Shown: one piece after another, positions 1 through 29,270 of the stretch
Layout of the letters: each line of letters opens with the position of its first letter
Position numbering within the stretch: the first letter of the stretch is position 1
DNA from: a virus
DNA length: 29,270 bases
Direction: 5' to 3' (one strand)
IMG/VR virus record: IMGVR_UViG_3300021414_000010
Location: 1-29,270 of that record
The notes under the pieces: generated by a model
Databases searched by the model: none
What the model saw: only the letters and a program-made list of their open reading frames with translations
Told to the model about the DNA's origin: nothing
Made by a program: the position numbers and the translations under genes

Positions 1-155
1 CCGTCTATTAGTTTTGCAGTCATTACGCGTGATTAACCATCGGAAGGGAGGGAAAAAGAGCGCGCATTCTCGCATGACCTGACGCAAGGGCAAAGGCGAT
101 TGGTCCGCTTAATAAGCTAAGCCCTTTAATTAACTGAATTTTTTAGAAAAAAGTG

Positions 156-184
156 TTGACGACCCCGGGGACCGTCTATAAGAT
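156..184 (+). promoter_or_regulatory. Promoter of the tRNA operon
   Basis: TTGACG (156-161) is followed after 17 bases by TAAGAT (179-184), a sigma-70 pair (5/6 and 4/6 matches). TATAAG at 177-182 is an alternative -10 with shorter spacing. An A/T-rich stretch (about 120-155) lies upstream like an UP element. The bases after the -10 (TCGTCGC) are G/C rich, as in stringently controlled stable-RNA promoters. The first tRNA begins about 140 bases downstream. I see no gene in 1-155 or in the leader at 185-331. Confidence 0.65.
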
Positions 185-331
185 TCGTCGCACTTGTCGG
201 GCACAACCCCAGACACGATAAGCCGGAAGCGGTGAGTCAGGTCGAAAGGTTGATTAAGTCAGGTAGAGTTCAGATCGGCTCAGCGTGATTGAAAGCTCTT
301 AATTTGTACTCGCAAGATGCAAATTAAATAA

Positions 332-408
332 GCGCCCGTAGCTCAGCTGGATAGAGCATCCGCCTTCTAAGCGGATGGTCGCAGGTTCGAGTCCTGCCGG
401 GTGCGCCA
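332..408 (+). tRNA. tRNA-Arg (anticodon TCT)
   Basis: A complete 77-nt cloverleaf. The acceptor GCGCCCG pairs with CGGGTGC with one G-U pair, the anticodon loop is CTTCTAA with anticodon TCT, the T-loop is GGTTCGAGTCC and CCA is encoded. It is the first tRNA of a three-tRNA operon. Confidence 0.97.
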
Positions 409-469
409 TTAACGGCAGCTTTGGCACAAGTAGCACTCTGATGGAGTGTCTCGGTTACAACGCAATATG

Positions 470-545
470 GTGGGCGTAGCTCAGTTGGTAGAGCACAGGA
501 TTGTGACTCCTGTTGTCGTGGGTTCGATCCCCATCGTCCACCCCA
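470..545 (+). tRNA. tRNA-His (anticodon GTG)
   Basis: A 76-nt tRNA with acceptor GTGGGCG/CGTCCAC, anticodon loop TTGTGAC (GTG), T-loop GGTTCGATCCC, discriminator C and encoded CCA. It lies 61 bases after tRNA-Arg and is presumably processed from the same transcript. Confidence 0.97.
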
Positions 546-602
546 TATTCGAAGAAGGCGCCAGATGCATAATCTGGCGCCTTTGCTTTAAGCGCTTCAC
601 AC

Positions 603-687
603 GCGGACGTGGTGGAATTGGTAGACACACTGGATTTAGGTTCCAGCGCCGCGAGGCGTAAGAGTTCGAGTCTCTTCGTCCGCACCA
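603..687 (+). tRNA. tRNA-Leu (anticodon TAG), probable phage attachment gene
   Basis: An 85-nt class II tRNA with a long variable arm, anticodon loop TTTAGGT (TAG), T-loop AGTTCGAGTCT and encoded CCA. It is the last tRNA before the phage integrase, and integrases of this family insert into tRNA 3' ends. The gene is intact, so phage DNA either restores it or enters after it. The matching repeat should sit at the right prophage end, outside this window. Confidence 0.96.
663..687 (+). other. Putative attL core (3' end of tRNA-Leu)
   Basis: Inferred from the integrase type and position: the T-arm to CCA end of tRNA-Leu is the usual crossover segment. AGTTCGAGTCTCTTC (663-677) reappears at 766-780 with one mismatch (AGTTCCAGTCTCTTC), inside the repeats ahead of int. 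The true core limits cannot be fixed without attR or an uninfected relative. Confidence 0.5.
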
Positions 688-694
688 AACAAGG

Positions 695-797
695 TTCCGA
701 TAGCTTCCAGTAGCTTCCGGGAATCCAGTAGAAAAGCCGCCTAGAGCGGCTTTTTTATTGCGCGTAGTTCCAGTCTCTTCCAGACTCTTCCGGAAAT
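695..797 (+). repeat. Two triplets of 10-bp TTCC repeats (probable integrase arm sites)
   Basis: First set: TTCCGATAGC (695-704), TTCCAGTAGC (705-714), TTCCGGGAAT (715-724). Second set: TTCCAGTCTC (768-777), TTCCAGACTC (778-787), TTCCGGAAAT (788-797). Both have an exact 10-bp period and end in TTCCGGRAAT. They flank a terminator and lie between the tRNA and int, where the attachment-site arm is expected. Direct repeats at one-helical-turn spacing fit arm-type sites for the integrase N-terminal domain; that function is inference. Confidence 0.6.
733..757 (+). terminator. Terminator between tRNA-Leu and int
   Basis: AAAGCCGC (733-740), loop CTAGA, GCGGCTTT (746-753) with a T-run to 756. It would end the tRNA transcript. 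The A-run on its left side means it could also work on the minus strand. Confidence 0.85.
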
Positions 798-799
798 TT

Positions 800-851
800 T
801 TAGTACATTGCGCAGCACATTCTGAATTCGAGTGCTTAGGTGATGTACTAA
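800..851. repeat. 9-bp inverted repeat spanning the int start
   Basis: TTAGTACAT (800-808) and ATGTACTAA (843-851) are a perfect inverted repeat 34 bases apart. The right arm ends on the first base of the int start codon, so it could act as an operator pair or an RNA structure hiding the start. ATG-TAC-TAA in the right arm is also a two-codon reading frame whose stop overlaps the int ATG. Confidence 0.55.
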
Positions 852-2080
852 TGCCCCTGACTGATACCGCCGTCCGGCAGGCCAAGCCCGCCGAAAAAGA
901 CTTCACGCTGCCCGATGCCCACGGGCTGGCGTTGTTTGTGGCCAGCAACGGGACAAAGTCCTGGCATTTCAGATTTTCATGGCACGGCAAGCAGCCACGT
1001 ATCAGCCTGGGCAAATACCCTGACATCTCCCTGAAAGACGCTCGTGAACTGCGGGATGAAGCGCGCAAGCTTGTGGCGAAGGGGATTGACCCTCGGCTGC
1101 AGCGTCGCCATGACCAGCGCACTGCTGGGGCGAAGACTGAAAACACCTTCGAATCAGTGGCGCGCCGCTGGCATGCCTTCAAGGTTCCCCGTCTTACGGA
1201 TGGGCGCAAGGGCAGCGCCGCCCAGTCCGCGCGCTACCTTGAGAAGGATCTGATCCCGGCTCTCGGGAAATTACCCATCGCAGAAATCAAACGCGCCGAT
1301 GTACTAGCGACGATCCGAAAGGTCGAGGCCCGCGGTTCTCTCCACGTGGCCGAGAAGGTGCGCACCTGGTTGAACCAGATCTTCCGATTCGCCATCGCTG
1401 AGGGGCTGCTGGAAATCAACCCGGCCGCCGATCTGGATATCGTCGCCGCCGTACAACCGCCGGTGAAACACAACCCGGCGCTCGTGGGCGATGACGAGCT
1501 CAAGGCCTTCGTTAAGGCCCTCAGCGCATTCAGCGGCTCGGTGTTCACCAAGCGGGCGATCCGGTTGCTGTTGCTGACTGGCGTGCGTACAGGCGAAATG
1601 CGGCATTGTTCGCCCGACCAGTTCGACCTTGAGGCCGAACTGTGGACGGTGCCAGCGGATGGAGTGAAACAGCTGCGGAGCAGAGCAAAGGTTAATGGTG
1701 AAGCAATACCGGCCTATCTGGTGCCGCTGTCGCGGCAGGCGGTAGAAGAGGTGCGCGAGATGCTCAAGTTGACCGGTAAGGCTCGATACCTCTTCCAGAA
1801 TCGCAACGATCCTACAAAGGTGATGAGCGAAAACACGGTCAACTCGGCACTGAAACGCATGGGATATGAAGGCAAGCTGACGGGCCACGGGATCCGGGGC
1901 ACGATTTCAACGGCCTTGAACGAGAAGGGGTACAGCTCAGATTGGATCGAGGCGCAACTTTCGCACGTTGGCAGTGACAAGGTTCGTCGAAGCTACAACC
2001 ACGCGAAGTACGTGGAGCAGCGGCGAGGGATGATGCAGGACTGGGCGGATTACCTCGATTCACTGGAGGCCGCAGACTGA
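851..2080 (+). CDS. int: Phage integrase, tyrosine recombinase of the P4 type
   Basis: A 409-residue tyrosine recombinase that would integrate and excise the prophage at tRNA-Leu. The N-terminus (about 1-85) is the DUF4102 arm-binding domain, with GLALFVASNGTKSWHFRF and the SLGKYPDISLKDAR motif. A core-binding SAM-like domain follows (about 95-185), then the catalytic domain. Catalytic residues seen are R246 (TGVRTGE), H346 and R349 (GHGIRG), H372 (LSHVG) and the nucleophile Y382 (SYNHA). Length is normal for the family. The ATG at 851 was chosen because the conserved N-terminus begins there; the frame is open upstream to 758 but runs through attachment-site repeats. A weak AGG lies 10 bases before it. 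Its 3' end overlaps the convergent AlpA-like gene by 31 bases. Confidence 0.96.
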   Translation: MPLTDTAVRQAKPAEKDFTLPDAHGLALFVASNGTKSWHFRFSWHGKQPRISLGKYPDISLKDARELRDEARKLVAKGIDPRLQRRHDQRTAGAKTENTFESVARRWHAFKVPRLTDGRKGSAAQSARYLEKDLIPALGKLPIAEIKRADVLATIRKVEARGSLHVAEKVRTWLNQIFRFAIAEGLLEINPAADLDIVAAVQPPVKHNPALVGDDELKAFVKALSAFSGSVFTKRAIRLLLLTGVRTGEMRHCSPDQFDLEAELWTVPADGVKQLRSRAKVNGEAIPAYLVPLSRQAVEEVREMLKLTGKARYLFQNRNDPTKVMSENTVNSALKRMGYEGKLTGHGIRGTISTALNEKGYSSDWIEAQLSHVGSDKVRRSYNHAKYVEQRRGMMQDWADYLDSLEAAD

Positions 2081-2286
2081 TCGCCGCGCGATGCCTGGAT
2101 GCGCTCGTTGCTCCACTGCAGAACTTCGGCCTTGATCCAGGCAACTGACCGACCGCCGATGCACACTTGGCGCGGGAAAGCCCCTTTCTTCGCCATGTCG
2201 TAAATGGTGCTGGTGCTGAAGCCTGTCAGCTTCTTCACGGTTGGCAGGCGGATGAACTCAACTTCATCGTTATGTACGGCGTTCAT
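2050..2286 (-). CDS. alpA: AlpA-family transcriptional regulator / excisionase-like
   Basis: A 78-residue protein with an AlpA-type winged helix: RLPTVKKLTGFSTSTIYDM is the helix-turn-helix and GAFPRQVCIGGRSVAWIKAEV the wing. AlpA proteins activate excision or early genes of P4-like elements or act as directionality factors. Ending against int and last in the leftward operon, it is a candidate excisionase or int regulator. The start at 2286 has a strong ribosome site (GAGGGGATCACCC before ATG) and overlaps the preceding stop as ATGA, implying coupled translation. Longer in-frame starts would run through the neighbouring gene. Confidence 0.85.
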   Translation of the reverse strand: MNAVHNDEVEFIRLPTVKKLTGFSTSTIYDMAKKGAFPRQVCIGGRSVAWIKAEVLQWSNERIQASRGDQSAASSESR

Positions 2287-2387
2287 TGGGTGATCCCCTC
2301 TTTGACTTTCGCAATATGAATGATGCGGCACAGCAGGGCGGTGACCGGAATGCTGGCCACTGCCCAAATGGTTAGAAACGTGATCAT
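2283..2387 (-). CDS. Tiny single-span membrane protein (34 aa)
   Basis: 34 residues beginning MITFLTIWAVASIPVTALLC, one clear hydrophobic segment (about 2-23) followed by a basic tail (RIIHIAKVKEG), which predicts an inner-membrane peptide with its C-terminus in the cytoplasm. The ribosome site GAGGTTAC lies 5 bases before the ATG and is part of the palindrome at 2390-2407. The stop overlaps the alpA start (ATGA). I do not recognise a family. The tight coupling suggests the two genes act together or are controlled together. Confidence 0.7.
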   Translation of the reverse strand: MITFLTIWAVASIPVTALLCRIIHIAKVKEGITQ

Positions 2388-2389
2388 GT

Positions 2390-2435
2390 GTAACCTCGTT
2401 TGGTTACTTTTGCAGATGTAACCTGAATCGGTTAC
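2390..2435. promoter_or_regulatory. Two tandem perfect palindromes GTAACC-N6-GGTTAC
   Basis: GTAACC-TCGTTT-GGTTAC (2390-2407) and GTAACC-TGAATC-GGTTAC (2418-2435), both preceded by T and starting 28 bases apart. The first covers the ribosome site of the 34-aa gene; the second covers the stop codon of the Ea22-like gene. As DNA they look like dimeric operators; as RNA (minus strand) they form two 6-bp hairpins with 6-nt loops. Either would set alpA expression apart from the upstream operon. Confidence 0.75.
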
Positions 2436-3094
2436 GAAGAAGTGCCCTTGCTTGAGCAGCCGCAAGTCACTGGGCATGACTGCGGAAACTGGCATTGTTC
2501 GCCGGTTGGCGCGCGCTGGATCGCTAGAGTCTCTGTTGCAATTCTCTTGTACTGACCAAGAACGCTGATAACCGGCGCCTTGTCTAGAAACTTGCCAGGC
2601 GCACGCGCTGCGATGATTTCGAGCTGTCCTGTTGCGTTGTGCAGGACACGGTTTAGAGCCTCCTCCAGGTCATCAATCCGCTGATCGGCCACTGTCAGGC
2701 GTTGCTGCAACGCTTCGGAGGTGGTTTTAAGTCTGTGAAACCTCGACCTGAGCACGTCGGCACGATGGCGACCAAGCTCACCGGCTTCAAATCCCTGCAG
2801 CAGCGGCTCTGTCTTTTCGTGCCATTCGTTGTAGGAAGTTTTGAACTGCTCCAGGTGCTCAATCTCTGCGATCAGTTCCAGAACTGCGGCAGGGTTTGCG
2901 GCGGTGATGAAATCCCGGTTTTGCGAACTGATTGATTCGGCAATCAGATGGCCACCGTAATAATCAATTTCGTGAGGGTCTTGTTCATGCCCACCGGGAA
3001 AGTCTGCGACAACATCATCGCTATTTTTCCCGTGTTTCCATGGCCCCTTCGTTGCCGCCTCAGCCAGCGCTTTAAGATTGTGAATGTCGGTCAT
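2432..3094 (-). CDS. Ea22-like phage protein
   Basis: 220 residues. The N-terminus, LKALAEAATKGPW followed by DFITAANPAAVLELIAEIE, is the module typical of Ea22/ead-type phage proteins, encoded in the leftward operons of lambdoid phages and of unknown function. The middle (about 120-155) is predicted coiled coil (LKTTSEALQQRLTVADQ). The C-terminus carries three cysteines (QSCPVTCGCSS) that could bind a metal. The start has GGGAGACAGGCA before the ATG and overlaps the previous stop (ATGA). It is the last large gene before the palindromes. Confidence 0.75.
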   Translation of the reverse strand: MTDIHNLKALAEAATKGPWKHGKNSDDVVADFPGGHEQDPHEIDYYGGHLIAESISSQNRDFITAANPAAVLELIAEIEHLEQFKTSYNEWHEKTEPLLQGFEAGELGRHRADVLRSRFHRLKTTSEALQQRLTVADQRIDDLEEALNRVLHNATGQLEIIAARAPGKFLDKAPVISVLGQYKRIATETLAIQRAPTGEQCQFPQSCPVTCGCSSKGTSS

Positions 3095-3618
3095 TGCCTG
3101 TCTCCCATTAGCGATTGCTGGCGGTCTACATACGTTTGGTATTCACGGTTTTGTCGCTTGCGCCAAGGGTGATCAGCCGACCTTGCGCGATTTGCGATAA
3201 TCTGATCCATACGGGGTTGAGTCAGCGCTTGTTCTAGGGGCATTCCCTCAGTCATGCGCTTGAGTACCGCGTTATAGCCAACCGCTCCAAATCTCTCGAC
3301 CAGGGCAGGCAGCGTGCCAGTCACTCCAAATGCGGTGTACTGCTTCCAGTTGGTGTTTCGATATTTTGCAAGAATGGCTTTGTGTTCTTCGCTGATGTGC
3401 GCTCCTCGGCGCGACTCATGGACGCGTTGAAGCTGATTTTTTGCCAGCAGACTCTCACGTCCGACTTGCCACTGAAGGCCTTCGATATTCAGAACGTCTA
3501 GATACTTGATGAAATCCGCGGGCCAAAAACCTAGCAGCTGGGCCGTATGGCTCCGGCTCAAGCCTCGTGCCGCACATTCACGAATGAAGGCAATTTCGTC
3601 TCGCGTAGAGTTGCTCAT
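3091..3618 (-). CDS. Hypothetical phage protein with N-terminal HTH-like segment
   Basis: 175 residues, no family recognised with confidence. The N-terminal third (FIRECAARGLSRSHTAQLLG) looks like a helix-turn-helix of the kind that scans short DNA motifs, followed by an HNH-accessory-like stretch (HESRRGAHISEEHKAIL). The C-terminus is strongly basic (HPWRKRQNREYQTYVDRQQ). DNA binding is therefore plausible but not shown. It overlaps both neighbours by ATGA junctions, and its ribosome site is GAGGGCGCGCT before ATG. Confidence 0.7.
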   Translation of the reverse strand: MSNSTRDEIAFIRECAARGLSRSHTAQLLGFWPADFIKYLDVLNIEGLQWQVGRESLLAKNQLQRVHESRRGAHISEEHKAILAKYRNTNWKQYTAFGVTGTLPALVERFGAVGYNAVLKRMTEGMPLEQALTQPRMDQIIANRARSADHPWRKRQNREYQTYVDRQQSLMGDRQ

Positions 3619-3971
3619 AGCGCGCCCTCAATCAGCTCAATCACATGCCAAACACCCAGCGCCTGGCTGGCGGGTCGCTTGCTGGCGGCCTGTTTTAGTT
3701 GGTTGGTCACCTGTTGCTTTCCGTTAGGCATCTTGAGCGTGGCGGTCATTGACATGACGAAGTCGATGGCGTCGCGCTTGCCCTCCAGAAAGCCAAAGTG
3801 GTCGTAATCCTTGGGGCGCTCGGGCTTGCCGGGAATCGCCAAGGTCTTCTTCTCGATCGGCGCCGGCTGTTGCGCTGGCTGTTTCTTCGGTGTTGCGCGT
3901 GCAACTGGCTTTCGAGTGGGCACAGCGAAAGCCATGGCCCGGGCGAGGGCCGCGTTTGCGATAGGGTTCAT
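3615..3971 (-). CDS. Hypothetical phage protein (118 aa)
   Basis: 118 residues. The first 50 are low-complexity, rich in A, P and K (PVARATPKKQPAQQPAPIEKK), and likely disordered and nucleic-acid binding. The C-terminal half (DYDHFGFLEGKRDAIDFVMSMTATLKM) looks folded and mostly helical. No known domain recognised. The start has GAGG about 9 bases upstream. It follows a terminator hairpin, so its expression probably depends on read-through or antitermination, and it is coupled to the next gene by ATGA. Confidence 0.65.
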   Translation of the reverse strand: MNPIANAALARAMAFAVPTRKPVARATPKKQPAQQPAPIEKKTLAIPGKPERPKDYDHFGFLEGKRDAIDFVMSMTATLKMPNGKQQVTNQLKQAASKRPASQALGVWHVIELIEGAL

Positions 3972-3991
3972 GATGCAGGCCTCGGGCCGGG

Positions 3992-4019
3992 GAGAAAGGA
4001 AAGGCGCCCGTAGGCGCCT
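3992..4019 (-). terminator. Intra-operon terminator (minus strand)
   Basis: AGGCGCC (4002-4008), loop CGTA, GGCGCCT (4013-4019). On the minus strand the hairpin is followed by TTTCCTTTCT. It sits just after the exonuclease stop inside the leftward operon, so it would cut distal expression unless antiterminated. Confidence 0.6.
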
Positions 4020-4025
4020 GGACGA

Positions 4026-4637
4026 TCAAGCCACCTGGGCAGGCGGATTCAGGGAGAAGTACACACGGGCGCAGGCCTCGGTGTCTGGACGGGCGCGGTG
4101 GCCACCTACCAGCTCTTCGCCGGTGAAGTGGCGCAGAGCCTCGGCGACGGTTGGCTGTTTGAACTGGCGACCACGGCCGGCGCGAATCATTTTTTCGGTG
4201 GGCGGGCACTTCACGATGGCCGTGGAGTTCAGGCAGGTGCAGAAACTCGGCACGGCCTTGTACTCGTCTGCCGCCTGCTCGCCGATGAACCGCTTGATCG
4301 CGATACGCATGATGCGGTCGTCAAAGCTGACGTTGTGCGCGACCCGCAGGCCGGCGCGTTCGTAGATCTGCAGGAAGCCGCCGAGAGCTTCCATTTCCGG
4401 GATGCCCTCGGCGAGCGCCATTTCCGTGGTGATGCCGTGGATCGCGGCGACATCATCCGGGATGACCCAGCCGTCAGGCTTTACCAAGGCTTCAAACGAG
4501 TCGACCAGTTCGCCCTGTGGGGTGTAGAGCAGGGCGCAGATGTCGACAATGTGAGGCTGGCGCGGGTCATCGCTCGGGTCGCGGAACAGCGGCAGCCCAG
4601 TTGTTTCAGTATCAAAGAAGCAAATCAGGTCGGACAT
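4026..4637 (-). CDS. DEDDh 3'-5' exonuclease (DNA polymerase III epsilon / ExoX type)
   Basis: 203 residues forming a single RNase-H-like exonuclease domain that should release nucleotides from DNA 3' ends with two metal ions. Motif I is FFDTETTG (D9, E11). Motif II is AHNVSFDDRIM (D106). Motif III is HRARPDTEA (H180 and D185, H-x4-D as in DEDDh enzymes). All catalytic residues are present. ATG 4637 was chosen because the fold starts there and GGAGAAACCCA precedes it; the extra residues MPWRNP of the longer frame add nothing. It lies between two intra-operon terminators, in the recombination block with YqaJ and RecT, so a role in phage DNA repair or recombination is likely. Confidence 0.9.
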   Translation of the reverse strand: MSDLICFFDTETTGLPLFRDPSDDPRQPHIVDICALLYTPQGELVDSFEALVKPDGWVIPDDVAAIHGITTEMALAEGIPEMEALGGFLQIYERAGLRVAHNVSFDDRIMRIAIKRFIGEQAADEYKAVPSFCTCLNSTAIVKCPPTEKMIRAGRGRQFKQPTVAEALRHFTGEELVGGHRARPDTEACARVYFSLNPPAQVA

Positions 4638-4652
4638 TGGGTTTCTCCAAGG

Positions 4653-4677
4653 CAAAAAGAAAGCGCCCGTGGGCGCT
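4653..4677 (-). terminator. Intra-operon terminator (minus strand)
   Basis: AGCGCCC (4662-4668), loop GT, GGGCGCT (4671-4677); on the minus strand it is followed by TTTCTTTTTG. It lies between the FtsK-gamma gene and the exonuclease gene, a second barrier inside the leftward operon. Confidence 0.7.
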
Positions 4678-4709
4678 CTGTGGTGGTGCGAGGTTTGGCT
4701 GTGGATAAC

Positions 4710-5738
4710 TCAGGTCACATCGGCCAGGGTGGCGGCGACCTTGTAGGTGTGCGTCAAAGCCGAATCTCCTTCGGTCTCGACTTTGATGACTTCGTTGTCG
4801 AGCAGGCGGAGCAGCAGCGTGCTGGCCCTGTCGCTGTCGATGGCCAGTCGGCTTTGCAGCCAGTCGGCGTCGAAGCCTTTCTTGGGAGCCTTGAGCACCA
4901 GCAGCTGTGCCGCGTCCTCGTAGGTGAAGTCGCCAAACTCCTTGTTCACCTCAACATCGGCCGAGAGGGGGTCAATCGGGGTTTCCTCTTCGTCGGCTGG
5001 GATCTGAAGCTTTTGCTCGCCCCGTGGGTTCAGTAACACCTCGCGGGCGCCGGTGTGATCGATCGGGCTGACGACACCCTCTCGCTCGAGCGAATCCATC
5101 AGAACAGCCGCGCGGTTGAAACCGATGCCCAACTTGCGCTGGATCGCTGAAATGGTTGCGCGGCGAGTTTCAACTACGAAGGCTGCGGCCTCGGCGTACA
5201 GCGGGTCGGTACCAGAGTCCGAGGTGTAACCCGCTTCGTCCGGCCCGGTGGGCTTGTTGTCAAACAGGTTCGCGGTCAGCTCACTGGCATGCAGCGGCAT
5301 TTCGTGCTGATCGCGCTCTGGCTGTATGAAGTCGAGGCCCTCGTCGTAATCGTCTGGAGCCAGAACCAACAGGCACAGATGCCCGGCGCTGTCAGTGAGG
5401 CCATGACGCGCCGGGTCTTTCGCATCCACCAGCGACGTAACGGTCAGAGTCTTTTCCGTCACCTGGATCTGTTTCATCTTGCAGGGGATGGTGATGGTTC
5501 CGCGCGAGGCAATGATCTGCACAGCGTTGCTGGCCGCATCCTTCGCCTTTTCGGTGATACGGTCGATCACCTCTTGCTGCGAGCCTTGGTTCAGCTTGCC
5601 GTAGGGCGCATGGATGTTCTTGAGCTCGAACATCGCCGCTTCAACCAGGTCGTGCACGAGCAGTTCGTGCGCCAGCGCCGACGGCGGCAGGTCATGCAGC
5701 CGGGCGCGCTCGATAATGTCTTTGTGTTCCATCTTCAT
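4710..5738 (-). CDS. FtsK gamma-domain protein without a motor domain
   Basis: 342 residues. An N-terminal domain (about 1-150) of unknown fold with KDAASNAVQIIASRG is followed by a winged helix at 178-236 (PLYAEAAAFVVE, then ISAIQRKLGIGFNRAAVLMD and LEREGVVSP) that closely matches the FtsK gamma domain, which in FtsK reads KOPS sequences and activates XerCD. A second, more diverged copy at about 271-325 (TYEDAAQLLVL, RLAIDSDRASTLLLRLLD) looks like a duplication. No Walker A/B motor is present, so it cannot pump DNA. GAGGGTTAAGC precedes the ATG. It sits just downstream of RecT and YqaJ, so DNA binding in recombination or chromosome-dimer control is plausible. Such proteins are often mislabelled cell division protein FtsK. 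Confidence 0.8.
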   Translation of the reverse strand: MKMEHKDIIERARLHDLPPSALAHELLVHDLVEAAMFELKNIHAPYGKLNQGSQQEVIDRITEKAKDAASNAVQIIASRGTITIPCKMKQIQVTEKTLTVTSLVDAKDPARHGLTDSAGHLCLLVLAPDDYDEGLDFIQPERDQHEMPLHASELTANLFDNKPTGPDEAGYTSDSGTDPLYAEAAAFVVETRRATISAIQRKLGIGFNRAAVLMDSLEREGVVSPIDHTGAREVLLNPRGEQKLQIPADEEETPIDPLSADVEVNKEFGDFTYEDAAQLLVLKAPKKGFDADWLQSRLAIDSDRASTLLLRLLDNEVIKVETEGDSALTHTYKVAATLADVT

Positions 5739-5747
5739 GCTTAACCC

Positions 5748-5948
5748 TCAGTATTTAGCGATGCGTTCGAGCTTCGATTTTTGAACCGGGCTCAGGTGGG
5801 TACGCGGGCCAAACCGCTTGAAGTTGGCCCGCATGTCTTCGGTGAAAGCGAGTTCCCAGGCGCCGCTGGCGTGAAGCTCAGCGGCGGCGAGAAGAACAGC
5901 GAACTCCTCAACCCGGTCGTACTGCTCTTCAACGGTCAGGGCGGCCAT
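5748..5948 (-). CDS. Small hypothetical protein (66 aa)
   Basis: 66 residues, mostly helical and soluble (VEEQYDRVEEFAVLLAAAEL at the N-terminus, basic RTHLSPVQKSKLERIAKY at the C-terminus). No family recognised. Its ATG comes two bases after the YqaJ stop (TGACCATG) without a clear ribosome site, so translation is probably by re-initiation. Its place between YqaJ and the FtsK-gamma protein suggests an accessory part of the recombination block. Confidence 0.65.
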   Translation of the reverse strand: MAALTVEEQYDRVEEFAVLLAAAELHASGAWELAFTEDMRANFKRFGPRTHLSPVQKSKLERIAKY

Positions 5949-5950
5949 GG

Positions 5951-7579
5951 TCAGGCAGCGCTCTGTTCGAGGCTTACCAGCTGGATGTGGGCAATCAGCG
6001 CCAGGCAGATGCGCGGGAAGTCGCAGGCCTTGTACAGAACGGCGCCCTTGGCGCGCTCGACAGGCTCGTAACCCAATGTGCGCAGGAACTCGGCAGGGAT
6101 GGCAAAACCCAAACGGGCGCTGATATCGCCCAGCTTGATGCGCTGGCCGTCGTCGGAAACGTCCTTGGTGATGGGCGCTACGGTGGCGGTTGCCACGGCG
6201 GCTACCGGCGCCGGCTCTGCTTTCTCCGGCTCCGGCTCGACCACTGGCGCTACAGCTGTCGCCAGTTTTGCCATGGCCGCTTGCTTCTCATCTTCCTGGC
6301 GCTTTACCTCGGCTTCGTGCTCGCTGATCCGGACCTTGATCAGCGCAACCAGATCGTCGTTGGCCTTGAGGACCAGCTCTTGCGCGTCGTGGAACAGGAA
6401 GCCGTGTTTGCTTGCCAGCTCGTTCAAGCTGTTGAGGTTCGTCCGGATCAAGTCGGCGATGCGGCTGGCCTCGATCTTGGCGCGGGCCAGTTCGGCGTTG
6501 GAAGCCTCGCGCAAGCTGTCGATCGTGCGCTTGCCCTTGATGGCGCCGGCGAAGTCGGCCGGAACCTTGGGCATACGGATACGGCTGTTTAGCGTGCCGT
6601 TGATTTGATCGATGTGATCCTGCAGGGCTTTGGCGGCATCCATCACGATATCGTTGCGAATGTCGTCTTTGCGGGCACTGATCAGCTTCGTCAGGTCCAG
6701 ACGCTTGCGCCGGGTCTCGGCGGCGATGTCATCAATCGCTTTGAACAGTACGTCGATGCTCTCGGTCTGGCTCAAGGCATGCTCTTTGGCGGCCTTGAGC
6801 TTGTCCTCGACCTCGCTGCACCACTTGACCGTGGCGTCAGCGTTCGCGAAGTCCTGGTCGCTCGACAGCTCAGTACTGATGTTGCTGATCACAGCCAGCG
6901 CGTGAGCCTTGAAGGCGTCAAGGTTGCTGGCCTTGACCATGCCGGTGACATCGATGCGCAGCGCCGGCAGCTGGTCAGGTGCAGCGCCAGTGACTTCCAC
7001 CTTCGACACCGGCGGTTCGAACGAGCCGAGCTCTTCCTCGAACTGGGCCCAGCCTTCAATCAGCGCCTCACGACGGCCCGGAACCGGGTGGTACTCCAGG
7101 TGCACGAACTTGTTCAGCGTGCCATCCGAGCAAACGAACAGCACGCATTCAGCGCCGCTGACGTACAACTGCTGCTCCAACTGCCAGTAGTAGTGGGGCT
7201 CCAGCTCGCCGGACTTGATCTGCGCGACGAGCCTTTCATTCCACAGTTTGTGCTCGAACAGGGTGTCGCCCAGCATCGTGGCGCCGTCCATAGACGCCAG
7301 CAGATTGCCCTTCGTGGCGACGATGGGGTAGAGCTCTTCGCCGACTATGTCCTCGACCAGTGGGCGTGCCATTTCCTCAGTGGCGTGGCCCAGGTCGAAA
7401 ACGCGCTGCTGCTGAGCGGTGACTTCCGGAACAATGCCGGTTTTCTTCATCGTCAGCAGATCGGTGCGGGTCTGGTACTTCGAAGCGCCCATCATTGCGG
7501 GCGCCTCCGAAGCGGTGAAGTGGTTTGCGCGAAGGGCCAGCCATTCCGGCGAGCCCTGTTGGACGTTATGCACTTGCAT
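5951..7579 (-). CDS. YqaJ-type phage recombination exonuclease (lambda-Exo superfamily)
   Basis: 542 residues. The N-terminal 200 are a YqaJ viral recombinase domain, a PD-(D/E)xK nuclease that resects double-strand ends 5' to 3' and hands single strands to an annealing protein. Motifs: QGSPEWLALRANHFTASEA at the start, E68 in GHATEE, D98 in SMDGA, and E109-x-K111 in LFEHK, then QLEQQLYVSG. The C-terminal 340 residues are helical or coiled coil, then an A/P/E-rich linker and a small terminal domain (about 475-542), much longer than minimal lambda Exo (226 aa). ATG 7579 has AAGGAG 9 bases upstream; the 40 extra residues of the open frame read through recT. It overlaps recT by 14 bases, as expected of an exonuclease-annealase pair. 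Confidence 0.9.
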   Translation of the reverse strand: MQVHNVQQGSPEWLALRANHFTASEAPAMMGASKYQTRTDLLTMKKTGIVPEVTAQQQRVFDLGHATEEMARPLVEDIVGEELYPIVATKGNLLASMDGATMLGDTLFEHKLWNERLVAQIKSGELEPHYYWQLEQQLYVSGAECVLFVCSDGTLNKFVHLEYHPVPGRREALIEGWAQFEEELGSFEPPVSKVEVTGAAPDQLPALRIDVTGMVKASNLDAFKAHALAVISNISTELSSDQDFANADATVKWCSEVEDKLKAAKEHALSQTESIDVLFKAIDDIAAETRRKRLDLTKLISARKDDIRNDIVMDAAKALQDHIDQINGTLNSRIRMPKVPADFAGAIKGKRTIDSLREASNAELARAKIEASRIADLIRTNLNSLNELASKHGFLFHDAQELVLKANDDLVALIKVRISEHEAEVKRQEDEKQAAMAKLATAVAPVVEPEPEKAEPAPVAAVATATVAPITKDVSDDGQRIKLGDISARLGFAIPAEFLRTLGYEPVERAKGAVLYKACDFPRICLALIAHIQLVSLEQSAA

Positions 7580-8327
7580 CGGTGGATTCTCCTTCGATGG
7601 GGGCCAGGGCGCGGATGCGCTCTTCTTGCTCGGGGGTGACGGTGTACTTGCTGACCAGGTTGGCCAGCAGGTGGTCCGGACTAGTGCGGTTCGCGGCAAT
7701 CATCTGGCGCCACTTGTCCGCGTTCTCGTCCAGCTTGCTGTCCGGGTAGGAGGGCAGAACTTTCGGCTCTTCAGCCTTGCGAGCGTGGGTCTGATTCAGT
7801 TCGCGCTCGGTCGGGATGTCCTGGACTTCCTCGGCCATGGGCATGCCGCGCAGCACGTCCGGGAAAACGTCGCGCAGCGCGAATGCTCGAGCACGCATCT
7901 GGCGCATGCGCTTGGGGTACTGGGCCCAAGGGCCTTGCTTGCCCTTGAGCCCGGCTTGACCGGCATCGGTCATGCTGAAGGTGCGGAACTGTTCGTCCTC
8001 GCCGACGCGCTTCACGCGGCAGGTCGCCGTCTCGCCGTCGTCGCTCTCGTAGATGTACTCACACAGCGGCGAGCTGCGAACCAGGGCAATGACCGCATCG
8101 CCCCAAAGGGACGGACGACCGTTGATGACAGCGATGCTTTGCATGGCCTGCATCGGCTGCAAACCCAGCTCCATGCCCCACTGCACAGCTACCAGGATGT
8201 TGGCGGGCTTCTTCTGGAAGTCCTTGGGCACGATGTCGGAGTTGGCGAGGAAGTCGGCGAACTTCAACGCGTCCTCGAGGTTTTGCGGGGCCAGACTGAA
8301 CGTCTGCTTGACGGCTAATTCGGACAT
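7566..8327 (-). CDS. recT: RecT-family single-strand annealing protein
   Basis: 253 residues. The core (about 15-190) matches RecT proteins: SLAPQNLEDALKFADFLANS, ILVAVQWGMELGLQPMQAMQ and SIAVINGRPSLWGDAVIALV are conserved signatures. RecT coats single-stranded DNA and pairs it with a complementary strand, working with the neighbouring YqaJ-type nuclease like RecE/RecT or Exo/Beta. The C-terminus (about 190-253) is hydrophilic and probably contacts the nuclease or host SSB. The start at 8327 begins the conserved region. Confidence 0.92.
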   Translation of the reverse strand: MSELAVKQTFSLAPQNLEDALKFADFLANSDIVPKDFQKKPANILVAVQWGMELGLQPMQAMQSIAVINGRPSLWGDAVIALVRSSPLCEYIYESDDGETATCRVKRVGEDEQFRTFSMTDAGQAGLKGKQGPWAQYPKRMRQMRARAFALRDVFPDVLRGMPMAEEVQDIPTERELNQTHARKAEEPKVLPSYPDSKLDENADKWRQMIAANRTSPDHLLANLVSKYTVTPEQEERIRALAPIEGESTDASA

Positions 8328-8379
8328 GAGTGATCCCTTGCCGCGCGGTGCGCAGCATTGAAAGGGTTGAGGGAAGGGG

Positions 8380-8826
8380 TTAGGCGGAGCGGGCGGCCAA
8401 CATTGCGTCGGCTTCGATGTAGCGAATTTCGGCAGTTAACGCAGCACGCTCGGTCGCGTCGGGATTGCGTCCGTAAGTGCGATGGAACACCCCAGCAACG
8501 TCGTATTGGCTGATGTCGCAGGATGCGGCGAAGTAGTCACGCAGGCTCATGCCACCGCACTGCGCATTGCCGGGCTCGGGGAAAGCCGAGCCGCCGTCTT
8601 CGGAAGTTTTCTGCGCGACGGTAGGCATTTGTTCGGGCAGAGCAATGGGTACATAGCCGGGAGCGTTATCTGGTGCTAAACACCACTGTCTGTCGGGCAA
8701 ACCGTCTTCGACCATATCGATGAACAACCAATGGCCGTCGTCGTTTTTCTTGTACCAAGAGCCGCCGTGCTCATCTTTACCGGCGTGAGTGGCCCCCTCG
8801 GGCCGGTGGTTGAGGTTCAGACGCAT
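8380..8826 (-). CDS. Hypothetical phage protein (148 aa)
   Basis: 148 residues. The C-terminal half (GGMSLRDYFAASC) matches a short module common in small phage proteins encoded near recombination genes, of unknown function. The N-terminus has aromatic and charged residues (HGGSWYKKNDDGHWLFID) like a small beta domain. AGGAAATCGTC precedes the ATG. It leads directly into recT after 52 bases. Confidence 0.7.
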   Translation of the reverse strand: MRLNLNHRPEGATHAGKDEHGGSWYKKNDDGHWLFIDMVEDGLPDRQWCLAPDNAPGYVPIALPEQMPTVAQKTSEDGGSAFPEPGNAQCGGMSLRDYFAASCDISQYDVAGVFHRTYGRNPDATERAALTAEIRYIEADAMLAARSA

Positions 8827-8874
8827 GACGATTTCCTATTGAGTGATGTGAGCCGCGTAGGAGCTAGCGAACAT

Positions 8875-8949
8875 TCAGAGGGTGAAAACGAGAAGGGCGA
8901 TTGCGGCGCCGCGCCAGGTGTAGCGGCGCCGAAGTTGTTGGCGGGTCAT
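8875..8949 (-). CDS. Putative micro-membrane protein (24 aa)
   Basis: ATG at 8949 overlaps the preceding stop (ATGA). It encodes MTRQQLRRRYTWRGAAIALL followed by VFTL: a cluster of arginines then a short hydrophobic end, the form of a tiny membrane-anchored peptide. Support is only the overlap and composition. It could be non-functional. Confidence 0.4.
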   Translation of the reverse strand: MTRQQLRRRYTWRGAAIALLVFTL

Positions 8950-9080
8950 GACAACCTCGCAATCAGCATCCCGCGCCGCACTTCGATGCGAAGAGGGCGG
9001 GGCAGGTCGGAGACCAGAAAAAAGCCCCGCGCTTGCAGGGCCTTGGTCAGCTGTTTGGACGTGCGGCAGATGATTGTCAT
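8946..9080 (-). CDS. Small basic hypothetical protein (44 aa)
   Basis: 44 residues starting MTIICRTSKQLTKALQARGF and ending RGMLIARLS. The ATG at 9080 overlaps the stop of the gene before it (ATGA), and GGGGGCGGC precedes it. Pattern and coupling match the rest of the operon, so it is probably a real gene. No family recognised. Confidence 0.6.
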   Translation of the reverse strand: MTIICRTSKQLTKALQARGFFLVSDLPRPLRIEVRRGMLIARLS

Positions 9081-9295
9081 GCCGCCCCCTTGAGCAGTTC
9101 GAGATAACGGACCATCTCGGCGGCGCGGATGCGCTTGACTAGGTCATCGCGCTCTTCCGCTGTGATAACGGAAAGCTCGAATGACAAGAAGGCGGCCATG
9201 CAGGCCCGCTCAGCGACGTTTACCGGGATGTTCGACGACGGAATCTGTTTCAGTTCCGACTCGATCCGATGGATAGCGATATCTCGCTGACTCAT
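9077..9295 (-). CDS. Small helical hypothetical protein (72 aa)
   Basis: 72 residues, predicted all-helical (MSQRDIAIHRIESELKQIPS at the N-terminus, ITAEERDDLVKRIRAAEMVR later). Start 9295 was chosen over 9304 because it forms an ATGA overlap with the upstream stop, the rule in this operon. No family recognised; small leftward-operon proteins of this kind often modulate host functions. Confidence 0.65.
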   Translation of the reverse strand: MSQRDIAIHRIESELKQIPSSNIPVNVAERACMAAFLSFELSVITAEERDDLVKRIRAAEMVRYLELLKGAA

Positions 9296-9579
9296 GCTGC
9301 CCACCGTTCCCGACGCTTCAAGGCGTCAATCTCAACCCAAAGCGCCACGCGGATGGCCGTATCGTGTTCTTTCGCGGCTTGATCCAGATCCGCGCGGGTG
9401 CAATCCATGCGCACCCGGTCATCGTCGTAAGTCACACCGGACCGCAGCTTGTATTCCAGCTCACGGCTACCGTAAAAATCCCAGTCGCTGGCCCAGTTGT
9501 TGGGCTGCAGCGGATCGTTTTCGCAGTGGGTCACCTCGACATCGAGGACGAACCCTTCAACGACAATCTCGTAAATCAT
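9292..9579 (-). CDS. Hypothetical phage protein (95 aa), first gene of the leftward operon
   Basis: 95 residues starting MIYEIVVEGFVLDVEVTHCE, a beta-rich N-terminus, then YGSRELEYKL and an acidic C-terminal helix (DLDQAAKEHDTAIRVALWVE). ATG 9579 has a good ribosome site (GGAGGG, 7 bases away); the upstream in-frame ATGs have none. First gene after the leftward promoter and boxA leader, so among the earliest expressed. No family recognised. Confidence 0.7.
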   Translation of the reverse strand: MIYEIVVEGFVLDVEVTHCENDPLQPNNWASDWDFYGSRELEYKLRSGVTYDDDRVRMDCTRADLDQAAKEHDTAIRVALWVEIDALKRRERWAA

Positions 9580-9699
9580 CTGGTCGCCCTCCATGTGGCG
9601 GTGTTGTACATCCGTCTGCCCACTCGGTTGGAATGGGCAGAGGTGATGCATAGGTTCTTCATTTGCCAACAGCCCCGAGGTCTATACGGCGCAGCTAGT

Positions 9700-9714
9700 G
9701 TGGGAATCGCCCAC
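9700..9714 (-). promoter_or_regulatory. 15-nt hairpin downstream of boxA (boxB-like shape)
   Basis: On the minus strand GTGGG-CGATT-CCCAC, a 5-bp stem and 5-nt loop, the size of lambda-type boxB. It starts about 49 bases after boxA, farther than in lambda nut sites, so the assignment is tentative. Confidence 0.35.
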
Positions 9715-9762
9715 GCCCAGCGCGTCAAAGCCTTTCCAAGCCATCAGCGGTAATTCAGTTGG

Positions 9763-9775
9763 TTGTTAAAGAGCG
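9763..9775 (-). promoter_or_regulatory. boxA antitermination element
   Basis: The minus strand reads CGCTCTTTAACAA. GCTCTTTAACA is the rRNA-operon boxA consensus bound by NusB/NusE (S10), and CGCTCTT also matches lambda boxA. It lies about 60 bases after the predicted leftward start, where a nut-type site belongs. Confidence 0.75.
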
Positions 9776-9813
9776 GTGTTCTGTCTTTCGGGGTCTTGCG
9801 AGTAATTGCGAAT

Positions 9814-9873
9814 CTGCGTTTATCGCAGTAATGGTCTGCATTATGGGCAGAATTAATTCTGCGTCAAGTGCAG
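9814..9873 (-). promoter_or_regulatory. Leftward early promoter with three operators (OL/PL)
   Basis: Three 15-bp sites CTGC-N7-GCAG: CTGCGTTTATCGCAG (9814-9828), CTGCATTATGGGCAG (9836-9850), CTGCGTCAAGTGCAG (9859-9873), starting 22 and 23 bases apart. On the minus strand TTGACG (9867-9862) and CATAAT (9845-9840) form a promoter with 16-bp spacing; one operator covers the -35 and the next the -10, so repressor bound there must block polymerase. A CTGCGG half-site follows at 9881. Confidence 0.85.
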
Positions 9874-9890
9874 ATATTTTCTGCGGACGA

Positions 9891-9913
9891 AAAAAAACCC
9901 GCGCAAGGCGGGC
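9891..9913 (-). terminator. Terminator of the DUF1654 gene
   Basis: CCCGC (9898-9902), loop GCAAG, GCGGG (9908-9912). On the minus strand it is followed by eight T. It isolates the DUF1654 transcript from the leftward operon. Confidence 0.85.
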
Positions 9914-9931
9914 TTTTCTTTTCGGGTAGGG

Positions 9932-10174
9932 TTATTCGTCGGAGGGCGGTTCCCAGGTCAGGCGAATGCCGCCGTCATCCAGGTGTTCCGCTCGAACCCA
10001 GTTGTTCTCGCTGATGTCATCGATCAGCTGATCCCAGACCTGCGGCTCTTCCTCGGGTAATCGGTAAAGGCAGACGCTTCGATTTACTTGCGCTGCCGGT
10101 GACATGATCGCGCGCTGTACACGGTTCAACATCGACTGATAAGGGTTCGCAACCTGTTGGCGTTGTGCAGACAT
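9932..10174 (-). CDS. DUF1654 protein under LexA control
   Basis: 80 residues matching DUF1654, a small family found mainly in Pseudomonas and its phages: SPAAQVNRSVCLYRLPEEEP, VWDQLIDDISENNWVRAEHL and DDGGIRLTW are the conserved blocks. Function unknown. It is an independent unit: own promoter region with a perfect LexA box (10193-10212), ribosome site AAGGAGG 7 bases before ATG, own terminator (9891-9913), and the CI terminator upstream. This predicts silence in the lysogen and strong expression on DNA damage. By position and regulation it resembles LexA-controlled antirepressor genes such as tum of phage 186, but there is no sequence evidence for that role. Confidence 0.85.
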   Translation of the reverse strand: MSAQRQQVANPYQSMLNRVQRAIMSPAAQVNRSVCLYRLPEEEPQVWDQLIDDISENNWVRAEHLDDGGIRLTWEPPSDE

Positions 10175-10192
10175 CAGTTACCTCCTTGCATT

Positions 10193-10212
10193 TACTGTAT
10201 GTATAAACAGTA
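10193..10212. promoter_or_regulatory. Perfect LexA (SOS) box
   Basis: TACTGTATGTATAAACAGTA, i.e. TACTGT-N8-ACAGTA, matches the LexA consensus CTGT-N8-ACAG with both flanks. It ends 19 bases before the DUF1654 start codon. TATACA, a -10-like hexamer on the minus strand, lies inside it, so bound LexA would block transcription. Confidence 0.9.
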
Positions 10213-10242
10213 TTCCAAGGGATCCGATATGGCAATCCATAG

Positions 10243-10258
10243 GAGTACAAATGTACTC
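10243..10258. repeat. 16-bp palindrome GAGTACA-AA-TGTACTC
   Basis: Perfect 7-bp arms with a 2-bp spacer, between the CI terminator and the LexA box. It has the size of a dimeric repressor site. The half-site TGTACT also occurs in the inverted repeat at the int start (800-851). Confidence 0.6.
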
Positions 10259-10266
10259 TTCTGGGG

Positions 10267-10296
10267 GCAAAAAAAAGCCCGGCTTGACGGCCGGGC
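10267..10296 (-). terminator. Terminator of the cI gene
   Basis: GCCCGGC (10277-10283), loop TTGACG, GCCGGGC (10290-10296). On the minus strand it is followed by eight T. Strong intrinsic terminator 26 bases after the CI stop. Confidence 0.9.
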
Positions 10297-10321
10297 CTTT
10301 GCGCTGAGGCGGGTGTAGCGG

Positions 10322-10969
10322 CTACAGACCGGTCATCTTTGCGTCGATCACCCGGCCAATGAAGCGGCAGTTATTGTCCAGCTCGATCGTCCGATACGCC
10401 TCATTGAGAGGACGCAGGTACCTATATCCCGCGTCTTCGACGTACTGTTTGAAGGTCTTCTCGCCCGAGTCGAGCATCTCCACCACGTAATACTTGCCGT
10501 TGATGATCTCAGCATCTGGTTTCACCAGGATCAGCGAACCCTCCGGAAAGCTGGGGTTTCCTTTGCAGGTCATCGAATGGCCGCTGACGGTGAGCCAGTA
10601 GGCTTCGTGCCCAGCGTTCTCCGATGACTCGATAAGCCGATGCGTTGCGCCAATCTTGCTGGGCGCCTCGGTCATCTCGCCGGCCTCAACCCAGCTGATC
10701 AGCGGGTATTTACGGGCCTCGCGGAATGGCTGCTGCGCCTCAAATACGTTCCCAGCATCGACGTCCCGGCTGTCCATCGTCGTTTGCTGCGCCGCTAACT
10801 TGATGTCGAGGATCGTGAAGATCTGCTTCAGCTTCTCAGGCGTTGTGCTCTGCAGCCCGCGCTCTAGGCGCGAGAGGTTTCCAGAGTCCGAGTCGATCTG
10901 GTGAGCCAGTTCCTCAAGGGAAAGCTTCTTCGCTTTACGCGCGTTTCTGATGATTTGTCCGATATCCAT
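10322..10969 (-). CDS. cI: CI-type prophage repressor with S24 self-cleavage domain
   Basis: 215 residues. An N-terminal XRE-type helix-turn-helix (about 1-60, recognition helix DSGNLSRLERG) is joined to a C-terminal S24/LexA-like peptidase domain (about 88-215). The self-cleavage bond is A96-G97 in SWVEAGEM; the catalytic dyad is S132 (GHSM) and K174 (TFKQY). The protein should hold the lysogenic state by binding the 15-bp operators on both sides and be inactivated by RecA-stimulated cleavage. It is divergent from cro across the right operators and has its own terminator. The ribosome site is weak (GGAAAATCGCCGC before ATG), normal for a repressor. Confidence 0.95.
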   Translation of the reverse strand: MDIGQIIRNARKAKKLSLEELAHQIDSDSGNLSRLERGLQSTTPEKLKQIFTILDIKLAAQQTTMDSRDVDAGNVFEAQQPFREARKYPLISWVEAGEMTEAPSKIGATHRLIESSENAGHEAYWLTVSGHSMTCKGNPSFPEGSLILVKPDAEIINGKYYVVEMLDSGEKTFKQYVEDAGYRYLRPLNEAYRTIELDNNCRFIGRVIDAKMTGL

Positions 10970-10989
10970 GCGGCGATTTTCCGTACTTG

Positions 10990-11051
10990 CTGCGTTATGC
11001 GCAAAGCGATAGCCGCAGAATTTGCTTGTGTTATATCTGCGCTAATCGCAG
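10990..11051. promoter_or_regulatory. Right operators (OR) between cI and cro
   Basis: CTGCGCTAATCGCAG (11037-11051) is a perfect CTGC-N7-GCAG site; CTGCGTTATGCGCAA (10990-11004) has one mismatch; AAGCGATAGCCGCAG (11004-11018) has one good half. These match the left operators. For cro, an extended -10 (TG-T-TATATC, 11029-11037) runs into the perfect site, so repressor there would cover the start point; I see no good -35. A cI promoter could not be fixed. Confidence 0.75.
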
Positions 11052-11084
11052 AATCCGCCCTGAAACCTAATCAGGGCATTCCCC

Positions 11085-11333
11085 ATGACTCCACTGAAGA
11101 AAGCTCGAATCGCCCGCAAGTGGACGCTCGCCGATGTTTCGGCTCGTCTCGCTTTGCATGGCGACACCATCGACTCCGGCAACCTCTCGCGCGTTGAGCG
11201 AGGCGTGCAGCGTGCGTCCGCCACCTTGGCCGAAGGGCTGAGCCGGGTGTTCGATGGTGAGATCACTGAAATCCACATCCTGTATCCGGAGCGCTTCACA
11301 AGCGAAACCGGAGACTCCACGGCGGCGGCGTGA
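11085..11333 (+). CDS. cro: Cro-like repressor
   Basis: 82 residues with an XRE helix-turn-helix (about 5-60): KKARIARKWTLADVSARLAL then DSGNLSRVERGVQ. The recognition segment is nearly the same as in CI (DSGNLSRLERGLQ), so both should bind the same CTGC-N7-GCAG operators with opposite preference, as CI and Cro of lambda do. No peptidase domain. First gene of the rightward operon, with AGGG about 10 bases before the ATG and operators in its promoter. Confidence 0.88.
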   Translation: MTPLKKARIARKWTLADVSARLALHGDTIDSGNLSRVERGVQRASATLAEGLSRVFDGEITEIHILYPERFTSETGDSTAAA

Positions 11334-11335
11334 TC

Positions 11336-11644
11336 ATGTCGACGTCGCCATTGAACCAAGAGCAGACCGTAAGGGCCCGCAAGAACTACGCGGTCCTCAT
11401 GCAGAAACTTGCATCGATCGGCAACGGGCCCGTCGCGCTTGCAGTCGGTTGCGACGAGGCAACAATCAGCCGCATGAAGCCTGAGAAGTTCGAGCAGTTC
11501 GCAGCCATCCTGGCCGTGCTCGACCTCAAGATCGTGCCCAGCGAGATGCGCTGCTTCAATCAGCGGGACATTGAAGCGATCTTCCACCAGGCCAAGCGCT
11601 GGATGGAGCACGTGCAGCACGTCGACCAGTTGGAAGAGGACTGA
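11336..11644 (+). CDS. cII: CII-family transcriptional regulator
   Basis: 102 residues. The core (RARKNYAVLMQKLASIGNGP, VALAVGCDEATISRMK, FEQFAAILAVLDLKIVPSEM) fits phage CII proteins, which activate the repressor-establishment and integrase promoters and favour lysogeny. It sits between cro and the replication gene, where cII belongs. ATG 11336 was chosen; a GTG at 11330 overlapping the cro stop would add two residues. The N-terminus has few charges and the C-terminal helix (IFHQAKRWMEHVQHVD) may be the protease-sensitive tail. Confidence 0.85.
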   Translation: MSTSPLNQEQTVRARKNYAVLMQKLASIGNGPVALAVGCDEATISRMKPEKFEQFAAILAVLDLKIVPSEMRCFNQRDIEAIFHQAKRWMEHVQHVDQLEED

Positions 11645-11646
11645 CC

Positions 11647-12534
11647 ATGGCAGCCCTTCCATACATGCAACTCTACGTTGCCGATTACCTGGCCGACACG
11701 ATGCACCTCACCACTGAGGAGCACGGTGCGTACTTGCTGCTGATCTTCAACTACTGGCAGACCGGAAAGCCGATTCCAGTCTCTCGACTCGCCCGGATTG
11801 CGCGGCTTTCGAACGACCGTTGGACGGACGTTGAACGGTCGTTGAACGAGTTCTTCAACGAGCGTGATAACGAATGGGTTCACGACCGAATTGAGCGCGA
11901 TCTTGAAGCTGTTCACGCGACCCAAAATCAGCGAATTGCAGCGGGAAAGGCGTCAGCGGAGGCTCGCAAGCAGGCCGCAAAGTCCCGTAAATCGAAGGCT
12001 GTGAACGAGCGTTCAACGGGCGTTGAAGTTTCGTTGAACGAAAACTCAACGAATAGAGAAGAGAAGAGAACAGACACAGATATATCTACTTCTTCTCTGC
12101 ACGACGCCCCTGATACCCGCACGAAATTCAGCATGACTCCGCAATGGCAGCCGGGAGCCAAGAGCTTTCAGGCAGTGCTGACGATGAACGCCATGGCCGG
12201 GCAGACCTTCGATGCCGACCAGCTGAACGAATTCAGGTCTTTCTGGACCGCTTCCCCTGATGAGCACCGCACCCAGGCCAAATGGGAGCACGCGCTCGCC
12301 CAATTTCTGAAACGCGACCTGCGCCACAAGCAGGCCTCGGGGAGAACTACCGATGGACGTAAAAACACAACCGGTGGCCGACCTGCTCGGCAAGGTCCTA
12401 TGTCGGCCGTCGACCGAGTCAAGCAGCACATCATCGATCGAGAAGCTGCCGCAGGGGCTGATGGACAAGCTCTGGATCAAGATGACCGAGATGTACGGCC
12501 ACCGCTGGACGTCGAATTTCGGCGAGAAAGCTGA
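11647..12534 (+). CDS. Replication initiator: DUF1376 plus DnaT domain (lambda-O role)
   Basis: 295 residues. DUF1376 at about 1-90 (YMQLYVADYLADTMHLTTEE, GAYLLLIFNYW) is a winged-helix domain of phage replication proteins. A hydrophilic linker (95-158) leads to a DnaT-type single-strand-DNA-binding domain at about 160-223 (FSMTPQWQPG, LNEFRSFWTASPDEHRTQAK, WEHALAQFLKR). The C-terminus (RVKQHIIDREAAA, DDRDVRPPLDVEFRRES) is a common ending in such proteins. It should bind the origin and recruit the helicase loader coded next. The coding DNA holds two arrays of 11-bp iterons and an A/T- and purine-rich tract, so the origin is probably inside the gene. GAGGACTGACC precedes the ATG. The last 182 bases also encode the start of the next gene. 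Confidence 0.9.
   Translation: MAALPYMQLYVADYLADTMHLTTEEHGAYLLLIFNYWQTGKPIPVSRLARIARLSNDRWTDVERSLNEFFNERDNEWVHDRIERDLEAVHATQNQRIAAGKASAEARKQAAKSRKSKAVNERSTGVEVSLNENSTNREEKRTDTDISTSSLHDAPDTRTKFSMTPQWQPGAKSFQAVLTMNAMAGQTFDADQLNEFRSFWTASPDEHRTQAKWEHALAQFLKRDLRHKQASGRTTDGRKNTTGGRPARQGPMSAVDRVKQHIIDREAAAGADGQALDQDDRDVRPPLDVEFRRES
11807..12098 (+). other. Probable replication origin: two arrays of 11-bp iterons and an A/T-rich tract
   Basis: Array 1, exact 11-bp period from 11807: TTTCGAACGAC, CGTTGGACGGA (11818), CGTTGAACGGT (11829), CGTTGAACGAG (11840), TTCTTCAACGA (11851). Array 2 from 11999: CTGTGAACGAG, CGTTCAACGGG (12010), CGTTGAAGTTT (12021), CGTTGAACGAA (12032), AACTCAACGAA (12043). Array 2 runs into a purine-rich, A/T-rich stretch (12051-12098) containing AGAGAAGA and its reverse complement. 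Iterons followed by an unwinding tract inside the initiator gene is the lambda ori plan. Confidence 0.75.
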
Positions 12535-13057
12535 TCCTGATCATTCGTGGGCATCGGTGCTCAAGGGATTGACCAAAGAGCAGCTCGCCAACGGCCTCAA
12601 CGTCCTGGTCGACAAGGCCACTGAATTCGATTGGCCGCCGCCTGCGAACGTGTTCCGCGCGATGTGCCTGCAAGTGCCGGGGATGCCATCCGAAACCGAC
12701 GCATGGACCGAAGCCCTGATCGGTGTTTACAGCCACGAGGCTGTACGCATTGCCGCAGAAGCAACCAGCACGTTCGATTTGAGAACCGCGAAGCAGGGCG
12801 ACAAAGCGTTGCGTCAGCGCTTCGAGCGCAATTACGCCATCGTCATGCGCCGCGCTCAGACAGGCCAGCCATTGAACGGCCGTATTGCAATGGGCATTGG
12901 CAACGACTCAGCACGCCCACGCGAGCAGATCCAGCTCGAGCACTCTCGCAAGGAGGCCGAAGCGCAGGTGATCGCCCAGGGCATTCCAACCAACGGCCAA
13001 TCCGCTCGAGCACTGCTGCTGGCGAAGATGGGCATCCGGAGAGACAGCCATGTCTGA
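12353..13057 (+). CDS. Replication protein P-like helicase loader
   Basis: 234 residues. The central block (LPQGLMDKLWIKMTEMYGHR, SNFGEKADPDHSWASVL, FDWPPPANVFRAMC) resembles lambda P proteins, which bring the host DnaB helicase to the origin. It follows the O-like gene as P follows O. ATG 12353 has GGGGAGAACTACCG upstream; an internal ATG at 12461 would avoid most of the overlap but lacks an equally good site. The first 60 codons lie in another frame over the end of the initiator gene, and both frames look coding. The protein ends 8 bases into rusA. Confidence 0.85.
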   Translation: MDVKTQPVADLLGKVLCRPSTESSSTSSIEKLPQGLMDKLWIKMTEMYGHRWTSNFGEKADPDHSWASVLKGLTKEQLANGLNVLVDKATEFDWPPPANVFRAMCLQVPGMPSETDAWTEALIGVYSHEAVRIAAEATSTFDLRTAKQGDKALRQRFERNYAIVMRRAQTGQPLNGRIAMGIGNDSARPREQIQLEHSRKEAEAQVIAQGIPTNGQSARALLLAKMGIRRDSHV

Positions 13058-13493
13058 TCACAAACCCGTCACGTTCCTGGTACCGGGCGAACCCATCGGC
13101 AAGGGCCGGCCAAAGATCGGCCGCGTTGGTGGCCATGCACGCATGTTCACGCCTACCAAGACAGCGAATTACGAATCGCTGATTGCCATTTTTGCTCATG
13201 AAGCCATGCAAGGCCGCGACCTGCTGACAGGCCCGGTGCTGATGGAGCTGCGCATCGTGGTCCCAATTGCCGCGTCCTGGTCGAAGAAGAAAACCGCCGA
13301 AGCACTGGCCGGCGAAGTCATGCCCACCAAGAAGCCCGACGCCGACAACGTGCTCAAGGCCATCTGTGACGGCATCAACGGCATCGTTTTCAAGGACGAC
13401 GTTCAGGTCGTCAACGTCTCAATGAGCAAGCGGTTCGGCGAAACGCCTGGCGTTACCGTCCGTGTCGTGCCTCTCGCGGGGAAGCCCTCATGA
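13050..13493 (+). CDS. rusA: RusA-family Holliday junction resolvase
   Basis: 147 residues. RusA enzymes are dimeric, metal-dependent nucleases that cut four-way junctions symmetrically. The signature KKPDADNVLKAICDGINGIV gives D97, D99 and K103, and FKDDVQV supplies the later acidic residue (about D117), matching D70, D72, K76 and D91 of E. coli RusA. N-terminal GEPIGKGRPKIGR is also typical. It overlaps the P-like gene by 8 bases and the next gene by ATGA. Likely role: resolving recombination intermediates or trimming branches before packaging. Confidence 0.93.
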   Translation: MSDHKPVTFLVPGEPIGKGRPKIGRVGGHARMFTPTKTANYESLIAIFAHEAMQGRDLLTGPVLMELRIVVPIAASWSKKKTAEALAGEVMPTKKPDADNVLKAICDGINGIVFKDDVQVVNVSMSKRFGETPGVTVRVVPLAGKPS

Positions 13494-13591
13494 AAACCGT
13501 ATGGGTTGTGCTCGCCGTTGCTCTCGGATCGTGGCTGCTGATGGCCACAAACATGTATCTGCACTCTGGAGGTCCCGCATGCCAGCTCTGA
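13490..13591 (+). CDS. Small membrane protein (33 aa)
   Basis: 33 residues starting MKTVWVVLAVALGSWLLMAT with a single hydrophobic segment at about 3-20 and a short tail (NMYLHSGGPACQL). It starts in an ATGA overlap with rusA and ends 13 bases into the next gene. Coupling on both sides supports it being real. No family recognised; it could be a signal-anchor peptide or a minor holin-like factor. Confidence 0.6.
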   Translation: MKTVWVVLAVALGSWLLMATNMYLHSGGPACQL

Positions 13592-13845
13592 TATGGACCA
13601 CACACAAGCTGGCTGACGGCTGGGTGTTGCTGTGTGTCGACGTGAATTTTGAGCAGCCAGGCGAGCCCGAAGCAATGCTTGGGTACCGGCGCGCTGTTCA
13701 TCCGTTCCACTTCGACGAGTCAGACGATCCGGTTATGGATTTCTTCGCTGTTATCGCCGAAATGAAATATGCGGTTGAAACGGGGGTGGCGGGTCGCAAA
13801 TCGCTGCCTGCCTCGCGTGCGCGCGCGTTTGGAGCAGGGGCATGA
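13579..13845 (+). CDS. Hypothetical phage protein (88 aa)
   Basis: 88 residues starting MPALIWTTHKLADGWVLLCV. Mixed beta/alpha, acidic, with a basic C-terminal end (GRKSLPASRARAFGAGA). ATG 13579 was chosen because GGAGG stands 6 bases before it; the longer frame begins inside rusA. It overlaps the membrane-protein gene by 13 bases and the next gene by ATGA. No family recognised. Confidence 0.65.
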   Translation: MPALIWTTHKLADGWVLLCVDVNFEQPGEPEAMLGYRRAVHPFHFDESDDPVMDFFAVIAEMKYAVETGVAGRKSLPASRARAFGAGA

Positions 13846-14063
13846 ACGAAATTCTTTTGAGAATCCAGCACGCTCTGGCGCACCACGGCGTGGATGAAGA
13901 GACGGTTATCTACCTCGGCCGATGCGAGTGGTACGACATGTTGAGCTCCATGCGCGGCGCCACGCCTGTGCATTTCACGTATGAGAATGAAGTTCTGAGT
14001 TACACCTGCTTCGGCGTCAAGGTGATCGAGGTAAACGTGCCGAAATACCTGCGGGTGGCCTGA
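13842..14063 (+). CDS. Hypothetical phage protein (73 aa)
   Basis: 73 residues (MNEILLRIQHALAHHGVDEE, then YLGRCEWYDML and VIEVNVPKYLRVA), a small alpha/beta protein with no recognised family. The start is an ATGA overlap with the previous gene, preceded by GGAGCAGGGGC. The last ten residues look like a beta strand often seen in small phage structural or regulatory proteins. Confidence 0.65.
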   Translation: MNEILLRIQHALAHHGVDEETVIYLGRCEWYDMLSSMRGATPVHFTYENEVLSYTCFGVKVIEVNVPKYLRVA

Positions 14064-14065
14064 CG

Positions 14066-14326
14066 ATGGCAGCAGTGCAGCCCCTATACGTCGATTGGTT
14101 TCAGGTGATCACCGGTTTGTCGCGTGCGGGCTACTCGTCGCAGTCGGTTGCTGATGCTGTCGGGGTTGCGCGCACCACGTTGATTGGCTGGAAGCAGGGC
14201 GCAGAGCCTCGATACACCGAGGGCGACCGCCTTGTGCTGCTCTGGTGTGAGATCACCGGCAAGGACAGAACCCAATTGCCCATGGTCACGCCCAGTGACT
14301 GGTGGGCTTATCACTCGAAAGTGTGA
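14066..14326 (+). CDS. HTH-domain protein, last gene of the rightward early operon
   Basis: 86 residues with a clear helix-turn-helix at about 17-45 (GYSSQSVADAVGVARTTLIG then WKQG), followed by EGDRLVLLWCEITGK. It stands just before the terminator and lysis genes, the place of lambda Q, so a role in turning on late genes is possible; no known Q family is recognisable. It starts two bases after the preceding stop without a strong ribosome site, so coupling is likely. Confidence 0.7.
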   Translation: MAAVQPLYVDWFQVITGLSRAGYSSQSVADAVGVARTTLIGWKQGAEPRYTEGDRLVLLWCEITGKDRTQLPMVTPSDWWAYHSKV

Positions 14327-14340
14327 GGTTATCAGCCTGA

Positions 14341-14359
14341 AATAGTCGGGATTCCGACA
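14341..14359 (+). repeat. 19-nt hairpin repeat, copy 1
   Basis: AATAGTCGGGATTCCGACA: GTCGG-GATT-CCGAC hairpin in the 111-base gap between the HTH gene and the lysis operon. A degenerate relative, AGTCGAATATCCGAC, follows at 14384-14398. Copies 2 and 3 are at 15911 and 19577. Confidence 0.8.
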
Positions 14360-14397
14360 GGCCGCCAGCCTGATCCTTCCCCCAGTCGAATATCCGA

Positions 14398-14419
14398 CCC
14401 CGCCCAGTGCGGGGTTTTT
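14398..14419 (+). terminator. Terminator ahead of the lysis genes
   Basis: CCCCGC (14398-14403), loop CCAGT, GCGGGG (14409-14414), then TTTTT. It closes the rightward early operon; late genes need antitermination or a promoter of their own, and I see no convincing sigma-70 promoter in the gap. Confidence 0.9.
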
Positions 14420-14437
14420 CATTGGTGGGAAGCGTAC

Positions 14438-14764
14438 ATGCAGAATCCAGAGCACCGGGCCGAGTCAGGCCGCAACATCGGCGAGCGAACCGGCGCCCTT
14501 GAGCAAGACATGAAGGTCGTCAAACACCGCCTCGACGAATGGGACCGGCGCCATCAGCACTCGCCTGAGCGCCTGACCAAGCTCGAACAGCAGATGACCC
14601 ACCAGAACGAAAAGCTTGATGACATGGAGCAGGGCATCAGCCAGATCAACGTCACGCTCCAGAAGATCGCCACGAAGGTGACCTATGGGCTCGGCGGTGC
14701 CGCGGTGTTCATGGTGATGTTCGACAAGGTCTGGCCGATCATCGCTAAGGGGCTCGGATCATGA
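14438..14764 (+). CDS. Holin-associated membrane protein (XhlA-like)
   Basis: 108 residues. The first 75 are charged and heptad-like, a predicted coiled coil (LEQDMKVVKHRLDEWDRRHQ, LTKLEQQMTHQNEKLDDMEQ). The C-terminus has one membrane span (about 83-103, YGLGGAAVFMVMFDKVWPII). This layout is that of XhlA/haemolysin-type lysis proteins, which work with a partner holin. First gene of the lysis cassette and coupled to the next by ATGA. Confidence 0.7.
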   Translation: MQNPEHRAESGRNIGERTGALEQDMKVVKHRLDEWDRRHQHSPERLTKLEQQMTHQNEKLDDMEQGISQINVTLQKIATKVTYGLGGAAVFMVMFDKVWPIIAKGLGS

Positions 14765-14973
14765 AGCTGATCCCCGAATGGCGCACAGCCTGGCGCCTAA
14801 CCAGTGTGCAGGCTCTGTTCCTGCTCCAGTTCCTGCCTGACGCCGTTCAGTTGTTCATGCACTACGAACCCACCGCCACCGATCTGATCATCTACCGCGC
14901 CGCCCTGGTCATCGCACTGGTTGCGCGGTTCGTCTATCAGCCCAAAGTGAGAAACATCAATGGCAAGCCGTAA
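14761..14973 (+). CDS. Putative holin (70 aa)
   Basis: 70 residues with two hydrophobic segments (about 12-32, TSVQALFLLQFLPDAVQLFM; and 41-58, LIIYRAALVIALVARFV) and a basic C-terminus, fitting a small class II-type holin or pinholin. With a SAR endolysin downstream, a pinholin that collapses the membrane potential would suffice. It overlaps the endolysin gene by 14 bases. Confidence 0.75.
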   Translation: MKLIPEWRTAWRLTSVQALFLLQFLPDAVQLFMHYEPTATDLIIYRAALVIALVARFVYQPKVRNINGKP

Positions 14974-15469
14974 CCAGAAGGCAGGCGGCGCTCTGCTGGG
15001 CGCAGCACTGGCGGCCGCGATTGGCCTGGTTTCTCAGTGGGAAGGGCGCGAGCAGACAGCGATCACCACACCGGACGGCAAACGTTACGAGGCCTATCAG
15101 GACATCGTCGGCGTCTGGACTGCATGTGACGGCATTACGCGTGGCGTAAAGCCCGGCGCTCAGTACACCGGCGCCCAGTGTGATCAGAGCCTGGCTGTCG
15201 AGCTGCAGGTTGCGAACGCGTACATCGATCGCTGCATCAGCACGCCGATCAGCGCCAAGGAGCGCGGCGCGTACGTGTCCGCCGGCTACAACCTTGGGCC
15301 GTCCGTGGTCTGCGGCTCGACGCTGCAGCGCAAGCTCAATGCCGGCGACCGCATCGGTGCGTGCAAGGAGCTCCCTCGCTGGAACAAAGCAGGTGGCAAG
15401 GTCGTTCAAGGCCTGACCAATCGCCGTAACGACGAGATGCGCGTCTGCCTGGAAGGTGCAGCGCAATGA
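14960..15469 (+). CDS. SAR endolysin (lysozyme, phage 21 R type)
   Basis: 169 residues. N-terminal KAGGALLGAALAAAIGLVS (7-25) is a weakly hydrophobic Ala/Gly-rich signal-arrest-release segment, so export should be Sec-dependent with activation on membrane depolarisation. The lysozyme core has YQDIVGVWTACDGITRG (D48, T54) and the C-terminal GACKELPRWNKAGGKVVQGL and NRRNDEMRVC motifs, close to phage 21 R. E28 in WEGRE is the expected catalytic Glu, but 19 residues separate it from D48 rather than the usual 8, an 11-residue insertion. Several cysteines may form the disulfides that control SAR enzymes. Confidence 0.9.
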   Translation: MASRNQKAGGALLGAALAAAIGLVSQWEGREQTAITTPDGKRYEAYQDIVGVWTACDGITRGVKPGAQYTGAQCDQSLAVELQVANAYIDRCISTPISAKERGAYVSAGYNLGPSVVCGSTLQRKLNAGDRIGACKELPRWNKAGGKVVQGLTNRRNDEMRVCLEGAAQ

Positions 15470-15915
15470 AGATCCTTGCAGCCGCTTGCGGTGTTCTGTT
15501 GGTCGGCCTGCTGCTCGCTCTCTGGCGCATCGACCACGTCACCACGGCCCTGACCGCTGCGGAAGACAGCGTCACCACGCTGACCAACGCTGCCAACTCC
15601 CGCCGCAACACCCAGAAGCTGCTGGCCCAGCTCGACACCGAACACACCGAGGAACGCGAACGTGCGAACAAAACCAATGCTGATCTGCGTGCTGCTGTCG
15701 CCGCTGGCGATCGCCGGCTGTCCGTCAAGGCTACCTGCCCCGCAGTGCGAGCCAGCGCAGGCGCCGCCAGCATGGACCATGCAGAAGCGCGAGCCGACAT
15801 TGACCCAGCGACTGGAGAGCGAATTGTCCGAATCGCCAACGACGGCGACGACGCCATCCGAGCCTTGACCGCTCTGCAGGATTACGTCCGTACGACCTGC
15901 GCCCCTGCCAAATAG
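15466..15915 (+). CDS. Rz: Rz-like inner-membrane spanin
   Basis: 149 residues. One N-terminal membrane anchor (about 3-20, ILAAACGVLLVGLLLALW) and a periplasmic, helical, charged domain (TQKLLAQLDTEHTEERERAN). With the lipoprotein coded inside it (Rz1) it would bridge the envelope and fuse inner and outer membranes at lysis. It follows the endolysin by ATGA overlap. Its stop codon TAG is part of repeat copy 2. Confidence 0.88.
   Translation: MKILAAACGVLLVGLLLALWRIDHVTTALTAAEDSVTTLTNAANSRRNTQKLLAQLDTEHTEERERANKTNADLRAAVAAGDRRLSVKATCPAVRASAGAASMDHAEARADIDPATGERIVRIANDGDDAIRALTALQDYVRTTCAPAK
15662..15868 (+). CDS. Rz1: Rz1-like outer-membrane spanin lipoprotein, nested in Rz
   Basis: 68 residues in the second frame, fully inside Rz. 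Lipoprotein signal: basic start (MRTKP), hydrophobic stretch (MLICVLLSPL) and lipobox AIAG-C20. The mature part is proline rich (PSRLPAPQC, PAQAPPAW), as in Rz1. The start is GTG at 15662 with GAGGAA 7 bases upstream; ATG 15677 would lose the positive charges. Nested Rz1 genes are well known in lambda-like phages. Confidence 0.85.
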   Translation: MRTKPMLICVLLSPLAIAGCPSRLPAPQCEPAQAPPAWTMQKREPTLTQRLESELSESPTTATTPSEP

Positions 15916-15929
15916 TCGGGAATCCGACA
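15911..15929 (+). repeat. 19-nt hairpin repeat, copy 2
   Basis: AATAGTCGGGAATCCGACA with GTCGG-GAAT-CCGAC stem-loop. Its TAG is the stop codon of Rz. Confidence 0.85.
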
Positions 15930-15988
15930 CCTCAACTCTCCGATGCTGAGCCCTCGCTGATGCACCCAATTAAGCCGAGGGCCAACCA

Positions 15989-16225
15989 ATGCCAGCACGT
16001 ACCGTAGATCCATATGACTTCGATCGCGCTATGTCTCTGACCGCTGCAACGGGCGAACTGATCAGGAACGCCGCCGCGGCCAACCTGCCTAGCGTTCAGG
16101 ACTCCGTCAACAGCCTGGTGCAGGACATGGTGAGCTACGCCAAAGAGCTGCTGAAGACACCTGCGCCGTCTGCTTCTGAGCCTGATCCGGAAGCGTCGGC
16201 GATCGACGCCGCCCCCGCCGAGTAA
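15989..16225 (+). CDS. Hypothetical late protein (78 aa)
   Basis: 78 residues starting MPARTVDPYDFDRAMSLTAA. Helical N-terminal two thirds and an A/P/E-rich tail (SASEPDPEASAIDAAPAE) that is probably disordered. GAGGGCCAACCA precedes the ATG. It lies where a small terminase gene might be expected but shows no HTH or terminase feature. No family recognised. Confidence 0.65.
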   Translation: MPARTVDPYDFDRAMSLTAATGELIRNAAAANLPSVQDSVNSLVQDMVSYAKELLKTPAPSASEPDPEASAIDAAPAE

Positions 16226-16235
16226 CTCAACTGAG

Positions 16236-16258
16236 CCCAGCCCCGCGCTGGGTTTCTT
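16236..16258 (+). terminator. Weak terminator-like hairpin
   Basis: CCCAGC (16236-16241), loop CCCGC, GCTGGG (16247-16252), then TTTCTTG. The T-run is short, so it is at best a partial terminator or a transcript-stabilising end. Confidence 0.45.
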
Positions 16259-16279
16259 GCACCTGCTGGAGAACAAGCC

Positions 16280-16705
16280 ATGTCAACGCCAGACCTGAAA
16301 CCGCAAACCCCAGGCGAACCAGTCACCAACACATCGCCACTTGCCACCGCCGTAAGCCAGGCCAGTGGCGGCAACCCCAACGCCAATGAAGGCGCCACCG
16401 CCGACGCTCAGGCACCGCTGTACGCGGCCAAGCACAGTGCCGGCGGCCGCTGGTGGGTCGTTACCACGGACGCTGAATCCAAGCGGGTCGGTGATTTCGT
16501 GGGTGACAAGGAAGCAGCCAAGGCCGAAGCAGACCGCTTGAACGCTGGTGGCGAGCCTTACTTCAAGCCAGACGCCACCGCCGACGCTCAGCAAGAGCCG
16601 GCGCGCGCGGTTGCCGCAGACGACGTCGACGCCACCAAGCTCAAACAGGCGGTGATGACCGAACACGGCTGGCTGTGCCCTGAACCCCCAGCGAAAAAGG
16701 ACTGA
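16280..16705 (+). CDS. Hypothetical late protein (141 aa)
   Basis: 141 residues. A disordered N-terminus (about 1-45) and a linker (about 98-115) both contain the repeated string ATADAQ, duplicated also at the DNA level (GCCACCGCCGACGCTCAG). They flank a small folded domain (about 46-95, HSAGGRWWVVTTDAESKRVG then DKEAAKAEADRLNAGG). The C-terminus (VMTEHGWLCPEP) is a second short conserved-looking patch. Ribosome site GGAGAACAAGCC. Function unknown; probably a minor virion or assembly protein. Confidence 0.65.
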   Translation: MSTPDLKPQTPGEPVTNTSPLATAVSQASGGNPNANEGATADAQAPLYAAKHSAGGRWWVVTTDAESKRVGDFVGDKEAAKAEADRLNAGGEPYFKPDATADAQQEPARAVAADDVDATKLKQAVMTEHGWLCPEPPAKKD

Positions 16706-16710
16706 CTGCT

Positions 16711-16914
16711 ATGGGCCACAAGCCGAGCAAACCGAAGGTCGTGAAGACCGAAGACCCAGCAGTGACAGCTCAGAAGGCCGCAGATGCGGCCGCAAAAGCT
16801 GCCAACGAAGAAACCGCCGTCCGGAAGAAGCGCAAGGCAGATAGCTCCCTGCTGTCGAGCGCGGGCGCTGCTGGCTCCGTACTCGACCAAGGTAAGAGCA
16901 CCCTCGGATCATGA
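16711..16914 (+). CDS. Small basic/alanine-rich late protein (67 aa)
   Basis: 67 residues: basic start (MGHKPSKPKVVK), alanine-rich helix (VTAQKAADAAAKAANEETAV), RKKRK, then SSLLSSAGAAGSVLDQGKST ending LGS. Short proteins with this ending often precede portal genes in podoviruses. AAGGA lies 12 bases before the ATG and it overlaps the portal start (ATGA). Function unknown; perhaps minor head protein. Confidence 0.65.
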   Translation: MGHKPSKPKVVKTEDPAVTAQKAADAAAKAANEETAVRKKRKADSSLLSSAGAAGSVLDQGKSTLGS

Positions 16915-18509
16915 CCCCTGACCAGATCTGCAAAACCCTGAGCACGCTGAAATCGTTGCGCTCGCCTCATGAGCAGGTCTGGCGCGACTGCTTCGATTAC
17001 AGCTATCCGATCCGTGGCGGTGGCTTCAACGGCGAGATGCTGGACGCGCAGGAGGTGCTGAACCGTAAGGCCAGGCTCGTCGACGGCACGCTCACTGATG
17101 CAGCGCGCATTCTGTCGTCCAGCATCATGGGCGGCATGACTCCAGCCAACTCGCTCTGGTTCAACATGGACGTGGGCGAGGAAACCGAGGAAGAACGGCG
17201 GTGGCTGGACGACTCGGCCGACATCCTCTGGCAGAACATACACGCCGCGAACTTCGATGCAGCCGCGTTTGAAGGGCTGATCGACGTTGTGTGCGCTGGG
17301 TGGTTCGCCCTGTACATCGACTCAAACCGGGAGCAGGGCGGTTACACCTTCGACCTCTGGCCGATTGCAAGCGTGTACTGCTCGACATCGGTTGCCGGCG
17401 GCAAGATCGACACCGTGTATCGCGAGTACATGCTGACCGCTGAACAGGCGGTAAAGGAGTTCGGCGAAGGCAACGTGAGCGTGCAGACCGCGAAGCTGGC
17501 GAGGGACAAGCCGCAGGAAAAGGTCAAGTTCGTGCACGCCATCTACCCGCGCAGCACGTACATGGTGGGCGCCAAGCTTGCCAAGAACATGCCTGTCGCG
17601 TCCTGCAAAGTCGAGGTGGATCAGAAGAAGATCGTCAGCGAGTCTGGCTATCACGAAATGCCAGTCGTTGTGCCCCGCTGGATGCTGATCCCTGACAGCG
17701 TCTACGCCGTTGGACCGGTGCTCGATGCCCTGCCTGATGCCAAGACCCTGAACGAATTGTGCCGCATGGACTTGGCCGCTGGCGATCTGGCTATCGCTGG
17801 CATGTGGATTGCCGAGGACGACGGCGTCCTCAACCCGCGAACAGTCAAGGTCGGCCCGCGCAAGATCATCATCGCCAACAGCGTCGACAGCATGAAGCCG
17901 CTGCTGACCGGCTCCGACTTCAACTATGCCGAGACGAAGATTGCCCGCCTGCAGGGCGCCATCCGCAAGACGCTGATGGCCGACCAGCTCCAGGCGCAGG
18001 ACGGCCCCGCCATGACGGCAACCGAGGTGCACGTGCGTGTCGCCTTGATCCGCCAACTGCTTGGCCCGGTCTATGGCCGCTTGCAGGCCGAGTACCTGCA
18101 ACCCCTGATCGAGCGCTGCTTCGGTATCGCTTATCGCGCCGGGATCTTGGGGCAGGCGCCTGAGTCATTGGCTGGCCGCAACTTCACAGTGCGTTACCTC
18201 AGTCCGCTGGCGCGCTCTCAGAAGCTGGAGCAGGTCACCGCGATCAACCAACTCGTCGAAAGCCAGCTCGTCGTGGCGCAGGCCAAGCCGGACGTACTCG
18301 ACAATATCGACTTCGACGCCGCAGCGCGCTTCGCGGGCGAGGCCTTGAGCGTGCCCGGCGACATCATGCGCACTGAGGCGGCGCGTGATCAGCTCAGGCA
18401 GCAGCGTGCCGAGCAACAGCAGGCCCAGCAGCAGGCTGAGCAACAGGCAGCTATGGCGCAGATGGCCGGGCAGGCCGCCCTCAAACAAACACCAGGTGCC
18501 GCAGCATGA
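16911..18509 (+). CDS. Portal protein (podovirus head-to-tail connector)
   Basis: 532 residues, normal for podoviral portals. N-terminal LKSLRSPHEQVWRDCFDYSY, GTLTDAARILSSSIMGGMTP and ANSLWFNM match the head-to-tail connecting protein family. The core includes LCRMDLAAGDLAIAGMW and PAMTATEVHVRVALIRQLLG (the helix-rich crown/stem region). The C-terminus is a Q-rich tail (RAEQQQAQQQAEQQAAMAQM). Twelve copies form the ring through which DNA enters and leaves the capsid. It fixes the phage as podovirus-like. Both flanks are ATGA overlaps. Confidence 0.93.
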   Translation: MTPDQICKTLSTLKSLRSPHEQVWRDCFDYSYPIRGGGFNGEMLDAQEVLNRKARLVDGTLTDAARILSSSIMGGMTPANSLWFNMDVGEETEEERRWLDDSADILWQNIHAANFDAAAFEGLIDVVCAGWFALYIDSNREQGGYTFDLWPIASVYCSTSVAGGKIDTVYREYMLTAEQAVKEFGEGNVSVQTAKLARDKPQEKVKFVHAIYPRSTYMVGAKLAKNMPVASCKVEVDQKKIVSESGYHEMPVVVPRWMLIPDSVYAVGPVLDALPDAKTLNELCRMDLAAGDLAIAGMWIAEDDGVLNPRTVKVGPRKIIIANSVDSMKPLLTGSDFNYAETKIARLQGAIRKTLMADQLQAQDGPAMTATEVHVRVALIRQLLGPVYGRLQAEYLQPLIERCFGIAYRAGILGQAPESLAGRNFTVRYLSPLARSQKLEQVTAINQLVESQLVVAQAKPDVLDNIDFDAAARFAGEALSVPGDIMRTEAARDQLRQQRAEQQQAQQQAEQQAAMAQMAGQAALKQTPGAAA

Positions 18510-18739
18510 CCCCGGAACAAGTCGACGCGATGTTCAAGCGCGTATTCGAAGAGCACCACGAAGGGCGCTTGGTGCTGGAGACCCTGATTCAGCGCTTCGC
18601 CCGCAACGCAGTCACCACCGGCGGCATTGACGCCATTCTCAAAACCTACATGCAGGCCGGGCACCGCGATGTGCTCGACCACATCGTGCTCCGCATCAAC
18701 CGCGCCAACGGCGTGCAAGACCAACCCGAAGAGGAATGA
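18506..18739 (+). CDS. Small conserved late protein between portal and scaffold (77 aa)
   Basis: 77 residues, all helical and acidic (MTPEQVDAMFKRVFEEHHEG, LVLETLIQRFARNAVTTGGI, YMQAGHRDVLDHIVLRIN). Genes of this size are common between portal and scaffold in related podoviruses; function unknown. Starts in an ATGA overlap with the portal gene and ends against the scaffold start. Confidence 0.7.
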   Translation: MTPEQVDAMFKRVFEEHHEGRLVLETLIQRFARNAVTTGGIDAILKTYMQAGHRDVLDHIVLRINRANGVQDQPEEE

Positions 18740-18741
18740 AC

Positions 18742-19581
18742 ATGAATTCGTTTGTGCACCGCATGCTCGGCCATTACATGATGGAAGGTGAACCCGGCGC
18801 CGGTGGCGGTGGCGCTGAACCACCAGCCGCTCCCCCTGCCGCACCGCCCGCAGGCTCTGTGCTCGCTGGCGCCCAAGGCGCCGAATACATCCCCGAGAAG
18901 TACCGCACCAACAAGGAGGATGGCACCCTTGATCTTGAAGCCTCGTCACGCAAGGTTGCCGAAGCCTACAAACACCTTGAGACCCGCCTGGGCTCAGGGG
19001 ATGCGCCGCCCAAGAGTGCTGACGAGTACGCGCCAGAGCTCAAGGTCGAGGGTGTCACATGGGATGAATTCAAGGCAGATCCGCAGGGCGCGGAGTTCAT
19101 CAAGGGTGCGCACGCTGCTGGCCTTACCAACCAGCAGTTGGCCTTTGTGGTCGACGCTTTCCACAATGCTGTACCTGGTCTGGTTGAGGGCAGTCAGACG
19201 CTGAGCCAAGAGGACTGCACCGCCGCGTTGAAGTCGGTGTGGACCGATGACCAGTCGATGCGCAGCAATGTGCAGGCTTCGTACAGCGCCGTCCAAGCAT
19301 TCGCCAGCGAACCCGGGAAGCCTGGCAACTTCGAGGCGCTCACCGCCAAATACGGCAACGACCCCGACTTCATCGCATTCGCGGCCAACATCGGCCGGGA
19401 GCTGCGAGAAGACACGGCCATCAACGGCGGCGGCGTCAGCGATGGTGATTTTGCCGTCAAGACTGCGGAGTTGCGTCAGCAGATCCAAAGCCTGCCTGCT
19501 GGCGATCCGAAGCTTGCAGGCCTGCGCCAGCAGCTCAACGACATGTACAACAACCGTTACAAGCCCTCTCGCCTCAAATAG
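18742..19581 (+). CDS. Scaffolding / capsid assembly protein
   Basis: 279 residues. A G/A/P-rich segment (about 18-45) leads to EYIPEKYRTNKEDGTLDLEA and SRKVAEAYKHLETRLGSGD, the block typical of T7-gp9-like scaffolds, then a helical acidic body and a basic C-terminal end (NDMYNNRYKPSRLK) suited to capsid contact. ATG 18742 has GAGGAATGAAC upstream at proper distance; ATG 18736 (two residues longer) overlaps the previous stop but has no room for the site. It directly precedes the capsid gene. Its stop codon lies in repeat copy 3. Confidence 0.85.
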   Translation: MNSFVHRMLGHYMMEGEPGAGGGGAEPPAAPPAAPPAGSVLAGAQGAEYIPEKYRTNKEDGTLDLEASSRKVAEAYKHLETRLGSGDAPPKSADEYAPELKVEGVTWDEFKADPQGAEFIKGAHAAGLTNQQLAFVVDAFHNAVPGLVEGSQTLSQEDCTAALKSVWTDDQSMRSNVQASYSAVQAFASEPGKPGNFEALTAKYGNDPDFIAFAANIGRELREDTAINGGGVSDGDFAVKTAELRQQIQSLPAGDPKLAGLRQQLNDMYNNRYKPSRLK

Positions 19582-19595
19582 TCGGGAAACCGACA
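19577..19595 (+). repeat. 19-nt hairpin repeat, copy 3
   Basis: AATAGTCGGGAAACCGACA with GTCGG-GAAA-CCGAC stem-loop. Its TAG is the stop codon of the scaffold gene. Confidence 0.85.
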
Positions 19596-19613
19596 CCCCC
19601 CATGCACAAACAT

Positions 19614-19762
19614 CGCAGGCATCCCAGCAATGGGCTGGCCTGCGGTGGCACGCAGATACCCAGAAAGCCCCGAGGCGCAGCAAAGCCGATGCACGCCAGG
19701 AATCCCGGCCCACGCAGTGGACACCCGGAAGGCAATCAACTATCTGCATTGGAGTGCATCCT
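19614..19762 (+). promoter_or_regulatory. Structured leader of the major capsid gene
   Basis: The 181 bases between scaffold and capsid have no convincing gene. CGCAGG (19614-19619) pairs with CCTGCG (19639-19644), enclosing CCAGC/GCTGG, a strong hairpin. Near the end, TGCA-TTGGAG-TGCA (19746-19759) places the GGAG ribosome site in a loop. Together they may raise or protect capsid mRNA relative to scaffold mRNA (inference). Confidence 0.45.
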
Positions 19763-20629
19763 ATGTCACAACAGATCACCGAGGCCTTTGTCCAGCAGTT
19801 CGCTGACAACTTCCGTCACCTCGCGCAGCAAATGACTTCCCGGTTCGAGAACCGCGTAACCATCGAGCCGAACATCGTCGGTATGTCCAAGTCGGTTAAC
19901 CGTCTCGGCCAGCGCACCGCGACCCGTCGCACGCAGCGTCACGCTGATACCCCAATCAACGATCAACCACACAGCACGCGCTTTGTGGACCTGTTCGACT
20001 GGGATGACGGCGACATGATCGACGACCAGGACAAGATCCGCATGCTGGTCGACCCAACCTCGGACTACGTGAAAGCCATGGTTGCGGCGCTCAACCGCGC
20101 GAAAGATGACGTGATCATCGCCTCGATGGGCGGCAACTCCCGCGCCACCACCGGGAACATCATCCTGCCGACTACCCAGAAGATCGCTGTGGGCGGTACC
20201 GGCTTGACCAAGGCCAAGATCATTCAGGCCCGCAAGCTGTTCCGTCGCAACGAAGCGGACAACCACAACGGCGAAGAGCTGTTCATCACCTACACCGCAC
20301 AGGCTGCGGCCGACATCCTCGCCGACACCACCCTGACCAGCGCCGACTATCTCGCCGGCAAGTTCTTGGAAGAGGGCGATGTGGAAGGGCGTTGGATGGG
20401 CTTCACCTGGATTCCATCCGAGCGCACGCCGTACGACGGTGCAACCCGCAAGCTGTACGCGTGGGCCAAATCCGGCGTAACGCTGGGCAAGGGTCAGGAC
20501 ATCACCACCAAGGTAGGTGAGGACCCAGGCAAGGGCTTCAACGTGCGGATCTACGCCAAGCAATCCATCGGCGCAGTGCGCACCGAGGAAGAAAAGGTTG
20601 TGGAAATCGCAGTAACCGAGGCCGCGTAA
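19763..20629 (+). CDS. Major capsid protein
   Basis: 288 residues, HK97-fold type expected. MSQQITEAFVQQFADNFRHL, SKSVNRLGQRTATRRTQRHA, RFVDLFDWDDGDMIDDQDKI and LNRAKDDVIIASMGGNSRA match podoviral phage capsid proteins of the epsilon15/BPP-1-like type. The C-terminus (KGFNVRIYAKQSIGAVRTEE) is the usual conserved end. ATG 19763 was chosen: GGAG is 10 bases upstream, and the open frame to 19247 runs antiphase over the scaffold gene. It lies between scaffold and decoration genes. Confidence 0.93.
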   Translation: MSQQITEAFVQQFADNFRHLAQQMTSRFENRVTIEPNIVGMSKSVNRLGQRTATRRTQRHADTPINDQPHSTRFVDLFDWDDGDMIDDQDKIRMLVDPTSDYVKAMVAALNRAKDDVIIASMGGNSRATTGNIILPTTQKIAVGGTGLTKAKIIQARKLFRRNEADNHNGEELFITYTAQAAADILADTTLTSADYLAGKFLEEGDVEGRWMGFTWIPSERTPYDGATRKLYAWAKSGVTLGKGQDITTKVGEDPGKGFNVRIYAKQSIGAVRTEEEKVVEIAVTEAA

Positions 20630-20652
20630 GCGGCTTCGGCTTTCTCTCTTTC
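20621..20652 (+). terminator. Hairpin at the end of the capsid gene
   Basis: GCCGC-GTAA-GCGGC (20621-20634) contains the capsid stop codon and is followed by a pyrimidine run (TTTCTCTCTTTC). Partial terminator or 3'-end stabiliser. Confidence 0.4.
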
Positions 20653-20671
20653 CCGGCTTAGGAGTTTAACC

Positions 20672-21133
20672 ATGGCAACCGTAAACGCTTCTGTATCCGC
20701 CGCTCGCGCGGCACTGCCTCAGCAGTTGGTGAAACCCAACCTGCAAGGCGCCGATGTTCAGGTGCTCATCAGCACCATCACTGTTCCTGCCGGCGGCATT
20801 GCCATCGGCGACAAAATCTCGTGGGGCCTGCTGCCGCTCGGTGGCCGCCTGATGCCGGGCACCCGCCTGTACTTCGGCGGCGGCGCAGCGTCTTCGACTA
20901 TCACTCTCGGCGATGCGGTGTCGCCCGCGCGCTATCTCGCCGCCACTTCTGTGGCTGCGGCTGGCAGCGCCACGGCAGACGCGCAGTTTGCTAACGGCGC
21001 GCTGTTCGACGTCACCGTCGCCCAGCAGGGTCTGGCTACGGATCAGAGTGAGCTGTTCTCGACGGTGGCTGGCGCGGCGCTGCAGCCCGGCCAAGTCATC
21101 ACCCTGGTAGCGCATTACGCCGGGCAGAACTGA
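20672..21133 (+). CDS. Probable head decoration / minor structural protein
   Basis: 153 residues starting MATVNASVSAARAALPQQLV. Beta-rich and small-residue rich (STITVPAGGIAIGDKISWG, LYFGGGAASSTITLGDAVSP), the profile of a capsid cementing protein, and directly after the capsid gene. TAGGAGTTTAACC precedes the ATG. A strong terminator follows, so capsid and this gene form a transcript end. Identification is by position and composition only. Confidence 0.65.
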   Translation: MATVNASVSAARAALPQQLVKPNLQGADVQVLISTITVPAGGIAIGDKISWGLLPLGGRLMPGTRLYFGGGAASSTITLGDAVSPARYLAATSVAAAGSATADAQFANGALFDVTVAQQGLATDQSELFSTVAGAALQPGQVITLVAHYAGQN

Positions 21134-21165
21134 CTTTCGGGCTGCCAAGGATGGCTTGTTGTACG

Positions 21166-21189
21166 CCGGGGCCATGTGCCCCGGTTTTT
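21166..21189 (+). terminator. Terminator between head and tail genes
   Basis: CCGGGGC (21166-21172), loop CATGT, GCCCCGG (21178-21184), then TTTTTA. Strong intrinsic terminator inside the late region, so tail genes need read-through or antitermination. Confidence 0.9.
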
Positions 21190-21208
21190 ATTTCTGGAGG
21201 TTGTGGGG

Positions 21209-21802
21209 ATGGCAATGGCAACCGGTGTTTCGATCTGCTCCAACGCGCTGCTGATGCTGGGCGCGCAAACCATCAACGACTTTGACGAAGGCGTCGACCG
21301 CGCAAAGCTGGCGGCAAACCTGTACCCGACCGTTCGGGATGACCTTCTGCGCAATCACCCTTGGAACTGCACCATCAAGCGCGCGGTTCTGGCCCCGGAC
21401 GCCATCCCGCCCGCGTTCGGCTACGCGCAGAAATTCGAGCTGCCAGCCGATTTCCTCCGAGTGTTGGACGTCACTGAGGGCGGTGTGCAGATCGATTACC
21501 TGGTCGAGGGGCGCTCAATCCTCGCGAACACGACGATTCTGGAGCTCAAGTACGTGTTTCAGAACGAGGTAGAAAACACTTGGGACGCATCGCTGGTGAT
21601 GCTTCTTACGTTGTCGATGGCCGCGGCCATGGCTTTCCCGATCACTCAGTCAGCTGCTGCGCAGTCCAACATGGAGCAGAAGTTGGAAATGGCGAAGAAG
21701 CGCGCACGATCGATCGATGGCCAAGAGGATCCACCGCAGACGCTTGGTGATGAGCGCCTGTACGCATCCCGGTTCTTGGGGCGCAATTCATGGCAAAGCT
21801 GA
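21209..21802 (+). CDS. Tail tubular protein A (adaptor, T7 gp11-like)
   Basis: 197 residues. SICSNALLMLGAQTINDF, NLYPTVRDDLLRNHPWNCTI, RAVLAPDAIPPAFGYAQKFE and LPADFLRVLDV are signatures of the gp11-like adaptor that docks on the portal ring. The C-terminus (MEQKLEMAKKRARSIDGQED) is the usual basic helix. ATG 21209 has GGAGG 8 bases upstream. It overlaps the tail tubular B gene by 13 bases, an arrangement expected for two proteins of one tail stub. Confidence 0.9.
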   Translation: MAMATGVSICSNALLMLGAQTINDFDEGVDRAKLAANLYPTVRDDLLRNHPWNCTIKRAVLAPDAIPPAFGYAQKFELPADFLRVLDVTEGGVQIDYLVEGRSILANTTILELKYVFQNEVENTWDASLVMLLTLSMAAAMAFPITQSAAAQSNMEQKLEMAKKRARSIDGQEDPPQTLGDERLYASRFLGRNSWQS

Positions 21803-23943
21803 CTCTGGTACAGACGAACTTCACAGCCGGTGAACTCTCACCACGCATGTACGGCCGAGTGGATATCGCGCGATACCAGAACGGCGCCAAGACGGTCGAG
21901 AACGCCTGGCCGGTTGTGCACGGCGGTGCCGTCCGCAGATACGGCACGCTGCTGTGTGCGCCTGCCAAATATCCAGACCGCCGCGTGCGCTTGATCCCGT
22001 ATGTGTTCAACACAGACCAGGCCTTCATGGTCGAGTTTGGCGACCTGTATCTGCGTGTGTTCTTCCCGGACGGCACCTACACAGGTGTCGAACTGGTGAC
22101 GCCCTACGATCAGACCATGCTCTCCAGCATGGAGTACGTGCAGGGCGCCGACACGATGTTCATCTTCCACCAGAAGAAGCCTATCGGCCGTCTTCGCCGC
22201 ATCACGAACACAGAGTGGAGCATTGCGCCGGCGCCGTTTGTGACCAAGCCATTCGACGAGAAGGGCATAGATTTCCTCACAAGCCTCGCGATCAGCGACC
22301 CCACTGTCGGTACCGGCCGGACGATCACCGCATCGGAGTCCGCATTTCTGGCAGCAGACGTTGGCCGCGAAGTGTGGTCCGGCGCCGGCGTTGCGCGCAT
22401 TACGGCCGTGGCCAGCGCTACCGTTGCGACTGTGGAAGTGTTGAACGCTTTCTCGGGGGTGAGTCGGCCGACCTGGTCAATCAAGGGCTCGCCTCAAACG
22501 ACCAATACCCTCAGCGCCTTCACGCCCGTCGGCGCGTCAGTGAGCATGACCTTGGGTGCCGCCGGCTGGCACGCCTCAAGCGACGTCGGCAAGTTCGTCA
22601 AGATCAACGGCGGACTGCTGGAGATAACGGCGGTTTCGAGCACAACGGTGGCTACCGGGACCATTCGATCGGCGCCGACATCGGCTACTGCTTCACCAGC
22701 TAACGCATGGTCGCTTGAAGCCTCGGTGTGGAACGACATTGATGGTTATCCGAGCAGCGGCACGCTGTATCAGCAGCGCCTGGCTGTAGCCGGTTCTCCG
22801 AACTACCCACAGACGGTGTGGGAGTCGCGCACTGGGGAATACCTCAACTTCGAACTGGGCACCAAGGACGACGACGCGCTGTCGTTCAACCTCTCTTCGG
22901 ACCAGATCAACCCGATTCTGCACATGGCTCAAATCAACGCGCTGATTCCGCTGACCTATGGGGGCGAGTTCACGATGAGCGGCGGTGTCGAGAAGCCGAT
23001 CACCCCGACCAACATCCAGACGAAGAACCCTTCGGTCTACGGCTGCAGCAGGGTCCGGCCAGTGCGGATCGGCAACGAGCTGTATTTCATGCAGCGATCT
23101 GGCCGCAAGTTGCGCGCCATGGCCTACAAGTACGACTCCGACAGCTACGGCTCGCCTGATATGTCCGTGCTTTCCGAGCACGCCACCAAGTCAGGGATCG
23201 TTGATATGGCCTTTCAGCAGGAGCCTGAATCGATCCTCTTCATGCCGCGCGCTGACGGCGTCATGGCGACGATGACTATCGATCGGGATCAGGACGTCAT
23301 TGGATGGGCCCGGCAAATCACCGACGGGGCGTTCGAGTCCGTTGCGTCCATTCCTTCTGCCGATGGCGATCAGGTCTGGTGCGTTGTCCGCCGCAATATC
23401 AATGGGCAGAACGTTCGTTACATCGAACGGTTCGCGGCAAACACTCAGGTCGACTCTGGAATCAACGCGACCAGCGTGGCTGGTTCTGACGTGTGGAGCG
23501 GCCTCGATCACCTGGAAGGCAAGACCGTGGACATCGTCGCCGACGGCGTGCCCATGCAACCGATGGTTGTGACAGGCGGCAAGGTGAGCTTGTCGCGCAA
23601 GGCCTTCGCCGTTCAGATCGGCCTGCACTACAAAACCACTGTCGTGACTCTGACGCCGGAAATCCAAGGCGGCACCGGCAGCGCGCAAGGCAACAGCATG
23701 CGTATCAGCGAGGTGACGCTGCGATTCCTTGAGACGGTCGGCTGCAAGATCAACGGGCAGGTCGTCACTTTCCGCCAGATGGGCGCGAACGTGCTTGATC
23801 AGGCCATCCCGCCCTTCACCGGCGTTCACCGTGTGGAAAACCTCGGCTGGGACCGGGGCGAGGCAATGCTGACAATCGAGCAGGACCAGCCTTTGCCATT
23901 CCACCTGCTCAACGTCATCAAGAAATTCACCGTCAACGACTGA
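21790..23943 (+). CDS. Tail tubular protein B (nozzle, T7 gp12-like)
   Basis: 717 residues. N-terminal TNFTAGELSPRMYGRVDIAR and NAWPVVHGGAVRRYGT are the hallmark of podoviral gp12-like nozzle proteins; YPSSGTLYQQRLAVAGSPNY and VWESRTGEYLNFE follow later. Two related beta modules lie at about 183-223 (AADVGREVW, ITAVASATVATV) and 258-300 (SSDVGKFVK, ITAVSSTTVATG), an internal duplication. The protein forms the hexameric tail end that receives fibres. It directly follows tail tubular A. Confidence 0.92.
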   Translation: MAKLTLVQTNFTAGELSPRMYGRVDIARYQNGAKTVENAWPVVHGGAVRRYGTLLCAPAKYPDRRVRLIPYVFNTDQAFMVEFGDLYLRVFFPDGTYTGVELVTPYDQTMLSSMEYVQGADTMFIFHQKKPIGRLRRITNTEWSIAPAPFVTKPFDEKGIDFLTSLAISDPTVGTGRTITASESAFLAADVGREVWSGAGVARITAVASATVATVEVLNAFSGVSRPTWSIKGSPQTTNTLSAFTPVGASVSMTLGAAGWHASSDVGKFVKINGGLLEITAVSSTTVATGTIRSAPTSATASPANAWSLEASVWNDIDGYPSSGTLYQQRLAVAGSPNYPQTVWESRTGEYLNFELGTKDDDALSFNLSSDQINPILHMAQINALIPLTYGGEFTMSGGVEKPITPTNIQTKNPSVYGCSRVRPVRIGNELYFMQRSGRKLRAMAYKYDSDSYGSPDMSVLSEHATKSGIVDMAFQQEPESILFMPRADGVMATMTIDRDQDVIGWARQITDGAFESVASIPSADGDQVWCVVRRNINGQNVRYIERFAANTQVDSGINATSVAGSDVWSGLDHLEGKTVDIVADGVPMQPMVVTGGKVSLSRKAFAVQIGLHYKTTVVTLTPEIQGGTGSAQGNSMRISEVTLRFLETVGCKINGQVVTFRQMGANVLDQAIPPFTGVHRVENLGWDRGEAMLTIEQDQPLPFHLLNVIKKFTVND

Positions 23944-23950
23944 GGTGCCC

Positions 23951-24394
23951 ATGATCCGGCCAGCAAACCACGACGATGTACCGCGCCTGATTGAGCTCGG
24001 CACGATGCTTCATCAATCCAGCACCTACGCGGATCTTGAAATGATCCCGGCGAAGGCTGCCGCCTTCCTTCACACGCTCATCGATGGTGCGGGCGTCATC
24101 TTCGTGGCCGAGATAGGCGGCCAGGTCGTCGGCGGTTTCGCCGGCGCCATCACTGAGCAATGGTTTTCGAACGATCTGCTGGCCTACGACTACTCGTTTT
24201 TTCTCGACCCCAAGACACGCAGCGGCATCACTGCCGCCAAGCTGCTCACAGCCTTCATGGAGTGGGCGCGTATCCAGGGGGCCAAGAGCATCCAGATCGG
24301 AATCACCACCGGGATCAGCGTCACCGGTACCGCCAGTTTCTACCGCAGCATGGGCTTCGCAGATGCCGGGCTGTTTTTCAGTAAGGAGCTCTGA
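23951..24394 (+). CDS. GNAT-family N-acetyltransferase 1
   Basis: 147 residues with a GNAT fold: MIRPANHDDVPRLIELGTML (strand 1, helix 1), GVIFVAEIGGQVVGGFAGAI (strands 2-4), DYSFFLDPKTRSGITAAKLL (acetyl-CoA pyrophosphate loop, reduced from the usual Q/RxxGxG/A) and SFYRSMGFADAGLFFSKEL. It would move an acetyl group from acetyl-CoA to an unknown amine. ATG 23951 has GAGGTGCCC upstream. It is located between tail and ejection-protein genes, so it may modify a virion or host protein; homologues occur in related podoviruses. Confidence 0.85.
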   Translation: MIRPANHDDVPRLIELGTMLHQSSTYADLEMIPAKAAAFLHTLIDGAGVIFVAEIGGQVVGGFAGAITEQWFSNDLLAYDYSFFLDPKTRSGITAAKLLTAFMEWARIQGAKSIQIGITTGISVTGTASFYRSMGFADAGLFFSKEL

Positions 24395-24396
24395 CC

Positions 24397-24858
24397 ATGG
24401 CTGCAAAAATGATCATCAGGAAATGCTCGGTCGCCGAGATCGAGAAGGCTGGCGCGCTGTCGGAGCTGCTCCTCGCGTACGGCAAGGAGTCGAGCATTCC
24501 GGAGTTCGGCGGCATCAGCGCCAACTTTCACACCTACCGGCAGATGGAGGCGGGCGGCGCATTGCACGTGATTGGCGTCTTTGCTCCGGAACTGGTGGGG
24601 CTCGCGACTCTGCTGCTGTATGCGCTGCCGCATTACGGTGGCCGACGCATCTGCGCCATGGAGTCTTTCTTCGTTGCGCCAGAGGCCAGAGGCGGCGGTA
24701 CCGGGATAAAGCTGCTTCGTGCAGCTGAGTCGCTCGCGGCTGACCTTGGGGCCAAAGCGCTGATGGTCAGCGCCCCCGTCGGTGGCCGCTTAGCGAGCGT
24801 TCTTCCGCGCACTGGATATCGGGAAACCAACCAGGTGTTTCTGAGGGCGCTGCCATGA
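24397..24858 (+). CDS. GNAT-family N-acetyltransferase 2
   Basis: 153 residues. MIIRKCSVAEIEKAGALSEL, HVIGVFAPELVGLATLLLYA, CAMESFFVAPEARGGGTGIK (a complete R-G-G-G-T-G acetyl-CoA loop) and LPRTGYRETNQVFLR make a clear GNAT domain. The intact cofactor loop suggests this copy is active even if copy 1 is altered. AAGGAG 10 bases before the ATG. The two GNATs differ too much to be a recent duplication. Substrate unknown. Confidence 0.88.
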   Translation: MAAKMIIRKCSVAEIEKAGALSELLLAYGKESSIPEFGGISANFHTYRQMEAGGALHVIGVFAPELVGLATLLLYALPHYGGRRICAMESFFVAPEARGGGTGIKLLRAAESLAADLGAKALMVSAPVGGRLASVLPRTGYRETNQVFLRALP

Positions 24859-25310
24859 ATGACATTCTTCCGCTGTCGCCTTCCTTGCCGGGCATGAGTC
24901 AGGCCGAGGCCGACAAGGTCCGCAAGCTCGAGGCTGAACTGCTTACGCGCGAACAGGTGCCAATCCAAACCACGCACCATTTCCACGCCGGCCTGTACTC
25001 CCGAACCATCCGCATCCCTGCGGGCGTAATGCTCACTGGCGCGCTGATCGGGATTCCCACGCTTCTGATCATCAGCGGGCACATCTCTGTGTTCACCGGA
25101 GCCGAGACGCTTGACCTACAGGGGTATCACGTTCTGACCGGTATGGCGGGGCGCAAGCAGGCGTTCCTTGCCCACGCAGATACCCACATGACCATGACGT
25201 TCGCGACTCAGGCCTCGACGGTTGAAGAGGCTGAGGCCGAGTTCACCCTTGAGGCCGACACCCTGATGTCCCGCCAGTACAACGACGACGTCGTCATCAC
25301 CGGAGAATAA
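24855..25310 (+). CDS. Cupin-like small late protein
   Basis: 151 residues. After an N-terminal helix (about 15-35) comes a beta-rich segment, HHFHAGLYSRTIRIPAGVML, TGALIGIPTLLIISGHISVF and AHADTHMTMTFAT, whose histidine spacing and strand pattern resemble a single cupin barrel. Similar small proteins occur in podoviral late regions next to acetyltransferases. Function unknown; enzyme or virion component. ATGA overlap with GNAT 2. Confidence 0.6.
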   Translation: MNDILPLSPSLPGMSQAEADKVRKLEAELLTREQVPIQTTHHFHAGLYSRTIRIPAGVMLTGALIGIPTLLIISGHISVFTGAETLDLQGYHVLTGMAGRKQAFLAHADTHMTMTFATQASTVEEAEAEFTLEADTLMSRQYNDDVVITGE

Positions 25311-25312
25311 CC

Positions 25313-25822
25313 ATGTCTGGATACACTGCCGCCGTTGCCGCCTCGGCCGCGATCATCGGTACCACCTATTCGGTTTATTCGACTGAGCAGGCCGGCAAGC
25401 AGGCCAGCCTGAACGCGGACGCTCAGGCAGAGCAGGCGCAGAACGACGCAAACGACGCTGCGAGCGCCGCCACGGTTCAGGCCGACCGAATCCGTCGCCT
25501 TGCACGCAGCCAGGCCAGCGAGGCGAATGCCTCTCTCGCTGCTTCTGGCGTTGAAGTCGGCGCCGGTACCGCAGTCAACATCAACGAGGACATCATCGGC
25601 AACGCTGAAGAAGACGCCGCCATGACCATTTTCAACGGCCAGAACGCCAAGAAACGTGGCTACGTTGATGCGAGCAACATCGCTCTGAATGGACAGCAAT
25701 CACGATCTGCCGCGAATGGTCAGGCGCTTTCGACGCTGGTGAGTGGCGCTTCAACTGCGTATCTGGGCTGGAAGGCTGCGACTAAAAACGGCACGGTTTC
25801 GAAGCCAGGGGGGAACGACTGA
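25313..25822 (+). CDS. Internal virion protein A (T7 gp14-like)
   Basis: 169 residues. A hydrophobic N-terminus (YTAAVAASAAIIGTTYSVYS) then a long alanine/glutamine-rich helix (ASLNADAQAEQAQNDANDAA), ARSQASEANASLAASGVEVG and a glycine/serine C-terminus. This is the pattern of gp14-like proteins that leave the head first and form the outer-membrane part of the DNA-ejection channel. GGAGAATAACC precedes the ATG. Followed directly by the next internal virion gene. Confidence 0.8.
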   Translation: MSGYTAAVAASAAIIGTTYSVYSTEQAGKQASLNADAQAEQAQNDANDAASAATVQADRIRRLARSQASEANASLAASGVEVGAGTAVNINEDIIGNAEEDAAMTIFNGQNAKKRGYVDASNIALNGQQSRSAANGQALSTLVSGASTAYLGWKAATKNGTVSKPGGND

Positions 25823-27861
25823 TGGCGCACATCCCTATAAGCCCTGGTGTCTCGCGTGTCCTTCCTGAAACGGGTCAGAACCGCGTTATCACGCTCGACA
25901 CGTCGGCCAGCGACAGAGCAGCTCAGCAGACCGGTGAAGCCCTGCAGCGTGTCGGGCTCACTGTGCTGGACCAGACTGGGCGCGAGAATGATGCGCTTGC
26001 CAAGGTCAAGGCCAGCAACGCTTTGCTCGACCACGAGACAGCTATTCGTGGAATCAACAGGGATTTGGCTGAGCAGGTGGCGACCGGGAAACTCAGCTAT
26101 GACCAGCTCGACGACACCTACAATGCGGCTGTCTCCAAGCTCGACCCGGTCGCTACGCAAGGGCTCGATCCAACAATGGCGGCGCAGGTGCAGCAATCAG
26201 CCAAGCGCTTCCAGAATCAAGGATTCGAGAACCTGCAGCCCATCAAGATCGCTGCTCGTAAGGATGCTGCTGCCGCTGACCTGTCCTCGCGCATGGATGT
26301 GCTGGGCAAGGACGCCGCGATGCCGGGCGCCAATATTGAGCAGATCAATGCCCGTCTCGACGGCGAAGAGCTTGATGTTGCCGGCCACCTGGCATACGGG
26401 GAGCAGTGGCAAAACCGCAAGCAGCAATTCAAGGACAACAACTGGGCAACGCACGCAACGCAAAGGGTCATCGAGTCCCGCGACAACCTCGGCACGCTCC
26501 AGAAGGTTCAGCACGATCTCACCGCCGAAGATGGGTATTACGCGAACAAGCTGGATCCGGACAAGCGCAATCAGCTGCTCAACACCATCACTGGGCGGAT
26601 CTACCAAATTCAGGAGCACAACGAGCGGCAGGCCGAGATTCGTGAGAACAAAGCCGAACGCGCCTTGCTGCAGATGGACCGGCAAGCGGCTTCTGGCATA
26701 CCGCCGACTCCGGCCGATCAGCAGCGCTGGCAATCGTTGGTGGCCGGCACCTCGGCCGCTGGTGAATTCAAAGACCGCATCAACCAGATGAACGAAGTGC
26801 AAGGCGTGCTCCGTCAGCCTATCGAGGCGCAGCAGCAGTACGTTGAGCAGAAGCGGCAGCAGATGATTACCAACGGTGGCAGCGTTGCCGAGCAAGCCAA
26901 CCTTGCCAGGTTGCAGAGCGCGATCGACAACAACGTCAAGCTGATGAAGACGGACCCATTGTCGTTTTCGGCGCAGCGCACTGGAGCTGATGTTGAGCCG
27001 CTGGATTTCGCAGGCATCACCACCCCAGAGGGCCGTAAAGCATTGGGCGATCAGATCGCCGCGCGGTTTGACGTGGTCAAGGCGGTCCAGAAGAAGTATG
27101 GCCCGGAGGTGTCTCGCGTGCCTTTCAAGACGCAGGAACTCGAGGCGATCAAAGCCGTTTATGAGCGCGCTGATGATGCGACCAAGCTGGGCCTGCTCTC
27201 TGTCGTGGGCGGCGGTGCTCCGACTGGCGCTGATGCCGCTGCTGCGATCAAGGCGATTGCACCCGAACAACCTTTGACGCTGCTCGCCGGCATGGCGCAG
27301 TTCAAGGGGCTGAAAGCGGCGGACGGTACCGACCTGGCTAAAACCCTGATGACCGGCGGCAAGATCCTCAAAGACAAGTCTGTTGCCATACCCGAAGACA
27401 ACCTCATGCAGGCTGAGTTTGAGCGGCAGGTTGGCACTGCCATGCCCGCCGGTACACCTCAGCGGGAGCAGGCATACCAAGGCTTCAAGGCTGCATATGT
27501 TGGTCTGGCCGAAGCAACAGGCAAGCGCTACGACCCTGCCGACAAGGCGTTGAACACCGACCTAGCCACCAAGGCAGTCGACCTGGTTACTGGCGGTGTC
27601 GCCCAGCGCGGGGGCGGGCTGTTTGGCGGAGAGCGGTACAAGGTGATCAAGCCCTACGGCATGGCCGATGCTGACTTTGGCAAGGCGCTGGACACCCAAC
27701 TGTCGGCGGTTGCCGCCAGCTCCAAGCTTCCGCTGGATCAGTTGCACGATATGCCTTTGTCCGCGGTGCCGGGCACTGAGGGTTCGTATTACCTGCTCAA
27801 CGCAGGGCGCGTGCAGCTCGACCCGCATACCAACCAACCAATCGTGGTGAAAGTGAAATGA
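25822..27861 (+). CDS. Internal virion protein B (T7 gp15-like ejection protein)
   Basis: 679 residues, almost entirely helical and charged, with Q- and A-rich stretches (TLDTSASDRAAQQTGEALQR, EYKLDP-type segments, QQQYVEQKRQQMITNGGSVA). No signal peptide or membrane segment. Size, order (after gp14-like, before the giant gene) and composition fit the gp15-like protein that forms the periplasmic tube during DNA ejection. Start overlaps the preceding stop (TGATG) with GGGGGGAACGACTG upstream. Confidence 0.78.
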   Translation: MAHIPISPGVSRVLPETGQNRVITLDTSASDRAAQQTGEALQRVGLTVLDQTGRENDALAKVKASNALLDHETAIRGINRDLAEQVATGKLSYDQLDDTYNAAVSKLDPVATQGLDPTMAAQVQQSAKRFQNQGFENLQPIKIAARKDAAAADLSSRMDVLGKDAAMPGANIEQINARLDGEELDVAGHLAYGEQWQNRKQQFKDNNWATHATQRVIESRDNLGTLQKVQHDLTAEDGYYANKLDPDKRNQLLNTITGRIYQIQEHNERQAEIRENKAERALLQMDRQAASGIPPTPADQQRWQSLVAGTSAAGEFKDRINQMNEVQGVLRQPIEAQQQYVEQKRQQMITNGGSVAEQANLARLQSAIDNNVKLMKTDPLSFSAQRTGADVEPLDFAGITTPEGRKALGDQIAARFDVVKAVQKKYGPEVSRVPFKTQELEAIKAVYERADDATKLGLLSVVGGGAPTGADAAAAIKAIAPEQPLTLLAGMAQFKGLKAADGTDLAKTLMTGGKILKDKSVAIPEDNLMQAEFERQVGTAMPAGTPQREQAYQGFKAAYVGLAEATGKRYDPADKALNTDLATKAVDLVTGGVAQRGGGLFGGERYKVIKPYGMADADFGKALDTQLSAVAASSKLPLDQLHDMPLSAVPGTEGSYYLLNAGRVQLDPHTNQPIVVKVK

Positions 27862-29270
27862 GCTGGCTTGATGGATTGATCGAAGACAACGAAGTCGCCA
27901 GCCAGGACGAACGACTTGACCGTACTGCCGAGCTTCCTGAGCCCGGCTTTTTCCGTGGATCGCTGGATGCGACCGGTCGTGGATTGGTGCGTGGCGTCAT
28001 CGAAGGCGTCGACACTGCGAAGTCGACCCTCGTGCAGGCTGCGGGCGCGAGCCTGGCAACCGATCTTGGAATCGGTGCGTCGTACACCGGAAACGCCGAT
28101 GACCAGATTGGACGTGTGAATGCAGATACGGCCAAGGCGGCTGGCGATATCGCGGCGCACACTCGGCAGGCTGAAAGCCTGTTGCAGGTCGACCCGACAA
28201 CTACCGGTATGGCAGGACAGATCCTCAGCGAGGCCGCGGCCGTCCTACCGCGAACCATTGCCGGTACGCTGCTGGCCGGCCCGCTCGGCGGCGCTGTTGC
28301 TGCGGGCGCCCCTGCTGGCTTCGCTGGCAAACAGGTGGCCCAAGCTCAAGGCGTCGACGAGAACACTGCCGTGCTCAAAGGTGGCATTGATGCGTTAACA
28401 ACGGGTGCTGGGGTGTTTCTTCCTGCTGCGCGCATCGTCGGCCCGGTCCTCGGTGACGCTGCCTTGGCTGTAGGAGCGAACGTTGGCCTCGGCGCCGCTG
28501 GCCGTGGTGCCACTGGCGCCTTGCTCGAACGCAACGGTTACACCGCACAGGCTGCCCAGTACAAGGCTTTCGACAAAACAGCGCTGCTGACTGACGCGGT
28601 GCTGGGCGCTGCCTTCTTTGGCGTCGGTCGCCTGTCCGGCGGCGCCCTCCCTACGACTGATCAGGTCGACGCGGCACTGACCGAACGGGCTGCTCAGCAC
28701 GCTGACGTCGACACCGCGCCGGGTGCGCCTGTTGATCCGAGGTCTGCGGCAGCGCACCAGGAAGCGATGACGACGGCTATTGATCAGCTGAACCGGGGCG
28801 AGCCTGTCGCGGTACCGGAAAGCTTGCAGGAGGCTGCGTTTCTGCGCGATCCGTCAGAGCAAGTGCCTGTCGTGGTGTCTGCTGCGAAAGCCGAGCTGTC
28901 CCGGGTAGAGTCGGGCGAATTCGCGGCTCGTGTTGGCCGCAAATCCGAATACACGCCAGAGGGAACCCCGGTGTTTCGCGACGGCACGGCGTACCCGATG
29001 GCCGACGCAATGCGGTTCTTTGACGAGCATGTAAAGGGGATTGAGCCCAAAAGCGCGGCGAGGGTGCCGGATGTGCTGTTTCAGATTGGTCGCGTTGATG
29101 ATGCAACCGCGCAGGGATTGCACGACTACCTTCCAGGGTTCCACGAAGGTCTGCGCGAGGCACGCATCAGCGGTCGATCAATCAAGCACATTCAGGACAG
29201 TCGCCCCGGCATTGTGCGTGAAGTTCTGGAGCGCCTTCAGCGGGGCGTTCTGACACCAGATGAAGTTTTG
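27858..29270 (+). CDS. Giant internal/polyvalent ejected protein, 5' part only
   Basis: Open from ATG 27858 (ATGA overlap) to the window end, 471 residues seen with no stop. Residues about 110-225 are Ala/Gly-rich and hydrophobic (TIAGTLLAGPLGGAVAAGAP, VGANVGLGAAGRGATGALLE), like membrane-inserting parts of gp16-type ejection proteins. From about 345 it is soluble, and the last 65 residues (SGRSIKHIQDSRPGIVREVL, ERLQRGVLTPDEVL) resemble small phage nuclease-toxin domains of the Barnase/EndoU/colicin-D/RelE-like (PBECR) group found in polyvalent proteins. That match is from memory of the motif and is tentative. Expected role: delivered into the host with the DNA. Confidence 0.7.
   Translation, partial: MSWLDGLIEDNEVASQDERLDRTAELPEPGFFRGSLDATGRGLVRGVIEGVDTAKSTLVQAAGASLATDLGIGASYTGNADDQIGRVNADTAKAAGDIAAHTRQAESLLQVDPTTTGMAGQILSEAAAVLPRTIAGTLLAGPLGGAVAAGAPAGFAGKQVAQAQGVDENTAVLKGGIDALTTGAGVFLPAARIVGPVLGDAALAVGANVGLGAAGRGATGALLERNGYTAQAAQYKAFDKTALLTDAVLGAAFFGVGRLSGGALPTTDQVDAALTERAAQHADVDTAPGAPVDPRSAAAHQEAMTTAIDQLNRGEPVAVPESLQEAAFLRDPSEQVPVVVSAAKAELSRVESGEFAARVGRKSEYTPEGTPVFRDGTAYPMADAMRFFDEHVKGIEPKSAARVPDVLFQIGRVDDATAQGLHDYLPGFHEGLREARISGRSIKHIQDSRPGIVREVLERLQRGVLTPDEVL

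Follow-up and report, generated by a model that had tools for sequence, protein, structure and literature searches.

A predicted replication origin with one-turn iterons inside a phage DUF1376-DnaT initiator gene

The initiator gene of a lambda-like early operon carries two arrays of short palindromic repeats that recur every 11 bp, the second of which adjoins a weak DNA duplex, in a 29,270-base virus record that we analysed as a whole (hereafter the window). The choice of codons under these repeats bears the marks of selection on DNA. From the sequence of this segment and of its relatives, we consider it very likely that it is a phage replication origin situated within its own initiator gene, in which one-turn iterons bound by the initiator would be combined with a melting region and a helicase loader.

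The initiator gene, its two arrays and the adjoining weak duplex

Pfam recognises two domains in the 295-amino-acid product of the gene at 11647-12534, namely DUF1376 at residues 5-86 (PF07120, E 7e-26; 90.8 bits against a curated cut-off of 30.1) and a DnaT domain at residues 161-231 (PF17948, E 8e-14), the architecture that had been named in an earlier note on this DNA. PHROG matches of this protein are to primosomal/replication families; an O-type N-terminal domain was not found, Pfam giving DUF1376 and DnaT only, and RepA_N (PF06970) had no match at E<=1. The neighbourhood is a lambda-like early operon, with a Cro-like gene further upstream and RusA further downstream (Pfam/PHROG) in addition to the following features:

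10322-10969, minus strand: CI-like repressor gene, upstream of the initiator gene (Pfam/PHROG)
11330..11644, plus strand: cII-like regulator gene, directly 5' of the initiator gene (Pfam Phage_CII, phrog_725)
11647..12534, plus strand: initiator gene, 295 amino acids (Pfam and PHROG)
11807..11866, no strand assigned: array 1, within the DUF1376 code, three units spaced by 11 bp: CGTTGGACG (11818-11826), CGTTGAACG (11829-11837) and CGTTGAACG (11840-11848)
12004..12051, no strand assigned: array 2, coding for the linker, three units spaced by 11 bp: CGTTCAACG (12010-12018), CGTTGAAGT (12021-12029) and CGTTGAACG (12032-12040)
12034..12094, no strand assigned: predicted DNA unwinding element adjoining array 2 (duplex stability), with the purine-rich part AATAGAGAAGAGAAGAGAACAGACACAGATATA 3' of array 2
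12353..13057, plus strand: P-like helicase loader gene, downstream of the initiator gene (phrog_109 'P-like helicase loader', E 1e-18)

The first 182 bases of the loader reading frame (12353-12534) are shared, in another frame, with the end of the initiator gene, and the PHROG match favours this early start. At the left end of the window (332-2080), tRNA-Arg, tRNA-His and tRNA-Leu genes directly precede an integrase-like reading frame (758-2080), so that this end may represent host DNA with an attachment site.

The unit of both arrays is the palindrome CGTT-n-AACG, placed every 11 bp, and each array consists of three good units with flanking half-sites. Array 1 is flanked by AACG at 11812 and by an inverted CAACG at 11856-11860, whose AACG half-site (11857) lies one base off the 11-bp phase, and its 5' flank at 11807 (TTTCGAACG) is a weak unit; array 2, which lies about 360 bp into the gene, is flanked by AACG at 12004 and CAACG at 12047-12051. 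CGTT or AACG half-sites begin at 11812, 11818, 11829, 11834, 11840, 11845, 11857 and 11869 in the region of array 1, and at 12004, 12010, 12015, 12021, 12032, 12037 and 12048 in that of array 2. The sequence CGTTnAACG occurs four times in the 29,270 bp, each time inside the initiator gene. The description of the arrays in the earlier note was thus partly confirmed, and it was largely right. The strict 11-bp spacing is exact at 11818/11829/11840 and at 12010/12021/12032, and the separation of about 150 bp within one DUF1376-DnaT gene compares with about 155 bp by our measurement. The count of five units per array was generous, the remainder beyond the three good units being degenerate or inverted flanks or half-sites. 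The unit reported as inverted in array 2, CGTTCAACG, is present; the sole difference from CGTTGAACG lies at the palindrome's centre, so that its orientation means little.

By duplex stability, the stretch at 12034-12094 ranks second from the bottom among the 60-bp segments of the 29-kb window and lowest of all between 11,000 and 13,500. An A/T-rich purine tract had been described after array 2, and the bases at 12056-12090 indeed have 37% GC (60% in the window) and 71% purine. The weakest 40 bp of the gene start just behind array 2, at gene position 397-420, in nearly all relatives, and in most of the GTCAC class described below the least stable duplex likewise directly follows the linker array. 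GC skew was set aside, as gene orientation switches at the same place.

Selection on the DNA and the 11-bp lattice among relatives

When synonymous codons were permuted with the protein kept constant (2,000 shuffles, giving a p floor of 0.0005), lag 11 was the strongest lag in both arrays, with self-match values of z 3.9 in array 1 and z 5.0 in array 2 (p 0.0005 in each case). The best 33-base stretch has 24 of 33 lag-11 matches; two null models were applied, and in neither did any of 3,000 shuffles attain this number. The core words, when merely counted, are less extreme, being equalled in 12 to 30 of 3,000 shuffles, and it is therefore the spacing that stands out. As controls, the same lag test recovered the known iterons of lambda (lags 20, 23 and 24) and the published 11-bp array of phage L.

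Codon choice in the relatives provided a consistent picture. The codons of array 1 are almost invariant among 45 relatives (Val62 GTT in 44 of 44, Ser65 TCG in 42 of 42, Leu66 TTG in 42 of 45, Arg58 CGT in 41 of 45), and so are those of array 2 (Thr ACG in 24 of 24 and 16 of 16, Ser TCA in 25 of 29, Val GTT in 23 of 23, Leu TTG in 16 of 16), while elsewhere in the relatives' genes each of these codons accounts for 11-24% of the occurrences of its amino acid. Binomial P values against the genes' own codon usage range from 1e-13 to 1e-37 and serve as a guide only, because the relatives are not independent. Judged by these sequences, the repeats are selected as DNA and not as protein. That they should be a by-product of protein sequence or codon bias is extremely improbable: peptide motifs resembling NERST and SLNE do recur, but the frame shifts at every unit with an 11-bp period, the codon choice in the arrays departs from the genes' own usage, and the synonymous shuffles, which fail to give the repeats, rule out a protein-repeat or codon-bias artefact.

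Scans of IMG/VR and GTDB yielded 89 related loci; a scan for Acinetobacter (L100) gave one new locus only. Almost all members of the Pseudomonas and enterobacterial group have units that begin at 172/183/194 and 364/375/386 of the gene. In the earlier note, relatives with the same initiator but lacking the repeats at codon-neutral positions had been named as the outcome that would speak against the origin. The relatives keep the arrays, the 35 non-redundant members of the CGTT group having array 1 in 29 cases, array 2 in 32 and both in 27, and their synonymous positions are near-frozen.

Within the linker code of these 35 genes, half-sites on the same strand lie 11, 22 or 33 bp apart, AACG follows CGTT at 5, 16 or 27 bp, and CGTT follows AACG at 6, 17 or 28 bp, which corresponds to the lattice classes 11n, 11n+5 and 11n+6. 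The region of array 1 shows the same lattice with some one-base slips, and the 3' part of the gene lacks it. The relatives' lag-11 z averages 3.0 over the linker and 2.6 over the region of array 1; it is about 0 in 49 downstream reading frames, and when the 230 bp that follow the relatives' genes were examined in 69 cases, none contained two or more 11-bp pairs. A fixed helical phase between the two arrays was not supported, the spacer of one relative (L015) being 87 bp shorter. Genes that combine the same DUF1376 with a different C-terminus, such as L018, keep the CGTT arrays. In the DUF1376 gene at L163:2501-3163, possibly part of a broken prophage, unrelated sequence cuts the linker array after one unit.

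Other words and other N-terminal domains

DUF1376 genes outside the CGTT group carry other words. The word of the rhizobial genes is TGCA, with spacings of 5, 6, 11, 17, 22 and 28 bp that fall on the same lattice as in the CGTT group; lag 11 has a mean z of 2.7 (11 of 19 genes at p<0.01), and alanine is encoded by GCA in 31 of 37 cases within the repeats against 17% elsewhere. Rac prophage ydaU genes have a TGTT/AACA-like word with a weak 11-bp signal, and the Acinetobacter/Vibrio genes have AACC repeats of less regular spacing. CGTTnAACG was absent from genes with a related DnaT part (47-70% identical there) but without DUF1376; these have other arrays instead. Iterons had been expected to change in step with DUF1376, and this holds for the rhizobial TGCA and, more weakly, for the TGTT/AACA of Rac ydaU. 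It fails for L105, a locus whose DUF1376 is nearly identical to that of Rac ydaU and which has CGTAG repeats of partly similar spacing, so that the iteron word is not set by DUF1376 alone. This locus (L105:2001-3233) is one of three, with L306 and L088:3001-4098, that encode DUF1376-T5orf172-DnaT proteins, the T5orf172 domain following DUF1376; in the sequences of L105 and L088, CGTAG/CTACG repeats lie in the T5orf172 part in place of the usual arrays.

Two further reading frames, L218:2001-2501 and L223:1995-2501, fuse a rhizobial DUF1376 (first ~75 amino acids, 96% and 82% identical to the query initiator) to an HNH nuclease-like part, and in both the next gene resembles a different initiator. 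These fusions recall the ICP1 protein Odn, an origin-directed nuclease of RepA_N-T5orf172 type (PMC8263062).

One-turn spacing extends to DnaT-type initiators with other N-terminal domains. In the GTCAC class (L087:2683-3597 and ~22 relatives, also in E. coli prophages), nearly all of 22 representatives have two arrays of the word at a spacing of 10-11 bp; the first falls in the code for the N-domain (about 129-166) and the second in that for the linker (about 387-436), with mean z at lag 10 of 1.9 and 3.0, respectively. In the GTAAC class, L052 and a few relatives repeat GTAAC every 11 bp, and others have GAAAC; the lag-11 signal is confined to the linker (mean z 2.3). We put forward only tentatively, and lean somewhat against it, that one-turn lattices are a general class of origin, in which initiators with a number of unrelated N-domains (DUF1376, the GTCAC class, the GTAAC class and phage L gp18) would each assemble into an unbroken helical array along words 10-11 bp apart, frequently with two arrays and one of these within the code for the DNA-binding domain, the spacing being conserved while word and domain are exchanged.

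The origin reading, its alternatives and known systems

For the identity of the binder, the loop and the order of events, we infer the following scheme. The initiator, most likely via its N-terminal winged-helix-like DUF1376, would bind the CGTT/AACG sites; since these recur once per helical turn, the bound copies would align on one face of the DNA. Array 2 would be the opening array beside the weak purine-rich duplex (12034-12094), and array 1, about 170 bp upstream in the code for the DNA-binding domain, would offer a second loading or looping site. The DnaT-type C-terminal domain would then hold the opened strand, and the P-like loader would bring the host DnaB helicase.

The structural model of DUF1376 (residues 1-109, pLDDT 87.7) has the order H-H-H-H-beta-beta-H and is winged-helix-like. 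Sequence comparison with solved structures gave nothing convincing (best E 0.06, a designed protein), and Foldseek gave no match in the PDB at E <= 0.001. The leading VIA-align matches are mostly winged-helix proteins, the best being ORC2 at Z 6.8, below the trust level of 8; the N-domains of the plasmid Rep proteins 4pql, 4pt7 and 5kbj scored Z 5.1-5.5, among many winged helices, and at Z 5-7, which is too low, we claim kinship with neither ORC2 nor the plasmid Rep N-domains. The model of the full-length protein has a low pLDDT of 57.8 and was used only for the linker, which is predicted to be disordered (residues 116-162, pLDDT <50). Array 2 and the melting region code for this segment, whose predicted disorder explains why the code for a linker can accommodate an origin. 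Array 1, which codes for the helix at residues 56-66, is more surprising, because the protein strongly constrains the code with which it overlaps.

DUF1376 is probably, though not certainly, what reads the word. A rather unlikely alternative is that the segment is an origin whose word is read by the part following DUF1376 (a basic helix or an inserted T5orf172) or by another protein, with DUF1376 serving oligomerisation or loading; the weakness of the fold match and the CGTAG repeats beside the near-unchanged ydaU DUF1376 of L105, partly similar in spacing, would suit it. Yet L015 keeps its CGTT arrays although a large part of the basic segment is absent, the words of rhizobial and gamma-proteobacterial genes diverge together with their DUF1376, and the model of this domain resembles a winged helix.

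The function of the arrays may also be read in other ways. It is improbable that they serve the early operon as an autoregulatory operator and not as an origin: array 1 lies early in the gene, and a repressor, too, could make use of repeats recognised by a winged helix, but both arrays are within coding sequence, array 2 well inside it, the weakest duplex lies directly 3' of array 2, and origins or proposed origins of lambda, P22 and phage L occupy this very place. A more serious possibility, although one to which we give less than even weight, is that array 2 and the melting region alone are the origin and that array 1 is a separate control element for copy control or handcuffing. Six of the 35 relatives lack array 1 or have a weak form of it, and five of these six keep array 2; no array is present in the domain code of the rhizobial and Rac groups; against this stand the retention of array 1 in the other 29 with frozen codons and the recurrence of an array in the N-domain code of the GTCAC class.

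Neither an origin within an initiator gene nor an 11-bp iteron is without precedent, because in-gene origins have been established or put forward in lambda and P22 and demonstrated in pSK41-type plasmids, and 11-bp repeats are known from phage L and pMV158. The plan of lambda ori invoked in the earlier note, with arrays in the initiator gene, an adjoining melting region and a P-like loader downstream, is borne out. As in lambda gene O and P22 gene 18, repeats lie in the middle of the initiator gene next to an AT-rich region, with a loader or helicase gene downstream, and array 2 falls in code for a disordered linker between the DNA-binding and C-terminal domains. Lambda differs in having one cluster of four iterons of 18-19 bp, 20-24 bp from start to start, in contrast to the 9-bp words every 11 bp, the two clusters and the DUF1376-DnaT initiator seen here; features of descent from lambda O/ori are lacking, the period being 11 bp in place of 18-19-bp iterons about two turns apart. 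Gene 18 of Salmonella phage L, reported as a likely origin, has six imprecise 11-bp repeats (PMC8022706) and resembles our case in having such repeats in an initiator gene (GTCCAAC at 398/409/420 and 464/475); it differs in lacking DUF1376, in its word and in having repeats in the linker only, and its N-terminal part gave no lag-11 signal in the synonymous-shuffle test.

In pSK41-type RepA_N plasmids, the origin likewise lies centrally in rep and codes for a linker, the winged helix of the N-domain binds it, and modules are exchangeable; the RepA_N domain of PLE covaries with its origin. A one-turn lattice is not described for these plasmids, and the initiator studied here lacks a RepA_N Pfam match, the fold likeness being limited to the Z values given above. 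RepB of pMV158 binds three 11-bp repeats; it is a rolling-circle HUH nuclease whose binding site is usually upstream of rep in such plasmids, and there is no link by descent. The Rac prophage of E. coli, with its active but repressed origin oriJ, has a DUF1376 initiator-like gene (ydaU) followed by a gene for a loader-like ATP-binding protein, and differs in its word and weak signal.

DUF1376 in the role of an initiator whose gene contains the origin, a plan with two arrays, a half-turn lattice, and constant spacing under different words and N-domains were not found in the literature searched, a weak absence given that most subscription journals were outside its scope. Titles and abstracts of those papers in the literature searched that name DUF1376 do not present it as an initiator, and one of them merely includes it among domains of unknown function. 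The DUF1376 family is large and without an assigned function, and its tie to in-gene origins gives it a testable role. Through this link, many temperate phages gain a predicted origin. One-turn spacing that survives changes of both word and binding domain suggests a directly testable way in which initiators assemble, and laboratory material exists, because 2,159 of the 5,426 complete E. coli genomes contain the array-bearing 5' part of the GTCAC class.
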